Program-made: the position numbers and the translations under genes
Shown here: in pieces, positions 1 to 64,000 of the stretch
Numbering within the stretch: position 1 is the stretch's first letter
Layout of the letters: the number at the start of each line of letters is the position of its first letter
The notes under the pieces: model-generated
Database searches by the model: none
What the model was told of the DNA's origin: nothing
The model's input: the letters and a program-made list of their open reading frames with translations, nothing else
DNA from: Streptomyces humicola
GTDB taxonomy: Bacteria; Actinomycetota; Actinomycetes; Streptomycetales; Streptomycetaceae
Length of the DNA stretch: 64,000 nt
Direction: 5' to 3'
Assembly: GCF_024436035.1 (NCBI RefSeq)
Contig: NZ_JANFNG010000002.1
Span: 124,001 to 188,000 of the forward strand

Positions 1-2
1 TG

Positions 3-923
3 GCCCGGTGCCGGCACTATCTGCCTGCTTCCGGTTTCCGGACGCTGGCGCGTAGGAGAGGGCTGGAGATCGGTGAGGCCTTCGAGGGAGTGGAACAGCT
101 CTGGCGCCGTGACGGCGAGGCGGTGGCCCGCCTCCGACTGCCGAAGGCAGGCCTGCCGGCCGCATGGGAGACCGGGCTGCATCCGCTGGTGGCGGCTTGG
201 CCACTGACCGGGGCGCAAGACGCGGATAGCTGCACATACGTTGCGACCGGTTTTGACCGCGTGCAACTCTTCGGCGACCTGACCGAGGAATTCTGGAGCA
301 TCAGCAGCTTCACCCCTGCGAGCGGGACCGATCCGGCGCGAGGCAATGTCGTGCTGCTCACCCGCGAAGGTCGCGTTCTCGCCGAGTTGACCGGTATCCG
401 CTTGCGTCGCCTGGCTGGAGAAGCCGTCCGCGAAGCATCTGTCCTTTCCGCCGTGATCTCACGGCTCTCCCGGCTCACACTGCCTGTTGGTGCCTCACCG
501 GGCAACAGCATGGCGTCGCTGCTGGGGCGGCTGATCAGCCGCCCCGATCGCAGCGCGGACGGTGCCGCGCCGCCCCGGGCCAGGCACGTGCGTGCGGCAT
601 CACCGGTGTCATGCGAGCGTTCCCAAATCCGTGCCACTCGGACAGGCACGGGCCGTGGAGCGCGCACCGAACCTCCGCAATCATCGCGCAGCGCCGATGC
701 CGACACTCTCCTCAGGAACGCCGCCGCCGTACTCGGGATGGCCGTCACGGACATCGACCTGCGCCGCCCCTTCCGCGACTACGGGCTCGACTCGCTGATG
801 GCGGCCCAGCTCAGACAGCGGTTGCGCAAAGAGACCGGTCTTGAGGTGACCGCCGGACGTCTGCTCGGAGCCGACAGCATCGGCAGCATCGCCCGAAGCC
901 TGGCAGACGACCTTCTCGTATAG
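3..923 (+). CDS. Type I polyketide synthase, C-terminal part (DH-ACP), 5' end outside window
   Basis: The open frame runs in from the left edge, so only the last ~306 residues are seen. The first ~150 residues resemble the second hot-dog half of a PKS dehydratase: an entry motif GLEIGEAFEGV followed by LWRRDGEAVARLRLP, then HPLVAAWPL and a FDRVQLFG stretch. After a polar linker of roughly 85 residues comes an acyl carrier protein with the phosphopantetheine attachment motif DYGLDSLMA. No ketoreductase, enoylreductase or thioesterase fits between or after them. Known iterative bacterial PKSs with KS-AT-DH-ACP order make orsellinate-type aromatic acids; that this one does so is inference. A hairpin terminator follows and a TetR regulator lies downstream on the same strand. 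Confidence 0.85.
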   Translation, partial: ARCRHYLPASGFRTLARRRGLEIGEAFEGVEQLWRRDGEAVARLRLPKAGLPAAWETGLHPLVAAWPLTGAQDADSCTYVATGFDRVQLFGDLTEEFWSISSFTPASGTDPARGNVVLLTREGRVLAELTGIRLRRLAGEAVREASVLSAVISRLSRLTLPVGASPGNSMASLLGRLISRPDRSADGAAPPRARHVRAASPVSCERSQIRATRTGTGRGARTEPPQSSRSADADTLLRNAAAVLGMAVTDIDLRRPFRDYGLDSLMAAQLRQRLRKETGLEVTAGRLLGADSIGSIARSLADDLLV

Positions 924-942
924 ACATCAATGCCGGTGTGAC

Positions 943-977
943 GGGGCCTGCCCTCCTTCCCTGGTGCGGCAGGCCCC
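943..977 (+). terminator. Hairpin terminator after the PKS gene
   Basis: Perfect 10-bp inverted repeat GGGGCCTGCC/GGCAGGCCCC with a 15-base loop, starting 19 bases after the PKS stop codon. There is no clear T tract, as is common in Streptomyces. Confidence 0.7.
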
Positions 978-1238
978 TCACCGTCGTGAGCCTCAGCCCG
1001 CGTGAGCAGCCGCGCCCGTTCGGTTGACCAGACAACATTCATAGACTGTGGTATAAGTTTTCTCTAACGGGGGCGCACAACGGGTCATCACGCTGGCACC
1101 CCGCCCGACACCCGTCGTACCGGGGACGTCACGAACCCTGATCTCGGTGACTCGCGTGCGCCGCACAGGCGGCAGGACGGCGGATCAGCGGCACCACTCC
1201 GCCGGGGCTGCTGCCCGAGACATGGGGAAGAAGGATTC

Positions 1239-1889
1239 ATGGACTCCAACGCGTCGAAGGCGACGCAGACGCTCGGCCGACGTGAGCGCAACAAGCAAAG
1301 GGTGAAAGAACGCCTCTACACCTCGGCGCTGACGTTGTTCACCGAGCATGGCTACGACCAGACTTCCATCGACGAGATCGCGGAGCTGGCAGACGTGGCG
1401 CGCGGGACATTCTTCAACTACTTCCAGCGTAAAGAAGATCTCATCAGCGCCTGGGGGGAACAACGCCGTGCCAGGCTTGCGGCCTGTCTGAAGGAACACG
1501 AGCCGGCCTCCGGCTCTGGGTGCTCCGCTCGACTAGAGCAATGTATGTGCGCACTGGCGCGCATCAACGAGGAGGAAGCCGATCTGACGGCCGCCATGCT
1601 GACGGCCTGGGTCAAGGCAGGCCGGCCTTTGCTCGAGGAGCCGTACGTCACTGAGATTTTCGCGGATATCGTCAAGACCGGACGCGAGCAAGGCGAGATC
1701 GTCCCGGAAGCGGACCCCGAGCACGTCGGCAACATCCTGCGTGACATCTATCTCGGTGCGCTCTTCCGCTGGTCACGCCAACAGCCTGAGGTGCGACCGG
1801 GAGCCCTGGACCGGGAGCTCCGCACGGCTTTGAAGCTCCTCATACACGGCATCTCTACGCAGCCTCAGCCCGAGTTGCGCAGAACCTGA
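1239..1889 (+). CDS. TetR/AcrR family transcriptional regulator
   Basis: 216 residues. The N-terminal helix-turn-helix is clear: RERNKQRVKERLYTSALTLF, then EHGYDQTSIDEIAELADVARGTFFNYFQRKEDLI (about residues 15-70), the usual TetR pattern with the F-F-N-Y-F recognition helix end. The C-terminal ligand-binding and dimerisation region is variable and gives no ligand. ATG start preceded by GGGGAAGAAGG. It follows the PKS gene on the same strand but after a terminator and about 300 bases, so it probably has its own promoter and may control the PKS locus or an exporter outside the window (inference). Confidence 0.9.
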   Translation: MDSNASKATQTLGRRERNKQRVKERLYTSALTLFTEHGYDQTSIDEIAELADVARGTFFNYFQRKEDLISAWGEQRRARLAACLKEHEPASGSGCSARLEQCMCALARINEEEADLTAAMLTAWVKAGRPLLEEPYVTEIFADIVKTGREQGEIVPEADPEHVGNILRDIYLGALFRWSRQQPEVRPGALDRELRTALKLLIHGISTQPQPELRRT

Positions 1890-2037
1890 GCCGGAAAGAT
1901 CTCACCTCCCTGCACGGCTTCGCTCTGCGATGTGCGACCCGCCGAAGTCGGGAACCGGTCAGAGCCACAAGCGGCAACCGCGGCGACGGCCGTTCTGCCA
2001 GGAAGCAATGCACGCATCCCACGGTCTCAAGCCACAG

Positions 2038-2361
2038 TCAGACAGTGCCTCTCTGAGAACGGTTCCACTTCGACTGAGTGTACGTCAAGCCGCTCGCTGT
2101 AAAGGGAGCATTAACGCCTCGTAACCGCCAGCCGATGATACGGGCTGTCTCAAGGCTTCCGGCCTCCGTTCCTTCCACGTTGAGCAGACCGGATCCTGTG
2201 GCGTCGGCGAATGTGGTGCACAGGGTCTCGACGGGCAGCATGCCTCCGATTCGTTTCCGGGCGGTGTGCAGGGCGCGGCGCGGGTTCTTGGCCGGGGCCA
2301 GGGTGAGCAGTTGGGTGCGGTGGGCTGGGCTGGAATGCAGGTTTGCGGCATCGGGCGACAT
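2038..2361 (-). CDS. Hypothetical protein, 107 aa
   Basis: Family not recognised. Chosen because the frame has strong G/C bias at third positions over its N-terminal two thirds and because the ATG at 2361 is preceded at good distance by GGGGGAG. The protein begins MSPDAANLHSSPAHRTQLL and carries a basic stretch KNPRRALHTARKRIGG followed by MLPVETLCTTFADATG; no signal peptide or membrane segment. The last ~25 codons have weaker codon bias, so the original stop may have been lost. It is divergent from the XRE operon at 2628, with a palindrome at 2516 between them. Confidence 0.5.
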   Translation of the reverse strand: MSPDAANLHSSPAHRTQLLTLAPAKNPRRALHTARKRIGGMLPVETLCTTFADATGSGLLNVEGTEAGSLETARIIGWRLRGVNAPFTASGLTYTQSKWNRSQRGTV

Positions 2362-2515
2362 CGGTGCGTTCTCCCCCGCGGAGCACACCACATGACGTCC
2401 GATCAGCAGACCGACACGTTGGGCGAATCGACGGCTTCGAGCACCTCCTCCCCCGGCCGGCCCGACAGGCTGAACGCTTGCGCCCTCCCACACGGCCACC
2501 CCATGCGCGAAGCGT

Positions 2516-2527
2516 CCAATATATTGG
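2516..2527. promoter_or_regulatory. Perfect 12-bp palindrome CCAATATATTGG, candidate operator
   Basis: An AT-rich perfect dyad in very GC-rich sequence, about 100 bases upstream of the XRE regulator start and in the divergent gap shared with the 107-aa gene. A dimeric HTH protein such as the EspR-like regulator could bind here; that is inference. Confidence 0.35.
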
Positions 2528-2627
2528 CAGTCGACGGCTCACGGGGTCAAGTAATCTTGGGTATGGTCCGACGGACTGCACAGTGTGCTGATCTAAGGGA
2601 TGGGCGAGTGGGATCCGGCTGAGGGGC

Positions 2628-3110
2628 GTGGTCACGGTGGCGGATGGCCAGGGTCATGGACGGTCGCTGGCCGAGCGATTGAACGCGCTGTTCGCGATGG
2701 TCCGATGGGTCGACGACCACGGGCGGCATCGCGAGTACTCAACCGCCGAGGTGGCCGAGGCGGTCAGTGCCGATTCGGACCACCCCGCGACGCTGTCGCG
2801 CAGCTATCTGGCCATGCTGCGCAACGGGTCGCACACCAACCCGACGTTGAGCGTGCTGGAGGGGCTCGCAAAGTTCTTCAGCGACCACCGCGAACCAGGT
2901 TCGCCACCGATCACGGTTCACTGGCTGGTCGCGGAGGAGGACCCGGAGGACGAGCTGCTGCGCCGGCAACTTGCCAGCCGTCAGGTTCGCAAGATCGCGA
3001 TGAGGGCGGGCGCGATGACGCCGGCCATGCGCGAACAGCTGCTCAAGATGATCGAGATTTTCGACCAGACCGGTCCCGCCGATCCCGGCACAGAGGCGAC
3101 AGAAGCCTAG
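2628..3110 (+). CDS. XRE/EspR-like helix-turn-helix regulator
   Basis: 160 residues. The layout matches mycobacterial EspR-type regulators: a leading LAERLNALFAMV helix, a variable loop, then STAEVAEAVSAD...LSRSYLAMLRNGSHTNPTLSVLEGLAKFF as an extended HTH (about residues 35-90), and a C-terminal helical region with RQVRKIAMRAGAMTPAMREQLLKMI, likely for dimerisation. The GTG start lies just after GAGGGG; a second GTG nine bases on is possible. The metallopeptidase gene starts 11 bases after its stop, so the two are co-transcribed. By analogy with XRE/ImmA pairs the regulator may be the peptidase's substrate (inference). Confidence 0.8.
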   Translation: MVTVADGQGHGRSLAERLNALFAMVRWVDDHGRHREYSTAEVAEAVSADSDHPATLSRSYLAMLRNGSHTNPTLSVLEGLAKFFSDHREPGSPPITVHWLVAEEDPEDELLRRQLASRQVRKIAMRAGAMTPAMREQLLKMIEIFDQTGPADPGTEATEA

Positions 3111-3121
3111 GAAAGGACGTC

Positions 3122-3643
3122 GTGGCCGTACGCGAACGGGAACTGCGCCGCCATTGCAAGCGCCTGTTGCGCCAACTCGACATTCAACCGCCACTGCGCG
3201 TTGACGAACTGTGCCGCAAGCTGGGTGAACACCGCGGCAAGCCGATCCGCCTCGTTCCCTGGTCGCTGCCCATTCCCGGGCCGTTCGGGCTGTGGATGTC
3301 GCGTCCGGACGAGGAGGCCATCTTCTACCAGAAGGAAACGACCCGGGTACACCAAGACCACATCATCCTGCATGAGATCGGCCATATCCTCGCCGATCAC
3401 CAGGACGACGAGAACGCGGGAGACGAGTTCCCCGGTCTTGGCCCGGATGACCCTCACGACCTGGTCGCACGAGGCTTTCGTCGCACCTGCTACACCGATG
3501 ACTACGAACGCGAAGCGGAACTGGTCGCGACCATCATCCAGGAGTGGGCGGTGGTCATCGACTACGCCACCCCTCGCGCCACCGAGGACGCGGCACTCGG
3601 CCCGCTGCGCACCGCTTTGAATCCGCGCTGGGGGTGGACGTAG
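3122..3643 (+). CDS. ImmA/IrrE-like zinc metallopeptidase domain protein
   Basis: 173 residues from a GTG preceded by GGAAAGGA. The zinc-binding HEIGH motif (HExxH) lies in HIILHEIGHILADHQ near residue 80, and a downstream acidic-helix segment YEREAELVATIIQEW (about residues 125-140) supplies the expected third ligand region, as in IrrE/ImmA (COG2856-like) peptidases. The N-terminal helix pair (RRHCKRLLRQLDI...LRVDELCRKLG) is typical of actinobacterial members encoded beside an XRE protein and a MAB_1171c-like membrane protein. Its TAG stop overlaps the GTG start of the next gene (TAGTG), implying translational coupling. Known ImmA/IrrE proteins cleave or inactivate repressors; the target here is unknown. 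Confidence 0.85.
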   Translation: MAVRERELRRHCKRLLRQLDIQPPLRVDELCRKLGEHRGKPIRLVPWSLPIPGPFGLWMSRPDEEAIFYQKETTRVHQDHIILHEIGHILADHQDDENAGDEFPGLGPDDPHDLVARGFRRTCYTDDYEREAELVATIIQEWAVVIDYATPRATEDAALGPLRTALNPRWGWT

Positions 3644-4779
3644 TGTTCCAAGAACCCGTAACCGTCATGTTGGTCATCGGTTCGATATGGAAGATCATCG
3701 ACCTGGTGCGTGCCCCGCACGATCGGGTACTGCGCCTTCTGGTCGCCTGCCTGCTCCTGCTGGCGGCCGGAGAAATCCTCAGCTATCCCCAGGCCAACAG
3801 CGCAGTCGACTCGCTCACGGCGCTCGGGGTCGGCAAGATCGCCTTCAATGCGATCTACATGTCCGGCCTGGCCGCGCTCATCTTGTTCTTCGTATCGTCC
3901 ACACGCCGCTCACGCGCCCGGTACCGGCGGCACCTGCGGATCCACACCAGCCTGCTGGCGGGTGTGGTGATCGCCCTGGTCGTTTCCATGACCGCCACGC
4001 CTCCTGCCATGCGCGGTCACACGCTGACCACCGCGCACATGGCGCAACCCGGCATCGCCTCGTTCTATCTCATCGGCAACGCCTACTTCCTGTACGCCTA
4101 TGCCACATCGGGGTCGTGGGCGCTGCGCTACGCGCGCATGGCCGGCCGGCATCTGGCGCTCGGTCTGCGCACGACAGCACTCGGGCTGTTCGGACTGGCG
4201 ATCACCTCGGTCAACCGAATGATCTGGGTGTTCCTGCGCATCAACCACCCTGTATCGCACCAGGCGTTCAACACGGTGAACTGGTCGCTGAACGACTGGT
4301 CCATGGGCGTCGTCCTGATCGGTATCAGCTACTCCGCCTCGGTGCAGCTGATCGCGCACCTGCGATCAGTGGTTCGCCACCGTCGTATGTACCACGAGCT
4401 CACCCCACTGTGGACCGCTCTCGCCGGCGCCTACCCCGAGCTCATCCTGAAGCGGGAACCGGCCCGTTCGAGGTGGAGCCGCTTGCGGGTCCGCCGCACG
4501 CACGAGCGGTTCTACCGTCGGCTCATCGAATGCCGCGACGGACTGGTGCGGCTCAGCCCCTACGTTGCGCGGGTCGCGCCCGACGCGGACCTCGCACGCG
4601 GCCGGGCCGAGCATCTCGCTCGATACATCTGCCAGGCGCTGGCGCTCAAACCGTCGGCGGAGGACCCCGATACCGCATTTTCGGCGGCACGCGTCGCACT
4701 CCCCACCGAGAACGACCTGGGTGCCGACGCCCGTGAACTCATCGCTATATCCCACGCCTACGCGGAAAGGCAGTCGTGA
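3643..4779 (+). CDS. MAB_1171c-like polytopic membrane protein
   Basis: 378 residues. The N-terminal ~245 residues contain about seven hydrophobic helices (for example VLRLLVACLLLLAAGEIL, IYMSGLAALILFFV, HTSLLAGVVIALVVSM, MGVVLIGISYSASV), followed by a cytoplasmic basic region of ~130 residues including HELTPLWTALAGAYPELIL and RRTHERFYRRLIECRDGLVRL, which is characteristic of the family annotated as MAB_1171c putative transporters. No transport substrate has been shown to my knowledge. GTG at 3643 is chosen because it overlaps the previous stop and has a GGGGGTGG site upstream; GTG at 3634 is the alternative. Its stop overlaps the amidohydrolase start by four bases. It may act as a membrane sensor for the XRE/ImmA pair (inference). 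Confidence 0.8.
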   Translation: MFQEPVTVMLVIGSIWKIIDLVRAPHDRVLRLLVACLLLLAAGEILSYPQANSAVDSLTALGVGKIAFNAIYMSGLAALILFFVSSTRRSRARYRRHLRIHTSLLAGVVIALVVSMTATPPAMRGHTLTTAHMAQPGIASFYLIGNAYFLYAYATSGSWALRYARMAGRHLALGLRTTALGLFGLAITSVNRMIWVFLRINHPVSHQAFNTVNWSLNDWSMGVVLIGISYSASVQLIAHLRSVVRHRRMYHELTPLWTALAGAYPELILKREPARSRWSRLRVRRTHERFYRRLIECRDGLVRLSPYVARVAPDADLARGRAEHLARYICQALALKPSAEDPDTAFSAARVALPTENDLGADARELIAISHAYAERQS

Positions 4780-6008
4780 ACAAGGTTCTCATCATCGCTG
4801 ATCGCGTCATCACCGGGCCCAAGGCCCAGGTGACCGACGATGATGCCGTGCTCGTGGACGCCGGTGTGATCAGCGCCGTCGGCACCGCAGCCGAGTTGGA
4901 CGCGTCGGTGGACGGGGCGGTGCCCCGGCTGCGCTGTCCTGGAACGACGGTGATGCCCGGCTTGATCGATTGCCATGTCCACCTGGCCTTTGACGCCGGG
5001 CCAGACCCGATCACCGCCGTGGCCCAGGCCGACTTGGAGGACCTCGGCGCAGCCATGGCCGAACGCGCAGAGCGGTTCCTGGCCTCCGGTGTGACAACCG
5101 TACGGGATCTCGGCGACCGCGACGGGCTCGCCGTGGCACTGCGTACATCCATCGAACGCGGAGCGGCGGCCGGGCCGCGTATTCTCTCCGCGACCGCACC
5201 GCTGACCTCGCACGGTGGCCACTGCGGCTTCCTCGGCGGTGAGGTGACCACGGACGACGACATCCGGACACAGATCGCACGCAACGCCGCGAACGGCGCC
5301 GATCTGATCAAGGTCATGGCGTCAGGCGGCGCCCTGACACCGAGCGGACCACGCATGTGGGAGTCGCAGTTCAGCCCCCGCCAACTGCGCCTGATCGTCG
5401 ACGAAGCCGCCCGTCACGGCCTGGGAGTGGCCGCGCACGCGCACGGCACGGACGCCATCACCCACTGCGTGGCCGCCGGCGTGCGCACCATCGAACACTG
5501 CTCCTGGCGTACCGCCGAAGGCGTCACCTACGACCCCGAGATCACCCATCGGATGGTCGAGGACGGCATAGCGGTCTGCCGCTGTATCTCCGGGGACTGG
5601 CGACTGTTCCTGAGGCAGTTGGGCCCTGAACGCGCCGACGCGATGGTCGACGTCATCCAGCAGATGCGGGAGGCCGGTGTCCGGTTCATCGCCGGAACGG
5701 ACGCCGGGGTGCCCGGAGCCCGGTTCGGTGACTACGTCGGCATGCTCGAGTTCTTCCAGTCCCTGGGCTTCAGCCACGCCGAGATCATCGACATGGCAAC
5801 CACCAACTCCGCCTACGCACTCGGACTGAACGACACCGGATCCCTCTCCCCCGGCAAGCGCGCCGACCTCATCGTCATCGACGGCGACCCCCTCCGCCAC
5901 CTCGACGCTCTGCGCCGGGTCCGTCACGTCTTCACGGCGGGCCGCCCTGTCTGCGTCGGGGAACCACACGAATCCGCTGCCAGGGCCGGTGCCCGAGTTG
6001 GGGAATAA
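4776..6008 (+). CDS. Amidohydrolase family protein (imidazolonepropionase-like)
   Basis: 410 residues. Amidohydrolase hallmarks are in order: the small N-terminal beta domain, GTTVMPGLIDCHVHL with the HxH metal pair (about residues 60-70), a candidate carbamylated lysine in ADLIKVMASGG (~180), histidines in VAAHAHG and RTIEHCSW (~220-245), the aspartate in IAGTDAGVPGA (~310), and a C-terminal GSLSPGKRADLIVIDGDPL that closes the composite beta domain. Such enzymes hydrolyse cyclic amides, peptides (prolidase-like) or lactones; substrate cannot be told from sequence. The GTG start overlaps the previous TGA (GTGA), so it is the fourth gene of the XRE-ImmA-membrane operon. Confidence 0.9.
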   Translation: MNKVLIIADRVITGPKAQVTDDDAVLVDAGVISAVGTAAELDASVDGAVPRLRCPGTTVMPGLIDCHVHLAFDAGPDPITAVAQADLEDLGAAMAERAERFLASGVTTVRDLGDRDGLAVALRTSIERGAAAGPRILSATAPLTSHGGHCGFLGGEVTTDDDIRTQIARNAANGADLIKVMASGGALTPSGPRMWESQFSPRQLRLIVDEAARHGLGVAAHAHGTDAITHCVAAGVRTIEHCSWRTAEGVTYDPEITHRMVEDGIAVCRCISGDWRLFLRQLGPERADAMVDVIQQMREAGVRFIAGTDAGVPGARFGDYVGMLEFFQSLGFSHAEIIDMATTNSAYALGLNDTGSLSPGKRADLIVIDGDPLRHLDALRRVRHVFTAGRPVCVGEPHESAARAGARVGE

Positions 6009-6116
6009 GTCGTCGTTTCCTTTGGTGAGGCTGAAGACAACTGCTGGGATCAGTGTTGCCGTGAGGCGAGTGCCGACAGGCCAACGCGGACAGCGGCAGC
6101 GTTTTGTCTAGGGCCT

Positions 6117-6171
6117 GTCCGGCGGATCATTGCCCCACGGCAGGTGAGCTATGGGCAATGATCCGCCGGAC
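6117..6171. repeat. 19-bp perfect inverted repeat with 17-base loop
   Basis: Arms GTCCGGCGGATCATTGCCC and its exact complement at 6153-6171. It may terminate transcription of the amidohydrolase operon (109 bases after its stop) and, facing it, the DUF6624 gene. The sequence also looks like Streptomyces insertion-sequence end material, and an IS5-like transposase remnant lies 650 bases away. Confidence 0.7.
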
Positions 6172-6189
6172 GCGACTGGGAACGGGTCG

Positions 6190-6696
6190 TCAGGCCATCG
6201 AGAACTTGGCAACGTACTCGTCGAAGGGCTCGATGCCGACTTCCGCACGGAGTTCGTCCATGCGCTCGGGCTGCTCACAGGGCCACGGAACCGGTGACCC
6301 GTCCTTCACGCCAGCGATCTGAGTGCCGTAGACCTGCATGCGGCCCTCATTGACCAGCGTGCGGTCGCGCAGAAAAGCCAGCTCCCGTGGGCCGGCCGAG
6401 CCTGCCGACACCGCCTGCTGCATCAGCTGGAGGGCGCGACGCTGAACGTCGAGCTGCCGGTCGGCGTGCTGGGCGATCAGCCACGCCGCGCGTGCGGCCT
6501 CCTCGCCGACCAGTTCTGCCGTCGGCCAGCCGTACTCATCCATGATCTCGCCGAGTCGGTCACCGTGCCGTGCGGTCAGCCGGCGCCACACCAGCTGCTC
6601 GGCCGGGTCATCGCTGTTCGCGCGGATTGAGGACTGGTGATCGGCCGCAGCCATGTCCGCGAGTTCCACCGCCAGCGCGGCAACGTCGTGCGCCAC
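6190..6696 (-). CDS. DUF6624 domain-containing protein
   Basis: 168 residues. The C-terminal pattern LAFLRDRTLVNEGRMQVYGTQI...GSPVPWPCEQPERMDELRAEVGIEPFDEYV fits the DUF6624 family, in which a conserved GxxQxYGTQ segment is followed by a 'xxVDERRAEVGLxPLxEY' ending. The N-terminal half is helical and acidic; no signal or membrane segment. GTG at 6696 is preferred over an upstream TTG because GGGAG sits eight bases before it. The function of DUF6624 is unknown to me. It lies alone between a long inverted repeat and an IS5-like remnant. Confidence 0.7.
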   Translation of the reverse strand: MAHDVAALAVELADMAAADHQSSIRANSDDPAEQLVWRRLTARHGDRLGEIMDEYGWPTAELVGEEAARAAWLIAQHADRQLDVQRRALQLMQQAVSAGSAGPRELAFLRDRTLVNEGRMQVYGTQIAGVKDGSPVPWPCEQPERMDELRAEVGIEPFDEYVAKFSMA

Positions 6697-6819
6697 TCTC
6701 AACTCCCAGGTCAGATCGGTGCGTTGCGCTCGCTGCCTGCAACCCTAAAGGCGCATATCAGGCGTAAAGATCATTCCGGAGAACGGTGACAAGCGCCTTC
6801 ACGCACCGGGATAATGGAT

Positions 6820-7095
6820 CTACGCCCGGAGCCAGAGCCGGATCGCCATGACGGTCACGGTGCCGTGGAAGACGTAGGCACGCTTGTCATATCGCGTGGC
6901 CACCGCCCGGAAACCCTTGAGGGCATTGATCGTCCGCTCGACTTCGTTGCGGCGCTTGTAGATCTCCTTGTCGAAGGCGGCAGGACGACCGCCCTTGCTG
7001 CCCCGGCTCCGACGGTTGGCCCGCTGATTCCTCGGTTCGGGGATGGTGTGCTTGATCTGGCGTCGGCGCAGGTAGCGGCGGTTGCGCCGGGGTCT
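6820..7095 (-). pseudogene. IS5-family transposase, C-terminal remnant
   Basis: The last ~90 codons read RRYLRRRQIKHTIPEP, NQRANRRSRGSKGGRP, AAFDKEIYKRRNEVERTINA and LKGFRAVATRYDKRAYVF, the DDE-catalytic end of IS5-type transposases; the glutamate in RRNEVERTIN is the last D-D-E residue. The N-terminal two thirds, with both catalytic aspartates, are missing, and the sequence upstream in the same frame no longer resembles a transposase. It cannot be active. Confidence 0.8.
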
Positions 7096-7345
7096 GTGGC
7101 CCCGTACCGCCCGGCCGTCGTACCGGTTGGGGGAGCGGGTTTCTTGCGGGCGGTACGGGAGCTGTTCAGGTGCCGTCCGGCGCCGACGTCGGTCGGGCAC
7201 GTTTACGGTTTGGGTGCTCGCCGGGTTCGGCGTGCTGCGCATCCTGGACGGCGATGCCGAGCAGCAGCACGGGGGGCGGCTTGCGCCGAAAGCCGTAAGG
7301 CCGTGAAGGGCGCGCCGTCCGCGTGCGGCATCCGGTGACGGCAGC

Positions 7346-7543
7346 TCACGGGATCGTCTCCCGGTTCGCCGGGGCGAGATCCCGCTGCGGCGCTTCCCAG
7401 CCGATGCCGCCGCCCGGGTAGGGGATGAGGAAGGCCGTGTCCGATCCGCTTTCGAGGTAGCCGCGCTGGTCGTACGGGCGGCCGGCCGCGGCGATCGGCC
7501 CGAACCTATCGTGGGCGCAGTCGTAGACGACCCGTCCGGCCAT
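7346..7543 (-). CDS. Small hypothetical protein, 65 aa
   Basis: Begins MAGRVVYDCAHDRFGPIAAA and ends GIGWEAPQRDLAPANRETIP. The pattern 'GxVVYDxxxDxxGxV...GGGxxWExxxxDLxxA' recalls a family of short Streptomyces proteins of unknown function. ATG at 7543 has GGGGATGG upstream. No signal peptide or membrane segment. The call is tentative because the surrounding 7.1-8.2 kb is poor in convincing genes. Confidence 0.4.
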   Translation of the reverse strand: MAGRVVYDCAHDRFGPIAAAGRPYDQRGYLESGSDTAFLIPYPGGGIGWEAPQRDLAPANRETIP

Positions 7544-8294
7544 CAGCCATCCCCGGGCGCCGGCCTGGCTCACTGCGCACGGCCGCGCTCGCCGCCTCTT
7601 CTTTGTCCGGTGCGGCGTCGGGTTGCCCGACATGATGGCTATGGCGACCGCGCACGGCCACGGGCCGGGGGTCCGGCGGCGCACGTGCCGCCGTGGCAGC
7701 GGTGCGCACCGAAGACGGTCCCGGGGTCCCTCTGCGCCGTCTTGGGGTGCTCGCGGGCCGGTTGGCCGTGCACGGCCGCGCTCGCCTCACGGCCCCTTCG
7801 GCGGGGCTATCGGGGTGCCGGCCCTGCGTCGGCGCCGGGCGGCTCGTGGCGGCGCCGGGCGGCGGGAGTGTGATGCTGGTCGGGCAGGCATCCGTCCGAG
7901 GCGATGCCAAGGAACGTGCCGCTGTGGGCGATCAGGGCGGCAAGGGCGGCGCAGGTATCTGGCGCCGGTCCATTGATCGTGGCTTCGCCGATGCGAGTGA
8001 CCAGGCTTGATGAACGGCCTTGTGGTGTGTGCGGCGTCACATGATGCCGATGACAAGGTTCTCGGGCGGCTTCGACGACTTCCCCGGTGACGGTGGTGCG
8101 TCCCGTGCGGACGTCATCGTCCCGTTCACACTGGCAGCTCACGGCCTTGACGTCCCGAGATCTCGTCAGCGCCGTGATCTTCGTGGATCTGAGGACCGCC
8201 GGTGTGCAAACGTGCCCGTGCGCCGGCCACACACCTGTGTCGTCCGGGCGCGCATGCACTTCCATCCACTCAACCTGCAAAGGATGAGCCGCAC
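7544..8294. other. No convincing gene (about 750 bp)
   Basis: Several overlapping GC-rich frames are open on both strands but none has a recognisable family, a good start site and consistent codon bias over its length. A minus-strand piece near 7850-8005 (reading LVTRIGEATINGPAPDTCAA) has coding-like codon use and may be a gene fragment. I see no terminator or repeat of note. Confidence 0.4.
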
Positions 8295-8705
8295 ATGGGC
8301 TGCAAGATCCGCACTGTCTCCGCCGCGCTCATGCTGTCCGCGGTTGCGCTGTCGGCTGCGGCCGGCGCGGCCCGGGCTGAAGTCGGCGCGCCGCAGATCG
8401 TCGAGGGCGACCAGGGGTTCGGCGTCTACTGCGTCCAGGTCGCCGCGGACTACTTCCTCGACGACTCCAACTACTACGCCACCCCGGACGGCTCGTTCGG
8501 ACCGCAGACGCTGCGGGTGGTGGAGCGGTTCCAGCAGCAGAACAGCCTGGTGCAGGACGGCGGTGTCGGCCCGCTGACCGGAACCCGGATCTGGGGCTCG
8601 GTCCAGAACCACATCAGCCATGTCGAGGCCGGCGGTGGGTCCGTCCGGACGCCGTGGGGCGTGCCGCTGACCGACTGCTGCCAGGTCCTGCCGACCACCA
8701 GCTGA
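8295..8705 (+). CDS. Secreted peptidoglycan-binding domain protein
   Basis: 136 residues from the ATG preceded by AGGATGA. A Sec signal peptide (MGCKIRTVSAALMLSAVALS then AAAGAARA, cleavage after residue ~28) leads into a single PG_binding_1-type fold: VGAPQIVEGDQGFGVYCVQV, PDGSFGPQTLRVVERFQQQN and GGVGPLTGTRIW. The end TPWGVPLTDCCQVLP is shared with the decayed paralog at 9330. There is no catalytic domain, so it likely acts as a cell-wall binding protein. It is followed by a second secreted protein of the same kind, and two membrane HTH proteins lie downstream, one with the same fold. Confidence 0.8.
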   Translation: MGCKIRTVSAALMLSAVALSAAAGAARAEVGAPQIVEGDQGFGVYCVQVAADYFLDDSNYYATPDGSFGPQTLRVVERFQQQNSLVQDGGVGPLTGTRIWGSVQNHISHVEAGGGSVRTPWGVPLTDCCQVLPTTS

Positions 8706-8803
8706 ATCCTGGCGTGGCCGCTTGGCTGAAGCGGCCACGCGCTCCAGGCCCCGTTGCCCATGACCTGTGCAACGGTCACTCCACCAACACGAAAGGGACA
8801 TCG

Positions 8804-9202
8804 ATGTTCATCCAGCACCTGATGAAGCGCCGCCGCCTGGTTCACAGCGCCCTGGCGCTCGGCGTGCTCGGCAGCGCGGTGTTCGGCCTCGCCGGCACCG
8901 CGCAGGCCGTCACCCCGGTCAACTACTGGAGCTCGTCCTGCCCGACCCCGAACCTGCATGAGGGCGAGGGCGACGGCTGCGTCGCCTACCTCCAGGAGCA
9001 GCTCAACCGGTCCCAGGTCACTCCCCAGATCGCCGTCGACGGCGACTTCGGCCCCAACACTGAAGCAGCGGTGATCGCGTTCCAAAAGTATGTCGACAAC
9101 AACTACACCGGGCTGCCCTACTCCCCTCTTTCCGTGGACGGCGTCGCCGGTGTGCAGACCAGGACCGACCTCGACACCTGGGACAACCACCTCGGACAGT
9201 GA
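8804..9202 (+). CDS. Secreted peptidoglycan-binding domain protein
   Basis: 132 residues. Signal peptide MFIQHLMKRRRLVHSALALG followed by VLGSAVFGLAGTAQA (cleavage near residue 35). The mature part has one peptidoglycan-binding repeat: DGCVAYLQEQLNR, AVDGDFGPNTEAAVIAFQKY and SVDGVAGVQTRTDLDTW, with the characteristic DGxFGxxT and VDGxxGxxT loops. A cysteine pair (SSCPTPN...DGC) probably forms a disulfide. GAAAGGGA precedes the ATG. It lies 98 bases after the first such gene and 127 before the broken third copy; the three may form one transcript. Confidence 0.8.
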   Translation: MFIQHLMKRRRLVHSALALGVLGSAVFGLAGTAQAVTPVNYWSSSCPTPNLHEGEGDGCVAYLQEQLNRSQVTPQIAVDGDFGPNTEAAVIAFQKYVDNNYTGLPYSPLSVDGVAGVQTRTDLDTWDNHLGQ

Positions 9203-9329
9203 CGCGGGCTCGGCGGCCCGGTGAGGTGTCCGGAGGTCCTTCATGGCCGCCACGCCGCATTCCCGACACTCGCGGCGGACCAGGCGTGCCCGCTCGCTCC
9301 CCCCTTGGACACGTTTCAAGAAGGAAGTC

Positions 9330-9750
9330 GTGGCACCGATAAAGAAGCGCGGCCTGACGCTGGCTGCCACGCTCGCCCTCACCGCCGGGCCCTCGCGGCC
9401 ACCGCCGGCACCGTCCAGGCCCAGGTCGGCGCCCCTCAGATCGTCGAGGGTGACAGCGGCTTCGGTGTCTACTGCGTTCAGGTTGCAGTGAACTGGCTTT
9501 ACGACGACCAGACCCCGCCGTACCAGACCATCTGCGAGGACGGCTCCGTCGGCCCGCAGACGCTGAAGTACGTCATCTGGTACCAGAAGGCACTGAACCT
9601 ATCGCCGGATGGGCAGGTGGGTCCGGATACCGGCTCTTCCATGTGGTCCGACATCAGCTCCATCGTCTTCGGCGGCGGCAACTACATCACCCCCTGGGGT
9701 GTGCCGCTGCGCAACTGCTACCAGGTCCCGCCCACCCACGACCGACCCAG
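9330..9750 (+). pseudogene. Third secreted peptidoglycan-binding protein, frameshifted
   Basis: The GTG at 9330, preceded by AAGGAAG, starts a signal peptide (VAPIKKRGLTLAATLALTAG), but the frame then changes near 9388-9393: continuing in the next frame gives ALAATAGTVQAQVGAPQIVE, exactly the paralog's cleavage site and mature start. One missing base explains it. The body (DGSVGPQTLKYVIWYQKALN, PDGQVGPDTGSSMW, TPWGVPLRNCYQVPP) matches the protein at 8295. The paralog stop position has no stop codon here, and the frame runs on into a hairpin terminator at 9751. Sequencing error is the alternative for one defect, less likely for both. Confidence 0.75.
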
Positions 9751-9784
9751 GTCCGGTGCCGCGTCCCCAGCCGCGGCACCGGAC
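9751..9784 (+). terminator. Hairpin terminator
   Basis: Perfect 13-bp stem GTCCGGTGCCGCG/CGCGGCACCGGAC with an 8-base loop, just after the end of homology of the third peptidoglycan-binding gene. Confidence 0.75.
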
Positions 9785-10649
9785 GCCGCTTTGCCGGGCT
9801 CCATTCGGCTCAATGCGCCAAACACCGCCGAGTGGCGCCATCAGCCGAAAAAAGTCACAGCCCTGGGACCAGCGAGGACTTCACCTTCGGTCGGATCGAC
9901 CGTCAGCTCGGCCTGCCACAGGGCCCGGTCGGCGGGCTGGTCAAGACGGGGACTGGTCGGGGAAGGTGCGGACACGAGCGCGACTCCTGCGACGGTCTTT
10001 TGGCCTGAAGATCTCAAAGGTCAACAGAGGTCGTGCTCGCCGGCCATCTCACTGCGAGCCAAACGACTGCAGCCGACATACAACACCAGGCCGGAACAGC
10101 GCCGGGGCCGTGGTCCCTGGAGCACGCGTTCGAGCATGGGCATGTCCGGCTTTCCGTCGGGGTGCCCCGCCGTCGGGCTTGTGGACGACGAGCATGCCGG
10201 CTGCGGCCACGTCGGCCACTCGAAGGCGGGCGGCGCCGAGCGGGATCGCCAGAAGTGCTGGGACCTGTGCGACCGACGTGATGTCCCGGCACAGGTGGCA
10301 AATCCTGTGGTGCTCGGGAAGCTGCCCGGTAGGCATCCGGTTCGACGACCGTTTCAACCAACGCCTCGACCGGGTTGCGTGGGTTTGGTCTTTTGGCCGA
10401 GCCGTCGCCGGCGCGTACCGCGTACCCGGGGCAAGCCGCCGGGGGCCTCGGCGTGCCCGGCTACGATGTCACCCTCGAGCGGCGAGACGCTGCACAACCA
10501 GCCCGCTCACGTGATTTCCGAAAGGGCCCTCCCGGTTCCGGGGCTCATGACACGTTCGTTAAGGGCACCCGTGGATGGACAGTTCCGCAGCCGCTACGAT
10601 CAGGGCCGGGGCTGGGGTGCCCCATGGGGGATGTGACAGGGGGCTGGAT
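9785..10649. other. No convincing gene (about 860 bp)
   Basis: Open frames on both strands lack recognisable families and start sites. A minus-strand stretch near 10100-10350 (reading LLAIPLGAARLRVADVAAAG) has some coding character and might be a remnant. The region must hold the promoter for the membrane HTH pair starting at 10650, but I cannot name -35/-10 elements with confidence. Confidence 0.4.
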
Positions 10650-11444
10650 ATGGCGCGCTGGAAGGCGCTGCCCGGGGGGCTTGACCCGGCGGTCGTGGAG
10701 TTCGTGACGCAGCTGCGCCGGCTGAAGGACAGCAGCGCACTGAGTCTGCGGGACCTCGCGGCCGGTACCGGCTATAGCGCCTCGTCGTGGGAGCGTTACC
10801 TGGCAGGCCGGTTGTTGCCGCCGCGCGCGGCGGTGCAAGCGCTGGCGACGATGGTGGGGGCGGACTCGGTACGGCTGCTGGCGCAGTATGAGATGGCGCA
10901 GGAGACATGGCGGCGCCAGCACCCCGCTGACAGGCCGGCGAGCCTGGAGGGCACGGCCGGTTCGGAGGATGCGGCTGGCCGCGACCCGCAAGCATCGGCC
11001 GAGGACCGCTATACGGCCGCCGTGGCGGCTGGCCCAACCCCTGACCGGCGCTCTCGGACACCTGCGCACTTCACGGTGACCGCGCTGGTGTCGGCTGCGC
11101 TGGGTGCGGCGGTCGCAGCACTCATACTGCGTCCGGCAGGCCCCGCCCGCCCGACGGCGGCCGTCGCCCACCCCGTCTCCTACGCCTGCACCTACCTCCG
11201 CCGGGGCGGACAGTGGTATGCCGGTAACAGCACCACCCTTACCGACCAGCTCGAAGTCGACATCTCCGGCCCCGATGTGGCCGAGCTGCAGTGCCTCCTG
11301 CAGCACGCGGGGATCTCTCCCGGTGGCGTCGACGGCAACTTCGGTCCGCTCACCGAGGCGGCGGTCATCCAGGCACAAAAAAGGTACCACCTGGATATCG
11401 ACGGACAGGTGGGACCGAAAACGTGGGCGGCATTGCGCCGATGA
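10650..11444 (+). CDS. Membrane-anchored XRE protein with extracytoplasmic peptidoglycan-binding domain
   Basis: 264 residues. Residues ~15-85 form an XRE-type HTH (LSLRDLAAGTGYSASSWERY then LAGRLLPP), followed by a polar linker, one transmembrane helix (FTVTALVSAALGAAVAALIL, ~residues 145-165), and a C-terminal peptidoglycan-binding repeat (VAELQCLLQHAGISPGGVDG, NFGPLTEAAVIQAQKRY, DIDGQVGPKTWAALRR). The single helix with HTH inside and PG-binding domain outside suggests a one-component wall sensor; this is inference from layout. The ATG at 10650 follows ACAGGGGGCTGG. Its TGA overlaps the next ATG (ATGA). The same PG fold in the secreted proteins just upstream makes a shared role plausible. 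Confidence 0.8.
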   Translation: MARWKALPGGLDPAVVEFVTQLRRLKDSSALSLRDLAAGTGYSASSWERYLAGRLLPPRAAVQALATMVGADSVRLLAQYEMAQETWRRQHPADRPASLEGTAGSEDAAGRDPQASAEDRYTAAVAAGPTPDRRSRTPAHFTVTALVSAALGAAVAALILRPAGPARPTAAVAHPVSYACTYLRRGGQWYAGNSTTLTDQLEVDISGPDVAELQCLLQHAGISPGGVDGNFGPLTEAAVIQAQKRYHLDIDGQVGPKTWAALRR

Positions 11445-12310
11445 CCGAGACACGGCCGGAGTGCGCACGCCTGGCCGCGGAACTGCGGCTGCTGCGTGAC
11501 CGCTCGGGACTGAGCCTGGCTGCGCTGGCCATCGAGTCGGCCTACAGCAAGTCATCCTGGCAGCGCTATCTCGCCGGGCGCGCTTTGCCCCCGTGGCTGG
11601 CCGTGCGGGCGCTGTGTCACCTGGCGAACGAGCCCGAACCGCCTGTTCGGGCCTTGTGGGAACTTGCAGAGGCCACCTGGAGCCGGCGCAGCGCCGTCGC
11701 CGCGCCGGCCGTGGCAGTAGGGGCTACAGCCACCGCAGAGAGCCTGGCCCCTTCCACCGACGCCGGCTTCGAAGGTCCCGCCTGCCCAGCCGCAGTCGTG
11801 ACACCCACCGAGCCCGCCCCTCACCCCCGAAGACGGTGGCGGCCCGCCCTGGCCCTCGCCGCTGTCGTGGCGCTGCTGGGCATCGGTCTCGCCGCGGGGG
11901 CGGGAAACGGAGGCAGGCAAGCACACGCCACGCCCTCGGTCAGCGGCTTCCACGTCGCCTGCACGGGGATGTCCTGCAACGGGCGCGACCCGGGGACGGC
12001 ATTGTGCGGGGTGGAACCACAGACACTGCTTCACGTGCAGACCCCCGCCGGTGCCGGCCTCGAAATCCGCTACAACCCTGTGTGCCGGGCCGCCTGGGCC
12101 CGCGTCTGGAACGCCCCCACGGGAGACGTACTCGCCATCACCGTTCCCGGCCAGCCCCCCCAGCGCGTCACCGTCGCCCACGGACGCAACCTCGATCCCT
12201 TCGTCTACACACCACTGATCGCCGTACTCAGCAGCGAATCGCAACTGAGGGCCTGCCTGACGGCCACGCTCGACAAACCCAGCGCCTGCTACTCCACAGC
12301 GTCGCCTTGA
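11441..12310 (+). CDS. Membrane-anchored XRE-family protein with extracytoplasmic domain
   Basis: 289 residues. N-terminal HTH closely like the upstream protein (LSLAALAIESAYSKSSWQRY then LAGRALPP), a Pro/Ala-rich linker, one transmembrane helix (ALALAAVVALLGIGLAAGAG, ~residues 130-150) and a ~120-residue outer domain with four or more cysteines (VACTGMSCNGRDPG, TALCGVEPQTLLHV, YNPVCRAAWARVW), probably disulfide-bonded; this resembles the DUF2690-type domains attached to XRE proteins in Streptomyces, though I am not certain. Start overlaps the previous stop by four bases, so it is translationally coupled. Likely partner of the preceding gene. Confidence 0.8.
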   Translation: MTETRPECARLAAELRLLRDRSGLSLAALAIESAYSKSSWQRYLAGRALPPWLAVRALCHLANEPEPPVRALWELAEATWSRRSAVAAPAVAVGATATAESLAPSTDAGFEGPACPAAVVTPTEPAPHPRRRWRPALALAAVVALLGIGLAAGAGNGGRQAHATPSVSGFHVACTGMSCNGRDPGTALCGVEPQTLLHVQTPAGAGLEIRYNPVCRAAWARVWNAPTGDVLAITVPGQPPQRVTVAHGRNLDPFVYTPLIAVLSSESQLRACLTATLDKPSACYSTASP

Positions 12311-12517
12311 GAAGCTGTCCTACCTTCTCGGCGCATCTCAGGCCGTCACGCGCAGGATCGCCTGATCCAAGGGTTCCGGTATGGCTCAGAAGCTGTAGCC
12401 GTCCGATGGCTCTTGGCACTTGGCCGCCCCAAGCCCCCACACGACTCGACCGCCAATGGCAAGACGCGACGTGATCGCTGCAGTAGGACAACGCCGGCGA
12501 GGGGGTCTGCGGTACCG

Positions 12518-12757
12518 GTGTACGACGAACTGGCGGAGGTGACCGTGCCCCAGGTCTGGGCAGGAATGAACACCGGCACGACGCATCACCACTGGAGTCT
12601 CCCCGGTCCGGACGACACCGGTGAGCTTGGGAGCTACGCGGCAGCGCAGGCGCGGCTACCTGACGTTTTTGCCGTGTACCGGCGCTGGTATTGGACGGCA
12701 CTGAGTCGGCCGCCGTCCGAGTGCCGGCGCCAGGGGTTGCAGAACCATTCGATGTAG
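12518..12757 (+). other. Possible truncated gene at the IS3 remnant
   Basis: A plus-strand frame from GTG 12518 (VYDELAEVTVPQVWAGMNTG onward) has coding-like codon bias up to about 12660, where it runs into the IS3 remnant. No family recognised; it may be the start of a gene cut by the insertion or chance. Confidence 0.2.
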
Positions 12758-12866
12758 CTGAAGACTTCCCGCCCGGCGTCGCGGCGGGTGCGCAAGACGG
12801 TGCGGTCGAGCAGCTCCGTCTCCGGTGAGGCGAAGAAGCTCTCGGTGACGGCGTGGTCGAAGCATC
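12660..12866 (-). pseudogene. IS3-family transposase (orfB) C-terminal remnant
   Basis: On the minus strand the frame reads CFDHAVTESFFASPETELLD, RTVLRTRRDAGREVFSYIEW and FCNPWRRHSDGGRLSAVQYQ, the last ~65 residues of IS3-type integrase-core transposases, including the catalytic glutamate in AVTESFFA. A stop codon and unrelated sequence replace the rest at 12867. The element end near 12660 adjoins a plus-strand frame starting at GTG 12518 that may have been interrupted by it. Confidence 0.75.
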
Positions 12867-12994
12867 ATCCGGTGCGGCCGGTGAACGGCCGGATACCTGC
12901 CTCCCCGATAACATGGGCCCGGGCTCGGCTGGGGTAGGACACCGGGGATCGGCATCCCACCCCACCGGAGCGTTCACGGCTGCCAGGGGCCTCA

Positions 12995-14524
12995 TCAAAG
13001 GAAGCTGACGCCCTGGGCGAGGGCGAGTTCGCTGGAGTAGTTGATGGTATTGGTGGCCGAGCGCATGTAGGACTTCCAGGCGTCGGAGCCGGACTCCCGG
13101 CCGCCGCCGGTCTCCTTCTCGCCACCGAAGGCGCCGCCGATTTCGGCGCCGGAGGTGCCGATGTTGACGTTGGCGATGCCGCAGTCGGAGCCGGCGGCGG
13201 ACAGGAAGATCTCGGCTTCCTGCTGGTCGCGGGTGAAGATGCTGGACGACAGGCCCTGGGGGACGTCGTTGTGCAGTGCGATCGCCTCGTGGAGTGTGTC
13301 GTAGGTCAGTACGTACAGGATCGGTGCGAAGGTCTCCTCCCGTACGACGTCGCTCTGTTCATCGACACAGACCAGGACCGGCTCGGTGTAGGCCGCCGCA
13401 GGCGCGGCCTCGGCCAGGCGTCGGTTTCCGCCGGCCAGGATTGTGCCGCCCCGGGCCTGGACGCGGGTAAGGGCGTGGTACATGGCATCGAGCGCTGTGG
13501 TGGAGATAAGCGGGCCGACGAGCGTGGCGTCGTCGAACGGATTACCGATGGGGAGCTTGGTGTAAGCGGCGGTCAGCCGCTCGATGAGCGTGCCGGCGAT
13601 GTCGCGGTGGACGATCAGGCGGCGCAGCGTCGTACAGCGCTGGCCGGCGGTGCCGACCGCGGCGAAGACGATGGCCTGGACGGCGAGGTCCAAGTCAGCC
13701 GACGGAGCGACGATCGCGGCGTTGTTACCGCCGAGTTCCAGCAGGCTGCGGCCGAAGCGGGCCGCGACACGGGGGCCGACCTCGCGCCCCATACGGGTGG
13801 AGCCGGTGGCGCTGACGAGAGCGACGCGGGGATCGTCGACAAGCCTCTCACCGGCCGCACGGTCACCGAGCAGGAGGCGGTGCACATCACGGGGCGCGCC
13901 GACCTCGTTCGCGGCCCGGCACAACAGATGATCGCAGGCCAGGGAGACCAGCGGGGTGAGCTCCGAAGGCTTCCAGATCACGGTGTCGCCGCAGACGAGG
14001 GCGACAGCGGTGTTCCACGACCACACCGCCGCGGGAAAGTTGAAGGCAGAGATTACCGCGACCACGCCGAGCGGGTGCCAGGTCTCAGCCAAACGGTGGC
14101 CGGGGCGTTCAGAGGCGATCGTGCGGCCGTACAGCTGTCGAGACAAGCCGACCGCGAAGTCACAGATATCGATCATCTCCCGGACCTCGCCGAGCGCCTC
14201 GGAACGGATCTTGCCTGCTTCGATGGTGACGAGGTCAGCCAGGTCGCTGCTGTGTTCACGCAGCAGCACACCAAGGCGGCGCACGAGTTCACCGCGGCGC
14301 GGCGCGGGCATGGCCCGCCAGGTAAGAAAGGCCGCACGGGCGGCCGCAACGGCCTGTTCGCTGTCAGCATCGGTGGCAGCCGCCACTCCGAACAGGCTCT
14401 CGCCGGTGATGGGTGTGCGGGCCTCGAAATCGTTCCCGCCGGGGACGCAGACTCCGATGTGCTCCAAGGCCGTGCGGGCGCGGGCGCGCAGGTCGTCCGT
14501 GGTGGGCAGTGCAGTACTGGTCAT
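12995..14524 (-). CDS. amaB: L-piperidine-6-carboxylate / alpha-aminoadipic semialdehyde dehydrogenase (ALDH7-type)
   Basis: 509 residues, normal for the family. It oxidises piperidine-6-carboxylate (aminoadipate semialdehyde) to 2-aminoadipate using NAD(P)+ in lysine/pipecolate catabolism. Visible motifs: HPLGVVAVISAFNFPAAVWS with the N-terminal cofactor region (~residues 150-170), ATGSTRMGR, catalytic Glu in LELGGNNAAIVAP (~265), catalytic Cys in GTAGQRCTTLRR (~300), and NVNIGTSGAEIGGAFGGEKE, a stretch typical of ALDH7 (antiquitin/AmaB) enzymes. ATG at 14524 follows AAGGACC. It lies 24 bases after hglS, so both belong to one minus-strand operon. Confidence 0.9.
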   Translation of the reverse strand: MTSTALPTTDDLRARARTALEHIGVCVPGGNDFEARTPITGESLFGVAAATDADSEQAVAAARAAFLTWRAMPAPRRGELVRRLGVLLREHSSDLADLVTIEAGKIRSEALGEVREMIDICDFAVGLSRQLYGRTIASERPGHRLAETWHPLGVVAVISAFNFPAAVWSWNTAVALVCGDTVIWKPSELTPLVSLACDHLLCRAANEVGAPRDVHRLLLGDRAAGERLVDDPRVALVSATGSTRMGREVGPRVAARFGRSLLELGGNNAAIVAPSADLDLAVQAIVFAAVGTAGQRCTTLRRLIVHRDIAGTLIERLTAAYTKLPIGNPFDDATLVGPLISTTALDAMYHALTRVQARGGTILAGGNRRLAEAAPAAAYTEPVLVCVDEQSDVVREETFAPILYVLTYDTLHEAIALHNDVPQGLSSSIFTRDQQEAEIFLSAAGSDCGIANVNIGTSGAEIGGAFGGEKETGGGRESGSDAWKSYMRSATNTINYSSELALAQGVSFL

Positions 14525-14548
14525 GGTGGTCCTTGACGGTGTCAGGGG

Positions 14549-15946
14549 TCAGCCGAGGGCGCCGGTGAGGTCCAACTCGTGGGCGATGTGTGCGATGGAG
14601 CGGCTCTGCTGCAGCTCGTAGAGGGCGAAGGGGTCAAGGACGTCGCGTCCGATGGCGCCGCAGAGCCAGGCGGCGTCGTAGGCGGCGCCTGGCTGGTCGT
14701 TGTCGCGGGTGCCCTCGCCGCTCAGATTGGACTGGAAGATGCCGGCGGCGGAGCGGGGCAGGAAGTCCTCGTAGACGATGGGCTCGGCGCGCACCCAGCC
14801 CCGCTGCACCAGCGCGCTGATGCTGGTGGGCGGCCGGCTGCCGTCGCGCGGCCGGCCGGGACTGAGCTGGTAGGTGAAGTAGGCCAATCCCCCAGCGGCG
14901 AGCTCCTGTTCGCTGCCGGGCATGTGCCGCTCCCACACGGCGCGCGCGATGTCGCCTCGGGCTTCGGCGGGATTTTGTGACGCCTGGTCGTCGATGTGGC
15001 CGAGGAGTGTGTCGTAGAGGGCGCGGCCCTTACGGGTGAGGGCGATGCCGCGGGCTTCGACCTCACCGAAGCGGACCCGCAGGGCACCGCTGACGACGCT
15101 GCCATCCGGGGTACGCATCGCACGGGGCTCGGCCAGGGCCCGGAAGGACGTCTGCCGCAGCAGGACGTCGGGGCCCTTCCAGGCCGGCGGACCCTGGATG
15201 GTGTCGATCATCTCGATACCGCGCTCGGTCATGCACCGGTACAGCTCATCGATGTCGAGGACGCGCGGCGTGAGGTGGTTGATATGCGTGCTGCGCACGC
15301 CGCCGATGTCCGCGGCAACAGCGGAGATCCGCTCCAGGGTCTCGTACCAGGTCTTGTCGACCGGCTCAGCGGACAGTTCGAATGCCTGGACGGCGAGCTG
15401 CAGGAACCGCTCGGCCTCCTGCCGGGGCAGTTCCTGCTCGGTGGCGGCACGGTCGGCCAGCCCGATCAGCTCGGGGGCAAAGAGTTCACGGCCGGCGAGG
15501 AAGGTCTCCAGGCGCGAGCGCAGATCGGCGTCGAAGAAGCGGGGATCGGCCACGGTGAGCATGGAGGTGAACACCCGGAAGGGGTTGCGTGCCAGCTCCC
15601 CCCCATCGACCGGCCGGAAGGCGGTGGAGATGACCGGCACGGCGCTGGTCACGGCCTCCCGCAAGTCGTAGAAGCCGACCGGGTGCATGCCGAAGGCCGC
15701 GAAGATGCGGGCGACTTGCTGCAGTTCATGCGGCGTGCCGACACGGATGGCTCCGTGCCGCTCGGCGGTCACCCGGCTGATGGACCCCAGGCGTTCGGCA
15801 TCGGCTCCCTGCGCGCGCAGAACGTCCTCGTTGACCTCGCGCGAGACGTCCACGAGCGTGGTGTAGGCGGGAACCTCCTGCCCGTACATCTGCGACAGCC
15901 GCACTGCAAATGCCGCCCTCAGCTGCCACTGACTGACCGTTGACAC
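14549..15946 (-). CDS. hglS: 2-oxoadipate dioxygenase/decarboxylase (HglS, DUF1338 family)
   Basis: 465 residues from GTG 15946, preceded by AAAGGCAG. HglS converts 2-oxoadipate to D-2-hydroxyglutarate with Fe(II) and O2 in lysine catabolism. Family marks: AERHGAIRVGTPHELQQVAR with the first metal histidine, GFYDLREA, VISTAFRPVDGGELARNPFR, THINHLTPRVLDIDELYRCM (a conserved active-site segment), and the C-terminal YEDFLPRSAAGIFQSNL. It sits between the amaB gene and an upstream FAD-dependent oxidase pseudogene; together these would take pipecolate or lysine through aminoadipate to central metabolism, the aminotransferase being elsewhere. Confidence 0.88.
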   Translation of the reverse strand: MSTVSQWQLRAAFAVRLSQMYGQEVPAYTTLVDVSREVNEDVLRAQGADAERLGSISRVTAERHGAIRVGTPHELQQVARIFAAFGMHPVGFYDLREAVTSAVPVISTAFRPVDGGELARNPFRVFTSMLTVADPRFFDADLRSRLETFLAGRELFAPELIGLADRAATEQELPRQEAERFLQLAVQAFELSAEPVDKTWYETLERISAVAADIGGVRSTHINHLTPRVLDIDELYRCMTERGIEMIDTIQGPPAWKGPDVLLRQTSFRALAEPRAMRTPDGSVVSGALRVRFGEVEARGIALTRKGRALYDTLLGHIDDQASQNPAEARGDIARAVWERHMPGSEQELAAGGLAYFTYQLSPGRPRDGSRPPTSISALVQRGWVRAEPIVYEDFLPRSAAGIFQSNLSGEGTRDNDQPGAAYDAAWLCGAIGRDVLDPFALYELQQSRSIAHIAHELDLTGALG

Positions 15947-15959
15947 GGCTCTGCCTTTC

Positions 15960-17120
15960 GATCGGGTACACCACGTGAGCTTCGGGGCGGATCTCGGCGC
16001 CCAGACGGAACCGGAGCTCGACGCCGTAGCCCGCCCGGTCGGCGCCGAGCGGGCAGATGTCGGTGAACGACTCGCGCTCCAGGTACAGCTCGCGCATAAC
16101 TTCGCCGACCGCGGACGCCGCAAGGAAGCCATGACCGGAAAACCCGGCTGCATACAAGAAGCTGGGCAGCTCGCCGCAGCCGCCGATCAGCGCGTTGCGG
16201 CCCGGCGTGACCCCGTACAGGCCCGCCCAGCCACTGACGGTCTCCACGCCGGCCAGAGCCGGGGCAAGGTAGCAGACCACAGCGCAGAACAGCTCCAGCC
16301 ACTGCGGAGTCCAAGTGGTCTCCAAGCCGCCCTCCTGACCGCAGCCGGCCAGCCCGAACAGCAACCCGTCCTCGCTGTTACGGAAGCAGGCAGTCCAGGA
16401 GAAGCCGACGGCGAATGAGACACGCAACGCAGGAGGCACGAGCGCAGCGGCCAACGCCGGCTGCCGCCGCAACGGCCGCACCGGCAGATCGATGCCGGCC
16501 ATGCCGCCGATCCGCGCCGAGCGGGCACCCGCCGCACAGATGACAGTGGAGCACGCAATACAGCCGCGGCCGGTGTGCACACCGGCCACCCGGCCCCCGA
16601 CAACACCGATACCGCAGACCGCGGCACGCGTGACGATGACGACACCGACCCACCCCGCGGCCGGCGCACACCCCTTGACGACCCATGCGAGGCGAGCGTG
16701 TCCGTCAGCCGCGCAATACACGGCCGCCACAAGGCCACCAGTACTGACACAAGCACACAGACACTGCGCCTCCACAGAGCTGACCACGCCGCTCGGCACC
16801 TGCAGGCTGTCCCGGAAGCCGACGCCGACCTCCAACCCGCTCACCTGCTGTTCGCTGCTGAGCAGGAAGAAGTAGCCGACAACATCGAGCCCGAAACCGG
16901 CGCCGGGCCGGTCACGGAACTCCCAACAGGCACACACACCACGGCCGCCCAGCTCGATATTGAGCGGACCACAGAACCGAACGCGCACACCGCCGATCGG
17001 CTCGCCCGAACTGCCACAACCCAGGCCACCGCACCCCACGACAAAGCTCCGCACCCCCGCCCCGACGAGGTGAAACACAGCACTCACACCCATCACACCG
17101 CCACCAACGATCAGACAACA
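15960..17120 (-). pseudogene. FAD-dependent oxidoreductase (DAO/sarcosine oxidase-like), degenerate
   Basis: The minus-strand frame shows a DAO-family protein: Rossmann motif IVGGGVMGVSAVFHL (17111 downwards), SGEPIGGVRVRF, GLDVVGYFFLLSSEQQVSGL, TVICAAGARSARIGG, DLPVRPLRRQPAL, GGWAGLYGVTP-like SGWAGLYGVTPGRNALIGG, YAAGFSGHGFLAASAVGEVM and a normal RPEAHVV ending. Defects: no ATG, GTG or TTG lies upstream of the Rossmann motif before a stop, the expected stop after RPEAHVV is missing so the frame runs into hglS, and many usual residues are replaced by G, V or C. The coding strand is unusually G+T-rich. Position beside hglS and amaB suits an L-pipecolate oxidase role (AmaA-like), inferred. Confidence 0.65.
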
Positions 17121-17500
17121 GCCCAGATCGGAACCGCACGCAAGACACAGGAAGGCAACAGATCACCCCCTTCCACACCCCACCCCACCACAACAAAAAG
17201 CAGACCCCACCTCCACAAGACGACACGCCGTCAGCACAAAGCGAAGCCGATCGCTGTCAATGAGCCATCCTGCAACACCCCAACCAACGACGTCCACCAA
17301 CGACCAAAACTCCCGACCCCCTCACCCCTACCCGCCGCTCCGGTCCGCCCTACACCCTCAGCACCCGCAAGCTCGCCCAGCGGACGCTGGTAACCCCCGG
17401 AGCGATCTCACAGCGCGTCCCCAACCCCGCGGCGCAGTGGGGGCACTTCGGGTAGCAGCCCGGCGCCGAGTTGGGGTCCTGCCGCGCACGGCGGCAATAC
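17121..17500. other. Strongly A+C-skewed tract without a gene
   Basis: On the plus strand A and C dominate: by hand count 45/60 at 17101-17160, 52/60 at 17161-17220 and 49/60 at 17281-17340, against about half in normal coding sequence here. No reading frame on either strand matches a family. The skew continues into the oxidoreductase pseudogene to its right end. Confidence 0.6.
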
Positions 17501-17502
17501 GG

Positions 17503-17542
17503 GGAACGGCAGGGCAGCCACTATCGACTGCCCTGCCGTTCC
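17503..17542 (-). terminator. Hairpin terminator of the 47-aa gene
   Basis: Perfect 15-bp stem GGAACGGCAGGGCAG with its complement at 17528-17542 and a 10-base loop, lying 12 bases beyond the stop of the small minus-strand gene at 17555. Confidence 0.75.
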
Positions 17543-17554
17543 TCCAAGCCGATG

Positions 17555-17698
17555 TCAGCGCCGCCGATTCCGGCAGACAGCAGCTGCCGTCCACGCGATG
17601 ATCAGCACGATCACGGCGATGGTGAGCCGGGTGGCCTGCGTGAGCACCCCGGACAATGAGTCGTGGTTGATCACGCAGCAAACGAGCAACGCTGCCAT
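17555..17698 (-). CDS. Small single-pass membrane protein, 47 aa
   Basis: Begins MAALLVCCVINHDSLSGVLT, continues QATRLTIAVIVLIIAWTAAA and ends VCRNRRR. One hydrophobic helix (residues ~22-42) is followed by a basic tail, which by the positive-inside rule puts the C-terminus in the cytoplasm. Codon third positions are mostly G/C and the stop is followed directly by a strong hairpin terminator, which supports a real gene. No good ribosome-binding site precedes the ATG. Function unknown; similar short membrane proteins are, I believe, common in Streptomyces. Confidence 0.6.
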   Translation of the reverse strand: MAALLVCCVINHDSLSGVLTQATRLTIAVIVLIIAWTAAAVCRNRRR

Positions 17699-17826
17699 GA
17701 TCTAGGGACGGGGATGGTTGAACCGCCCTCCAACTGGCATGTGCACGGCTAGAGTTGGGGTGCTGGCGCTGCATCCGGGACGCAGGGGGTGTCCGGGGGG
17801 AATCGCGTCAGGGGAGGGCACACATC

Positions 17827-18969
17827 GTGCAACGACACACGTTCACGCAGGCCGCAGCCGCAGGGGTTGCGGCGCTCGCGTTGGTAGGGGGTAGCGCGGG
17901 AGTCGCTTCGGCGAGCACCGCGCACTCGGTGAAGCGCGAACTGTCCGTCCACGTGCGCAAGATCGCGCCGAAGTGGAACGGCGCCATTCCGAAGGGGGCG
18001 ACGAAGGCCGACGCGCGACCCGCATACACGGACCCCACCGGCTGCGGCGACCCGTGATGGATCTTCGAATCCAACCAGACGATCCGCACCACGAGCTGTT
18101 TCGCCGAGCAGATGGAAGTCGACCTGATCGTGATCGAGGACGGCGTCTCGGAGCAGGTCGGTCAGGCGAACTTCACCGCCGAGCACATCATGACGCTGAA
18201 CACCACGTCGCTGACGTGGAGCGAGCAGGTCACCCTCTCCCCGGCGCAGCTGTCCGGCGCCGCGGAGACGAGCCCGATCACGCTGACCCTGCTGACCTTC
18301 ACCAAGCAGAACACCGTCACGAAGGCGACCGGCCAGCTCGCCGGCGCATTCACGTTGTCCGGCTCCTCGCCGGAGACCGGCACCATCGACTACTCCTCGC
18401 GGGTCAACAAGATGCAGGACGTCACGGACGCGACGCACTACATCTACGAAGGCGAAGCCGCCGGCTTCACCACCCCGATCACGCTGGGGTACGACGGGCC
18501 GACGTGGCGGTGCGACGACATGTTCTGGAACAAGGCCCAGACCAAGCGCAACAAGGTGCCCGGCTGCGTCCTGCCGCAGCAGGCGGCGACCGACACCAGC
18601 ATGCTGATCCCCTCCGCGATGTACTCGCTGCCGGGGATCAAGGAGAACATCCAAACGGTGCAGGAGAACGGGGTGCACGTGGGCAGGCCGTTCTCCGGCG
18701 AGCCGCTGCACCGCACCACGGAAGCCCAGAAAGACAAGAACCGCGGCGCGGTGTGCGACGGGCTGAAGCCGCCAACGCCGGGCCTGTCGTGCGACGAGTA
18801 CCCGTTCGCGTCCACCGCGGAGGGCGGCACGTTCTTCGCGCCGCCCAACCGGGGGATCGCGTGGGTACCCATCGCGGAGCAGCGCAAGCAGGGCGGCATC
18901 TTGAAGAGCTTCTACAGTCAGAACCGCATCCTGCCCGGTGACCCGTTCTACTTCAACGTCTGGGCCTAG
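17827..18969 (+). pseudogene. Secreted NucA/NucB-type deoxyribonuclease, split by in-frame TGA
   Basis: From GTG 17827 (upstream GGGGAGGG) a signal peptide VQRHTFTQAAAAGVAALALV then GGSAGVASAS leads a ~380-codon frame. TGA at 18055-18057 interrupts it after GCGDP; the same frame resumes at once with WIFESNQTIRTTSCFAEQM and stays open to the TAG at 18967. The C-terminal part carries LSCDEYPFASTAEGG, the NucA/NucB nuclease signature with the catalytic Glu region, plus several cysteines typical of secreted versions. The middle is a beta-rich domain (ITLTLLTFTKQNTV). A single CGA-to-TGA change would explain the stop. ATG at 18112 could give a signal-less fragment, probably useless. Confidence 0.75.
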
Positions 18970-18985
18970 CAGGCGCTCGTACGCC

Positions 18986-19023
18986 GAGGCGCCCGTTCCC
19001 CTGGGGTGGGGGGCGGGCGCCTC
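18986..19023 (+). terminator. Hairpin terminator after the nuclease gene
   Basis: Perfect 10-bp stem GAGGCGCCCG/CGGGCGCCTC with an 18-base loop, 17 bases after the nuclease stop. Confidence 0.75.
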
Positions 19024-19521
19024 AGGGGAGGGTGATGACTGCGCGGACTTCGACGAGTTGGAGTGCCCCGGCGGTGTGGACACCTGGTGGCGACTGCGCG
19101 TGCACCGGCGGGTCAGCAGTGCCGGCGAGGAGCATCTGATCCAAGCGTGGATCGCCGATCAGCAGCCGGTGGCCCAGCTAAAGACCGTGCCGGAATGAGC
19201 CCCGCCTCCTGCAACGAGCCGGCGCACCCGACCCTTGGGACGTCGACCAGTACCACGCCATCCCACGCCATCCCCCGGGCCGACGTCGGGCAGGGCCTCG
19301 GGCGCCAGTGGTCGCAGGAACGCCTCGGCTGCGCCCGGGGCGGCCGCGGCTCACTCGACCCGGTCAACCGGTGCGAGCGGCAGTCAGAGCGTGCAATCCC
19401 TGGGAGTGAATGAAGCGTAGTCAAACGCAGTAACCATCCAGCCAGAGGGATGTCAGCGGCGGCGTGGGGGTACTGCCTCCCCGTCCGGCTTGATGGTGGT
19501 GAAGGGCGGTTGAACATTCAT
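19024..19521. other. No confident gene (about 500 bp)
   Basis: A plus-strand frame ending at 19198 reads GVDTWWRLRVHRRVSSAGEE then HLIQAWIADQQPVAQLKTVP with coding-like codon use, but has no good start after the terminator; it may be the tail of a lost gene. The remainder shows nothing recognisable. Confidence 0.3.
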
Positions 19522-19704
19522 ATGCGCGCGAACGTTGGGGACCAGATCTTGGTTCATTCACGAGCGGTAGGGATTCCGGAACAAACTGGCGAGATCGTTG
19601 AGGTGCGCGGCGCGGACGGCGCACCGCCGTACGTGGTCAGGTTTGACGACGGCCATGAATCACTGGTCTTTCCGGGGCCGGACTGTGTCGTCAGGCCCCA
19701 CTGA
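19522..19704 (+). CDS. DUF1918 domain-containing protein
   Basis: 60 residues from ATG 19522, 9 bases after AAGGGCGG. The sequence MRANVGDQILVHSRAVGIPE, then QTGEIVEVRGADGAPPYVVR, then FDDGHESLVFPGPDC covers the whole DUF1918 domain, a small SH3-like beta barrel widespread in actinobacteria, sometimes alone and sometimes fused to CBS or other domains. It has no known biochemical role that I can state. A CBS-BON protein is encoded convergently just to the right. Confidence 0.85.
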   Translation: MRANVGDQILVHSRAVGIPEQTGEIVEVRGADGAPPYVVRFDDGHESLVFPGPDCVVRPH

Positions 19705-19875
19705 CCAACCTCCCCAGGATGCCGCAGCAGGCCCGCCAGATCCGTTCGCGCTAGCGTCGCCGTGACCGTTCCCCGAGGCAGTCATTGCAGTCCCTGCTGT
19801 GATGCCGGACCGGAACCTGCACCACTTGCGGCCGTCCCCTCGCCAGATCAAGAGCCCGAATCCAACGAAGCACTC

Positions 19876-20520
19876 CTAGTCCGCCCAGGTGGCGGCGAGG
19901 TGGGCCTCCACGGCGACGACACCGTCGACGCCCTGGCAAAGGCCCACGACCACCGGGACGAGACGCGATTCCGGGACGTGGCCCCGCAGGGTGACGGCAC
20001 CGTCCCGGACATCGACCGCGACGGTGCCCTCTTCCAGGCCGAGGATGCGCCCCAGGACGTCCCCCTCGACCTCGCCGCGGATCTCGATGTCGGAGCGGAT
20101 GAAGGTGTCCAGCAGGTCGCTGCGGCTGACGATGCCGGTAAGGCACCCGTCGTCCCCGACCACCGGCAGCTGCTTGACGTGCCGCCTTCGGAGTTCCCGC
20201 GCGGCTCGTGGGATCGTCCAGTCGGCGCGGGCGGCGAAGACGGGGCTGCTCATGAGCGCGCCCGCGGTCCGGGCCCGGGCCTTGCCCCAGGCGCGCTCGT
20301 CGTTCCCGTCCTGTCCCTGCGGATCGGGCATACCAGTCTCGTGCCGCAGCACGTCAGACGCGGACACCACGCCGATCGGGGCCCCGTCGTCGTCAACGAC
20401 CGGGGCCGCGGCGATGTCGTTCGCATCCAGCAGGGCGGCGATCTCGTGGAACGGTGTGTTGGGGCGGAGTGTGACGACCTCCTCGGTCATCACGTCACCG
20501 ACCGTGCGGCGGTGCAGCAT
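19876..20520 (-). CDS. CBS domain pair and BON domain protein
   Basis: 214 residues. The start ATG at 20520 is fixed by GGAGGAGGG upstream. CBS 1 (TVGDVMTEEVVTLRPNTPFH then EIAALLDANDIAAAPVVDDD, ~residues 5-60) and CBS 2 (ALMSSPVFAARADWTIPRAA, RHVKQLPVVGDDGCLTGIVS, ~95-145) form a Bateman module that usually binds adenine nucleotides. The tail (EGTVAVDVRDGAVTLRGHVP, CQGVDGVVAVEAHL) is a BON domain, a lipid- or polymer-binding fold. Such CBS-BON proteins are common in Streptomyces and often sit among stress genes; the ligand is not known. Confidence 0.88.
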   Translation of the reverse strand: MLHRRTVGDVMTEEVVTLRPNTPFHEIAALLDANDIAAAPVVDDDGAPIGVVSASDVLRHETGMPDPQGQDGNDERAWGKARARTAGALMSSPVFAARADWTIPRAARELRRRHVKQLPVVGDDGCLTGIVSRSDLLDTFIRSDIEIRGEVEGDVLGRILGLEEGTVAVDVRDGAVTLRGHVPESRLVPVVVGLCQGVDGVVAVEAHLAATWAD

Positions 20521-20849
20521 GGCATCGGCCCTCCTCCACTTCGCGACAGGGGCGCCGCGCCGACCTCCCCTACCCATCACAGCACCGCACCCCTCCATCG
20601 ACCAGTGGCATTCGGCCTGGCTGGAAGGGCCGGCGGTCCCTCGGCCAGGAGTGCAGCCAAGCGCGCGGTAGATGCTGGCGACGCTGGGCGCCTGGTCCTT
20701 GCTGCCGGTGGAGATGATCACGTCGAGCCCCGCTGACCGCTCACTCAGCGTCATTGCGCTGCGGCCCTCGGCCGCGAACACGTGACACCTCAACATGCGA
20801 CCTCACCAGTCTCGCGCCCGGACAGGCCGCGGTGCGCCGTCGTGCACAT
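20521..20849. other. Gap with a possible minus-strand fragment
   Basis: A short minus-strand frame from about 20752 (MTLSERSAGLDVIISTGSKD then QAPSVASIYRALG) has coding-like codon use but loses it after ~35 codons and has no recognised family. Probably a remnant. Confidence 0.25.
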
Positions 20850-21148
20850 TCATGCAGGGCAGAGGCGCAGGGCTGGGTGTACTTCGGGGAAGACCGGCCA
20901 AAAGGCGATGCAACACCTGGGCGTCGTCGTCGTGCGGTTCGATCTTCTCGTCCGCCGCCCGACGCAGGGCTTCCGCCAGCACGTCGCTGTATGGCGTCGA
21001 CAGGGTCTCTCGCTGTACCTGCGGCTCATGGCGGTTGTATGCCTCCACCAGCCGAGGCCCCTCGCCCGGTGCCACCAACTCGGCCGCCGTGGCGCCCATC
21101 CACGAGGGCTCCGAAGCAGTCAATCGTCACCCACCACAGCTCGCTCAT
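20850..21148 (-). pseudogene. HAD-superfamily (haloacid dehalogenase-type) gene, frameshifted and truncated
   Basis: ATG 21148, preceded by GGAGGG, starts MSELWWVTIDCFGALVDGRH, the HAD motif I region (DCFGxLVD, with the nucleophile Asp). The frame then breaks; the continuation is in another frame (AELVAPGEGPRLVEAYNRHE, PQVQRETLSTPYSDVLAEAL), and a third frame is needed for FPEVHPALRLCPA, which ends in TGA at 20850. Motifs II and III are missing. Two frameshifts and loss of the C-terminal half mean it is non-functional. Confidence 0.7.
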
Positions 21149-21225
21149 CGCGCGCGCCCTCCACGTCCGGGCCGGCCCCGGGCAGCGTGGTGTCCTCACT
21201 GGCAGCCTCGAGTCAGCGCCACACC

Positions 21226-21945
21226 TCACGCGTTCTCGATGTACGCGGCGGAGTGCAGGCCCAACAGGTCGACGGCCTGTTCGCGCATCTCCACCTTGCG
21301 GATCTTGCCGGTGACGGTCATCGGGAAACCGTCGACGACGTGCACGTAGCGAGGGACCTTGTAGTGCGCCAAGTTGCCCGCGCAAAACTCACGGACCCGC
21401 TCGGCTGTGAGCGTCTCGGCCCCGGGCCGCATCACGATCCAGGCCATCAGCTCCTCGCCGTATGCGGCGTCGGGGACGCCGATCACCTGGACGTCGGCGA
21501 TGTCGGGATGGGTGTACAGGTACTCCTCAATCTCCCGCGGGTAGATGTTCTCGCCGCCCCTGATCACCATGTCCTTGATTCGGCCGACGATGTTGAGGTA
21601 GCCCTCGGCGTCCATGGTCGCCAGGTCACCGGTGTGCATCCAGCGGCCCGCGTCCACCACCTCGGCGGTCTTCGCCGGCTCGTCCCAGTAGCCGAGCATC
21701 ACCGAGTAGCCGCGGGTGCACAGCTCGCCGGGCTCGCCACGGCGCACCACAAGGCCGGTGTCCGGGTCGACGATCTTCACTTCCAGGTGCGGCATCACCC
21801 GGCCGACCGTCTCGGTGCGCCGCGCCAGGACGTCGTCCCGGCGGGTCATGGTGGAGACCGGTGAGGTCTCGGTCATCCCGTAGCAGATCGCCACCTCGCC
21901 CATGTGCATCTCGCTGACCACCCGCTTCATCACTGTCGGCCGGTA
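21226..21945 (-). pseudogene. Acyl-CoA synthetase (AMP-binding), C-terminal fragment
   Basis: About 238 codons remain. They contain [18 protein letters not shown] (adenylate-forming motif), [37 protein letters not shown] with the conserved [23 protein letters not shown] (hinge and A8 motif), and the C-terminal catalytic lysine in [13 protein letters not shown]. This matches fatty-acyl-CoA synthases of ~540 residues, so the N-terminal ~300 residues including the P-loop are gone. The break lies near 21945, where a fragment on the opposite strand begins. Without the P-loop it cannot adenylate. Confidence 0.75.
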
Positions 21946-21949
21946 CCTC

Positions 21950-22139
21950 GGTCCCCGAGCGGGGTGTCTCGCTGCGCACGTCCCTGGGCGTCGAGATGTT
22001 CGAGGACTACTACGGTCAGGTCACCGAACCGGCGGCGCGCGCCGCGGTCAAACTCCTCCACGCCCAGGGCAAGACACCGAGCACCGAAGTGGGCGGCATG
22101 CCCCGGGACGTGACCGTCCACCCGCTGCCGAGTCGCTGA
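21950..22139 (+). pseudogene. Unidentified gene 3' fragment
   Basis: A frame with near-perfect G/C third positions reads [40 protein letters not shown] and ends GMPRDVTVHPLPSR at TGA 22139. It has no start and abuts the acyl-CoA synthetase break, so it appears to be the C-terminal end of another gene brought here by recombination. Family not recognised. Confidence 0.45.
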
Positions 22140-22270
22140 CCAGTACCTAGGACATCCCTGCGTCGGCTGGGGCGGGGCCTGCAGGTTCGGCTCGTCGTGC
22201 TTCCTCAGGTGCTCTGCGGCCGGGCGTGCACGTTCTCGCCGATCTGAGGGAGACGTGCACCTGCGGGTTT

Positions 22271-22301
22271 GCCGCCGTACCGCGCCGTGTAGGACGGCGG
22301 C
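22271..22301 (-). terminator. Hairpin terminator of the DUF4239 operon
   Basis: Stem GCCGCCGT/ACGGCGGC with a 15-base loop, 20 bases beyond the DUF4239 stop on the minus strand. Confidence 0.5.
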
Positions 22302-22321
22302 GTCGGCTGGAGCTGCGGCCC

Positions 22322-23089
22322 TTATCCACTGTGTGCTGCTGCGATGAGTTGGGCGAAGGCTGGAACGGAGCCCGTGGTGACTCTGCCGTAGGGGGCGTCG
22401 AAGTCCCAGATGAAGCAGAGCAGGAAGGCGATCAGAACGCTGAAGACGCCGGCTACCAGCAGTTCGCGTGATGAGCGGCGGATCTGGAGGGTGAAGATCA
22501 GACCGACGGTAATCACGGCCCCGGTGAGCAGGCCGAGCCAGACCACGCCCGGCAGGGTGGGGGTGGCGGCCTGTTCGCGGGCGCTGCGTGCTGCGTCAAC
22601 TGCTGCGACCTGGTCGACCAGCGGCTGATACGCCTGCATTTCGTGGTCGTTTGCGGGGGTGTAGCTGGACACATCGCTCCGCATCGTCTCCAGGAGTGTT
22701 GTGCCGCGGCCGGTCAGCGTACCGGTGCGGACCATGTGGGGCCATTCACTTGCGGTCACGTACTGCACATAGCGGTCGACGTCGCCGCGGATACGGTCCC
22801 GGACCGGTGCCGGCCACACCGCGACGCGTTCGCGGACCTCGTGGAGCGCCTGGGCCTCCTGATTGACCGCGTCGTCGGCTGCGTTACGGGCCTCCCATAC
22901 TCCGGCGATCGCCAGGCCGAGCACGATCGCGTAGACGACGCCCACCATCATGGTCATGTACTCGATGACGTCAGGCGTCTCGTCCGGATTGCTGTGGGGA
23001 GCGTTGCGGCGGTCGCGGATGACCACGATGCCGAGGACGATCAGGCATGCGGCAGCCATCGTGATGGTGAAGACGAGCCATTGGGACAT
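22322..23089 (-). CDS. DUF4239 (bestrophin-like) membrane protein
   Basis: 255 residues with four hydrophobic helices: FTITMAAACLIVLGIVVI at the N-terminus, MTMMVGVVYAIVLGLAIAGV, GVVWLGLLTGAVITVGLIFT and ELLVAGVFSVLIAFLLCFIW, in the two-plus-two arrangement of DUF4239. Between the pairs is a long cytoplasmic helical segment (NAADDAVNQEAQALHEVRER). The family is thought related to bestrophin channels, but no transport activity is established for it. ATG start at 23089. The upstream gene ends six bases before it, so the two form an operon divergent from the encapsulin locus. Confidence 0.8.
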   Translation of the reverse strand: MSQWLVFTITMAAACLIVLGIVVIRDRRNAPHSNPDETPDVIEYMTMMVGVVYAIVLGLAIAGVWEARNAADDAVNQEAQALHEVRERVAVWPAPVRDRIRGDVDRYVQYVTASEWPHMVRTGTLTGRGTTLLETMRSDVSSYTPANDHEMQAYQPLVDQVAAVDAARSAREQAATPTLPGVVWLGLLTGAVITVGLIFTLQIRRSSRELLVAGVFSVLIAFLLCFIWDFDAPYGRVTTGSVPAFAQLIAAAHSG

Positions 23090-23095
23090 GGCAAC

Positions 23096-23644
23096 CTACC
23101 TCCGGCGCGGGCGGAGCACGGCGGCCGCCAGTACCGCCGGTGCCGTGATCAGCAGAGTCAGGGTGACGGGCGAGAGTGGGCGCGGGGCCTGGTGGTGCGG
23201 CGGGCCGGCGTAGGCGGTGACCTGGTGTGGCACAGATGGCCGCGGCGGCGGGTCCACCACCGTTGTTGTGGGGTCAGGGCTGTGAGACGGGGCGGGACTG
23301 GCCGGCACGGCTGAGTGCGGGCGCATGGCCATGTGCCTGGGGCGTGGCCGGGGGGATGGGAAGGGCGAGGCGGGCGGCGTAGTGGGCGGGGAAGGTGAGG
23401 GCGACGGTGGAGGAGGCGGTGACGGCACGTCCGTCGGCCGACAGGGTTCCGGCAGCGCGAGGCGCAACCCGATACCGACAACGGGCAGTTGCACGACCAC
23501 CTCCACACAGATCGTGCCCCGCACCGTCACGGCGGCACCACTGCCGGGCTCTGCCGCGACGACAGGAGCGGCGCAGGCGACGATGGCTGCCGCCGCACTG
23601 GCCAGAGCTTGCCCACAGCGTCGGTTGAAGTGCCCCCAGTCCAT
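23096..23644 (-). CDS. Secreted, proline-rich, membrane-anchored protein
   Basis: 182 residues. N-terminal signal sequence (FNRRCGQALASAAAAIVACA then APVVAAEP), a short globular part with a likely disulfide (TICVEVVVQLPVVGIGLRLA ... PEPCRP), then a long Pro/Ser/Thr-rich stalk (residues ~70-150) and a C-terminal hydrophobic helix (SPVTLTLLITAPAVLAAAVL) ending RPRRR. This is the layout of a wall-spanning surface protein, without an LPXTG motif. The homologous family is not recognised. It is encoded just upstream of the DUF4239 gene and may work with it at the membrane (inference). Confidence 0.65.
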   Translation of the reverse strand: MDWGHFNRRCGQALASAAAAIVACAAPVVAAEPGSGAAVTVRGTICVEVVVQLPVVGIGLRLALPEPCRPTDVPSPPPPPSPSPSPPTTPPASPFPSPRPRPRHMAMRPHSAVPASPAPSHSPDPTTTVVDPPPRPSVPHQVTAYAGPPHHQAPRPLSPVTLTLLITAPAVLAAAVLRPRRR

Positions 23645-23793
23645 GGGGGGAAGACTGCGCCGGTCGGAGGGACATCACCCATCCAGCAGCAGCATTCACC
23701 CCATCGGATGAATGCCGCTGGGAGGTCCGTGCACGCCACATGGTCCGGCGCGGGGTGGGGTAGTGAGGCGCTGACCGTTTCACTCAAACTGCC

Positions 23794-23803
23794 CTGAATT
23801 CAG
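23794..23803. promoter_or_regulatory. Palindrome CTGAATTCAG upstream of the encapsulin gene
   Basis: Ten-base perfect dyad in the divergent gap, 30 bases before the encapsulin ATG. The same core, extended to twelve bases, lies upstream of the CmtR-like gene at 28797. Could be an operator or chance. Confidence 0.3.
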
Positions 23804-23833
23804 AGGCGTTTCGGCAACGAGAACGGATGCCCG

Positions 23834-25276
23834 ATGACGCAGACTTCGCCCTCGGCGCAAGAGGCAGCGGCCCAGAACGGGCAGCTGACCAGCCTGAGCA
23901 CCGAGGCAGCAAGGAATCTGGCCCACACGACCAAGTCCGTCCCGCAGATGCAGGGGATCAGCTCCCGCTGGCTGCTGAAGGTCCTGCCCTGGGTGCAGGT
24001 ATCGGGCGGTACCTACCGGGTCAACCGTCGGCTCTCCTACACGGTGGGAGACGGCCGGATCGACTTCGAGGCCACCGGCGCGCAAGTGCGCGTCATCCCC
24101 GACGAGCTGCGTGAGATCCCGTTGCTGCGGGAGTTCACCGACACCGAGACACTCACCGCCCTGGCGGGCAGGTTCGAGCAGCGCGAGGTCGTTGCAGGGG
24201 GTGTCATCGCGGAGGCAGGGCGACCGGCCGACCAGCTGGTGCTGATCGCCCACGGCAAGGTCCGCAAGATCGGCGCCGGGAAGTACGACACCGGGACAGT
24301 CCTGGGCACCCTCGCGGACGGCGACTACTTCGGCGATCGTGCCCTGGCGGCGTCCGACGGTGCCTGGGAGTTCACTGCCACAGCAGCCACCGCGTGCACC
24401 TTGATGATCCTGCCGCGCCCGGAGTACCTGCAGATCATGGAGCGCTTTCCGCACCTACGTCAGCACCTGCAGGAGTACTCCTCCCGGCCGGAGAAGCCGG
24501 TGAACCGAAAAGGTGAGGCCGCCATCGAGCTGGCCTCGGGACACGTCGGCGAACCGATGCTGCCGCAGACGTTCGTCGACTACGAGTCGCAGCCGCGCGA
24601 GTACCCGCTCAGCGTCGCCCAAACCCAGCTGCGCGTCCACAGCCGCGTCGCCGACCTGTACAACGAGCCGATGAACCAGCTCGAACAGCAGCTGAAGCTG
24701 ACCATCGAGGCACTGCGCGAGCGCCAAGAGCACGAACTGGTCAACAACCGGGAGTTCGGCCTGTTGCACAACGCCGAGTTCAAGCAACGCATCCACACGC
24801 GCGGCGGCCCGCCCACCCCGGACGACATGGACGAGCTGCTGTCCTTGCGGCGCAAGACGCGCTGCTTCCTCGCGCACCCGAAGGCGATCGCCGCGTTCAT
24901 GCGGGAGTGCTCCCGCCGCGGGATCTACCCCATCGGCATCGAGTTCAACGACCACCACGTGCCCGCCTGGCGCGGCGTTCCGCTGCTGCCGTGCAACAAG
25001 ATCCCGGTCTCCGACTCGCTCACCACCTCGATCATCGCGATGCGTACCGGCGAGGAGGACCAGGGCGTCATCGGCCTGCACCAGACCGGCATCCCGGACG
25101 AGTACGAACCCAGCCTCAACGTCCGTTTCATGGGCATCGACGAGAAGGCGATCATCTCCTACCTGGTCAGCGCCTACTACTCCCAAGCGGTCCTGGTTCC
25201 CGACGCCCTCGGCATTCTGGAGAACGTCGAGCTCGGCCACTACGAGACCAACCACGCCCCTCCCACGGCGAGCTGA
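23834..25276 (+). CDS. Family 2B encapsulin nanocompartment shell protein
   Basis: 480 residues, standard for family 2B shells. It self-assembles into an HK97-fold cage that packages a terpene cyclase. Residues ~1-85 form the N-terminal arm ([40 protein letters not shown]). Residues ~95-205 are an inserted cyclic-nucleotide-binding-like domain ([38 protein letters not shown]). The remainder is HK97-like ([80 protein letters not shown]). The next two genes make and cyclise 2-methyl-GPP, the known cargo pathway. The ATG has only a weak ribosome site (GAGAACGG). Confidence 0.93.
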
Positions 25277-25321
25277 GAGCAAGACGCCATCAAGGCCACA
25301 GACACCGTAAGGACACCCTCC

Positions 25322-26200
25322 ATGACCATGACCACGACCACGACCCTGCCCGCACCCGCTGCCGCTGACGTGCTGCGCACCGACTACCAGCGGTCCGTCG
25401 CCGCCTACTGGAACACTGAGCAGTCCCCGGTCAACCTGCGGCTCGGCGACGTCGACGGCCTCTACCACCACCACTACGGCATCGGAGAGGTCGACCCGTC
25501 CGTCCTCAAGGGGCCGCGGGACACGCGCGATGAACGCATCATCACCGAGCTGCATCGGTTGGAGACCGCCCAGGCCGACCTGCTCTTGGACCACCTCGGC
25601 GACATCGCCTCCACCGACCGGCTGTTGGACGCCGGATCCGGCCGCGGCGGCACCAGTTTCATGGCCCACCAGCGTTTCGGATGTCGAGTGGACGGAGTGA
25701 GCATCTCCGAATCCCAGGTCGCGTTCGCCAACGACCAGGCCACCGAACGCGGCGTCACCGACCAGGTGCGGTTCCACTTTCGCAACATGCTCGACACCGG
25801 CCTCGAGACCGGGTCCCGCCGCGGCATCTGGACCAACGAGACGACCATGTACGTCGACCTGTTCCAGCTCTTCGGCGAGTTCTCCCGGCTGCTTCCGTTC
25901 GGTGGCCGCTACGTGTGCATCACCGGCTGCTACAACGACGTCACCGGCGGCCGTTCCAAGGCCGTCGCCCGCATCGACGAGCATTACACCTGCAACATCC
26001 ACTCCCGCAGCGCCTACTTCAAGGCGATGGCGGACAACAACCTCATCCCCATCAATGTCATCGACCTGACACCAGCGACCATTCCCTACTGGGAACTGCG
26101 CGCGAAGTCCCCGGTCGCCACCGGCATCGAGGAACCCTTCCTCACCGCATACCGCGAAGGCAGCTTCCACTACCTGCTCATCGCCGCCGACCGTATCTGA
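25322..26200 (+). CDS. Geranyl diphosphate 2-C-methyltransferase
   Basis: 292 residues. It methylates geranyl diphosphate at C2 with S-adenosylmethionine to give 2-methyl-GPP, the substrate of 2-methylisoborneol synthase. The SAM fold shows TDRLLDAGSGRGGTSFMAHQ (motif I, ~residue 100) and VDGVSISESQVAFANDQATE; family-specific stretches are YHHHYGIGEVD, WTNETTMYVDLFQLFGEFSR, GGRYVCITGCYNDVTGG and LRAKSPVATGIEEPFLTAYR. ATG 25322 follows AAGGACACC; a second ATG six bases on is possible. It starts 45 bases after the shell gene and ends in a strong terminator. Confidence 0.93.
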   Translation: MTMTTTTTLPAPAAADVLRTDYQRSVAAYWNTEQSPVNLRLGDVDGLYHHHYGIGEVDPSVLKGPRDTRDERIITELHRLETAQADLLLDHLGDIASTDRLLDAGSGRGGTSFMAHQRFGCRVDGVSISESQVAFANDQATERGVTDQVRFHFRNMLDTGLETGSRRGIWTNETTMYVDLFQLFGEFSRLLPFGGRYVCITGCYNDVTGGRSKAVARIDEHYTCNIHSRSAYFKAMADNNLIPINVIDLTPATIPYWELRAKSPVATGIEEPFLTAYREGSFHYLLIAADRI

Positions 26201-26210
26201 ACGCCTCGGA

Positions 26211-26248
26211 CGGGCCTGCCGCCGCTGCCGGCAGCGGCGGCAGGCCCG
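26211..26248 (+). terminator. Long perfect palindrome, transcription terminator
   Basis: A 38-base perfect dyad (arms begin CGGGCCTGCCGCCGCTGCC) starts ten bases after the methyltransferase stop. It should separate the shell-methyltransferase transcript from the cyclase gene unless readthrough occurs. Confidence 0.75.
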
Positions 26249-26300
26249 TAGCGGCGCAGCGGGCCATTCGGCCGCTGAATGCGGCCGGCGACGGCACCCC

Positions 26301-26448
26301 GACCGCCATCGCCGTGCCCAGGGGACAGAACGAAGAAGAAGGAGTGGCCGGTGGGCACCGGTCCGGCATCCGCGACGAAGGCGAGTCCAGCGTGAACGTT
26401 CGCTTCATGGGTTTCATGTGTACTGACGACAGCGCGATCACGCGCTGC
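26301..26448 (+). pseudogene. Fragment of a second encapsulin shell gene
   Basis: The frame reads AIAVPRGQNEEEGVAGGHRS then GIRDEGESSVNVRFMGF and DDSAI. It aligns with the intact shell's [33 protein letters not shown] and EKAI, i.e. about 45 residues near its C-terminus. Nucleotide identity is visible too (for example the stretch encoding VNVRFMG). The flanks carry no further shell homology, so most of the gene is lost. Family 2B loci often hold two shell genes, which suits this reading. Confidence 0.7.
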
Positions 26449-26543
26449 CCGGCTACGGCCTCCTGCCCGGCGGCCGGTCACCTCCCCGGCGCCGTCGGGC
26501 TGCCGGGGCGCGTCCGAGCCGGTGCCGAGGGGAGCTGACGGCC

Positions 26544-27632
26544 ATGGTCTCCCGCATCCCCCAGGGGCCGACCGGCCTGGGCACCTCCGGCCTGATCATC
26601 ACCGGGGGCCAGCGCCCGGCGCACGCCGCGGAGCAGCCGGTACGGCCCATCCCCGGCCTCCACTACCATCCCGCCGTCCAGCCGGACCCCGCTGTGGTGG
26701 CGGAGGTGGACCGGCGCGCCAACCAGTGGGCCCAGCAGCTCGACCTGGTCCCGCCCGAGTGGGAGGACCAGTTCGAAGGATTCGGCTTCGGCCGCGCGGT
26801 GTGCCTGTGCCACCCCGACCACGCCGACCTCGAACGCCTGATGGTCGCCGCCCGGCTGCTCGTGGCGGAGAACGTCGTGGACGACTGCTACTGCGAAGAC
26901 CACGGCGGCTCCCCCGAGGGCCTGGGCGCCCGCCTGGTGATCGCCCACTCCGCACTCGACCCGTTCCACTCCGCCCCCGAATGCGAGACCGCCTGGCGTG
27001 AGGGCCTCGACGCGGACGCGCCGCTGCGCGGCTACCGCTCCGCCATGGAGCACGCCCTGCCGTGCGCCACTGACGCCCAGGCCGACCGACTCCGCCACGA
27101 CCTCGCCCGGCTCCACCTCGGCTACCTGGGCGAAGCAGCCTGGAGCCTGGACGGCGTCACCCCGGCCGTGTGGGAATACCTGGTGATGCGTCAGTTCAAC
27201 AACTTCCGCCCCTGCCTGACCCTCACCGACCTGGTCGCCGGCTACGAGCTGCCGGCCCCCCTGCAGACCCTCCCCGCCGTGCAGCGCCTCACCGCCCTCG
27301 CCGGCAACGCTGCCACCCTGGTCAACGACCTGTACTCATACACCAAGGAACGGCGCGCCAAGCGCCCGCACCTGAACCTGCCGACCGTCCTCGCACGCCG
27401 CGAAGGACTGACCGAGCGCGACGCCTACCTGAAAGCCGTCGAGGTCCACAACACGATCATGCATGCCTTCGAAACCGAAGGCGAACGCCTGCAGTCCCAA
27501 ATCCCCGACCCCATCCTGGCCCGCTACCTGACCGGCCTGGCCTCCTGGGTCTCCGGCAACCACGAGTGGCACGCCACCAACACCTACCGCTACACCCTGC
27601 CCGACTACTGGCTCTCACAGACAGCATCATGA
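26544..27632 (+). CDS. 2-methylisoborneol synthase (terpene cyclase, encapsulin cargo)
   Basis: 362 residues; many homologs are ~440 because of a longer disordered N-terminus. It cyclises 2-methyl-GPP to 2-methylisoborneol. Catalytic motifs: the aspartate-rich DDCYCEDHGGSPEGLGARL (~residue 112) and the NSE motif NDLYSYTKE (~260). Other family marks are YRSAMEHALPCATDAQADRL, YLVMRQFNNFRPC and AYLKAVEVHNTIMHAFE. The short N-terminal arm carries PTGLGTS (residues 9-15), also present in the geosmin synthase here, a possible shell-loading element (inference). ATG follows GGGGAGCTGACGGCC. A strong terminator and a shell-gene fragment lie between it and the methyltransferase. Confidence 0.92.
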   Translation: MVSRIPQGPTGLGTSGLIITGGQRPAHAAEQPVRPIPGLHYHPAVQPDPAVVAEVDRRANQWAQQLDLVPPEWEDQFEGFGFGRAVCLCHPDHADLERLMVAARLLVAENVVDDCYCEDHGGSPEGLGARLVIAHSALDPFHSAPECETAWREGLDADAPLRGYRSAMEHALPCATDAQADRLRHDLARLHLGYLGEAAWSLDGVTPAVWEYLVMRQFNNFRPCLTLTDLVAGYELPAPLQTLPAVQRLTALAGNAATLVNDLYSYTKERRAKRPHLNLPTVLARREGLTERDAYLKAVEVHNTIMHAFETEGERLQSQIPDPILARYLTGLASWVSGNHEWHATNTYRYTLPDYWLSQTAS

Positions 27633-27730
27633 GTGACAGCGGCCGGGTGGAATTCCAGGGACGGCCAGTTATTGCTCCCCGCCGGTGGCCAGTCATGGCT
27701 GTCGCCCGCCCCGTGCGTGGGGGCCTTGGG

Positions 27731-28441
27731 TCAGGTGCAGCAGTCGCAGCCGGGTTGGCAGCCGCACGCATCGGCGGCGGCGTCCGTTCCGGTCGCCGCG
27801 GGCGGGATGGTGCAGCAGGTGTCCCCGCGCCAGGCATTGCGGCCTTCCTTTACGGCGACGGCGGCGATGGCCAAGGCCGCAATGGGATCGGCCCAGGACC
27901 AGCCCAGCAGCAGGTTGGCGAGCAACCCGGCCAGGAGCACGGCCGACAGGTAGGTGCACAGCAGGGTCTGCCTGGAGTCGGCCACGGCAGACGCGGAACC
28001 GAGGTCGCGGCCGTCACGGCGCTGTGCGGCAGACAGCACCGGCATGACGGCTAGGGAGAGGGTGGCTAGGACGATGCCCGGCAGCGAGTGCCCGGCCTCG
28101 CCGGTCCCCGCGAGGACACGGACGGCGTCGATAGCGACGTAGGCGGCGAGCGCGAAGAACGAGAAGGCGACGATCCGTAGCGCGGTCTTCTCCCGGGCAT
28201 CCCGAACGGCATGGTCGGTCGCGGAGAACTGCCAGGCGACAGCGGCGGCGGAGGCGACCTCGATGACGGAGTCGAGGCCGAAGCCGATCAAGGCGGTGGA
28301 GGAGGAGGCGGTGCCCGCCGCTATGGCGACGACCGCCTCGATAACGTTGTAGGTGATGGTGGCGGCCACCAGCAGTCGTATGCGCCGGGTGAGGGCGTCC
28401 CGGCGGGCAGCAACCCGGTCGAGGGACATGGAGGCGGCCAT
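27731..28441 (-). CDS. Cation transporter, CDF-like, with Cys-rich tail
   Basis: 236 residues, about six membrane helices: LVAATITYNVIEAVVAIAAG, ALIGFGLDSVIEVASAAAVA (with the transmembrane Asp typical of CDF metal sites), IVAFSFFALAAYVAIDAVRV, GIVLATLSLAVMPVLSAAQR, LCTYLSAVLLAGLLANLLLG and DPIAALAIAAVAVKEGRNAW. The tail ends CCTIPPAATG ... ACGCQPGCDCCT with seven cysteines, suggesting soft-metal binding. No large cytoplasmic C-terminal domain is present. Its ATG overlaps the stop of the upstream CmtR-like repressor gene, so repressor and pump are co-expressed. Likely exports Cd, Pb or Zn (inferred from the sensor). Confidence 0.82.
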   Translation of the reverse strand: MAASMSLDRVAARRDALTRRIRLLVAATITYNVIEAVVAIAAGTASSSTALIGFGLDSVIEVASAAAVAWQFSATDHAVRDAREKTALRIVAFSFFALAAYVAIDAVRVLAGTGEAGHSLPGIVLATLSLAVMPVLSAAQRRDGRDLGSASAVADSRQTLLCTYLSAVLLAGLLANLLLGWSWADPIAALAIAAVAVKEGRNAWRGDTCCTIPPAATGTDAAADACGCQPGCDCCT

Positions 28442-28776
28442 CAGCAGCAGTCCTTGTCATCGGCGTCGGCACAGGTGCGGTCCGTCTCGACGGCAACCAC
28501 CGCGGCGCGAAGGTCATCCAAAGCGTGCCCGAGGCGCGGGTCGGCGAGTTCATAGCGGGTGCGGCGCCCGACCGGCACAGCCACGACCAGGCCGCAGTCG
28601 CGAAGGCACGCCAGGTGGTTCGACAGCCTCGTCCGGGAGACACCGAGCTGTTCGGCCAGGTCGGAGGGGTGGGACGGAGCCTTGCGCAGTGACAGGAGCA
28701 GTCGACAGCGGATCGGGTCGGCGAGAGCGCGGCCGAACCGCGCCAGCACCTCGACCTCAGAAGCAAGAGTCAGCAC
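28441..28776 (-). CDS. ArsR/SmtB-family metal sensor, CmtR-like
   Basis: 111 residues from GTG 28776; a TTG at 28791 is also open. Winged HTH: FGRALADPIRCRLLLSLRKA, PSDLAEQLGVSRTRLSNHLA, CLRDCGLVVAVPVGRRTRYE. The recognition-helix pair LACLRDCGLV gives C-x3-C exactly as in mycobacterial CmtR (Cd/Pb sensor), and the protein ends DDKDCC, offering the third cysteine. Such sensors repress their own metal-efflux operon and leave DNA when Cd(II) or Pb(II) binds. A 12-bp palindrome lies 21 bases upstream of the start. The following gene encodes a Cys-tailed CDF-like transporter. Confidence 0.85.
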   Translation of the reverse strand: MLTLASEVEVLARFGRALADPIRCRLLLSLRKAPSHPSDLAEQLGVSRTRLSNHLACLRDCGLVVAVPVGRRTRYELADPRLGHALDDLRAAVVAVETDRTCADADDKDCC

Positions 28777-28796
28777 AACGCGACGATACAAGAAAC

Positions 28797-28808
28797 CCTG
28801 AATTCAGG
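28797..28808. promoter_or_regulatory. Perfect palindrome CCTGAATTCAGG, candidate CmtR-type operator
   Basis: Twelve-base dyad immediately upstream of the metal-sensor gene, where an autorepressor site is expected. Similar core at 23794. Confidence 0.4.
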
Positions 28809-29046
28809 AGGTTGTGTCGCACCATCGAGCCGCTGGAGGGACCCAGTACGAGCCACGCCGGCAGCTACCTTGCCCGATGGATCCGGCGGCCATTTGACGA
28901 TCTATCAAGTGGCGGCCACTGGGGGGGAGTGCGCCGAGCGGCCCCGATGCTCGGCTGAGCCGCGGAGTCCCAGACCAGCACGCGAACCTCCCGCTGCTGC
29001 GTCCCATCGGCGCGGGACCCCGCGGCGACGCGCCGCCCGAGAGGCG

Positions 29047-30045
29047 TCAGGCCACGGACTCCTGCGGACCGGCCGGTTCGGGCAGCAGTCGAGCGCTGAG
29101 ACGATCCGCGCTCGGCCAGCGCACGTCATGGACCCAGCCCAGCTTCTCGAATACCCAGATCAGGCGTGCCGCCGGGTCGATCTGACCCGGCAGCACGCCG
29201 TGCCGCGCGCCCGTGGGGTCGGCGTGATGCGAGTTGTGCCAGCTCTCGCCGAAAGACAGCAGCGCGAGCGGCCAGAAGTTGGTGGCCTTGTCCCGACTGG
29301 CGAACGGGCGCCTGCCCGCGACGTGGCAGACCGAGTTCACCGACCAGGTGACATGGTGCAGCAGCGCCATCCGGATCACGCCGGCCCAGAAGAACCCGGA
29401 CAGCGCGCCGCTCCAGGTACCGGTGGCGAGCCCGCCGACCAGCGCCGGGGCCAGCAGCGAGACGGCGGTCAGCGGCCCGAAGAGCCGACCGACGAGCCGC
29501 AGGTCGCCATCGGCGGCAATGTCGGGCGCGAACCTGGCCCGGTTACTCAGCTCACGCTTCAGCATCCACCCCATGTGCGCGTGGACAAGGCCCTTGAGCA
29601 GCGCACGAATGTCGGTTCCGTAGCGCCAGGGCGAGTGCGGGTCACCCTCGCGGTCCGCGAAGGCGTGGTGGCGACGGTGGTTCGCCACCCACTGGACCGG
29701 CGAGCCCTCGACCGCCAGCGAGCCCGCGACGGCCAGGGCGATCCGCAGGCCCCGCCGCGCCTTGAACGAGCGATGCGTGAACAGGCGGTGATAGCCCGCC
29801 GCAAGGCCGAAGCCGGACACGAGGTAGGCGACCACGGCCATGCCGACGTCCAGCGCGGACAAGCCCCACCCCCACACGAACGGCACCACCACGATCAGGC
29901 AGATCAGCGGGCCCACGACGAAGGTCCACATCGCCACCGCCGCCACGACCGTCTGCGGGGCGTCGAGCAGCGGCTTGGCGGCCGCGGTGTCGGCATCGTG
30001 TTCGGGGGCGGCCTGTGCACAACGGTCGGCGTCAATCGGGTTCAT
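29047..30045 (-). CDS. Membrane fatty acyl-CoA desaturase
   Basis: 332 residues from ATG 30045, preceded by GGTGAGGAA. It is a di-iron integral membrane desaturase: the three histidine boxes are HRLFTH (~residue 92), HRRHH (~129) and HNSHH (~267), with hydrophobic helix pairs before and between (VAMWTFVVGPLICLIVVVPF, VGMAVVAYLVSGFGLAAGYH, GVIRMALLHHVTWSVNSVCH). The pattern fits delta-9 acyl-CoA desaturases of actinobacteria. It has no fused cytochrome b5 or ferredoxin reductase, so it needs an outside electron donor. The gene stands alone. Confidence 0.9.
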   Translation of the reverse strand: MNPIDADRCAQAAPEHDADTAAAKPLLDAPQTVVAAVAMWTFVVGPLICLIVVVPFVWGWGLSALDVGMAVVAYLVSGFGLAAGYHRLFTHRSFKARRGLRIALAVAGSLAVEGSPVQWVANHRRHHAFADREGDPHSPWRYGTDIRALLKGLVHAHMGWMLKRELSNRARFAPDIAADGDLRLVGRLFGPLTAVSLLAPALVGGLATGTWSGALSGFFWAGVIRMALLHHVTWSVNSVCHVAGRRPFASRDKATNFWPLALLSFGESWHNSHHADPTGARHGVLPGQIDPAARLIWVFEKLGWVHDVRWPSADRLSARLLPEPAGPQESVA

Positions 30046-30743
30046 CGGTTCCTCACCATCGCTCAAGCCTTCTCGGACGCCATGCCGGACCAACCGGGAC
30101 CACGCGCGCGTCCACACGCTTTCAACCGCGCCCGGCGGCCCTGGGCACACCATCGCACCGGACGGCATCCACGCAGGCCATCGCTGATGTCCAGGGTGTG
30201 AACGTCGCGGGACCGAATCTCCTTCGCCACCGGCGTAAGCCTCAGTCCCCCTCCGGTCCGGCACCAACGAGAATGGCCACCGACCCGACTCCGGGCACAA
30301 CACCGGATGACACGGCGCCGAATGACGAGCCGCTCCGCACGTGGCCGTGGCCGGGGAGCGACTATGTCGCCCAACCGGTGGACGTTCACCGAGCTCCACG
30401 CCCGGCGTGCACGGGACGGGCGCAAGGCAGCCGAGGAGGAGCGGCTATCAGCTCTCACCGGCGCGGCAGCGCCCGAACCGCTCCGCCCGCTCCCGGATCG
30501 ACAGCCTCCCGGTCAGCATCTACAACCAGCGCGCCAGCCGTCAGCCTCCACCGTGCCAGTCCTCGGCCTGCGCGGCCACGCTGATGGCCGGCGAGGCGGG
30601 GTAGCTGCGCGTCACGGCCGATCATGTCCACGGGGCAGCCGACGCCTCTGCACCTGACACGGGCCCCGTCATCGCGTTCGATCACGAGCACCCCGGCTCA
30701 AAGGGAAAGCACCACACCGCAACCGGCCCGGCTGTGCACCGTT
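30046..30743. other. No convincing gene (about 700 bp)
   Basis: Frames on both strands are open but lack families, start sites and steady codon bias. Nothing repeat-like seen. It holds the promoters for the flanking genes, which I cannot define. Confidence 0.4.
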
Positions 30744-31193
30744 ATGACGTGCATGAAGATCGACACACGAGCCGGGTTGCTGCTGGCCTGCAGCCTCGCG
30801 GCGGCCGGCGCAGCGTTGACCCCCGTCGTCGTGGCCGCCGATGCTCCCGGCGCAGCCCGCGACGCCTACACCGAAACCACGCTGTTCTTCGGGACCCAAC
30901 GGCCCGACGGCGGCCCGGCGGTGACCGAGGCGGAGTTCCAGCGATTCCTCGACACTCAGGTCACACCGCGCTTCCCCGAAGGACTGACAGTGGATGAAGG
31001 ACGCGGCCAGTACCGCGACCGGTACGGCGTGATCGAAAAGGAACGCTCCTACCAGGTGATCGTTGTCTACCCGACCAGTGCCACCTCATCTGCCAACGAC
31101 AATCTCGACAGCATTCGACACCTGTACGACAAGAGCTTCCGGCAGGAGTCGGTCGGCCGCATCGACGAGGCAGTCCACGCCTCTTTCGGCTGA
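30744..31193 (+). CDS. Secreted DUF3574 domain-containing protein
   Basis: 149 residues from ATG 30744 (ATG 30753 is the other choice). A Sec signal peptide (MKIDTRAGLLLACSLAAAGA then ALTPVVVAAD) precedes the DUF3574 domain, which has its usual marks: YTETTLFFGTQRPDGGPAVT, FQRFLDTQVTPRFPEGLTVD, YGVIEKERSYQVIVVYPTSA and a C-terminal helix IRHLYDKSFRQESVGRIDEA. The family is of unknown function; the small alpha/beta fold recalls dimeric stress-response domains. No neighbour gives context. A terminator overlaps the stop codon. Confidence 0.85.
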   Translation: MTCMKIDTRAGLLLACSLAAAGAALTPVVVAADAPGAARDAYTETTLFFGTQRPDGGPAVTEAEFQRFLDTQVTPRFPEGLTVDEGRGQYRDRYGVIEKERSYQVIVVYPTSATSSANDNLDSIRHLYDKSFRQESVGRIDEAVHASFG

Positions 31194-31212
31194 CAGGGCT
31201 CGGCCTGTCAGC
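31189..31212 (+). terminator. Hairpin terminator of the DUF3574 gene
   Basis: Perfect 9-bp stem GCTGACAGG/CCTGTCAGC with a 6-base loop; the stem begins within the last codon of the gene. Confidence 0.75.
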
Positions 31213-31762
31213 TACCCGGCCGCGACAGGGCGATGCCCAGACGCCTTCCGCCTCCACGGCCTTGGAAGCTATCGATTGTCACCTACGTTCGCCGGTGCGG
31301 CTCCTGGCACATTCGGAACGTTCATCGCCCGCGAACGCGCTCTGGTCCACCGGTAGGCGGTGGTATCCGTTCCTGGCGGTTCACGGGGGGGGCGGATCGG
31401 CGGCACCTGCGCACCGATCTCGGCAAAAGTGGCAAGGGCGGCGGCATCGCCGCCGCCCGAAGGATCTCCCCGGTCGCCCATCGTGCGCAGACATAAACCG
31501 ACAGCTTCGACCGGGACGCGCACGGGATGCCTCGCCGCGTCTGAGACGCGCAGGCCTGAGCAGTTGCCGGGGACCTCCCAGCCGATCCGCCGGGCAGTAT
31601 CAGCAGCGTCGCGGTGAACGGCGCCACGGCTTCTCGGGGCGTGCGCCCCCTGCCCACCGATTCACTTCCGCGCACCATCCGTTCGTGAGAAATCGGACAG
31701 AACCGGGTGGGGATCCGTCGCGCCCCGGGCAGGTAAATCCGCTGGAGCTCACCCTGGTCTAG
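31213..31762. other. No confident gene; possible minus-strand remnant
   Basis: A minus-strand frame across about 31390-31620 (RIGWEVPGNCSGLRVSDAAR, then VRVPVEAVGLCLRTMGDRGD) has some coding character but no start, end or family. The rest shows nothing recognisable. Confidence 0.3.
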
Positions 31763-32765
31763 CCGGCCGTCCGCTACATGGCACCGGTCTTCCACACCCC
31801 TAACCTCAGCTTGGTGCTGACCATCGTCAGCCTCACCGGCGTGATCGCGGAGTCGCCCGTCGGCAAACTCGCCGACCTGCACGGCAAGAAGCGGGTGACG
31901 CTCGTCGTCAGCTCCTTGTTCGCCCTCGGCTCACTGCTGTGCGCGCTCGCACCCGACTTCCCGATGCTGCTCGCCGGGCGGGTCCTGCAGGACGTCTCGC
32001 TCGCCGTGATCGCAGTGCTCTACGGACTGCTGCGGGACATCCTGCCCGCACCCCTGGTCCCGTTCGGCTTCGGCGTGATCTCCGTCGGCCTCGGCGCTTC
32101 GGCGATCCTGGGGCCGTTCGTCGGCGGCGCGCTCATCGATCACTACGGCTTCCGCAGCGTGTTCTGGTTCAGCTTCACCGCCGTGACCGTCCTGGCCACG
32201 CTCTTCTGGGCCATCGTCCCGGAGTCGCCGGTGCGCCTTCCCCAGCGGCTCGACCTGACCGGCAGCGCGCTGCTCGGCGGCGGCACCGGCCTTCTGCTGC
32301 TCGCCACCACCGAGGGCGCCGCATGGGGCTGGACCTCGGCCGCCACCCTCACCTGCTGCACCGCAGGCGCCGCGGCCGTCCTGCGCTTCGTCCCGCACGC
32401 GCTGCGCAGCGACCATCCGCTGGTGGAGGTGCGTACCATCGCCGGGCCGCAGATGCGACTGCCCGTCCTCGCCACCGTATTGTGCGCCTTCGCTGTCTCC
32501 GGCTTCGCCTTCCTCGTCCCGCAGATGCTGCAGACGCCTCGCGCGGCGGGGGTGCACTACGGTTTCGGACTCGACGCGATGGGTGTCGCCCGTTACCAAC
32601 TCCCCTACGGGATCACCGCGATCCTCGCCGGACTGTCGGGCGGCGCCCTCACCCGCAGGCGGGGTTCGCGCGCCACGCTCCTGGCCGCGACCGAACCGCT
32701 GACCGCGGCGCTGCTGCTGCTCGCCCTCGCGCACAGTGCGGCGTGGCAGGTGCTGGCCTGGACCG
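31763..32765 (+). pseudogene. MFS transporter, truncated at both ends
   Basis: The frame holds about ten of the expected fourteen or twelve membrane helices of a drug-type MFS permease. It begins inside what should be the first loop (HTPNLSLVLTIVSLTGVIAE), keeps GKLADLHGKKRVTLV (the MFS loop 2-3 motif, GxLaDrxGrkrxl), and runs to LALAHSAAWQVLAWTA at 32765, where homology stops and unrelated sequence follows. TAG at 31760 lies directly upstream in frame and the first helix is missing. The remaining part has good codon bias, so decay is recent. Confidence 0.7.
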
Positions 32766-32852
32766 CGCCCTGCGATGGCAACGCCACCTCGCGCGAGAGC
32801 ATCGTCCTCGCGCGGTCCTCGCGGCCTGGACCGACCATCACGGCGCTCGATG

Positions 32853-33411
32853 TCAGTGCAGGGTGCGCACGATCCGGGCCGGGTTGCCGACGGCGAGGAC
32901 GCCGGCGGGCAGGTCCTTGATGACGACAGCTCCGGCGCCGACCACCGTGTTCTCGCCGATGGTCACCCCCCGGACAGACGATCACGCCGCCGCCGAGCCA
33001 GACATTGTCGCCGATGGTGACGGGCTCTCCCCGCTCCCAGCCGGAGCGCCGCCGCTCCGTGTCGAGCTCGTGGTTGGGTGTCAGCAACTGCGCGTTCGGC
33101 CCTATCTGCACATCCGTGCCGATGCTGATGGGCGCCGCGTCCAGAAAGACAGCGCCGAAATTGATGAACGTCCGCGCGCCGATGGTGATGTGGTAACCGA
33201 AGTCGCAGTGGAACGGGGCGCGTATCCGCACCCCCTCGCCCACGGAGGCGAGCAGCTGCTCGAGGATCTTCCGCCGCTCGTGCGGCGTGGCCAGACCTGC
33301 AGCGTTGTACGCCTCGCACAGCTCGAGCCGTCGCTGCGACTCCGCCGCCAGCTCGGGATCGTCGGGGATGTACCAGTCGCCGGCCAGCATGCGCCGCTTG
33401 TTCTCACCCAT
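32853..33411 (-). pseudogene. maa: Maltose/galactoside O-acetyltransferase, frameshifted
   Basis: ATG 33411 follows GGAGGGG. The protein begins MGENKRRMLAGDWYIPDDPE and has left-handed beta-helix hexapeptide repeats (FHCDFGYHITIGARTFINFG, ISIGTDVQIGPNAQLLTP) plus [18 protein letters not shown]. Directly after CPG, a run of six C on the plus strand (32966-32971) shifts the frame; with one base fewer the expected [20 protein letters not shown] and [17 protein letters not shown] follow to a TGA at 32853. The span of 559 bases is 3 x 186 + 1, consistent with a single inserted base. It acetylates sugars using acetyl-CoA when intact. A homopolymer sequencing error is possible. Confidence 0.75.
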
Positions 33412-33742
33412 GGTGCCCCTCCCGTCCGCCACCCCGTCCCGGCGCGGCGTCGACGGGACGTCGCTCCCGGTAGAGGTTCTCCTCGTAGTGGCGCCCCGAT
33501 TCCCTGAACGGGTGGCCCGGCCGTACCAACTCTGCCGTACGGGTCGCCCCGGCCTCACGCAGAAGACGACAGCATGTCGACAGCCGGCTCACCCGACCGC
33601 CGGTCACTCGGCGAGGGACCGCGTAGCCGGCACCGCCGACGGGGTGACAGTACCAATTCGGGGCGCCGGGCTGCGGCAGGCGTTCCATAATGGCCGTCCG
33701 GTGCCTGATCGGATGAATCGCATGATGAGGGTGGAGGTGTTT

Positions 33743-34621
33743 GTGAGCGGCACGGACCAGCCATGGGACATCGTCTCGGGGGTCGGCATCACGGCTCTGG
33801 CGGTGGCGTCCGCCAGAGCCGTCGAGACCAGCCGCCCCGACGCTTTGGTCGAGGACCCCTACGCGGCTCGCTTCGTCGAGGAGGCCCGGCCTCCTGTGCC
33901 ACTGCCCACTTCGATCGACGACGTGACGGCGGCCGGGTCGCGGGGCGAAATGTGGTTGGCGATGTCCGCCTACATGGCCGTACGCACCCGCGCCTTCGAC
34001 GACTACTTCGACCGGGCCGTCGGCGCCGGGGTCGAGCAAGTGGTGCTGCTGGCCGCGGGGCTGGACGTACGGGCGTTCCGGCTGCACTGGCCGCGGCAGC
34101 TGACGTGGTACGAGATCGACCAGCCCGCCGTGCTCGACTTCAAGCTGCGGGTGCTGCGCGACAGCGGCGCCACCCCGACCTGCGACCACCACGTTGTGGC
34201 GGTCGACCTGCGGCAGGACTGGGCGGCGGCCCTCGAAGCGGCGGGTTTCGACCGTTCGCGCCCCACCGCCTGGCTTGCCGAGGGGCTGCTTCCGTATCTA
34301 CCCGCCGAGGCCGAGGACCGCCTGTTCCACGAGATCCACCGGCTGTCCGCCCGCGGCAGCCGGCTTGCCGTCGAGCACCTCGACGACATCTCGGAGGCGT
34401 TGAACGATACTGCGATGAAGGACAGTGCCGAGGCCATGGGCATCGACATCGCCGACCTGGTCCACACCGACCCGCGCCCTACCCCGAGCCAACGCCTGTC
34501 GGAACTGGGGTGGCAGAGCAGGAATGTCTCCGCCACGCAGACAGCCGCCGCTTACGGCCGCCCGCTGGAGCCGCCGTCATTCATGCAGCACGCCGTCCAC
34601 GTCTTCGCGTATCTGCCTTAG
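33743..34621 (+). CDS. Class I SAM-dependent methyltransferase (TIGR00027-type)
   Basis: 292 residues. Member of the Ppm1/Tcmp-like family of putative O-methyltransferases abundant in actinobacteria. Marks: GITALAVASARAVETSRPDA, DPYAARFVEEARPP, MSAYMAVRTRAFDDYFDRAV, VEQVVLLAAGLDVRAFRLHW (SAM motif I), WYEIDQPAVLDFKLRVL and TAWLAEGLLPYLPAEAEDRL. GTG 33743 is preferred since GGGTGGAGG lies just upstream; ATG 33713 is in frame too. Substrate unknown. A broken YdeI-like gene begins right after its stop. Confidence 0.85.
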   Translation: MSGTDQPWDIVSGVGITALAVASARAVETSRPDALVEDPYAARFVEEARPPVPLPTSIDDVTAAGSRGEMWLAMSAYMAVRTRAFDDYFDRAVGAGVEQVVLLAAGLDVRAFRLHWPRQLTWYEIDQPAVLDFKLRVLRDSGATPTCDHHVVAVDLRQDWAAALEAAGFDRSRPTAWLAEGLLPYLPAEAEDRLFHEIHRLSARGSRLAVEHLDDISEALNDTAMKDSAEAMGIDIADLVHTDPRPTPSQRLSELGWQSRNVSATQTAAAYGRPLEPPSFMQHAVHVFAYLP

Positions 34622-34639
34622 CCCAGGCCGTCCTCGGTC

Positions 34640-35121
34640 GGCCCGCAGGCCCTCGACGTCGCACTCTGCTACGGCTGGATCGACGGGCAGAAGGGCACGT
34701 TCGACGACACGTTCTGGCTGCGGCGGTTCACTCCGCGCAAGGTCAAGAGCCAGTGGTCCAAGATCAACCGCGACAAGGCGATGGCGCTGATCGAGCGGGG
34801 CCGGATGCAGCGCTCGGGGCTGGCCGAGGTGGAAAGCGCCAAGGCCGACAGCCGATAGGAGGCTGCGTACGACGGGGCGAAGTCCGCCACGGTTCCGGAC
34901 GATCCGACCCAGGCCCTCGCGGCAAACCCCGCCGCAGCCGAGTTCTTCGAGACCCTTGACCGACGGAACCGCTACGCGATCTTGTACCGCCTCCAGGACG
35001 CGAAGAAAGCCGAGACCAGGATGCGGCGGATCGAGAAGTTCATCACGATGCTGGTTCAGAAGCAGAGTTCTGCCCCTGATCACCCGGCCGGCGCCACACC
35101 TCCTCTCACGTCACTGCTGTG
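34640..35121 (+). pseudogene. YdeI/OmpD-associated family protein, truncated and with nonsense codon
   Basis: The frame starts inside the protein (ALDVALCYGWIDGQKGTFDD, then FWLRRFTPRKVKSQWSKINR), typical of the YdeI family, right after the methyltransferase stop. TAG at 34856 replaces what is usually Trp in homologs (xxWEAAYDG), and the frame then continues EAAYDGAKSATVPDD, FFETLDRRNRYAILYRLQDA and KKAETRMRRIEKFITML. The N-terminal ~50 residues are gone. A TGG-to-TAG change plus the 5' deletion inactivate it. Confidence 0.75.
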
Positions 35122-35180
35122 ATGAGGAACGGCAGTTGGCCCGCCAGAGGCGTGCCCCGCCGAGCCGACCGGGACAGCGG

Positions 35181-35366
35181 CTACCTGCCGCAGGCCAGAA
35201 ACGGTTCGACGAGACGGCCGATCACGCCGCCGACCAAGTGACCCTGACCAGTGAAGATCCGCACCGGTCCTTTAGGGTCAGGGACGCACCAGCAAGACAC
35301 ACCCATCAGCACACCACAGAAAACCGCGTACCAACACGCCGCGACCAGGACACCGCCGGACTTCAT
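35181..35366 (-). CDS. Possible small membrane protein, 61 aa
   Basis: From ATG 35366 the frame gives MKSGGVLVAACWYAVFCGVL then MGVSCWCVPDPKGP, one hydrophobic helix followed by VRIFTGQGHLVGGVIGRLVE. No ribosome-binding site is seen, and an inverted repeat lies inside it, so this may be chance. Confidence 0.25.
   Translation of the reverse strand: MKSGGVLVAACWYAVFCGVLMGVSCWCVPDPKGPVRIFTGQGHLVGGVIGRLVEPFLACGR
35239..35280. repeat. Imperfect inverted repeat with TGACCCT/AGGGTCA arms
   Basis: Seven-base perfect outer arms (35239-35245 and 35274-35280) bracket 28 bases with further partial pairing (ACC/GGT). It could be a hairpin or an IS end; no element is recognisable around it. Confidence 0.4.
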
Positions 35367-35492
35367 GCGGCGAACCGGTTCTGCGGTCCAGCCCGTTGAC
35401 GTTCGGTCGCGGTATCGATAGGTTCCTGCCGTAGCTCGCTTCTGACAACGTTGTCGAAACCCCGTCATGTCACCTGGTCGAGGGGAGAGTTC

Positions 35493-36947
35493 ATGCGTTC
35501 TGACGGTCTTCGCAGACAGCATCTCAGCCGCCGAGGGATGCTGGCAGCACTGGGGCTGGCCGGTGGGCTGAGCCTCACCGGCGGCCCGGGCGGGATCCTG
35601 CGGGCGACAGCGGCCACACGCGCCGACGTCGCCGGGAGCATGCCATCAGCGAGCGCGGCGGCCGAGGAGATCAAGACGGAATTCCTCCACGCCTGGAACG
35701 GGTACAAGCAATTCGCATGGGGTCATGACGAAGTGCACCCGCTGTCCGGGACATACAGCGAATTCTTCGTCCCCGGCCAGCCGATCGGACTGTCCATCAT
35801 CGAGGCGCTGGACACGCTCTACGTCATGGAACTCGACCAGGAGCTGGCGGCCGGCGTCCAGTGGATCGAGGGCAATCTCAGCTTCGACATCGACGGCGAC
35901 TTCCACGTGTTCGAGGCCATCATCCGGGTGGTCGGCGGCCTGTTGGCCGGTTATCTGGCGACCGGCAGCCATTCGCTGCTGGCCCTCACCGTCGACATCA
36001 CCGACCGCCTGATGCCGGCGTTCGCCAAGTCCCCGACCGGTATGCCCTACCAGTACGTCAACCTGCGCACCGGCGAGGTGAGCGGCAACACCCCGCCGCT
36101 GGCGGAGATCGGCACCAACATCCTGGAATTCGGGCTGCTGTCGAGACTCACCGGTGACCGGAAGTACTACGACGCGGCGAAGACGGCATACCGGGCGGCC
36201 ATCGCCAAGAGATCGTCGATCAACTTGATGGCCACGTCCTTGAACGTGGAGACCGGACAATGGGCCGACACCACCGATCAGGCTCCGAACCCGCCCTCCG
36301 ACTCGTTCTACGAGTATCTGTGGGGAGGCTGGGCGCTGCTCGGCGACAGGCAATGCCGGGACTGGTTCGTGATGCTCAACGACGCGCTGACCACATATGC
36401 GTCGGAGACCTACGACGGTAACGTCTGGTACAAGCAGGTCGACTTCCAGACCGGCGCCTTGGTCGGCCGGAACCAGTCCGAGCTGGCCTCCTTCTATGCG
36501 GAGGTGCTGGGTCACGCGGGCGACCTGCCGCTCGGCGCCGCGTATTACCGTTCGTGGACGGCTGTGCTGGATAAGTTCCCGGTACTGCCCGAAGAGATCG
36601 ACTACACCACCATCACGGCCACCTCGAAGGGCAACCAGTTCCGTCCCGAGTACGCCAACGCCTCCTTCGACCTGTACTTCCAGACCATGGACCCGTACTA
36701 CGCCAGTACTGCCTACCAGTACTTCCAGGGCATGAAGGCCAATGCCAGGACGGCGAACGGGTACACGGTCCTCGACGACGTGACGACTACTCCGATGCAA
36801 CAAGGCGACCTGTTCCCTGCCTACGGCTTCGCGGAGAACTTCAAGTACCTGTACCTGATTTTCGGTGGTTCTCCGCGGTTCAACAGCAAGAACTTCTACC
36901 TGTCCACCGAAGGCAAGATTCTTCGCGGGCTGCTCCCCGCCCGTTGA
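35493..36947 (+). CDS. Secreted glycoside hydrolase family 47 alpha-mannosidase
   Basis: 484 residues from ATG 35493, preceded by GGGGAGAG. The N-terminus LSRRGMLAALGLAGGLSLTG is a Tat signal with the twin arginine. The mature protein follows the (alpha/alpha)7 GH47 plan: FLHAWNGYKQFAWGHDEVHP, SIIEALDTLYVMELDQELAA (with the conserved E-A-L-D-T), HVFEAIIRVVGGLLAGYLAT (F-E-x-x-I-R-x-x-G-G-L-L, containing an acid residue of the active site), DSFYEYLWGGWALLGDRQ and RPEYANASFDLYF. GH47 enzymes remove alpha-1,2-mannose. Bacterial members are much rarer than eukaryotic ones; the substrate may be fungal mannoprotein or bacterial mannan. Confidence 0.9.
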   Translation: MRSDGLRRQHLSRRGMLAALGLAGGLSLTGGPGGILRATAATRADVAGSMPSASAAAEEIKTEFLHAWNGYKQFAWGHDEVHPLSGTYSEFFVPGQPIGLSIIEALDTLYVMELDQELAAGVQWIEGNLSFDIDGDFHVFEAIIRVVGGLLAGYLATGSHSLLALTVDITDRLMPAFAKSPTGMPYQYVNLRTGEVSGNTPPLAEIGTNILEFGLLSRLTGDRKYYDAAKTAYRAAIAKRSSINLMATSLNVETGQWADTTDQAPNPPSDSFYEYLWGGWALLGDRQCRDWFVMLNDALTTYASETYDGNVWYKQVDFQTGALVGRNQSELASFYAEVLGHAGDLPLGAAYYRSWTAVLDKFPVLPEEIDYTTITATSKGNQFRPEYANASFDLYFQTMDPYYASTAYQYFQGMKANARTANGYTVLDDVTTTPMQQGDLFPAYGFAENFKYLYLIFGGSPRFNSKNFYLSTEGKILRGLLPAR

Positions 36948-37209
36948 CCGGTCCCTTCTCCCGTCCGGCGGCAGGCTGAGCCGGCGCGTTCCCGACAAGC
37001 ACGTCACCGACGGAGACGGCCCACCCGGCCGGCCAGACCACGTCACCAGTCAGCACCTGCGGCGCCGGTGAGCCCCAGTGGCCGACACCAGCGACTGCTC
37101 GCTGACGGCGGACGAACTGGCCGGCCGCGGACCGGAGGGTTTCGTGGTTCGTCGCTGCGCCGAGGAATCGAACGGATGATGCAGCGGCCACCCGTGGACA
37201 TGCCCTGGT

Positions 37210-39910
<2,701 letters not shown>

Positions 39911-40084
39911 GTGGACCAGAGCATCGTTCACAAGGCGGTCTTTCTGCTGCGCGACTGCCACGAGCCGGAGCAGCAGGTCATCGAGCGGCTCAAGGACTAC
40001 TTTCCGACGCTGACACTGGACGAGCGCGAGCGCTACACCAGCGAGGCGTGGGACATGGTGCACGGAAACCACTCCGCGATCTGA
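39911..40084 (+). CDS. Small hypothetical protein, 57 aa
   Basis: From GTG 39911 (upstream AAGGGGAA): VDQSIVHKAVFLLRDCHEPE, QQVIERLKDYFPTLTLDERE then RYTSEAWDMVHGNHSAI. Acidic, probably all-helical, no signal or membrane segment. Good codon bias and ribosome site support it. The family is not recognised. Confidence 0.55.
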   Translation: MDQSIVHKAVFLLRDCHEPEQQVIERLKDYFPTLTLDERERYTSEAWDMVHGNHSAI

Positions 40085-40281
40085 CCCTCCGGGTCCCGGC
40101 CGAGGCCCGTACCGGCCCGGCGGCAAGGCCCTGAAGCGGCCACCCCGGGACCACTGTCACGCTACGAAGCGAACCGCCATGAGTCCAACGACAGTTGGAC
40201 ATACGCTCCATGCGAGAACGTCATGCGGCGCCCCGGTCCCGGCGCAGCCCCCGTACGGGCCGCGCGGTCGGCGGCCCCGCG

Positions 40282-41050
40282 TCACGGATCCAAGACGGTG
40301 TCGGTTCCGAGGGCCGCGGCCCGCAACGCGGCCGCGAGCCGGACGACCGGCTCGGCCGGCTGTTGCGGGAGCCGGGCCAGGAGCAAGCGCCGCGTTTCCT
40401 GCGGGCCGCCGCGCACCGGCAGGATGCGCACGCCGGGCGGTGCGGCGGGGGCCAGTGCGGAGGGCACGGTGGTGATGCCGCAGCCGGCGGCGACGAGATG
40501 CAGCTTCGCCAGCCAGTCCCGGGCCGTGTGCGCGACCTCGGGCCGCTCGTCCAGGCCCGGCCACACCCCCATGAGCCGCTCCGCGCCGAACGATGAACCG
40601 GCGATCCACCGCTGTCCGCGCAGCTCGGCCACGTCGACGAAATCCCCGCGGGCCAGCGGGTGCGCCGCGGGCACGGCCAGGCACAGGGCGCGCTCGGTGA
40701 GCGTCTGCACCACCAAGGGCGGCGACTCGGCGTCCGGTGCGCGAAACGGCGGTGCCGACGACAGCAGGGCGAGGTCGATGCTGCCCGCCCGCAGGGCGCG
40801 CACCAGCGCCGGGGTGCCACCCTCGCGGCTGACGACGTGCACGCCCGGATCGCTGCTCCGCAGCGCGGCAAGGGCTCGCGGAACCAAGGTCGTGCCGGCG
40901 CTGGGCACCCAGCCGAGGCGTACGGTGCCGCCCTCCTGCGGAAGGCCGGACAGCTCACGCGCGGTGGCCTCGATCTCGTCGAGCACGGTCGTGGCGCGGC
41001 GCATGACGACCTCGATGCGCGCCTGCACCACCTCTTCGACGGTGCGAGCC
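40282..41050 (-). pseudogene. LysR-family regulator lacking its DNA-binding domain
   Basis: The minus-strand frame ends at 40282 and contains a complete LysR effector-binding domain: GGTVRLGWVPSAGTTLVPRA, GIDLALLSSAPP-like SIDLALLSSAPPFRAPD, RALCLAVPAAHPLARGDFVD, VAELRGQRWIAGSSFGAERL and VAAGCGITTVPSALAPAAPP. Upstream, only the linker helix (RRATTVLDEIEATARELSGL) remains; the N-terminal HTH is missing and the sequence switches near 41050 to the 3' part of an SDR gene on the opposite strand. Without the HTH it cannot regulate. Confidence 0.75.
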
Positions 41051-41054
41051 TCGA

Positions 41055-41451
41055 CCAGGTCGGGTACGCCGTCGAGTCGTGGCGCAGCGCCATCCACCAC
41101 CGGACCGCGCAGGAGGCGGGCTGGCCCATCTGGCTGAACGTGCCCTCGAAGGTCGCCCAGGTCGCCGCCGTCCGCGCGCTCGCCTCCGAACGCCGCGAAC
41201 ATGACCTCGCCACCGACACGCTGATCGCGGCCGTGTGCCCCGGCATGGTCGACACCGCCACCTCGCGCCCCTGGTTCAGCGACTACAGCCAGGCCCAGTC
41301 GCCGCCCCAGGCCGCCGAAGCCGTACTCGACCTGGTCTTCTCCGACCACGTCGATCCCGCCCTCTACGGCCAACTCGTCCGGGCAGGCAAAGCCCTGGAC
41401 TGGCACGACGGCACGCCCCCGGTGGAGCAGGACCGCCTGGTCACGCCCTGA
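41055..41451 (+). pseudogene. Short-chain dehydrogenase, C-terminal fragment
   Basis: Starting near 41055 the frame reads LDQVGYAVESWRSAIHHRTA, QEAGWPIWLNVPSKVAQVAA (with the SDR-like lysine in PSKVAQVAA), AAVCPGMVDTATSRPWFSDY and ends GTPPVEQDRLVTP at 41451. This is the last ~130 residues of a carbonyl-reductase-like SDR; the Rossmann half is missing. It abuts the broken LysR gene head to head, indicating one deletion that removed the 5' ends of both. An intact SDR gene follows 65 bases on. Confidence 0.7.
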
Positions 41452-41516
41452 ACGCCCAGAGCCGGCCGCCACACCCAGCTCAGTACGCAACGCAGTACAC
41501 GGCAAGGAGTTCACTC

Positions 41517-42452
41517 ATGAGCACCATCACCACCCCCTTAGGCTTCTCCAGCACGGCCACCGAGGTGGCGGAAGGGATCGACCTCGCCGGCCGCCAGGCG
41601 GTGGTCACCGGCGCCTCGTCCGGCCTCGGCGCCGAGACGGCCCGCGCCTTGGCCGGGACCGGCGCAAGCGTCACCCTCGCCGTCCGTGACATGGCGGCGG
41701 GTGAACGCGTCGCCAAGGGCATCACCGCATCGACCGGCAACCAGGACGTGCGGGTCGCACAGCTCGACCTCGCCGATCCGGGATCCGTCGCCGCCTTCAC
41801 CCCCTCCTGGCAGGGTCCGCTGCACGTACTGGTGAACAATGCGGGCGTCATGGCCTGCCCCGAGCAGTACACCGAACAGGGCTGGGAGCAGCAGTTCGCC
41901 ACCAACCACCTGGGCCACTTCGCCCTCGCCACCGCACTGCACGACGCACTGGCCGCCGACGGCAACGCCCGTGTCGTCGTGGTGAGTTCCACCGGCCACC
42001 AGCAGTCACCCGTCGTATGGGACGACGTCAACTTCGCCTTCCGTCCCTACGACCCGTGGCTGGCCTACGGCCAGTCCAAGACCGCGAACGTCCTCTTCGC
42101 GGTCGAGGCGACCCGCCGCTGGGCTGAGGACAACATCACTGCCAACGCCCTGATGCCCGGCGCCATCTACACGAACCTGCAGCGCCACACCGGCGGCCGA
42201 GGCAGCGGCCGGGTGCCCGCCGAGCTGATCAAGAGCATCGAGCAGGGCGCCGCGACCTCCGTCCTCCTCGCCACCTCGCCCCACCTCGAAGGCGTCGGCG
42301 GCCGGTACTTCGTCGACTGCAACGAGACCGAGGTCGTCGACCGGCGCTCCGGCACGCTGCACGGCGTCGCCCGCTACGCCGTCGACCCGGACAACGCCCG
42401 GCGCCTGTGGGACTTGTCGCAGGACCTGCTCACCCGGGCGAAGTCCTCGTAG
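41517..42452 (+). CDS. SDR-family NAD(P)-dependent oxidoreductase
   Basis: 311 residues from ATG 41517, preceded by AAGGAGT. Rossmann motif QAVVTGASSGLGAETARALA (TGxxxGxG, ~residue 33), NNAGVMACPEQYTEQG (~105), catalytic Ser in VVVVSSTGHQQSPVVWDD and YxxxK in WLAYGQSKTANVLFAVEATR (~185). The length and the late GAIYTNLQRHTG segment match the 'extended classical' group related to retinol or protochlorophyllide dehydrogenases. Substrate unknown. The LysR and SDR remnants to its left were probably part of the same regulated unit. Confidence 0.88.
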   Translation: MSTITTPLGFSSTATEVAEGIDLAGRQAVVTGASSGLGAETARALAGTGASVTLAVRDMAAGERVAKGITASTGNQDVRVAQLDLADPGSVAAFTPSWQGPLHVLVNNAGVMACPEQYTEQGWEQQFATNHLGHFALATALHDALAADGNARVVVVSSTGHQQSPVVWDDVNFAFRPYDPWLAYGQSKTANVLFAVEATRRWAEDNITANALMPGAIYTNLQRHTGGRGSGRVPAELIKSIEQGAATSVLLATSPHLEGVGGRYFVDCNETEVVDRRSGTLHGVARYAVDPDNARRLWDLSQDLLTRAKSS

Positions 42453-42478
42453 AAGAAGGGCACGTCGGCCACTGGTCA

Positions 42479-42690
42479 CGGCAATCCGTACCTGGTCCGG
42501 GGCCTGGGCAATGCAACCGTCGCGGCTGGCAAGACCGAGACACCTTCCTTGGGGAAGCTACCGCCGTATCGCCCGGCACCGGGGACGCAAAAAGACCGTC
42601 GTCCCGGTCGCCCGGCCGCTGCTGGTCACCATCTGGCACCTGCTCGCCGATCCGGAAGCCCGGTTCCACGACCTGGGTGCCGTCACCGCC
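42479..42690 (+). pseudogene. IS110-family transposase C-terminal remnant
   Basis: Pieces in different frames add up to an IS110/IS116/IS902 transposase end: GNPYLVRGLGNATVAAGKTE (frame from 42479), a shifted DTFLGE, then YRRIARHRGRKKTVVPVARP and LLVTIWHLLADPEARFHDLG up to about 42690. At least one base is missing near 42555. No terminal repeats are visible. Dead element. Confidence 0.7.
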
Positions 42691-42885
42691 GTCACCTTCT
42701 CCTCGGACGGCCTGGGTAGAGCGTGTCCGAAAGATCGTTCAGGGCCGCTTCGAGGACGGGCGAGAGCGTTCCTCTGACCGAGACGACGCCGGAGGGATAC
42801 AGGGCGCGGCCGGAGGCGGCCACTGACGACACGGCCCTGGCGGTCATCCGCCTATGACGTGCATCGCCTCGCGTACACCGCGCTC

Positions 42886-43713
42886 CTACCCGGCGGTGAC
42901 CAGCAGACACCGGCCGGGCCGGACACCGTCGTCCAACTCCACGGCGTCCACCGCGTGTTCCACGCTCCATCCGGCGCGCGTGAACAACTCGAGATGGGCA
43001 TCGGCCGGCAGAATCGTCCGCCACGGCTCGCGCGCGCCGGAACGGCGCCTCGCGTTCGCGGCGGCGGCGACTTCGGCGGAGTCCAGCCCGTCCTCGTGGA
43101 CGGCGAGGCTCGCGGCCAGGACGGAGCCGGAGGGGGCGCAGGCGCGCAGGCCCGTCAACAACCGGACGATGACCGGCTGTTCGAGGTAGACCAGCAGCCC
43201 CTCGCAGATGAACAGCGACCGCTCACCCGGATCGTGCCCGCAGGCCCCGAGGACCGTGGGGACATCGTCCTCACGGAAGTCCGCCGCGGCCAACACCGGT
43301 TCGTCCGCACGGGCACGCAGTGCACGCAGCCGCCGCGCCTTGTCGGTCTGCGTGGCCGGGTGGTCCACCTCGAAGAACCGCACGCCGGTGGTACGGAAAC
43401 GCAGGGACCGGTCGTCGTAGCCGGCGCCCAGGACGACGATCTGGCGGATCCCGCCCCCCATTCCCGCCGTCACGTGTTCGTCGAAGAAGCGTGTACGGGC
43501 GGCGAGCTGCGGTCGCAGCCAGGGCGGCGGCGCGGAGCGCATTCCCGCGCACAGGTGTCGTTGGGCGTCGGGGTCGCCGTCGGGGCTGTGTGGCCGGGAC
43601 AGTTCGGCCCGGGTCAGTGCGACGGCCTGGCTCGTCCGCGAGGGGCGGACGGCCGTGGGGCCGGGGCGGCGGGCCAGCCACCGCTCGGCGAAGGCGCTCA
43701 GTATGGAATTCAT
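42886..43713 (-). CDS. Class I SAM-dependent methyltransferase (leucine carboxyl methyltransferase-like)
   Basis: 275 residues. It belongs to the same broad Ppm1/Tcmp-like group as the protein at 33743: SRTSQAVALTRAELSRPH at the start, LAARTRFFDEHVTAGMGGGI, IRQIVVLGAGYDDRSLRFRT (SAM motif I), FFEVDHPATQTDKARRLRAL, GERSLFICEGLLVYLEQPVI and a C-terminal WSVEHAVDAVELDDG. ATG 43713. It is divergent from the MarR regulator at 43789 with only 75 bases between, so that regulator may control it. Substrate unknown. Confidence 0.85.
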   Translation of the reverse strand: MNSILSAFAERWLARRPGPTAVRPSRTSQAVALTRAELSRPHSPDGDPDAQRHLCAGMRSAPPPWLRPQLAARTRFFDEHVTAGMGGGIRQIVVLGAGYDDRSLRFRTTGVRFFEVDHPATQTDKARRLRALRARADEPVLAAADFREDDVPTVLGACGHDPGERSLFICEGLLVYLEQPVIVRLLTGLRACAPSGSVLAASLAVHEDGLDSAEVAAAANARRRSGAREPWRTILPADAHLELFTRAGWSVEHAVDAVELDDGVRPGRCLLVTAG

Positions 43714-43765
43714 ACGGCGTAGCGTACATATTTGTTGGCATGAGGGCAGGAATCCTCGGGCAATT

Positions 43766-43777
43766 TAGCACGTGTTA
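43766..43777. promoter_or_regulatory. Near-palindrome TAGCACGTGTTA, candidate MarR operator
   Basis: Ten of twelve bases are dyad-symmetric around CACGTG, in the 75-base divergent promoter between the methyltransferase and MarR genes and just upstream of the MarR start. Location suits an autorepressor site. Confidence 0.35.
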
Positions 43778-43788
43778 GCGTATGAACT

Positions 43789-44295
43789 GTGAACCATGGT
43801 GAGGATGGTGGCGAGGCGCTGGGTGCGGCCGCCGCGCTGCGCAGGGGTGCCACGCGGCTGGCGCGGCGGCTGCGCATGGAGCGGCCGGATCGGGGCGAGA
43901 CGCTGCTCCAGCTGAGCGTGCTCGGCCACCTGAGCCGACGCGGAGCCATGAGTCCGGGTGATCTCGCCGCGATCGAGCGTGTTCAACCGCAGTCCCTCAC
44001 CCGTACCCTCACGGGCCTGGAGGAGCGGCGGCTGATCACCCGTGGGCCCGATCCCTCCGACGGGCGGCGTTCACTTCTCACCATCACCGATGCGGGGCGG
44101 TGCGCCCTCCGCGACGACATGCGGCAACGGGACACCTGGCTGGCCGCCGCCATGGCCGCGCAGCTCACGACAGCCGAGAGGGAGCTGCTGCGGATCGCCG
44201 CCGGGCTCATGGAACGGCTGGCGGAGACCGACGAGCTCCCCCGCGATCCGAACACTCGTGTGGCGCTCCCCCGGATGGTGGACAACCATGGGTGA
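43789..44295 (+). CDS. MarR-family transcriptional regulator
   Basis: 168 residues from GTG 43789. Winged HTH typical of MarR: LLQLSVLGHLSRRGAMSPGD (~residue 40-60), LAAIERVQPQSLTRTLTGLE (recognition helix) and RGPDPSDGRRSLLTITDAGR (wing with the D-x-R-D/G-R-R pattern). Flanking helices would form the dimer and ligand pocket. Divergent from the methyltransferase gene, followed after 47 bases by a DUF5133 gene. The ligand is not predictable. Confidence 0.88.
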   Translation: MNHGEDGGEALGAAAALRRGATRLARRLRMERPDRGETLLQLSVLGHLSRRGAMSPGDLAAIERVQPQSLTRTLTGLEERRLITRGPDPSDGRRSLLTITDAGRCALRDDMRQRDTWLAAAMAAQLTTAERELLRIAAGLMERLAETDELPRDPNTRVALPRMVDNHG

Positions 44296-44342
44296 GAAAG
44301 GGTGCGACCACGCGCCTGTTCGGTGCGGGAACGGGAGCCGGG

Positions 44343-44555
44343 ATGCCTCTGATCGACTATTCCGTGTTGCGCGATCTGCTTGCCGAGTTCGATGCCCTGA
44401 CCGGTGCCCATAACGATGCGGCACCGGACACCGAGCAGCGGCTGGAGGACGTGAAGTACACGCTGTGCGTCTACACCGGTGTCCGAGATCCCGGCCAGGC
44501 CGTCGCCCGCGCGCGCAGTCTGCTGCGGCGGGTCGAGGCCACAGGCCGGGCGTAG
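44343..44555 (+). CDS. DUF5133 domain-containing protein
   Basis: 70 residues from ATG 44343, which has GGGAG six bases upstream. The sequence IDYSVLRDLLAEFDALTGAH then EQRLEDVKYTLCVYTGVRDP and AVARARSLLRRVEATG fits DUF5133, a small helical actinobacterial family whose hallmark is RRLEDVxYTLCVxTGxRD. These proteins often occur beside regulators in Streptomyces, and their function is unknown. Confidence 0.8.
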   Translation: MPLIDYSVLRDLLAEFDALTGAHNDAAPDTEQRLEDVKYTLCVYTGVRDPGQAVARARSLLRRVEATGRA

Positions 44556-44676
44556 CAGACGCCGGCACGGAAGTCCCCAATCCCGGCGCCCGGCGCAGGC
44601 ATGACTGAGCCGGGCTCGGGTACGGCGTTCCAGCGTGACGGCACCCGCGGCGGCCGACTGGCCGCGGGCGCGAACT

Positions 44677-44704
44677 CTTGCATGCGCGAATTCACGCATG
44701 CGAG
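44677..44704. promoter_or_regulatory. Inverted repeat upstream of transketolase
   Basis: Arms CTTGCATGCG (44677-44686) and CGCATGCGAG (44695-44704), ten bases each with one mismatch, around an AT-rich spacer CGAATTCA. It ends 26 bases before the start codon, a position fit for an operator. Confidence 0.4.
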
Positions 44705-44730
44705 GAGCCGCGACGGACCTGAGGAGAATC

Positions 44731-46605
44731 ATGACTGCCGCTCCCACGAACGCTCTCATCGGTCCCCGTTCCGATCTGGCGGACGTCTTCGAGCTCGCCC
44801 AGCAGTTGCGGGTCGACTCGATACGGGCCAGCACCAGCGCCGGTTCCGGCCATCCGACATCGAGCATGTCGGCCGCGGATCTGATGGCGGTGCTCCTCGC
44901 CCGGCATCTGCACTACGACTGGCATCACCCGGAGGACCCCGGCAACGATCACCTCGTCTTCTCCAAGGGCCACGCCTCGCCGCTGCTGTATGCCATGTTC
45001 ACGGCGGCCGGCGTGGTCAGCGAGGAGGAGCTGCTGACCACCTACCGCCGCACGGGGTCGCGGCTGCAGGGGCATCCGACGCCGGTACTCCCATGGGTCG
45101 ATGTGGCCACCGGCTCGCTCGGCCAGGGTCTGCCGTACGGCGTGGGGATGGCTCTGGCGGGGCGCAGGCTGGACCACGCGCCCTACAGGGTCTGGGTACT
45201 GTGCGGTGACAGCGAGATGACCGAGGGTTCGATGTGGGAGGCGCTGGACAAGGCCGGCCGCTACGGGCTGGCCAACCTCACGGCGATCGTCGACGTCAAC
45301 CGTCTCGGTCAGCGCGGGCCCACCGAGCTGGGCTGGGATCTGGAGGCGTACGCCAACCGCGTGGAGGCTTTCGGGTGCGCGGCGCTGACGGTCGAGGGGC
45401 ATGACGTGGCGGCGGTGGACAAGGCCTTCGAGGTGGCCTGCCGCGCCGAGCGCCCCACGGTCGTCCTGGCCAGGACCATCAAGGGGCGTGGGTTCGCTGA
45501 GGTGGAGGACGCCGAGGGATGGCACGGCAAGCCGCTGCCGCGGGAGATGGCCGACCGGGCGGTCGCCGCACTCGGCGGGGTGCGCCATCTGACCGTGCGT
45601 GGTCCCGGCCCGCACTCCGTCGCCGCTCGTCAGCCGTCCCACCCGGCAGCGGTGGAGCTGCCGCGCTTCAAGCAAGGTGAGAAGGTGGCGACCCGCTCCG
45701 CCTACGGCAAGGCTCTGGCGGCGTTGGGTGCGCGGCCCGAGGTGGTGGCGCTGGACGCGGAGGTCGGCAACTCCACGCACGCCGAGGACTTCGGGGAGGT
45801 GTATCCGGGGCGCTATGTGCAGACGTTCATCGCGGAGCAGCAGATGCTCGCCAGCGCGGTGGGGCTTGCGGTGCGCGGTCGCCGACCGTACGCGGCGACG
45901 TTCGCGGCGTTCCTCACACGTGCCCACGACTTCATCCGGATGGCTTCGGTCTCCGGGGTGTCCATCGCCCTGTGCGGTTCGCACTGCGGTGTGGAGATCG
46001 GCGCCGACGGGCCGTCCCAGATGGGCCTGGAGGACATCGCGATGATGCGGTCCGTGCACGGTTCGACGGTGCTGTATCCGAGCGACGCCATGTCGGCTGC
46101 CGCTCTCACGGCGGCGATGGCCGATCTGGAGGGGATCTCGTATCTGCGGACGACCCGCGGGGCGTACCCCGTGCTGTATCCGCCGCAGGAGCCGTTCCCT
46201 GTGGGCGGGTCCAAGACGCTGCGTTCCGGCGCGGAGGACCGGGTCACGCTGGTGGGAGCGGGTGTGACGCTCCACGAGTGCCTGGCTGCGGCGGACGAGC
46301 TCGCGGCGGAGGGCGTCCATGCGCGGGTGATCGACCTGTACTCGGTCAAGCCGGTGGACGGCGACACGCTGTGCAGGGCCGCGCGTGAGACGGGGGCGGT
46401 GGTGGTCGCCGAGGACCACCGGCCCGAGGGGGGCATCGGCGAGGCCGTGCTCCACGCTCTCGCCGGGCACGGCACCGTGCCGCGCTTCGCGGCTCTGGCC
46501 GTCGAGCAGATGCCCGGGTCGGGACCGTCCGGCGAACTGCTCGACGCGGCGGGGATCTCACGCGGGCACATCGCCGAGGCCGCGCGTCGGCTGCTCGCCG
46601 GCTGA
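44731..46605 (+). CDS. tkt: Transketolase
   Basis: 624 residues, the compact length of animal-type and some actinobacterial transketolases rather than the ~690 of the main bacterial enzyme. It moves two-carbon units between sugar phosphates with thiamine diphosphate. Motifs: DSIRASTSAGSGHPTSSMSA, HLVFSKGHASPLLYAMFTAA, TGSLGQGLPYGVGMAL, the TPP motif GDSEMTEGSMWEALDKAG (~residue 165), VDVNRLGQRGPTE, and in the pyrimidine domain FIAEQQMLASAVGLAVRGRR with the catalytic Glu. ATG 44731 follows GAGGAGAA. It may be a second, specialised copy alongside a housekeeping enzyme elsewhere (inference). Confidence 0.9.
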   Translation: MTAAPTNALIGPRSDLADVFELAQQLRVDSIRASTSAGSGHPTSSMSAADLMAVLLARHLHYDWHHPEDPGNDHLVFSKGHASPLLYAMFTAAGVVSEEELLTTYRRTGSRLQGHPTPVLPWVDVATGSLGQGLPYGVGMALAGRRLDHAPYRVWVLCGDSEMTEGSMWEALDKAGRYGLANLTAIVDVNRLGQRGPTELGWDLEAYANRVEAFGCAALTVEGHDVAAVDKAFEVACRAERPTVVLARTIKGRGFAEVEDAEGWHGKPLPREMADRAVAALGGVRHLTVRGPGPHSVAARQPSHPAAVELPRFKQGEKVATRSAYGKALAALGARPEVVALDAEVGNSTHAEDFGEVYPGRYVQTFIAEQQMLASAVGLAVRGRRPYAATFAAFLTRAHDFIRMASVSGVSIALCGSHCGVEIGADGPSQMGLEDIAMMRSVHGSTVLYPSDAMSAAALTAAMADLEGISYLRTTRGAYPVLYPPQEPFPVGGSKTLRSGAEDRVTLVGAGVTLHECLAAADELAAEGVHARVIDLYSVKPVDGDTLCRAARETGAVVVAEDHRPEGGIGEAVLHALAGHGTVPRFAALAVEQMPGSGPSGELLDAAGISRGHIAEAARRLLAG

Positions 46606-46755
46606 GCGGGTGCGCAGCGCCGCGCGCGGTTCGCGTTGCGGCGTGGCGCCCCTGGAGCGAAGATTACATATCGTGTCCGTCCGGGTACTTGCCGCAACCG
46701 GCCCCCTCGGACCGGTACCGGTGCCCGTGCATGCCTGAATCGCAGTGGAGGGCTC

Positions 46756-47478
46756 ATGTCCGTGACCCGATGCGGCGCCGTCTGCGCCGTGCTGTGCCTT
46801 TCGGGCGCGGGAGCCCTGCAGGCCCCGGCCTCGGCGGCCTCCCGGCCGGAGGTGTCTTCGTCGCGTATGTCCCCGTCGCAGATGTCCGCGGTGGACACCC
46901 AGCTGCTCACCGCGGCTCATCAGGGCAATCTCTGGGAGATCGCGACCGGGCAGGATGCCCGGACCGATGCGACGACCTCGTGTGTCAAGGAGGTCTCGGC
47001 GGTCTTCGTCCGCGACCACCGCACGCTCGACGCGGGGGTCGCCGAGGCCGCGAAACAGGTGGGGCTGGCGCTGCCCGCTCTCCAGAGCCCGGGCCAGGCG
47101 CAGCAGCGCGCCGCTCTCCGCACGGTGGCCGGGAAGCGCTCGTACGACACGCAGTGGCTGCGGGCGCAGTACACGGCGCATGTCCAGACCCTGGCGCTGA
47201 TCGACAAGGAGCTCGCCTCCGGGACCAGCCCGGTGGTCAAGGCGCTGGCCAAGGGGGCCCGGCCGGTGGTCGTGCAGCACACGCAGATGGTGCTCGGCGG
47301 CGTGTGCCACGGGAAGGCGCCGGCCGGCAGTGTCAACGCGGGTGCGGCCGGCAGCCGGCTGGCCGCCGCGGCATACGGGCCACAGGACTCCACGGCGGCC
47401 GCAGCCTTCGCCGGCGTGCTGCTCGGCGGGTCGGGTGTGGCGTGGGTGGCCCGTCGGCGGCGGTCCTCGCGACGGTGA
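46756..47478 (+). CDS. Secreted DUF4142 domain protein with C-terminal membrane anchor
   Basis: 240 residues from ATG 46756 (GGAGGG upstream). Signal peptide MSVTRCGAVCAVLCLSGAGA then LQAPASAAS. The four-helix DUF4142 (ferritin-like) domain spans residues ~45-190: SAVDTQLLTAAHQGNLWEIA, VSAVFVRDHRTLDAGVAEAA, KRSYDTQWLRAQYTAHVQTL and VVVQHTQMVLGGVCHG. Usual metal ligands of ferritins are not evident. The end ATAAAAFAGVLLGGSGVAWV-like helix followed by ARRRRSSRR suggests anchorage to the membrane. Function unknown. Confidence 0.82.
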   Translation: MSVTRCGAVCAVLCLSGAGALQAPASAASRPEVSSSRMSPSQMSAVDTQLLTAAHQGNLWEIATGQDARTDATTSCVKEVSAVFVRDHRTLDAGVAEAAKQVGLALPALQSPGQAQQRAALRTVAGKRSYDTQWLRAQYTAHVQTLALIDKELASGTSPVVKALAKGARPVVVQHTQMVLGGVCHGKAPAGSVNAGAAGSRLAAAAYGPQDSTAAAAFAGVLLGGSGVAWVARRRRSSRR

Positions 47479-47527
47479 CGGAGGCAAGCGGGGGCGTTGA
47501 GGAGCGGGGCGGTACGAGGAGGGGGAG

Positions 47528-47755
47528 GTGTCCGAGCGGTTCGACCGGCCGGTGCGCTGTTCGTCCGGGCACGTCTTCACGACGATCCGGTTGCCGTTGG
47601 TTTCGCTGAAGGCCGTCCGGGTCGGCCCGTGGCGCCTCCAGCGCTGCCCGGTCGGAGTTCACTGGGCGCAGGCCGCCCCGCTGGATCCGGCGGAGCCGGT
47701 GAGCCCGGAGGAGTGCGCCGCTGCTCGTTCGGTGCACGACGGCCGCATCCCCTGA
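47528..47755 (+). CDS. Small protein with possible zinc ribbon, 75 aa
   Basis: From GTG 47528 (upstream GAGGGGGAGG): VSERFDRPVRCSSGHVFTTI, PLVSLKAVRVGPWRLQRCPV, GVHWAQAAPLDP. Cysteine and histidine spacing (C-x3-H near residue 11 and C-x4-H near 40) recalls short Streptomyces proteins with a putative zinc ribbon reading RCxxCGHxFTT...CPVGxHW, though one cysteine of the usual pair is absent here. No export signal. Function unknown. Confidence 0.6.
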   Translation: MSERFDRPVRCSSGHVFTTIRLPLVSLKAVRVGPWRLQRCPVGVHWAQAAPLDPAEPVSPEECAAARSVHDGRIP

Positions 47756-47775
47756 GCGGGCGTCAGGGCCCCGCC

Positions 47776-48792
47776 TCATGCCGACGCGGGGTATTCGCGG
47801 ATCACCTCCGCGGCTTTCTTGTCGTCGCGCAGGCCGACGAAGCGCGGATGGCGCAGCCGGCCGTCGGCCGTCCACTCGGTGAAGTCGATCCGGGCGACGA
47901 GTTCGGGCCTGACCCAGTGCGCCGTCCGCTCCGCGACGGGTTCGTCGAATGCGGGGTGCGGCTGTTCGAGGGTATCCAGGCGCCGGCGCAGCCCCACCAG
48001 GGTGGCGTCGTCGTATCCGGTGCCGGCCTTGCCTGCGTAACGCAGTCGTCCGCCCTCGTAGTAGCCGAGCAACAGGGCGCCGAAGCCGAGGCGGCTGCCG
48101 GAGGGTTCGGTGAAGCCCGCGATCACCAGCTCCTGGGCCGCGGTGCATTTGAGCTTGACCCAGTCCGGTGAGCGGCGCTGCTGGTAGCGGCTGTCGGCTC
48201 GTTTGGCGACGAGGCCTTCCCAGCCGCGGCGGCAGGCGTCGTCGAGCAGATCCCGTGCTCCGGGGTCCGCGTTGCGGTGGGCGTTGTAGCGCAGCGGCCC
48301 GGTGAACTCCACGGCTCGGCGCAGCAGGCTCTTGCGGGAGCGCAGTGGCAGGACGGTGGTGTCGTAGCCGCCCAGGTGGAGGAGGTCGAAAAGGTAGTAG
48401 GTGACTCGGATGCTGCTGAGTCCGGCGGCCACGGGGTCGGTGATGTGCATGCGCCGCTGGAGGCGGGCGAAGTCGGTGCGGCCGCGGTTCATGGCGACGA
48501 TCTCGCCGTCGACGACGAAGTGTTCCAGGGGCTGGCGTGCGAGTGCTTGGACGATTTCGGGATAGGTGCGCTCCAGCGGCCTTCCGGTGCGCGAGGTGAG
48601 CCGGATGTCGTCACCGTCACGGAAGGCGATGGCCCGCACACCGTCGAGTTTGCGCTCGAACACCCATTCCGTCCCGAAGGAACGCCGTCGGCCGGGCACG
48701 GCGAGCATGGGCTTGATCCGCTCGGGGACGGGCTGGACGGCGGGGCCGGGTGCGGCCCGGTCCGTCGTGCCGTCTTCGCCGGGTCTCCTCAT
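47776..48792 (-). CDS. ATP-dependent DNA ligase, NHEJ LigD/LigC type
   Basis: 338 residues, a stand-alone ligase without polymerase or nuclease domains. It seals nicks with AMP transfer. Nucleotidyltransferase motifs: FERKLDGVRAIAFRDGDDIR (motif I, catalytic Lys ~residue 48), SRTGRPLERTYPEIV (Ia), FVVDGEIVAMNRGRTDF (III), RGWEGLVAKRADSRYQ (IV) and DWVKLKC (V); an OB-fold follows (LVIAGFTEPSGSRLGFGALL, RYAGKAGTGYDD). Actinobacteria encode several such ligases used in non-homologous end joining. ATG 48792. No Ku gene is adjacent. Confidence 0.9.
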   Translation of the reverse strand: MRRPGEDGTTDRAAPGPAVQPVPERIKPMLAVPGRRRSFGTEWVFERKLDGVRAIAFRDGDDIRLTSRTGRPLERTYPEIVQALARQPLEHFVVDGEIVAMNRGRTDFARLQRRMHITDPVAAGLSSIRVTYYLFDLLHLGGYDTTVLPLRSRKSLLRRAVEFTGPLRYNAHRNADPGARDLLDDACRRGWEGLVAKRADSRYQQRRSPDWVKLKCTAAQELVIAGFTEPSGSRLGFGALLLGYYEGGRLRYAGKAGTGYDDATLVGLRRRLDTLEQPHPAFDEPVAERTAHWVRPELVARIDFTEWTADGRLRHPRFVGLRDDKKAAEVIREYPASA

Positions 48793-48849
48793 GGTGCCTG
48801 TCTACCCGCTGCTGCGCCCGTTCGCCGCACCGCTCGCGGCCGCCGGAAG

Positions 48850-49284
48850 TCATGCCGGGGCTCGCCGGCGCAGCAGGAATGCCAGGGTGATCAGGAGCAC
48901 GGGCAGTCCGGTGAGGTGGTAGGCGATGTCCACCGGCGAGCCACCGCGGAGGGTGAAGCTCAGCCCGACGAGGAACCCGGCGATCGCGAAGCCTGTTGCC
49001 CCGAGCGCAAGGCGCCGGGCCCGGCCAGGAGCCCGCCGCAGCGCGAAGGCCCCGGTCGCGAGAACCACGGCGATCACCGCCTCGGCGATTCCCGCGCCGC
49101 CGGGCCGGTACGGCTTGGAGCCGCCCTGGATGACGCCGCTCAGGTGCAGGACGGACATCACCACGAGGGAGGCCGCGACGGCTCCCATCAGGGCGACGGT
49201 CTTCGTTGTGTCTGTAGGCGTGGCTGTCGACGCGGCTGCGTCGTGGTCGTCGTGGAGTGGATCGGCGGGCTGCGGCATCGGCAT
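48850..49284 (-). CDS. Four-helix membrane protein, unknown
   Basis: 144 residues. After a polar N-terminus, four hydrophobic segments occur: VALMGAVAASLVVMSVLHLS, IAEAVIAVVLATGAFALRRA, LALGATGFAIAGFLVGLSFT and HLTGLPVLLITLAFLLRRRA. The pattern is common in actinobacterial hypothetical proteins and recalls DoxX-like small membrane proteins, but no diagnostic motif is present. ATG 49284. It is on the same strand as the ligase gene, 57 bases upstream of it. Confidence 0.65.
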   Translation of the reverse strand: MPMPQPADPLHDDHDAAASTATPTDTTKTVALMGAVAASLVVMSVLHLSGVIQGGSKPYRPGGAGIAEAVIAVVLATGAFALRRAPGRARRLALGATGFAIAGFLVGLSFTLRGGSPVDIAYHLTGLPVLLITLAFLLRRRAPA

Positions 49285-49382
49285 GGTGTCATCGTGACGA
49301 ACCAGCCGGCTCGGCGTCGTCCTGCGCCGGGAGACGGCCGGTCTACGCCCCTCGGAGTACGTGGGGAAGCAGGGAATGCGTG

Positions 49383-49422
49383 CGCCGCCCCCGTCCTGCT
49401 GCGTCGGAGGACGGGGGCGGCG
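49383..49422 (-). terminator. Hairpin terminator of the glucoamylase gene
   Basis: Perfect 15-bp stem (49383-49397 with 49408-49422; left arm CGCCGCCCCCGTCCT) and a 10-base loop, 25 bases beyond the GH15 stop on the minus strand. Confidence 0.8.
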
Positions 49423-49447
49423 AGGGCCGGCATGGCAGCGGGCCGGG

Positions 49448-51910
49448 TCAGCGCCAGGTGTCGTTGATGGTGACGGATCCCGATGCCGGGGTGGTGTAGG
49501 AGTTGTTGGGGTCGGATTCCCAGGTGATCGAACCGTCCGGGTTCTTCTTTATGTACTTGTACTGGAAGGACGTGTTCGCGGGGATGGCGACGGTGTCGGA
49601 CCAGATCGGGTAGGTGGCCGCGGAAAGCGGTACGGCCTGGTTGGTGTTCCAGTCGCCGAGGGCCGGGATCGAGCCCACCACGTACACGTTCTGTCCGTAG
49701 TAGGTGGTGGCGTTGACGTCGAAGGTGGTCTGGACCTGGGTCACGTCGGCGTAGCGCTGCGCGACGATGTCGGGTGTGTCGACGGTCTTGCCCGCGGAGA
49801 TGTCGATGGCGAGGCGGACGTACTGCGCCATGGCCCACATCAGCGGGGTGGAGGAGTTGTCGGGCTGGCCCTGGGTGAAGCCGTCGGCGCTCGCGGTAGG
49901 CCAGATCTGCTCGGAGATCTGGTAGCCGGCGTTGGCGGCGTTGGCCATTGAGGTGAGCATCGACTGGGCGTCGGTGGCGTCACCGTTCTGGACGTCGTAC
50001 TCGCCGCGTTCGCCGGAGAGTACCGGCCAGGGGCGGCCGATTCCGGCCCCGGTGTAGTCGCCTCCCGTGGTGGTCTCGCCGTAGCCGTCGTGGTTGTAGC
50101 GGCCCCAGTAGGTGCCGTATCCGGGGATGGTCGTCTTGATGGCGGAGTCGACCGCGGCGAGCGATTTGGTGATCTGCGGGGAGGCCGGGGCCTTGATGCC
50201 GAGCCGGGTCAGCTCGAGGAAGCCCTGGTCGACGATGGCGCGTTCGTCGTACGTTCCGCCGCCGTTGGAGATGTTGACGGTGTCGCCGTTGTTGGGGTTG
50301 CCGTTCGGGGTGATGCGGACGTAGTACGAGCCGCCGGCTATGGAACCGGTGGTGGTGAAGGTGTCGGTGTCGATCGCTGCCTCGAAGGAGTCGGCGGTCG
50401 ACAGATAGGTGTTGGCGTCGGTGGTGTCACCGTTGGCGTTGGCGATGTTCGCCGCGCAGACCAGTCCGGCCACCTCGGCGGCCATGGTCGAGGGCGAGTA
50501 GCCGCCGTTCTCCTCCCAGCGTTCCTCCCCGGTCTTCGGTCCGTTGCTGACGAGGTAGTTGGCGAGCAGCTGAAGCTTCGACCAGGTGGCCGAATCCTTT
50601 CTGCCGAGCTGGTAGGCGAGGATGATCGGAAAGGCGACCTCGTCCATCTGGGTGCCGCCCCAGACCTGATTGCCGTTGAGCCAGCTGTTCTGCTTGACGT
50701 AACCGCTGGAGGTCTCCTCGTAGTTGAGGATGTAGCTCAGCGCGTCGTTGGCGTCGGCCTTGTCGCCTGCGGCGAGCAGGGCGGTCGCCATCTGGTACTC
50801 GTCCCGCGTCCAGACCAGGTGGTAGCCGTGCTGGCCGGCGCTGTCGGCACTGACGCTCGCGCCCCACGGAACGGTGGGCGCGGCGATGAAGCCGCCGGCG
50901 TAGTTCTTGTCCTCGTCGGCCTTCACTTCCATCAGCGAGACGTTGTACTGCGCCTTGAGCTTGGAGTCGCCCGTCACCGAGGACGGGGCCGCGTTCAGGC
51001 CGGACATCCAGGAGTGCCAGCCGGATTGGAAGGAGCTCTCGGCCGAGGAGAAGCCGCTGCTCAGCGAGGCGGAGGCGTCCGAGACCGCGGCGGCGGCACT
51101 GGAGTCGAAGGCAAGCGCCAAGGTGAACGTGGTCGAACCGCCGGCCGCGACGGGGATCTGGGCGGTCTGGGAGATGTGGCCGGCTGTGTCGGCGGTCTGG
51201 CCATCGGTGGTGAGGGTGTGGCTGGTGGTGAGCTCCGATGCGCCGTCACTGGAGGTGCCCGCGTAGCCGCTTGACGTCCGGGTGAATCCGGTGGACGCGG
51301 CGAGCGCGCTGGAGACCGAGCCGTTGGTCGCCGTCAGGTCACCGCTGACGGTGTCGGTGGTGCCGGTGTTGCCCATGCCGTCGTTGCCGAGTGCGGGGTT
51401 GTACTGCGCGTACAGCGACAGTGGCGTGGAGGAGAGGTTGTCGAACGTCGTCTGCACCAACACGACGGAGCGGGCCGGGTCGGCGATGTAGGTCTTGGTG
51501 ATTTTGTACTTGCCGTTGGTGGCGATGTTGGTCTGCCGCCACTCCAGCGACGTGGGGTCCGTCAGGGAGATGGCGTGGCTGGTATTCGCCACTTCGTTGT
51601 CGGTGAACGACGAGCCGTCGGTGACGTAGTACTGCAGGCCGAAGGTGTCGGGGGTGTCGGTCTGAGGGTAAAAGACGTTCTGCAACTCACCGTTGCCAAC
51701 GGTGTACCAGACTTTGGAGGACGACGACAAGGCGTCCGCGAAGCCTTGTACGGTCGGCTCGTTCCAGTAGGCATCGGCGCCCGGCGCACCCGGGGCCGTG
51801 GCCGCGGCGGCGGGTCCGCCGACCGCGGTGAGCACGGCAGCGGCCATGGTGATCGCCGCGGTGAAGAGCGAAGTTCTCTGCAGCCATGGTCGTTCTTCGG
51901 AACTCGGCAT
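49448..51910 (-). CDS. Secreted glucan 1,4-alpha-glucosidase (GH15) with CBM20
   Basis: 820 residues from ATG 51910. A Sec signal (LQRTSLFTAAITMAAAVLTA then VGGPAAAATA) is followed by the N-terminal beta-sandwich of bacterial glucoamylases (residues ~45-300), the (alpha/alpha)6 GH15 domain with YHLVWTRDEYQMATALLAAG, EERWEENGGYSPSTMAAEVA (general acid Glu), and STPLMWAMAQYVRLAIDISA, and a C-terminal CBM20 starch-binding domain (TTYYGQNVYVVGSIPALGDW, FQYKYIKKNPDGSITWESDP). It releases glucose from starch outside the cell. Flanked by a terminator; expressed alone. Confidence 0.93.
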   Translation of the reverse strand: MPSSEERPWLQRTSLFTAAITMAAAVLTAVGGPAAAATAPGAPGADAYWNEPTVQGFADALSSSSKVWYTVGNGELQNVFYPQTDTPDTFGLQYYVTDGSSFTDNEVANTSHAISLTDPTSLEWRQTNIATNGKYKITKTYIADPARSVVLVQTTFDNLSSTPLSLYAQYNPALGNDGMGNTGTTDTVSGDLTATNGSVSSALAASTGFTRTSSGYAGTSSDGASELTTSHTLTTDGQTADTAGHISQTAQIPVAAGGSTTFTLALAFDSSAAAAVSDASASLSSGFSSAESSFQSGWHSWMSGLNAAPSSVTGDSKLKAQYNVSLMEVKADEDKNYAGGFIAAPTVPWGASVSADSAGQHGYHLVWTRDEYQMATALLAAGDKADANDALSYILNYEETSSGYVKQNSWLNGNQVWGGTQMDEVAFPIILAYQLGRKDSATWSKLQLLANYLVSNGPKTGEERWEENGGYSPSTMAAEVAGLVCAANIANANGDTTDANTYLSTADSFEAAIDTDTFTTTGSIAGGSYYVRITPNGNPNNGDTVNISNGGGTYDERAIVDQGFLELTRLGIKAPASPQITKSLAAVDSAIKTTIPGYGTYWGRYNHDGYGETTTGGDYTGAGIGRPWPVLSGERGEYDVQNGDATDAQSMLTSMANAANAGYQISEQIWPTASADGFTQGQPDNSSTPLMWAMAQYVRLAIDISAGKTVDTPDIVAQRYADVTQVQTTFDVNATTYYGQNVYVVGSIPALGDWNTNQAVPLSAATYPIWSDTVAIPANTSFQYKYIKKNPDGSITWESDPNNSYTTPASGSVTINDTWR

Positions 51911-52051
51911 ATCGCCACCCGTCCCTTGGTAGCGGTCGGTTGAGGGGGAACCGACGTGGGTGGCGAGAGCTTCCTCCTGGCCCGATGAGGCTGTCAATAC
52001 TTCAAGCGGCTACGAGCTGATGTGAGTTCATGGCTTCAGAAGGTGAAGGAG

Positions 52052-53449
52052 TCAGGGCTGGCTGTCCGACGGCGGTGGGGCGGTGTCTGCCATGCGGGCG
52101 CGGATGAGCGCACCGGCGAGCACCGCGGCGGCCGCCGGGCCGAAGACCGAGACCTGGACGGTGAAGGAGTTCCAGTGCAGGGCGTCGCCCACGTACAGCA
52201 CTGTGCCGGCGGCGGGGACGGTGAGCCATTCCCAGCGGCCGTCGAGGGCGACCAGCGCGACGACGAGCAACGCGTACCAGTAGTACGCGGGCGAGGTCAG
52301 CAGCAGCGCGGTCCCGGTGACCAGCAGCGCCCCGCGCCACGGCTGCCCTGGGTCGCCGCGCCGCAGCACGTACAGCGCGGTCAGCGCGATCAGCACCGCG
52401 GCGACGGGACCCGCCCACGCCGACGGCAGGACGAGCCGCAGCAGCGCGAACCGCCCGACGCCGCTGTCGTCGTACCCCTCCTCCTGCAGATAGCCGGGGA
52501 GGTAGCCGATGACCGAGGAGCCGGAGGCGATCAGGTACGGCAGATAGACGAGGACGATGACAAGGGCCGCGGGCAGCAGGATGCGCACGGTGTCGCGCAG
52601 CCCGTCGCGCGGGCGGCGTCCCGGCGCGAGAACGCCCGACAGCGCGCCAGGAAGGGCGAGCGCGGGCAGCAGTTTGACGGCGATCGCGCCGCCGAGCAGG
52701 GCACCGCGGCGCGCACCGGTGGCAGCGCCGAGCGCGACCACCGTGAGCAGCGCACCGAGGGTGTCGACATGGGCGTCGTTGACCGCGGCGAACGGCACCG
52801 CGGGGCACCACGCCCACAGCGCCGCCTGCCGCGGATCACCGCCCTGCCGCCGCCGCAGGACGAGCAGCAGCACCGCCGTGGTAGCGACGGCGAGCACCGC
52901 ACCCGCCAGCTGCAGCGGCTTGTGGCGCGTGGCGTCCGGGGAGAGCACGTGGACGAGGAGGAACCAGCCCTCGGCGACGGGCGGGTAGATCGTGTGCACG
53001 GACGGCCTGTTGATGTGGGTGCACACCCCGGCCGCTGTGTGCAGGTCCCAAGCCCGGCAGCTGCCGGTGTCCGGGAAGAGCCAGGCGTCGCGCAGTCGGG
53101 CCAGCCGCGCTGCGTCCGGCGCATAGGCGTACGGGGAGATCCCCGCGGCCTGCACCCGGCCGTCCCACGCGTAGCGGTACATGTCGTCGCTGGTGCGCGG
53201 CGGCGCCGACAGCGCCGCGGCGGCCGACGCCACCGACCCGGCGAGGACGAACGCGGCGGCGGTGCGCACTGGCACCGTCCGCACGGACCACACGGCGGCG
53301 GCGAACAGCACCCATGCGGCGGCGTACCAGGGCAGCAGGGCCGCCGGGTGGCCGAGGTCGCCGCCGGCGCGGACGGTCACGGCGACGACGGCGGTCAGGG
53401 CGGCGAGCAGGGCCGCGGTGCGGACGGTAGGGAGTCTCACGTGTGCCAC
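52052..53449 (-). CDS. Polytopic membrane glycosyltransferase (GT87/mannosyltransferase-like)
   Basis: About 465 residues, ten or more hydrophobic helices. Near the N-terminus the outer loop RTSDDMYRYAWDGRVQAAGI then SPYAYAPDAARLARLRD carries the Asp pair typical of GT-C enzymes that use polyprenyl-phosphate sugars; HINRPSVHTIYPPVAEGWFL is another family segment. GT-C mannosyltransferases of this kind build lipid-linked or cell-wall mannans in actinobacteria. GTG 53449 or 53440 are both possible starts, and neither has a clear ribosome site. Divergent from the molybdopterin enzyme and next to other glycosylation genes. Confidence 0.8.
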   Translation of the reverse strand: MAHVRLPTVRTAALLAALTAVVAVTVRAGGDLGHPAALLPWYAAAWVLFAAAVWSVRTVPVRTAAAFVLAGSVASAAAALSAPPRTSDDMYRYAWDGRVQAAGISPYAYAPDAARLARLRDAWLFPDTGSCRAWDLHTAAGVCTHINRPSVHTIYPPVAEGWFLLVHVLSPDATRHKPLQLAGAVLAVATTAVLLLVLRRRQGGDPRQAALWAWCPAVPFAAVNDAHVDTLGALLTVVALGAATGARRGALLGGAIAVKLLPALALPGALSGVLAPGRRPRDGLRDTVRILLPAALVIVLVYLPYLIASGSSVIGYLPGYLQEEGYDDSGVGRFALLRLVLPSAWAGPVAAVLIALTALYVLRRGDPGQPWRGALLVTGTALLLTSPAYYWYALLVVALVALDGRWEWLTVPAAGTVLYVGDALHWNSFTVQVSVFGPAAAAVLAGALIRARMADTAPPPSDSQP

Positions 53450-53553
53450 GGTGGCAGCTGCGGGCGCCGGAGGCGATCTTGCGGGGCTCGGTGTCCGCAA
53501 TCCGTAAGGAGTTCAGCGGCCTGAGGCAGGCCTCGGCGAGATCTCATGGAGCC

Positions 53554-54693
53554 ATGAGATTCCGTCCCGTTCTTCCCCGGCTTCCGGATCCCGTCTTCAG
53601 GGGGCGGCTGCACGACGCGCGGACCGCCACCGTGGTCGGACGGGCTCTGGGCGCCGCCGTCGCGGTGTGCTTCGTCACCGGCGTCATCAGCCACTACTTG
53701 CAGCAACCGCCCGGCTGGGCGGTGAACCTGCTGCCGAGCAGGCCGGTGTGGGGGTACCGGTTGACGCAGGGGCTGCATGTAGCGAGCGGTCTGGCGGCAA
53801 TTCCCTTGGTGCTGGCCAAGCTGTGGACGGTGTATCCGCGGCTGTTCGTACGGCCGGTGGTGCGGTCGGTGCTGCACGCACTGGAGCGTCTGTCGATCGC
53901 GGTGCTGGTGGGCGCGGTGCTGCTCGAGCTGTTCACCGGGCTGCTCGACACGGTGGAGTGGTATCCGTGGCCCTTCCCGTTCCGGCAGGTGCACTGGGCG
54001 CTGGCCTGGGTGGTGACGGGTTCTCTGCTGCTGCACATCGCGGTCAAGGCACCGGTCATCGCGGCGAACTGGTGGCGGACGGTGGCCATGGACGCCCTGG
54101 AGGGCCCGGACCGGCGGTCCTTCCTCGCGGCCGTGAGCGCGGCGGTCGGTGCGGTGACGCTGGCGACGGTCGGCCAGTCGTTCGGCCCGCTGGAGGACGT
54201 GGCCCTGCTGGCGCCGCGCCACCCGGACCACGGGCCGCAGGGGCTGCCGGTCCGCCAGACAGCTGCGGAGGCGGGGGTGACCCGGGAGCGGCTGTCGGGG
54301 TGGAGGCTGCAGGTCGCCGGGCCGAACGCCTACGAGCTGACACTTCCTCAACTACGGGCGATGAAGCAGCACTCGGTGGTGCTGCCCATTGCATGCGTCG
54401 AGGGATGGAGCAAGAACGCGCACTGGACGGGCGTGCGGGTCCGGGATCTGCTGGACCGGGCGGGTGCCCCGCACGGCGCGCGGATCCGCGTGGTGTCGCT
54501 CGAACGCGGCGGGAATTACGGGGTGAGCGTGATGGGTGCGTCGTATGCCAGGGACCCGCTGACGCTGCTCGCGCTGGCGCTGGGCGGCGAGCCGCTCGCG
54601 CCCGACCACGGTGCGCCGGCCCGGATCATCGCCCCCGACCGGCCCGGGGTGCTGCAGACCAAGTGGGTCACGCGACTGGAGGTGCTGCAGTGA
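53554..54693 (+). CDS. Membrane molybdopterin-dependent oxidoreductase (sulfite oxidase-like)
   Basis: 379 residues. Four N-terminal helices with spaced histidines (GVISHYLQQPPGWAVNLLPS, GLHVASGLAAIPLVLAKLWT, VHWALAWVVTGSLLLHIAVK) look like a cytochrome b561-type heme anchor. After a hydrophobic linker (SFLAAVSAAVGAVTLATVGQ) comes a sulfite-oxidase-family Mo domain: SGWRLQVAGPNAYELTLPQL, VVLPIACVEGWSKNAHWTGV with the Mo-ligand Cys (~residue 283), and RIIAPDRPGVLQTKWVTRLE. The natural substrate is unknown. ATG 53554 has GGAG just upstream. The next gene overlaps by four bases. Confidence 0.88.
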   Translation: MRFRPVLPRLPDPVFRGRLHDARTATVVGRALGAAVAVCFVTGVISHYLQQPPGWAVNLLPSRPVWGYRLTQGLHVASGLAAIPLVLAKLWTVYPRLFVRPVVRSVLHALERLSIAVLVGAVLLELFTGLLDTVEWYPWPFPFRQVHWALAWVVTGSLLLHIAVKAPVIAANWWRTVAMDALEGPDRRSFLAAVSAAVGAVTLATVGQSFGPLEDVALLAPRHPDHGPQGLPVRQTAAEAGVTRERLSGWRLQVAGPNAYELTLPQLRAMKQHSVVLPIACVEGWSKNAHWTGVRVRDLLDRAGAPHGARIRVVSLERGGNYGVSVMGASYARDPLTLLALALGGEPLAPDHGAPARIIAPDRPGVLQTKWVTRLEVLQ

Positions 54694-55091
54694 CGGGGCG
54701 GGTGGTGGCGGGCGCCCTGGGGCTGGCCGGGATCGGGACCGGTCTTGCGGTACTGCTGACCGATCCGCATGTCCGCGATCCTCTGGATGTCGCGGTGTGG
54801 CTGGTGGCTGCGCTGTTGCTGCACGACGCGGTGCTGGTGCCGCTTGTGCTGCTCGTCGGCGCGGCGTTGCGGGCGCGGGGGCCGTTGCGCGGCGGACTGA
54901 TCGTCGGCGGGTGTCTGACGGCGGTGGCGTTGCCCGCCGTACTGCGTCCCGGTCCTGTGCCGGTCTCCCTCCTGCCGCTGGACTATGTGCGCAACTGGTT
55001 GTTCGCGCTGGGCGCGGTGGCCGTGGTGACGGCGCTCGCGGCCGGCTGGGCCTTGCTGCGGTCCCGGTGGGGGCGGCGTGCGCGGCGGTGA
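54690..55091 (+). CDS. Four-helix membrane protein coupled to the molybdoenzyme
   Basis: 133 residues from the GTG in the GTGA overlap. Helices: VVAGALGLAGIGTGLAVLLT, VAVWLVAALLLHDAVLVPLV, GGLIVGGCLTAVALPAVLRP and NWLFALGAVAVVTALAAGWA. A conserved-looking WLVAALLLHDAVLVP segment is typical of small proteins encoded next to this class of molybdoenzyme in Streptomyces. Function unknown; probably a partner or assembly factor (inference). Confidence 0.75.
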   Translation: MTGRVVAGALGLAGIGTGLAVLLTDPHVRDPLDVAVWLVAALLLHDAVLVPLVLLVGAALRARGPLRGGLIVGGCLTAVALPAVLRPGPVPVSLLPLDYVRNWLFALGAVAVVTALAAGWALLRSRWGRRARR

Positions 55092-55105
55092 GCGGCAGGC
55101 CGTCC

Positions 55106-55807
55106 TCAGCGGGTGAATTCCGCGAAGTGGCGGCCGCCCGACTCCCACGCATCGACGGGGGTCCAGCCGGCGGCCGTCGCGGCGGCGCCCAGCGCTGTCG
55201 GGCCGAGCCGGGCCCAGGGGAAGTCGCGGCCGTGACGTCCGCGAGCGTCCTCGACCCGTACGGTCAGCCGCTCGTCCACGTCGTGGGCGGCGGCCTCGGC
55301 GAGCAACCGGCCGCCGGGGGCTGTCAGTTGTCGCAGCCTGCCCAGCAGGGCGCGCGGGTCGCCGCCGATGCCGATGTTGCCGTCGACCAGCAGCACGGTG
55401 GACCAGCGGCCTTCGGCGGGCAGGCGGTCGAAGACCGAGCGGTGCAGCACGGCCGCGCCCGCGCCGCGGGTGCGGGCCACCGCGGCCGGGCTGACGTCAA
55501 TGCCGAGGGCCGGCAGCCCGTGGGCGGTGAGCGCGGCCACCAGGCGCCCGGGTCCGCAGCCGATGTCGAGCACGGGGCCGCGGCAACGGCTCAGCAGGGA
55601 GGTGTCGGCGGCGTCCGGTCCGGCGCACCAGCGCTCGACGTCGAGCGGCAGCAGCCAGCCGTCGGGGCGGCGCAGGAAGAGCGGTCCGCGTCCGGTGCGC
55701 AGGGCGCGGGCGTACGGGTCGTCGGTCCACGGCTGTGGTTGGCGCGGCGTCAGCTCGGCTGCCCCGGGCGGCTGTGGTGCCTGCGGTGTGTCCTGCGCCG
55801 TGTTCAT
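55106..55807 (-). CDS. Class I SAM-dependent methyltransferase
   Basis: 233 residues. SAM motif I GPVLDIGCGPGRLVAALTAH (~residue 80), LGIDVSPAAVARTRGAGAAV (motif with the ribose-binding Asp), and WSTVLLVDGNIGIGGDPRAL, LLGRLRQLTAPGGRLLAEAA (motif III region). ATG 55807 overlaps the TGA of the upstream glycosyltransferase, so it is the third gene of a tight minus-strand operon: GT2, DUF2064 glycosyltransferase, methyltransferase. The set may build a methylated glycoconjugate. Substrate unknown. Confidence 0.87.
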   Translation of the reverse strand: MNTAQDTPQAPQPPGAAELTPRQPQPWTDDPYARALRTGRGPLFLRRPDGWLLPLDVERWCAGPDAADTSLLSRCRGPVLDIGCGPGRLVAALTAHGLPALGIDVSPAAVARTRGAGAAVLHRSVFDRLPAEGRWSTVLLVDGNIGIGGDPRALLGRLRQLTAPGGRLLAEAAAHDVDERLTVRVEDARGRHGRDFPWARLGPTALGAAATAAGWTPVDAWESGGRHFAEFTR

Positions 55808-56475
55808 GACGCGAACCGGGACAGGAGGGCGGCGAAGCGCGATGCGGGGGCTGTGGCGGCGACGGCTGCCGCGTCCGGTGCGGTGTCGACGTCCCGCAGC
55901 CGGGCCAGGTCGCGTACGCGCAGTCCCGCCGAGCACAGGCGTGCGCGCTGCAGCGCTCCGGTGCGGGCGGTGGACATCGGGATGCCCCGCAGCAGCGCGG
56001 GGTCGGGTTCGGCGAGCCCGAGCGCCCAGAATCCGCCGTCCTCGGCCGGGCCGAACCAGGCGTCGCAGCCGCTCCAGGCGTCGGGCGCGAGCGCGGGGAC
56101 GAGGAGCCGTGGGGTGAGCTGCGGGGTGTCCATGCCCACCAGCAGGGCCGGCCCGTCGGCGCAGCCTGCGAAGGCGGCGGCGAGTCGTTCGTCGAGGCCG
56201 CCGGGGGCCTGCTCTACCACGTCGATGCCCGGCGGAAGCCAACGGCCGGGCGTGCCGTCGAGGACGAGGACCCGGCGGCGGGCCGGCGCGCACAGCACCG
56301 CGTCGAGGGTGTCTGCGAGGGCGGCCTCGGCGAGGGCGGCGGCCTGTTCGGGGGTGAACGGTGGCGTGAGCCGGGTCTTGACCCGTCCGGGCAGGGGTTC
56401 CTTGGCGATGACGAGCACGGTGGTGGGCCCGCCGGGCCCGGCGGCCGTGACCGGGCGCGTCATGGGGGCGGTCAT
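55804..56475 (-). CDS. DUF2064/TIGR04282-family glycosyltransferase-like protein
   Basis: 223 residues. The N-terminal TTVLVIAKEPLPGRVKTRLT is the family signature (AKxPxxGxVKTRL), followed by LLVGMDTPQLTPRLLVPALA (the GxDxP motif) and AWFGPAEDGGFWALGLAEPD. Some homologs are annotated in arsenosugar biosynthesis, but in Streptomyces this pairing with a GT2 and a methyltransferase gene is commonplace and arsenic is not implied. Nucleotide-sugar transferase activity is likely. Start overlaps the GT2 stop and its stop overlaps the next start. Confidence 0.85.
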   Translation of the reverse strand: MTAPMTRPVTAAGPGGPTTVLVIAKEPLPGRVKTRLTPPFTPEQAAALAEAALADTLDAVLCAPARRRVLVLDGTPGRWLPPGIDVVEQAPGGLDERLAAAFAGCADGPALLVGMDTPQLTPRLLVPALAPDAWSGCDAWFGPAEDGGFWALGLAEPDPALLRGIPMSTARTGALQRARLCSAGLRVRDLARLRDVDTAPDAAAVAATAPASRFAALLSRFAS

Positions 56476-57197
56476 CGGACCGCTCCTGCGGAGGTGTGCA
56501 GCACGGCGCGCATGTCCTGCACGGCGTGCCAGGTGCCGCGCCAGGTGCCGGTGACCTTGGAGCGCCCGGTGCGCGGCCGGTAGGGCACATCGGTCTCGCG
56601 TACCCGCCAGCCGGCGTCGGCGGCTCGGACCACCATCTGCAGCGGGTACCCCGAGCGGCGGTCGGTGAGCCCCAGGGCCAGCAGGGGTTCGCGGCGAGCG
56701 GCGCGCATCGGGCCGAGGTCGCCGAGACGCAGCCCGGTGCGCCGGCGGATGAGCCGGCTCAGCTCGCGGTTGGCGAGCCTGGCATGCAGGGGCCAGGCGC
56801 CGCGTGTGACGGGCCTGCGGCGCCCGAGGACGAGGTCGGCCCGCCCGTCGAGCACGGGCCGCACGACGGTGGGCAGCGAGGTGGGATCGAGGGAGGCGTC
56901 GCAGTCGCAGAAGCAGACGATGTCGGCGGTGGCGGCTTGCAGGCCGGCGTGGCAGGCGGCGCCGAAGCCGCGTACGGGTTCCCGGACCACGTACGCGCCC
57001 AGGGAAGCGGCGAGTTCCGCGGAGCCGTCGGTCGAGCCGTTGTCGACGACGACGGCTCGCCAGCCGGGCGGTATGCGCTCCAGCACCCAGGGCAGGGCGG
57101 CCGCTTCGTCGAGGCACGGCAGGACGACGTCGACGCGGGCGGGTGCGTCGCCGGGACACGCACCGGCGTCGTTGGGTGGCGGGGGATTCTCGGTCAC
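56472..57197 (-). CDS. Glycosyltransferase family 2
   Basis: 241 residues from GTG 57197 (GGGTGGAGG upstream). GT-A fold: VDVVLPCLDEAAALPWVLER (~residue 22), AVVVDNGSTDGSAELAASLG, GAACHAGLQAATADIVCFCD then CDASLD (DxD metal site region), and LGDLGPMRAARREPLLALGL with the SGYPLQMVVRA acceptor segment. Homologs of this type transfer sugars to polyprenyl phosphate (dolichol-phosphate-mannose synthase-like). It has no membrane helices. A product it makes could feed the GT-C enzyme at 52052 (inference). First gene of the three-gene operon. Confidence 0.9.
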   Translation of the reverse strand: MTENPPPPNDAGACPGDAPARVDVVLPCLDEAAALPWVLERIPPGWRAVVVDNGSTDGSAELAASLGAYVVREPVRGFGAACHAGLQAATADIVCFCDCDASLDPTSLPTVVRPVLDGRADLVLGRRRPVTRGAWPLHARLANRELSRLIRRRTGLRLGDLGPMRAARREPLLALGLTDRRSGYPLQMVVRAADAGWRVRETDVPYRPRTGRSKVTGTWRGTWHAVQDMRAVLHTSAGAVR

Positions 57198-57323
57198 ACC
57201 TCCACCCTACGAAGACAAAGCGGGGCATTCAGGATTCTGGTTTCTTACGAAACACGGACGTCGGAGGGTGGGGGCCTGCCCGGCGGGGCGCTGTTGACGG
57301 AGGTGGGTGCCAGACTCGGAAAC

Positions 57324-58112
57324 GTGAGCAGAGCCACCGTCGCCGGTAACCCCGCAGCCGCCCCACGCCGCGTCCTGGTCGTGGACGACGACCCGACCGT
57401 CGCCGAGATCGTCGCGGGCTACCTCGACCGCGCCGGATTCACCGTGGACCGGGCCGCCGACGGCCCGGAGGCGATGGCCCGGGCGACGGCCGTCCGGCCC
57501 GACCTCGTCGTGCTCGACCTGATGCTGCCGGGCATCGACGGCCTCGAGGTCTGCCGGCGGCTTCGCCGGCAAGGGCCGCTGCCGGTCGTCATGCTCACCG
57601 CGCGCGGCGACGAGGACGACCGGATTCTCGGGCTCGAAGTCGGCGCCGACGACTACGTCACCAAGCCGTTCAGCCCGCGCGAGCTGGTGCTGCGCGTCGA
57701 GTCCGTGCTGCGCCGCGCGGGGACGCGGGCGCATGACCCCGGGCCGTGGCTGCGCGCCGGGCCTCTCGCGGTGGACCCGGCCGCCCGCAGGGCCACCCGG
57801 GACGGCGCCGAACTCGCCCTGACCATCAGGGAGTTCGACCTGCTCGCCTTCTTCCTGCGTAATCCGGAGCGGGCGTGGAGCCGCGAGGAGCTCATGCACC
57901 AGGTGTGGGAGTGGGAGTTCGGGGACCTGTCGACGGTGACCGTCCATGTGCGGCGGCTGCGGGAGAAGATCGAGGACGATCCGGCTCACCCCCGGCTGAT
58001 CAGCACGGTGTGGGGCGTCGGCTACCGCTTCAATGCGCCCGGGACCGGTGCCGGTCCCGGGCCCGGACCGGGTCCCGGTGCGGCCGGAAGCGAGGAGCCC
58101 TCCCATGCATGA
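57324..58112 (+). CDS. OmpR-family response regulator
   Basis: About 262 residues. Receiver domain: RRVLVVDDDPTVAEIVAGYL with the acidic pair, phospho-acceptor Asp in PDLVVLDLMLPGIDGLEVCR (~residue 66), Thr in VVMLTARGDEDDR and Lys in DDYVTKPFSPRELVLRVESV. Winged-helix DNA-binding domain: ALTIREFDLLAFFLRNPERA, WSREELMHQVWEWEFGDLST, VHVRRLREKIEDDPAHPRLI. A Gly/Pro tail (GTGAGPGPGPGPG) is appended. GTG 57324 or GTG 57303 (better ribosome site GACGGAG) could be the start. The sensor kinase gene overlaps its end. Confidence 0.9.
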   Translation: MSRATVAGNPAAAPRRVLVVDDDPTVAEIVAGYLDRAGFTVDRAADGPEAMARATAVRPDLVVLDLMLPGIDGLEVCRRLRRQGPLPVVMLTARGDEDDRILGLEVGADDYVTKPFSPRELVLRVESVLRRAGTRAHDPGPWLRAGPLAVDPAARRATRDGAELALTIREFDLLAFFLRNPERAWSREELMHQVWEWEFGDLSTVTVHVRRLREKIEDDPAHPRLISTVWGVGYRFNAPGTGAGPGPGPGPGAAGSEEPSHA

Positions 58113-59217
58113 TCTATTGGTCATCGCCGCCTACGCGGCCGCCGGGGCGGCCGCGGCCGGCCTGCTCGGCGCGCTGGTACTGCGGACGCTGCGGCACCGC
58201 TCGCTTTCGCTGTCGCTCGCCGTCATCGCGGCGGTGGCGGTCGCCGCCATGCTCGCCGGGACGGTCTCGGTGGCGTGGGCGATGTTCCTGTCCTCGCACG
58301 ATGTGCGGGTCGTCATCCTGGTGTGCGCCATCGCCGGTGTCGTCTCGCTCGCCGTCACCCTGCTGCTCGGCCGGCAGGTGGTGGCCGGGAGCCGGGCACT
58401 CGCCGCGGCCACCCGGGCGCTCGGCGACGGCGGCGGATTCTCCCCGCCCGCCGGCCCTCCGACGGCCGAACTCGCCGAGCTCGGCCGTGAGTTGGCGGTC
58501 ACCAGCGCCAAACTCGCCGCGTCCAGGGAGCGGGAGCGCGCCCTGGAGGCGTCCCGGCGCGAGCTGGTGGCGTGGATCTCGCACGATCTGCGCACCCCGC
58601 TGGCGGGGCTGCGGGCGATGGCCGAGGCGCTCGAGGACGGCATGGTGTACGACCCGGCCGCCTATCACGCCCGAATACGCGCTGAGGTCGAGCGACTGAG
58701 CGCCATGGTCGGCGATCTGTTCGAACTCTCCCGTATCCAGGCGGGCGTGCTGCCGCTCGCCCTGTCCCGGATGTCGGTCTACGACCTGGTGGGTGATGCG
58801 CTCGCGGGCGCGGATCCGCTCGCGCGCGAGCACGGTGTGCGGCTCGTCGGTGACGTGGTGGAGCCGGTGCCGATCGAGGTGGACGGACGGGAGATGACGC
58901 GCGTCCTGGCCAATCTGCTGGTCAACGCGATCCACCGGACGCCGGCCGACGGCACGGTGGCGGTGGCGGCGCACCGCCAGGCGGACACGGTGGTGCTGTC
59001 GGTGACCGACGGGTGCGGCGGGATCCCGGCCGAGGACCTGCCACGCGTCTTCGACACCGGCTGGCGTGGCACGGGGGCGCGCACCCCTCCGGCCGGGGCG
59101 GGGCTCGGGCTCGCCATCGTCCGCGGCATCGTCGAGGCGCACTCCGGGCGCGCGGCGGTGCGCAATGTGCCGGGCGGCTGCCGCTTCGAGGTCGTCCTTC
59201 CGGCGGCGCCCAACTGA
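58105..59217 (+). CDS. Sensor histidine kinase, OmpR-type partner
   Basis: 370 residues. Three N-terminal hydrophobic helices (DLLVIAAYAAAGAAAAGLLG, SLAVIAAVAVAAMLAGTVSV, VVILVCAIAGVVSLAVTLLL), a HAMP-like linker, the HisKA box LVAWISHDLRTPLAGLRAMA (phospho-His ~residue 168) and HATPase motifs: VLANLLVNAIHRTPADGTVA (N), VTDGCGGIPAEDLPRVFDTG (G1) and AGLGLAIVRGIVEAHSG (G2). It has no large extracytoplasmic sensor domain, so it may sense the membrane itself. Its ATG overlaps the response-regulator stop by eight bases, giving a coupled two-component pair. Confidence 0.9.
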   Translation: MHDLLVIAAYAAAGAAAAGLLGALVLRTLRHRSLSLSLAVIAAVAVAAMLAGTVSVAWAMFLSSHDVRVVILVCAIAGVVSLAVTLLLGRQVVAGSRALAAATRALGDGGGFSPPAGPPTAELAELGRELAVTSAKLAASRERERALEASRRELVAWISHDLRTPLAGLRAMAEALEDGMVYDPAAYHARIRAEVERLSAMVGDLFELSRIQAGVLPLALSRMSVYDLVGDALAGADPLAREHGVRLVGDVVEPVPIEVDGREMTRVLANLLVNAIHRTPADGTVAVAAHRQADTVVLSVTDGCGGIPAEDLPRVFDTGWRGTGARTPPAGAGLGLAIVRGIVEAHSGRAAVRNVPGGCRFEVVLPAAPN

Positions 59218-59230
59218 CGTCCGCTGTCTG

Positions 59231-60277
59231 TCATTCCGCACCGGTCTCCGAGGCCGGCCGCAGCGGTGCCTTGGCGAACTCGGCCATCCCGTCCACGAAG
59301 CCGGTCCATGGACGCCAGCCGAGCTCGTCGCGCAGCCGCTGGGAGGAGGCGGTGATGTGGCGGACGTCGCCGAGCCGGTACTCGCCGGTGACGACGGGCG
59401 CGGGACCACCGTATGCCGCGGCGAGCGCGGCGGCCATCTCACCGACGGTGTGCGGCGTTCCGCTTCCGACGTTGTAGGCGCGCAGCGTGCCGGGTTCCGG
59501 TTCCGCCGCGAGCGCCGCGAGGTTGGCGGCCGCCACGTCCCGTGCGTGGACGAAGTCGCGGCGCTGGCCGCCGTCTTCGAAGACGCGCGGCGCCTCGCCG
59601 CGGGCGAGCGCGGAGCGGAAGATCGAGGCGACCCCCGCATAGGGGGTGTCGCGGGGCATCCCCGGACCGTAGACGTTGTGGTAGCGCAGCGCTACGGCCC
59701 GGCCCTGGACGGCGCGGGCCCAGCAGGCGGCGAGGTGTTCCTGCGTCACTTTGGTCACCGCGTACACGTTGCGCGGGTCGAGGGGCGCGTCCTCGGTGAC
59801 GAGGCCGGGAGCGAGCGGCTGCCCGCAGTGCGGGCACGGTGGCTCGAAACGGCCGTGGTCGAGGTCGGCGACGCGCCGCGGACCGGGCCGTACGGTGCCG
59901 TGCCGCGCGCAGTCGTAGCGTCCTTCGCCGTAGACCACCATGGACCCGGCGACCACCAGACGGCTCACGCGGGTCTCGGCCATCGCCGCAAGCAGTACAG
60001 CGGTGCCGAGGTCGTTGCGGCTCACGTAGTCGGGCGCGTCGGCGAACTCCTTGCCGAGGCCGACCATGGCGGCCTGGTGGCACACGACGTCCACGCCGCG
60101 CAACGCGTCCGTCACGGCCGCCCGGTCGCGTACGTCGGCATGGACGACCGTGACGCCGGCGGGCGGCCCGGCAGGGGTGTGCGTGTCGAGGATCCGGACG
60201 TCGTGTCCTGCGTCGACGAGCGCGGTGACGATGTGCGAGCCGATGAAGCCCGCGCCACCGGTGACGAGTACCAGCAT
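59231..60277 (-). CDS. NAD-dependent sugar-nucleotide epimerase/dehydratase (extended SDR)
   Basis: 348 residues from ATG 60277. Rossmann motif MLVLVTGGAGFIGSHIVTAL, Asp-terminated beta2 (VRILDTHTPAG), catalytic Ser/Tyr/Lys: VAGSMVVYGEGRYDC and NVYAVTKVTQEHLAACWARA, then VALRYHNVYGPGMPRDTPYA and the C-terminal YNVGSGTPHTVGEMAAALAA. An insert with PPCPHCGQPLAPG plus an earlier RYDCARHG gives a possible Cys-rich metal site seen in some epimerases, including those acting on dTDP-rhamnose. Product unknown. It is convergent with the kinase gene and close to other glycosylation genes. Confidence 0.88.
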   Translation of the reverse strand: MLVLVTGGAGFIGSHIVTALVDAGHDVRILDTHTPAGPPAGVTVVHADVRDRAAVTDALRGVDVVCHQAAMVGLGKEFADAPDYVSRNDLGTAVLLAAMAETRVSRLVVAGSMVVYGEGRYDCARHGTVRPGPRRVADLDHGRFEPPCPHCGQPLAPGLVTEDAPLDPRNVYAVTKVTQEHLAACWARAVQGRAVALRYHNVYGPGMPRDTPYAGVASIFRSALARGEAPRVFEDGGQRRDFVHARDVAAANLAALAAEPEPGTLRAYNVGSGTPHTVGEMAAALAAAYGGPAPVVTGEYRLGDVRHITASSQRLRDELGWRPWTGFVDGMAEFAKAPLRPASETGAE

Positions 60278-60353
60278 GCGGGCGACGTTACGGGCCGGAA
60301 GGCGCCCATGGGGCGGACACGAGGCCGCCGTCAGCGAAACGTAAGAAGAGCCG

Positions 60354-60980
60354 TCAGGAGTGGTCGCGGTAGCGTCCGGACCACTGGGGCTCGATCCACT
60401 CCCACTCCTTGTCCCACCGGGCGGCACGCATCCGGTCGAGCACCCGCCGCAGCGCCAGCCACAGGCCCAGGGCGGCGAGCGGTAGCGCGGGCACGACCAT
60501 GGCGGCGGCGAGGCCGGCGTCGTGCGAGGCCTGGGAGGCGGTGAGCGGCGCGGAGACGATGGCGCCGGTCCGCTTGTCCACCCACACGCTGAGGATGGTG
60601 CCGGCGACGGTTCCCGGGGTGACGGAGGCGGTGGCGACGTACGGCGCGCGGCCCGCTCCGGTGACCCGCGCTGCGGCCGCGACCGTGGTCTGCGAGGGCA
60701 CCATGGGGGCGTTCCGCAGCACCTGGGCGGTGGCGGGGCGGCGGGTGGCGGCCTGGACGCGCACCGTGTGCATCGACAGGTGGTAGACGTACGCGTCCGT
60801 ACCGATGACGGCCGCGGGAAGGGCCAGCAGGATCAGTACGACGAGGATCTTGCCGGCCCAGCTCTGGATGCGGTCCGAGGTGCGTTCGAGCGGGCTGTGG
60901 GCGGTGTGCCGGTCGGTACCCAGCACGCCCAGTGCCCGGCCGGGGCGGCGGTGGCGTCCGTGCGGTGTACGGAGCGACAT
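60354..60980 (-). CDS. Rv1733c-like two-helix membrane protein
   Basis: 208 residues. Layout matches the actinobacterial Rv1733c family: a basic N-terminus (HTAHSPLERTSDRIQSWAGK), helix 1 (ILVVLILLALPAAVIGTDAY), an outer domain of ~100 residues with VPSQTTVAAAARVTGAGRAP and TVAGTILSVWVDKRTGAIVS, and helix 2 (LAAAMVVPALPLAALGLWLA) with a cytoplasmic tail ending EWEWIEPQWSGRYRDHS. ATG 60980. In M. tuberculosis Rv1733c is a DosR-regulated antigen; whether this copy responds to oxygen is not visible here. Confidence 0.85.
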   Translation of the reverse strand: MSLRTPHGRHRRPGRALGVLGTDRHTAHSPLERTSDRIQSWAGKILVVLILLALPAAVIGTDAYVYHLSMHTVRVQAATRRPATAQVLRNAPMVPSQTTVAAAARVTGAGRAPYVATASVTPGTVAGTILSVWVDKRTGAIVSAPLTASQASHDAGLAAAMVVPALPLAALGLWLALRRVLDRMRAARWDKEWEWIEPQWSGRYRDHS

Positions 60981-61535
60981 AGCTCTCCTCCCTTCCCGCA
61001 GTGCACATACCCGCGTCGTGCCGCTTCAGTGGGGCAGCCGGGGCTGCCGGGTAAACATCCGCCCATGACACAGTGCTCGTCCGGTACGCACCGGCGACAG
61101 GGCCTGGTGGGCCGGTGATGGTACCGTGCGGCCGCATCGGCGTGGGCCGACCGGCCCCATGAACGGGCGATGGGCGGGCCGCTCCCATCCGTGGGATGGG
61201 GCGGGCCGCCCGGCACCGGATGTCATCCGTCCCGGCGCGTCGATCCCGCCTCTTCGAGCCCCGCGGAGGCCTCGACGACATGCAGCTCGGAGGCTGCCGG
61301 TGCGGTGTGCCGGCGGCGGAGTGTGGAGGGCCACCAGTTCCAGCGTCCGAGGAGGTGGCAGGCTCTCACCATCGCCCGGGCCCCCTGGCCGACCCCCTCT
61401 CACGTCCTCCGGCGGACGGTTCCTCGCCGTACTGCGCTCGCAGTAGATCCGGACCGCGGTACTGCGACCGCGGTGACGGGCTGTGGTGTCGGGGGACGAT
61501 GACCTCGGCTTGCGGGGCCGTTTAGCGTTGTGGGC
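60981..61535. other. Intergenic region (about 550 bp) with a hairpin
   Basis: No credible gene. A stem-loop CCCATCC-GTG-GGATGGG at 61184-61200, flanked by GC-rich partly complementary sequence, could be a terminator. Promoters for the divergent flanking genes must lie here but are not identifiable by eye. Confidence 0.45.
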
Positions 61536-62774
61536 ATGTACGGCATCGTCCCCTGGGTGCGGGCGCGACCAGCCCGGCTGCTCGCCGTGGACATCTGCGT
61601 CGCGGCCGCGGTGTTCGCCTGCGCGCTGGCCGGCAGCCAGGCCGGCCGGCCGGAACAGGGCGTGCAGGTGACCATCGGGGCACCCGGCCCCGGTCACCCT
61701 GCGCACCTCACGGTCTGGCTGGTCCTGGTGATGTTGGTCACATGTGCGGCGCTGCCGTTCCGGCGCCGCCGGCCGCTGCCCACGCTCGCGGTGACCACCG
61801 CGGGGGCGGCCTGCTACCTGGCCACCGTCGGCTCGCACCCGGCGCTGCTGATTGCCCCCATGATCGTGCTGCACTACACGGCCGAGACCACCGACCGCCG
61901 TACCGCGCTGCTGCGCGGCCTGCCCGTGGTCGCCGTCCTGGTCGGCACCCTTGGGCTGACCCGGCCCACCGACTGGCTCAGCGCCGAGACGCTCGCCGTG
62001 AGCGCCCTCACCCTGCTGGCCCTGGCCGCCGGGGACGCGGCCCGCAGCCGGCGCGCCATCCTCGCCGAGGCCGAGGAGCGGGCCCGCAGGGCCGAGCACG
62101 ACCGCGAGAACGAGGCCAGGCGCCGGGTCACCGAGGAGCGGCTGCGCATCGCGCGGGACCTGCACGATCAGGTGGGTCATCATCTGGCCTTGATCAACGT
62201 GCAGGCCGGGGTGGCCGATTACGTCCTGGACGAGCAGCCGGCGCAGGTCAGGGAGTCGCTCGCGCACATCCGGCAGGCGAGCCGGGCCGCGCTCGACGAG
62301 CTGAAGGACACCGTCGGCCTGCTGCGTGAGGCAGGCGACGCCGCCGCGCCGACCGAGCCGACGGTAGGGCTGTCGGGCCTGGGTGAGCTCGTCGAGTCGT
62401 TCCGCAAGTCGGGACTGAGCATCGAGCACGAGGTGGACGGCACGGTGCGTGCGCTCGCCCCGGCGGCGGACCTGACGGCGTTCCGGGTCGTGCAGGAGTC
62501 GCTCACCAACGTCTGCAAGCACGCCGCCGGTGCAAGGACCTGCCTGCGCCTCAGTTACCGCCCCGCCGGCCTGCGCATCGTGGTGGAGAACGAGGGGGAC
62601 GGCTCCCGGCCTGCTCGTGCTGTCCCCGCCGGTGGTTGCGGGCACGGCATCCGCGGGATGCGCGAGCGGGTCGCGATCGTCGGCGGAAGCCTGAGCGCGG
62701 GCCCTCGGCCGGGCGGGGGCTTCCGGGTCAGTGCGATGCTTCCGCTCGCGCCGGAGCCGGAGGTCGTCTCGTGA
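61536..62774 (+). CDS. Sensor histidine kinase, NarL/DesK type
   Basis: 412 residues from ATG 61536 (GTG at 61530 in frame). Five or six N-terminal membrane helices (LLAVDICVAAAVFACALAGS, LTVWLVLVMLVTCAALPFRR, LPVVAVLVGTLGLTRPTDWL and others), a coiled-coil RAEHDRENEARRRVTEERLR, the HisKA_3 box IARDLHDQVGHHLALINVQA (phospho-His in RDLHD), and the HATPase: LTAFRVVQESLTNVCKHAAG (N box) and GCGHGIRGMRERVAIVGGSL. Stimulus unknown. Its stop overlaps the response regulator GTG. Confidence 0.9.
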   Translation: MYGIVPWVRARPARLLAVDICVAAAVFACALAGSQAGRPEQGVQVTIGAPGPGHPAHLTVWLVLVMLVTCAALPFRRRRPLPTLAVTTAGAACYLATVGSHPALLIAPMIVLHYTAETTDRRTALLRGLPVVAVLVGTLGLTRPTDWLSAETLAVSALTLLALAAGDAARSRRAILAEAEERARRAEHDRENEARRRVTEERLRIARDLHDQVGHHLALINVQAGVADYVLDEQPAQVRESLAHIRQASRAALDELKDTVGLLREAGDAAAPTEPTVGLSGLGELVESFRKSGLSIEHEVDGTVRALAPAADLTAFRVVQESLTNVCKHAAGARTCLRLSYRPAGLRIVVENEGDGSRPARAVPAGGCGHGIRGMRERVAIVGGSLSAGPRPGGGFRVSAMLPLAPEPEVVS

Positions 62775-63448
62775 CGATCCGTGTGCTGCTCGCCGACGAC
62801 CAGGCGTTGCTGCGCGCGGGCTTCAAGGTGCTGATCGACTCCACGCCGGGGATGGAGGTGGTGGGCGAGGCCTCCACCGGGCGCGAGGCCGTGCGGCTCG
62901 CCCGTGAACTGCGCGCCGACATCGTGCTGATGGACATCCGGATGCCGGACATGGACGGTCTGGTGGCCACGCGGATGATTACCGAGGACGAGGACCTCGC
63001 CGGGGTGCGGGTTCTGGTGCTGACGACGTTCGAGATCGACGCGTACGTCTTCCAGGCGCTGCGCGCCGGGGCCAGCGGCTTCCTCGGCAAGGGCGCCGAC
63101 CCCAAGGAGCTGATCGAGGCGATCCGCACGGTGGCGGCGGGTGATGCGCTGCTGTCGCCGATGGCGCTGAAGGCCATGATCGGGCGCTTTCTCGCCCAGC
63201 CCGACCGCGGCCCGGTCGACCAGCCGGCGCCGGGGCTGCTCGATGTGCTGACCGGCCGTGAGCGGGAGATCCTCGTCCACGTCGCGGGCGGTCTGTCCAA
63301 CGAGGAGATCGCCGGCCGGCTCGCGCTCAGTCCGCACACCGTCAAGACGCATGTGAACCGCGCGATGACCAAGCTGAAGGCTCACGACCGTGCGCAGCTC
63401 GTGGTGATCGCCTATGAGACGGGGCTGGTCAAGCCTGCCGTCCAGTGA
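62771..63448 (+). CDS. NarL/LuxR-family response regulator
   Basis: 225 residues from the overlapping GTG 62771. Receiver: IRVLLADDQALLRAGFKVLI (acidic pair), DIVLMDIRMPDMDGLVATRM (phospho-Asp ~residue 55), VLVLTTFEIDAYVFQALRAG and GFLGKGADPKELIEAIR. C-terminal LuxR HTH: LTGREREILVHVAGGLSNEE, IAGRLALSPHTVKTHVNRAM. It forms a standard pair with the kinase just upstream. No target is evident within the window. Confidence 0.92.
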   Translation: MTIRVLLADDQALLRAGFKVLIDSTPGMEVVGEASTGREAVRLARELRADIVLMDIRMPDMDGLVATRMITEDEDLAGVRVLVLTTFEIDAYVFQALRAGASGFLGKGADPKELIEAIRTVAAGDALLSPMALKAMIGRFLAQPDRGPVDQPAPGLLDVLTGREREILVHVAGGLSNEEIAGRLALSPHTVKTHVNRAMTKLKAHDRAQLVVIAYETGLVKPAVQ

Positions 63449-63553
63449 CCGCAGCGCGCGGCCGGCAGCCGCCGCAGCACATGAGCAAACCTGTCAAAAC
63501 GGTCATGCAGAATCTACGCTGATGTCACAAGCGCACCGTCACGGAGGTGGGCC

Positions 63554-63841
63554 ATGAGCCGCCGTCGCCACTTCCATATGGACCAGGCCGGCCATTCCAT
63601 CACGGTGAACGTGCGCTCCGGCCATACGGCCGAGGCGGAGGTGCTGGTGGACGGCAAGGAGGTCGCCGTCAAGCAGCTGCACGGCTCGGGAACGAGCCTG
63701 CTCTGCGCCGAGCTGCCGGAGGAGCCGGTCCGCCCGTTCCAGGTCCGCATACGGCTTCCGAGGATGGGGTCCGGCACCCCCTCATGTGTGCTGCAACTCG
63801 ACGGGGTCGAGCAGGCGATGCCGGAGCGGGCAGGCCCGTAG
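63554..63841 (+). CDS. Hypothetical protein, 95 aa
   Basis: ATG 63554 with GGAGGTGGG upstream. The sequence MSRRRHFHMDQAGHSITVNV, RSGHTAEAEVLVDGKEVAVK, FQVRIRLPRMGSGTPSCVLQ looks like a small all-beta domain with alternating hydrophobic residues and a VDGKEV turn. No signal or helix. It is commonly seen as an unnamed Streptomyces protein; the family is not recognised. Confidence 0.65.
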   Translation: MSRRRHFHMDQAGHSITVNVRSGHTAEAEVLVDGKEVAVKQLHGSGTSLLCAELPEEPVRPFQVRIRLPRMGSGTPSCVLQLDGVEQAMPERAGP

Positions 63842-63850
63842 CGGCGCCGA

Positions 63851-64000
63851 TCAGTGGCGGAGCACGCCCTGGGCGGGCAGGCCGGGTGCGGCACCGGTCC
63901 GGGCGGGGTCGCGGTGGCGCGTGGGCCAGTCGCCGGGCTGCAGCGGTGCGGGGTGGCGTGTGCCGGAGGCCACTGTGAGGGGTGTGGCCGGTGTGCCCGA
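63851..64000 (-). CDS. Partial minus-strand gene running off the right edge
   Basis: A frame open from the window edge to TGA at 63851 reads VASGTRHPAPLQPGDWPTRH then RDPARTGAAPGLPAQGVLRH with strong G/C third positions. Only ~49 C-terminal residues are visible, so neither family nor reality is certain. Confidence 0.4.
   Translation of the reverse strand, partial: SGTPATPLTVASGTRHPAPLQPGDWPTRHRDPARTGAAPGLPAQGVLRH

Follow-up and report, generated by a model that had tools for sequence, protein, structure and literature searches.

A decayed shell-gene end between the methyltransferase and terpene cyclase genes of a 2-methylisoborneol-type encapsulin locus in Streptomyces humicola

The spacer of 343 nt between the methyltransferase (MT) and terpene cyclase (TC) genes of a 2-methylisoborneol (2-MIB)-type cluster contains the decayed 3' end of a second family 2B encapsulin shell gene, here called the stub. 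The stub is dead and encodes no working shell. On balance, we think it probable that it derives from a foreign shell gene whose end arrived together with the cyclase. The cluster lies in the 64-kb stretch of Streptomyces humicola DNA that was analyzed (the window), and its order is shell-MT-hairpin-stub-cyclase (Table 1).

Table 1. Features of the cluster, with positions in the window
Feature	Position	Strand	Basis
Family 2B encapsulin shell gene, intact, 480 aa, cNMP-binding insert	23834..25276	+	NF041163, 773 bits; PF19307 and PF00027
Geranyl diphosphate 2-C-methyltransferase gene, class A	25322..26200	+	NF041943, 534 bits (cut-off 400); MT tree
Perfect palindrome of 40 nt (18-bp stem, 4-nt loop)	26210..26249		Terminator-like, no T run
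Decayed 3' end of a family 2B shell gene (stub), residue 392 to stop	26284..26538	+	One open frame
Terpene cyclase gene, 2-MIB-synthase type, 362 aa, class B lineage	26544..27632	+	NF041167, 437.6 bits (cut-off 400)

The locus combines a geranyl diphosphate (GPP) 2-C-methyltransferase, 75 to 84% identical to its best relatives, with a cyclase that carries the motif GPTGLGT at residues 8 to 14 of its N terminus, and such motifs have a proposed role in shell loading (PMC8346489). From these marks of a 2-MIB-type encapsulin locus, the cluster is predicted to be of the earthy-odor, 2-methylisoborneol type. No second intact shell was detected by tblastn in the 64-kb window, and beyond the known genes and the stub there was no further significant shell or MT match in it. 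A lost class A cyclase between the shell and MT genes was considered and rejected, as just 45 nt lie there. A geosmin-synthase-like two-domain cyclase of an encapsulin cargo type is located about 10 kb downstream, at 37267-39489 on the minus strand, with no adjoining shell gene; it scores 1181 bits against NF041168, slightly under the cut-off of 1200.

Homology and decay of the stub

When the window was searched by tblastn with the intact shell, the shell itself and one other significant place were returned, at 26290-26523 (E 1.3e-8; shell residues 394 to 468), and the following match reached only E 0.09. By blastp, spacer and window shell shared 31 of 80 identities over residues 392 to 468 of 480 (26284-26523), and a search of the organism's own 7.07-Mb genome with the shell matched the same place at E 2.1e-6. 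The 112-residue spacer frame scored 26.8 bits against Pfam PF19307 (SrpI-like; gathering cut-off, 22.8), the match covering only positions 182 to 246 of 254, and the NCBIfam model encap_f2b (NF041163) matched at E 1.2e-5 with 24.6 bits, far under its 400-bit cut-off. An HMM of 172 shells, the window shell left out, matched the stub at E 4e-8 (HMM positions 396 to 464). In a piecewise test of the profile of these 172 shells against all six-frame placements in the window, with the intact shell counted among the placements, the stub core ranked 2nd of 92,541, the C-terminal tail 5th of 93,695, and the piece past the insertion 13th of 110,985. The weakest part, at 126th of 98,533, was the initial 19 residues. 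Open frames arise easily in GC-rich spacers, but a chance resemblance is refuted by these significance tests of different kinds (tblastn and blastp, genome search, piecewise profile, Pfam, and HMM), and we regard it as exceedingly improbable.

Homology extends from about 26284 to the stop codon at 26536-26538, with one in-frame insertion of 9 nt at about 26416-26424, and the frame ends where a short-tailed shell would end, 5 nt before the cyclase. Nothing recognizable as shell residues 301 to 390 was found by a profile scan of the spacer before about 26278, and neither a cNMP-binding insert nor a complete shell domain is present in the stub, which lacks homology before residue 392 or so and any PF00027 match. 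A sequence-only reading of this DNA had taken the spacer for the remains of a second shell gene and had aligned about 45 of its codons with the C-terminal part of the intact shell; both points are borne out by the blastp alignment, PF19307, and the HMM. The interval it gave, 26301-26448, lies within the homology but is too short. A DNA search with the spacer in 394 genomes gave, among the matches listed, a full-length match in the own genome only. Although 389 of the 394 genomes matched at E <= 0.01, this tally is uninformative because many of the matches are short and GC-rich; five stronger matches that were traced (in genomes G222, G194, G232, G157, and G073) all lie inside shell genes.

The stub departs from the shells at 11 of the 18 columns that are at least 98% conserved, and none of 173 intact shells does so at more than 2. 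Against the window shell, it differs at 28 first, 32 second, and 36 third positions of 77 codons (0.36, 0.42, and 0.47), compared with means of 0.19, 0.11, and 0.33 differences per codon and maxima of 0.29, 0.20, and 0.57 in 171 intact shells. Second-position GC is 0.64 in the stub versus at most 0.49 in the 171 intact shells, and GC3 is 0.81 to 0.84 versus about 0.90. The ratio of first and second to third positions, 0.83 for the stub, is not decisive alone because at least one intact shell exceeds it (maximum, 1.07). The absolute first- and second-position values are decisive for decay.

A stub that is still translated in frame, as a shell-derived peptide or for translational coupling to the cyclase, would account for the single open frame without a frameshift, the insertion being of 9 nt and the stop falling 5 nt before the cyclase start. 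The lack of a frameshift over about 80 codons is indeed unexpected for old neutral decay, a point that is tempered by shuffled spacers, 18% of which keep a frame open over 112 codons at this composition. The codon-position differences and second-position GC outside the range of intact shells, the lowered GC3, and the loss of near-invariant residues all speak against translation, as does the position of AAGGAG at 26338-26343, which abuts the in-frame GTG at 26344 with zero spacing. We therefore consider a translated stub very improbable. A possible ribosome-binding site of the cyclase is a GAGGGGAG stretch close to the end of the frame, at 26527-26534, which stops 9 nt short of the ATG.

Ancestry of the shell, methyltransferase, and cyclase

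The loci compared were 80 named ones, the best 80 of 570 relatives, supplemented by loci from searches of 61 relatives and 394 family genomes. A single further genome of the same genus, G001, was among these, and its cluster (L101/L149) is a different one. Among the loci compared, the usual order in cyclase-MT clusters is shell-cyclase-MT, with exceptions at L043 and L110 to L114. In the shell tree, the window shell belongs to a lineage of shell-cyclaseA-methyltransferaseA loci, joining L005 and L021 (support, 1.0), both of which have the order shell-cyclaseA-MT. The MT tree places the window MT in class A (support, 0.99), in an inner group with L005, L021, L075, L157, and L164 (support, 0.82). 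The cyclase groups with that of G126 (78%) and then G194 (64%) inside the class B clade, with supports of 0.94, 0.99, and 1.0 in one TC tree and of 0.91 and 0.93 in another. As judged from these trees, the cluster is of mosaic ancestry, with shell and MT from one lineage and the cyclase from another.

Under strict limits, the cyclase was matched in 218 of the 394 genomes and the MT in 79. Shell and MT without a cyclase between them were seen at 7 loci. In genomes G222, G232, G170, and G174, shell-MT and a lone class B cyclase occupy separate sites (L194, L196, L203, L217, and L274 to L277), no shell or MT match being found near those lone cyclases in 14-kb regions, and since four genomes show it the split is a real arrangement. 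The lone cyclases of these four genomes form a clade of their own (support, 1.0). No further close cyclase was found in the genus of G126, where one of 35 genomes matched at E <= 1e-145, namely, G126 itself; the best cyclase match in plasmids was 64.6%. None of the genomes searched held an unbroken donor or an intermediate.

We placed 77 residues of the stub by likelihood on all 173 branches of an 88-taxon tree, which comprised 63 shells of the terpene-cluster classes, both of the genome's own shells included, and 25 taken at random from the other 110. The best placements were with L186 and with the L096/L097/L116 group. Joining the stub to the window shell lowered the lnL by 4.06 units and joining it to the other own shell by 5.73, and a KH test rejected neither the window shell (p 0.139) nor the other placements discussed here. 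As a control for long-branch effects, copies of the window-shell piece were decayed in simulation to the same identity, and none of 36 reached a preference of 4.06 (maximum, 1.7). A simple identity test (best other-shell identity minus window-shell identity) gave P 0.10, leaving a decayed own copy unrejected. In raw identity over the 77 residues, L099 leads with 33, followed by L186 with 32 and by the window shell and seven others with 31, so that just two of 173 shells exceed the window shell; L116 has 26. By class means, class B shells share 17.7 of 53 residues with the stub versus 21.6 for class A shells.

At L116 (= L143), a shell lies directly upstream of the G194 cyclase in the arrangement stop, 3 nt, ATG, and the window has stop, 5 nt, ATG. 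Because cyclase start codons are uncertain, stop-to-start spacing is weak evidence, and the distance between the shell stop and cyclase residue 35 was used instead. This distance is 107 nt in the window, 102 nt in G194 (L143), and 89 nt in L280, compared with 346 to 1003 nt in the other 36 of 38 complete-shell loci. L097, which belongs to the preferred placement group, has a shell with 81% identity to that of L280; L279, which also has an L097-type shell, is widely spaced (1003 nt). Past its aligned part, the stub has a tail of 4 residues, AEGS, comparable to AQGD in L116 and APRS in several class A shells and unlike the 12-residue tail of the window shell. Tails of 4 residues occur in 53 of 173 shells. 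Together, placement, spacing, and tail point more to a shell-cyclase fragment from elsewhere than to a copy of the window's own shell.

The palindrome sits directly after the MT stop. Perfect stems of 12 bp or more follow 8 of the 34 other class A MTs, no farther than 80 nt from the stop (the window copy being left out of both counts). The hairpin was not called by a scan for terminators with a T tail; a promoter/terminator scan found no promoter and one terminator-like site, at 27825-27842 downstream of the cyclase, with 1.3 expected by chance. The hairpin is consistent with a shell-MT unit whose end lay at this point until the stub and cyclase arrived.

Origin of the stub

We propose that the donor had a shell gene directly upstream of its cyclase, as in related loci, and that a fragment consisting of the end of that shell gene and its cyclase would have been joined downstream of a separate shell-MT unit, behind the terminator-like hairpin. 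The shell part, having no function, would have decayed, and its last codons may persist through serving as the cyclase leader. Support for a joined fragment comes from gene order, mosaic trees, placement, spacing, tail, hairpin, the shell-MT units without a cyclase, and the recurrent decay of shells. Against it, the placement rests on 77 decayed residues and the KH test rejects none of the placements discussed, the shells L096, L097, and L116 are divergent in their own right, the G194 shell does not stand out in raw identity, the class means put the stub nearer to class A than to class B shells, L279 is widely spaced, the frame is open without a frameshift, the searches turned up neither donor nor intermediate, and no shell is found within 9 kb upstream of the closest cyclase relative, in G126.

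A true two-shell operon of the order shell-MT-shell2-cyclase, from which the second shell was deleted save for its 3' end, is what the sequence-only reading had proposed. Two-shell 2B operons are common, as described in section 2.1 of PMC12407261 (503 systems, 21%), and two flanking shell-like (cnb) genes are described for 2-MIB loci in PMC3072421. Placements in two-shell classes begin just 1.98 lnL units below the best, in a tree with only 25 shells of non-terpene class, and L075, whose MT groups with that of the window, has a second shell directly after its MT. However, the gene past that second shell is a polyprenyl transferase, as in a TC/PT-type locus, and the two L075 shells are little like the stub (mean, 18.5 of 53). 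The full row at L075:2092-9374 is shell, two-domain cyclase, MT, second shell, and polyprenyl transferase. A hairpin separates MT and stub in the window, and the nearest shell relatives, L005 and L021, have one shell, none other being found in their 21-kb loci among the loci compared. According to PMC12407261, the two shells generally cluster together, and in two cyanobacterial 2-MIB loci in PMC3072421 the second shell-like gene follows the cyclase rather than preceding it. A joined shell-cyclase fragment fits better than deletion, given the mosaic ancestry, the hairpin, the compact stub-cyclase spacing, and the placement tests, and we judge the deletion unlikely, if still worth weighing. What stands of the idea that two shells were once present is the remains of a second shell gene; it does not follow that there were ever two complete shells here. 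Nothing supports the accompanying suggestion of a switch from hetero- to homo-assembly: L005 and L021 have no second shell, and the genome has another complete shell.

This other complete 2B shell (C22:368455-369840; 68%) lies 220 kb away and is accompanied by a downstream polyprenyl transferase of an encapsulin cargo type (L004:10380-13769); it groups with the L035 and L052 shells in the shell tree. Because of it, the genome still encodes two complete shells even if the cluster lost one. Two-component 2B operons are defined in PMC12407261 by a pair of shell genes within 10 kb, each at least 400 aa long, and within that distance the window locus has its one intact shell.

If the whole cluster had been duplicated in tandem and had then lost one cyclase, one shell, and one MT, the stub would be a copy of the window's own shell, and a shell remnant would be predicted precisely between MT and TC. 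The window shell, tied with seven others, stands behind just two of 173 shells in identity to the stub, and neither the identity test nor the KH test rejects such a copy. In contrast, no simulation matched the observed placement preference, the tails differ (4 versus 12 residues), and the cyclase lineage is unlike that of the shell and MT. A decayed own-shell copy is thus disfavored by the placement simulation, though not by the identity or KH test, and we hold the duplication to be improbable.

Returning to the joined fragment, its arrival may amount to a natural cargo swap, in which a foreign cyclase settled beside the shell and MT of another lineage, lost its own shell, and is now packaged by the shell already present, leaving the stub as a scar. 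We put this forward tentatively, at slightly less than an even chance. The standing shell could package the foreign cyclase because both lineages use a GPTGLGT-type loading motif, and the intact class A shell would now take up the class B cyclase through this motif.

Shell loss in related loci and known systems

Of 62 other class B cyclase loci, the shell directly upstream is of complete length in 38 and partial in 4 (L230, L231, L232, and L269), and there is none on the same strand in 20, two of which (L152 and L281) have a shell on the opposite strand. These proportions are not unbiased because of how the loci were chosen: the sample consists of the highest-ranking matches and of some loci added on other grounds, L231 and L232 having been included after shorter loci showed shell fragments and L230 for a class A-like MT match. 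L230 has a truncated but well-kept C-terminal shell part (residues 341 to 485; 70% identical), and L231 and L269 have scattered shell fragments. When the 172-shell HMM was run in all three sense frames on as much as 2.5 kb of DNA upstream of the 20 cyclases without a same-strand shell, nothing was found at E <= 1. Loss of a shell is plausible, since PMC6428758 reports that 2-MIB does not require the shell protein EshA and Streptomyces scabiei is described in PMC3072421 as being without the cnb gene. At the cyclase start, a loose GPTGLGT-type pattern was present in 12 of the 13 loci without a shell, in all 4 with a partial shell, and in 31 of the 36 with an intact shell, the five misses among the intact loci being variants such as GPKGLGT; the strict pattern was seen in 7 of 44 class B cyclases, and the window cyclase has the strict form.

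The eshA-mibA-mibB operons of Streptomyces encode a shell, a 2-MIB synthase, and a methyltransferase (PMC6428758). The window likewise has a family 2B shell, a cyclase with a GPTGLGT-type motif, and a GPP methyltransferase, but its order is shell-MT-stub-cyclase, its cyclase is of another lineage, and a dead shell 3' end precedes that cyclase. As in the shell-less 2-MIB loci, that of S. scabiei as described in PMC3072421 and the 20 of 62 class B loci, the shell upstream of the window cyclase has been lost; unlike in those loci, a shell of another lineage stands intact in the window cluster, and a piece of the lost shell can still be seen. Traces of two shell genes recall two-component 2B operons such as Sl-Enc1/Sl-Enc2 (PMC12407261). 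Unlike that system, the window has one intact shell, the stub stands directly before the cyclase with its best placement outside the two-shell classes, and the genome's other complete shell belongs to a distant prenyltransferase locus, 220 kb off. In the titles and abstract openings searched, a scope outside which most subscription journals fall, we found no report of decayed shell genes in 2-MIB loci.

The stub is a modest evolutionary footprint, and the locus serves as a sequence-level example of reshuffling in odor-terpene encapsulin loci, in which shells are lost repeatedly beside the 2-MIB-type cyclase and cyclases change shell lineages with the loading motif kept. If the swap is true, the pairing of a class A shell with a class B cyclase would be a natural test of how permissive cargo loading is in family 2B encapsulins.
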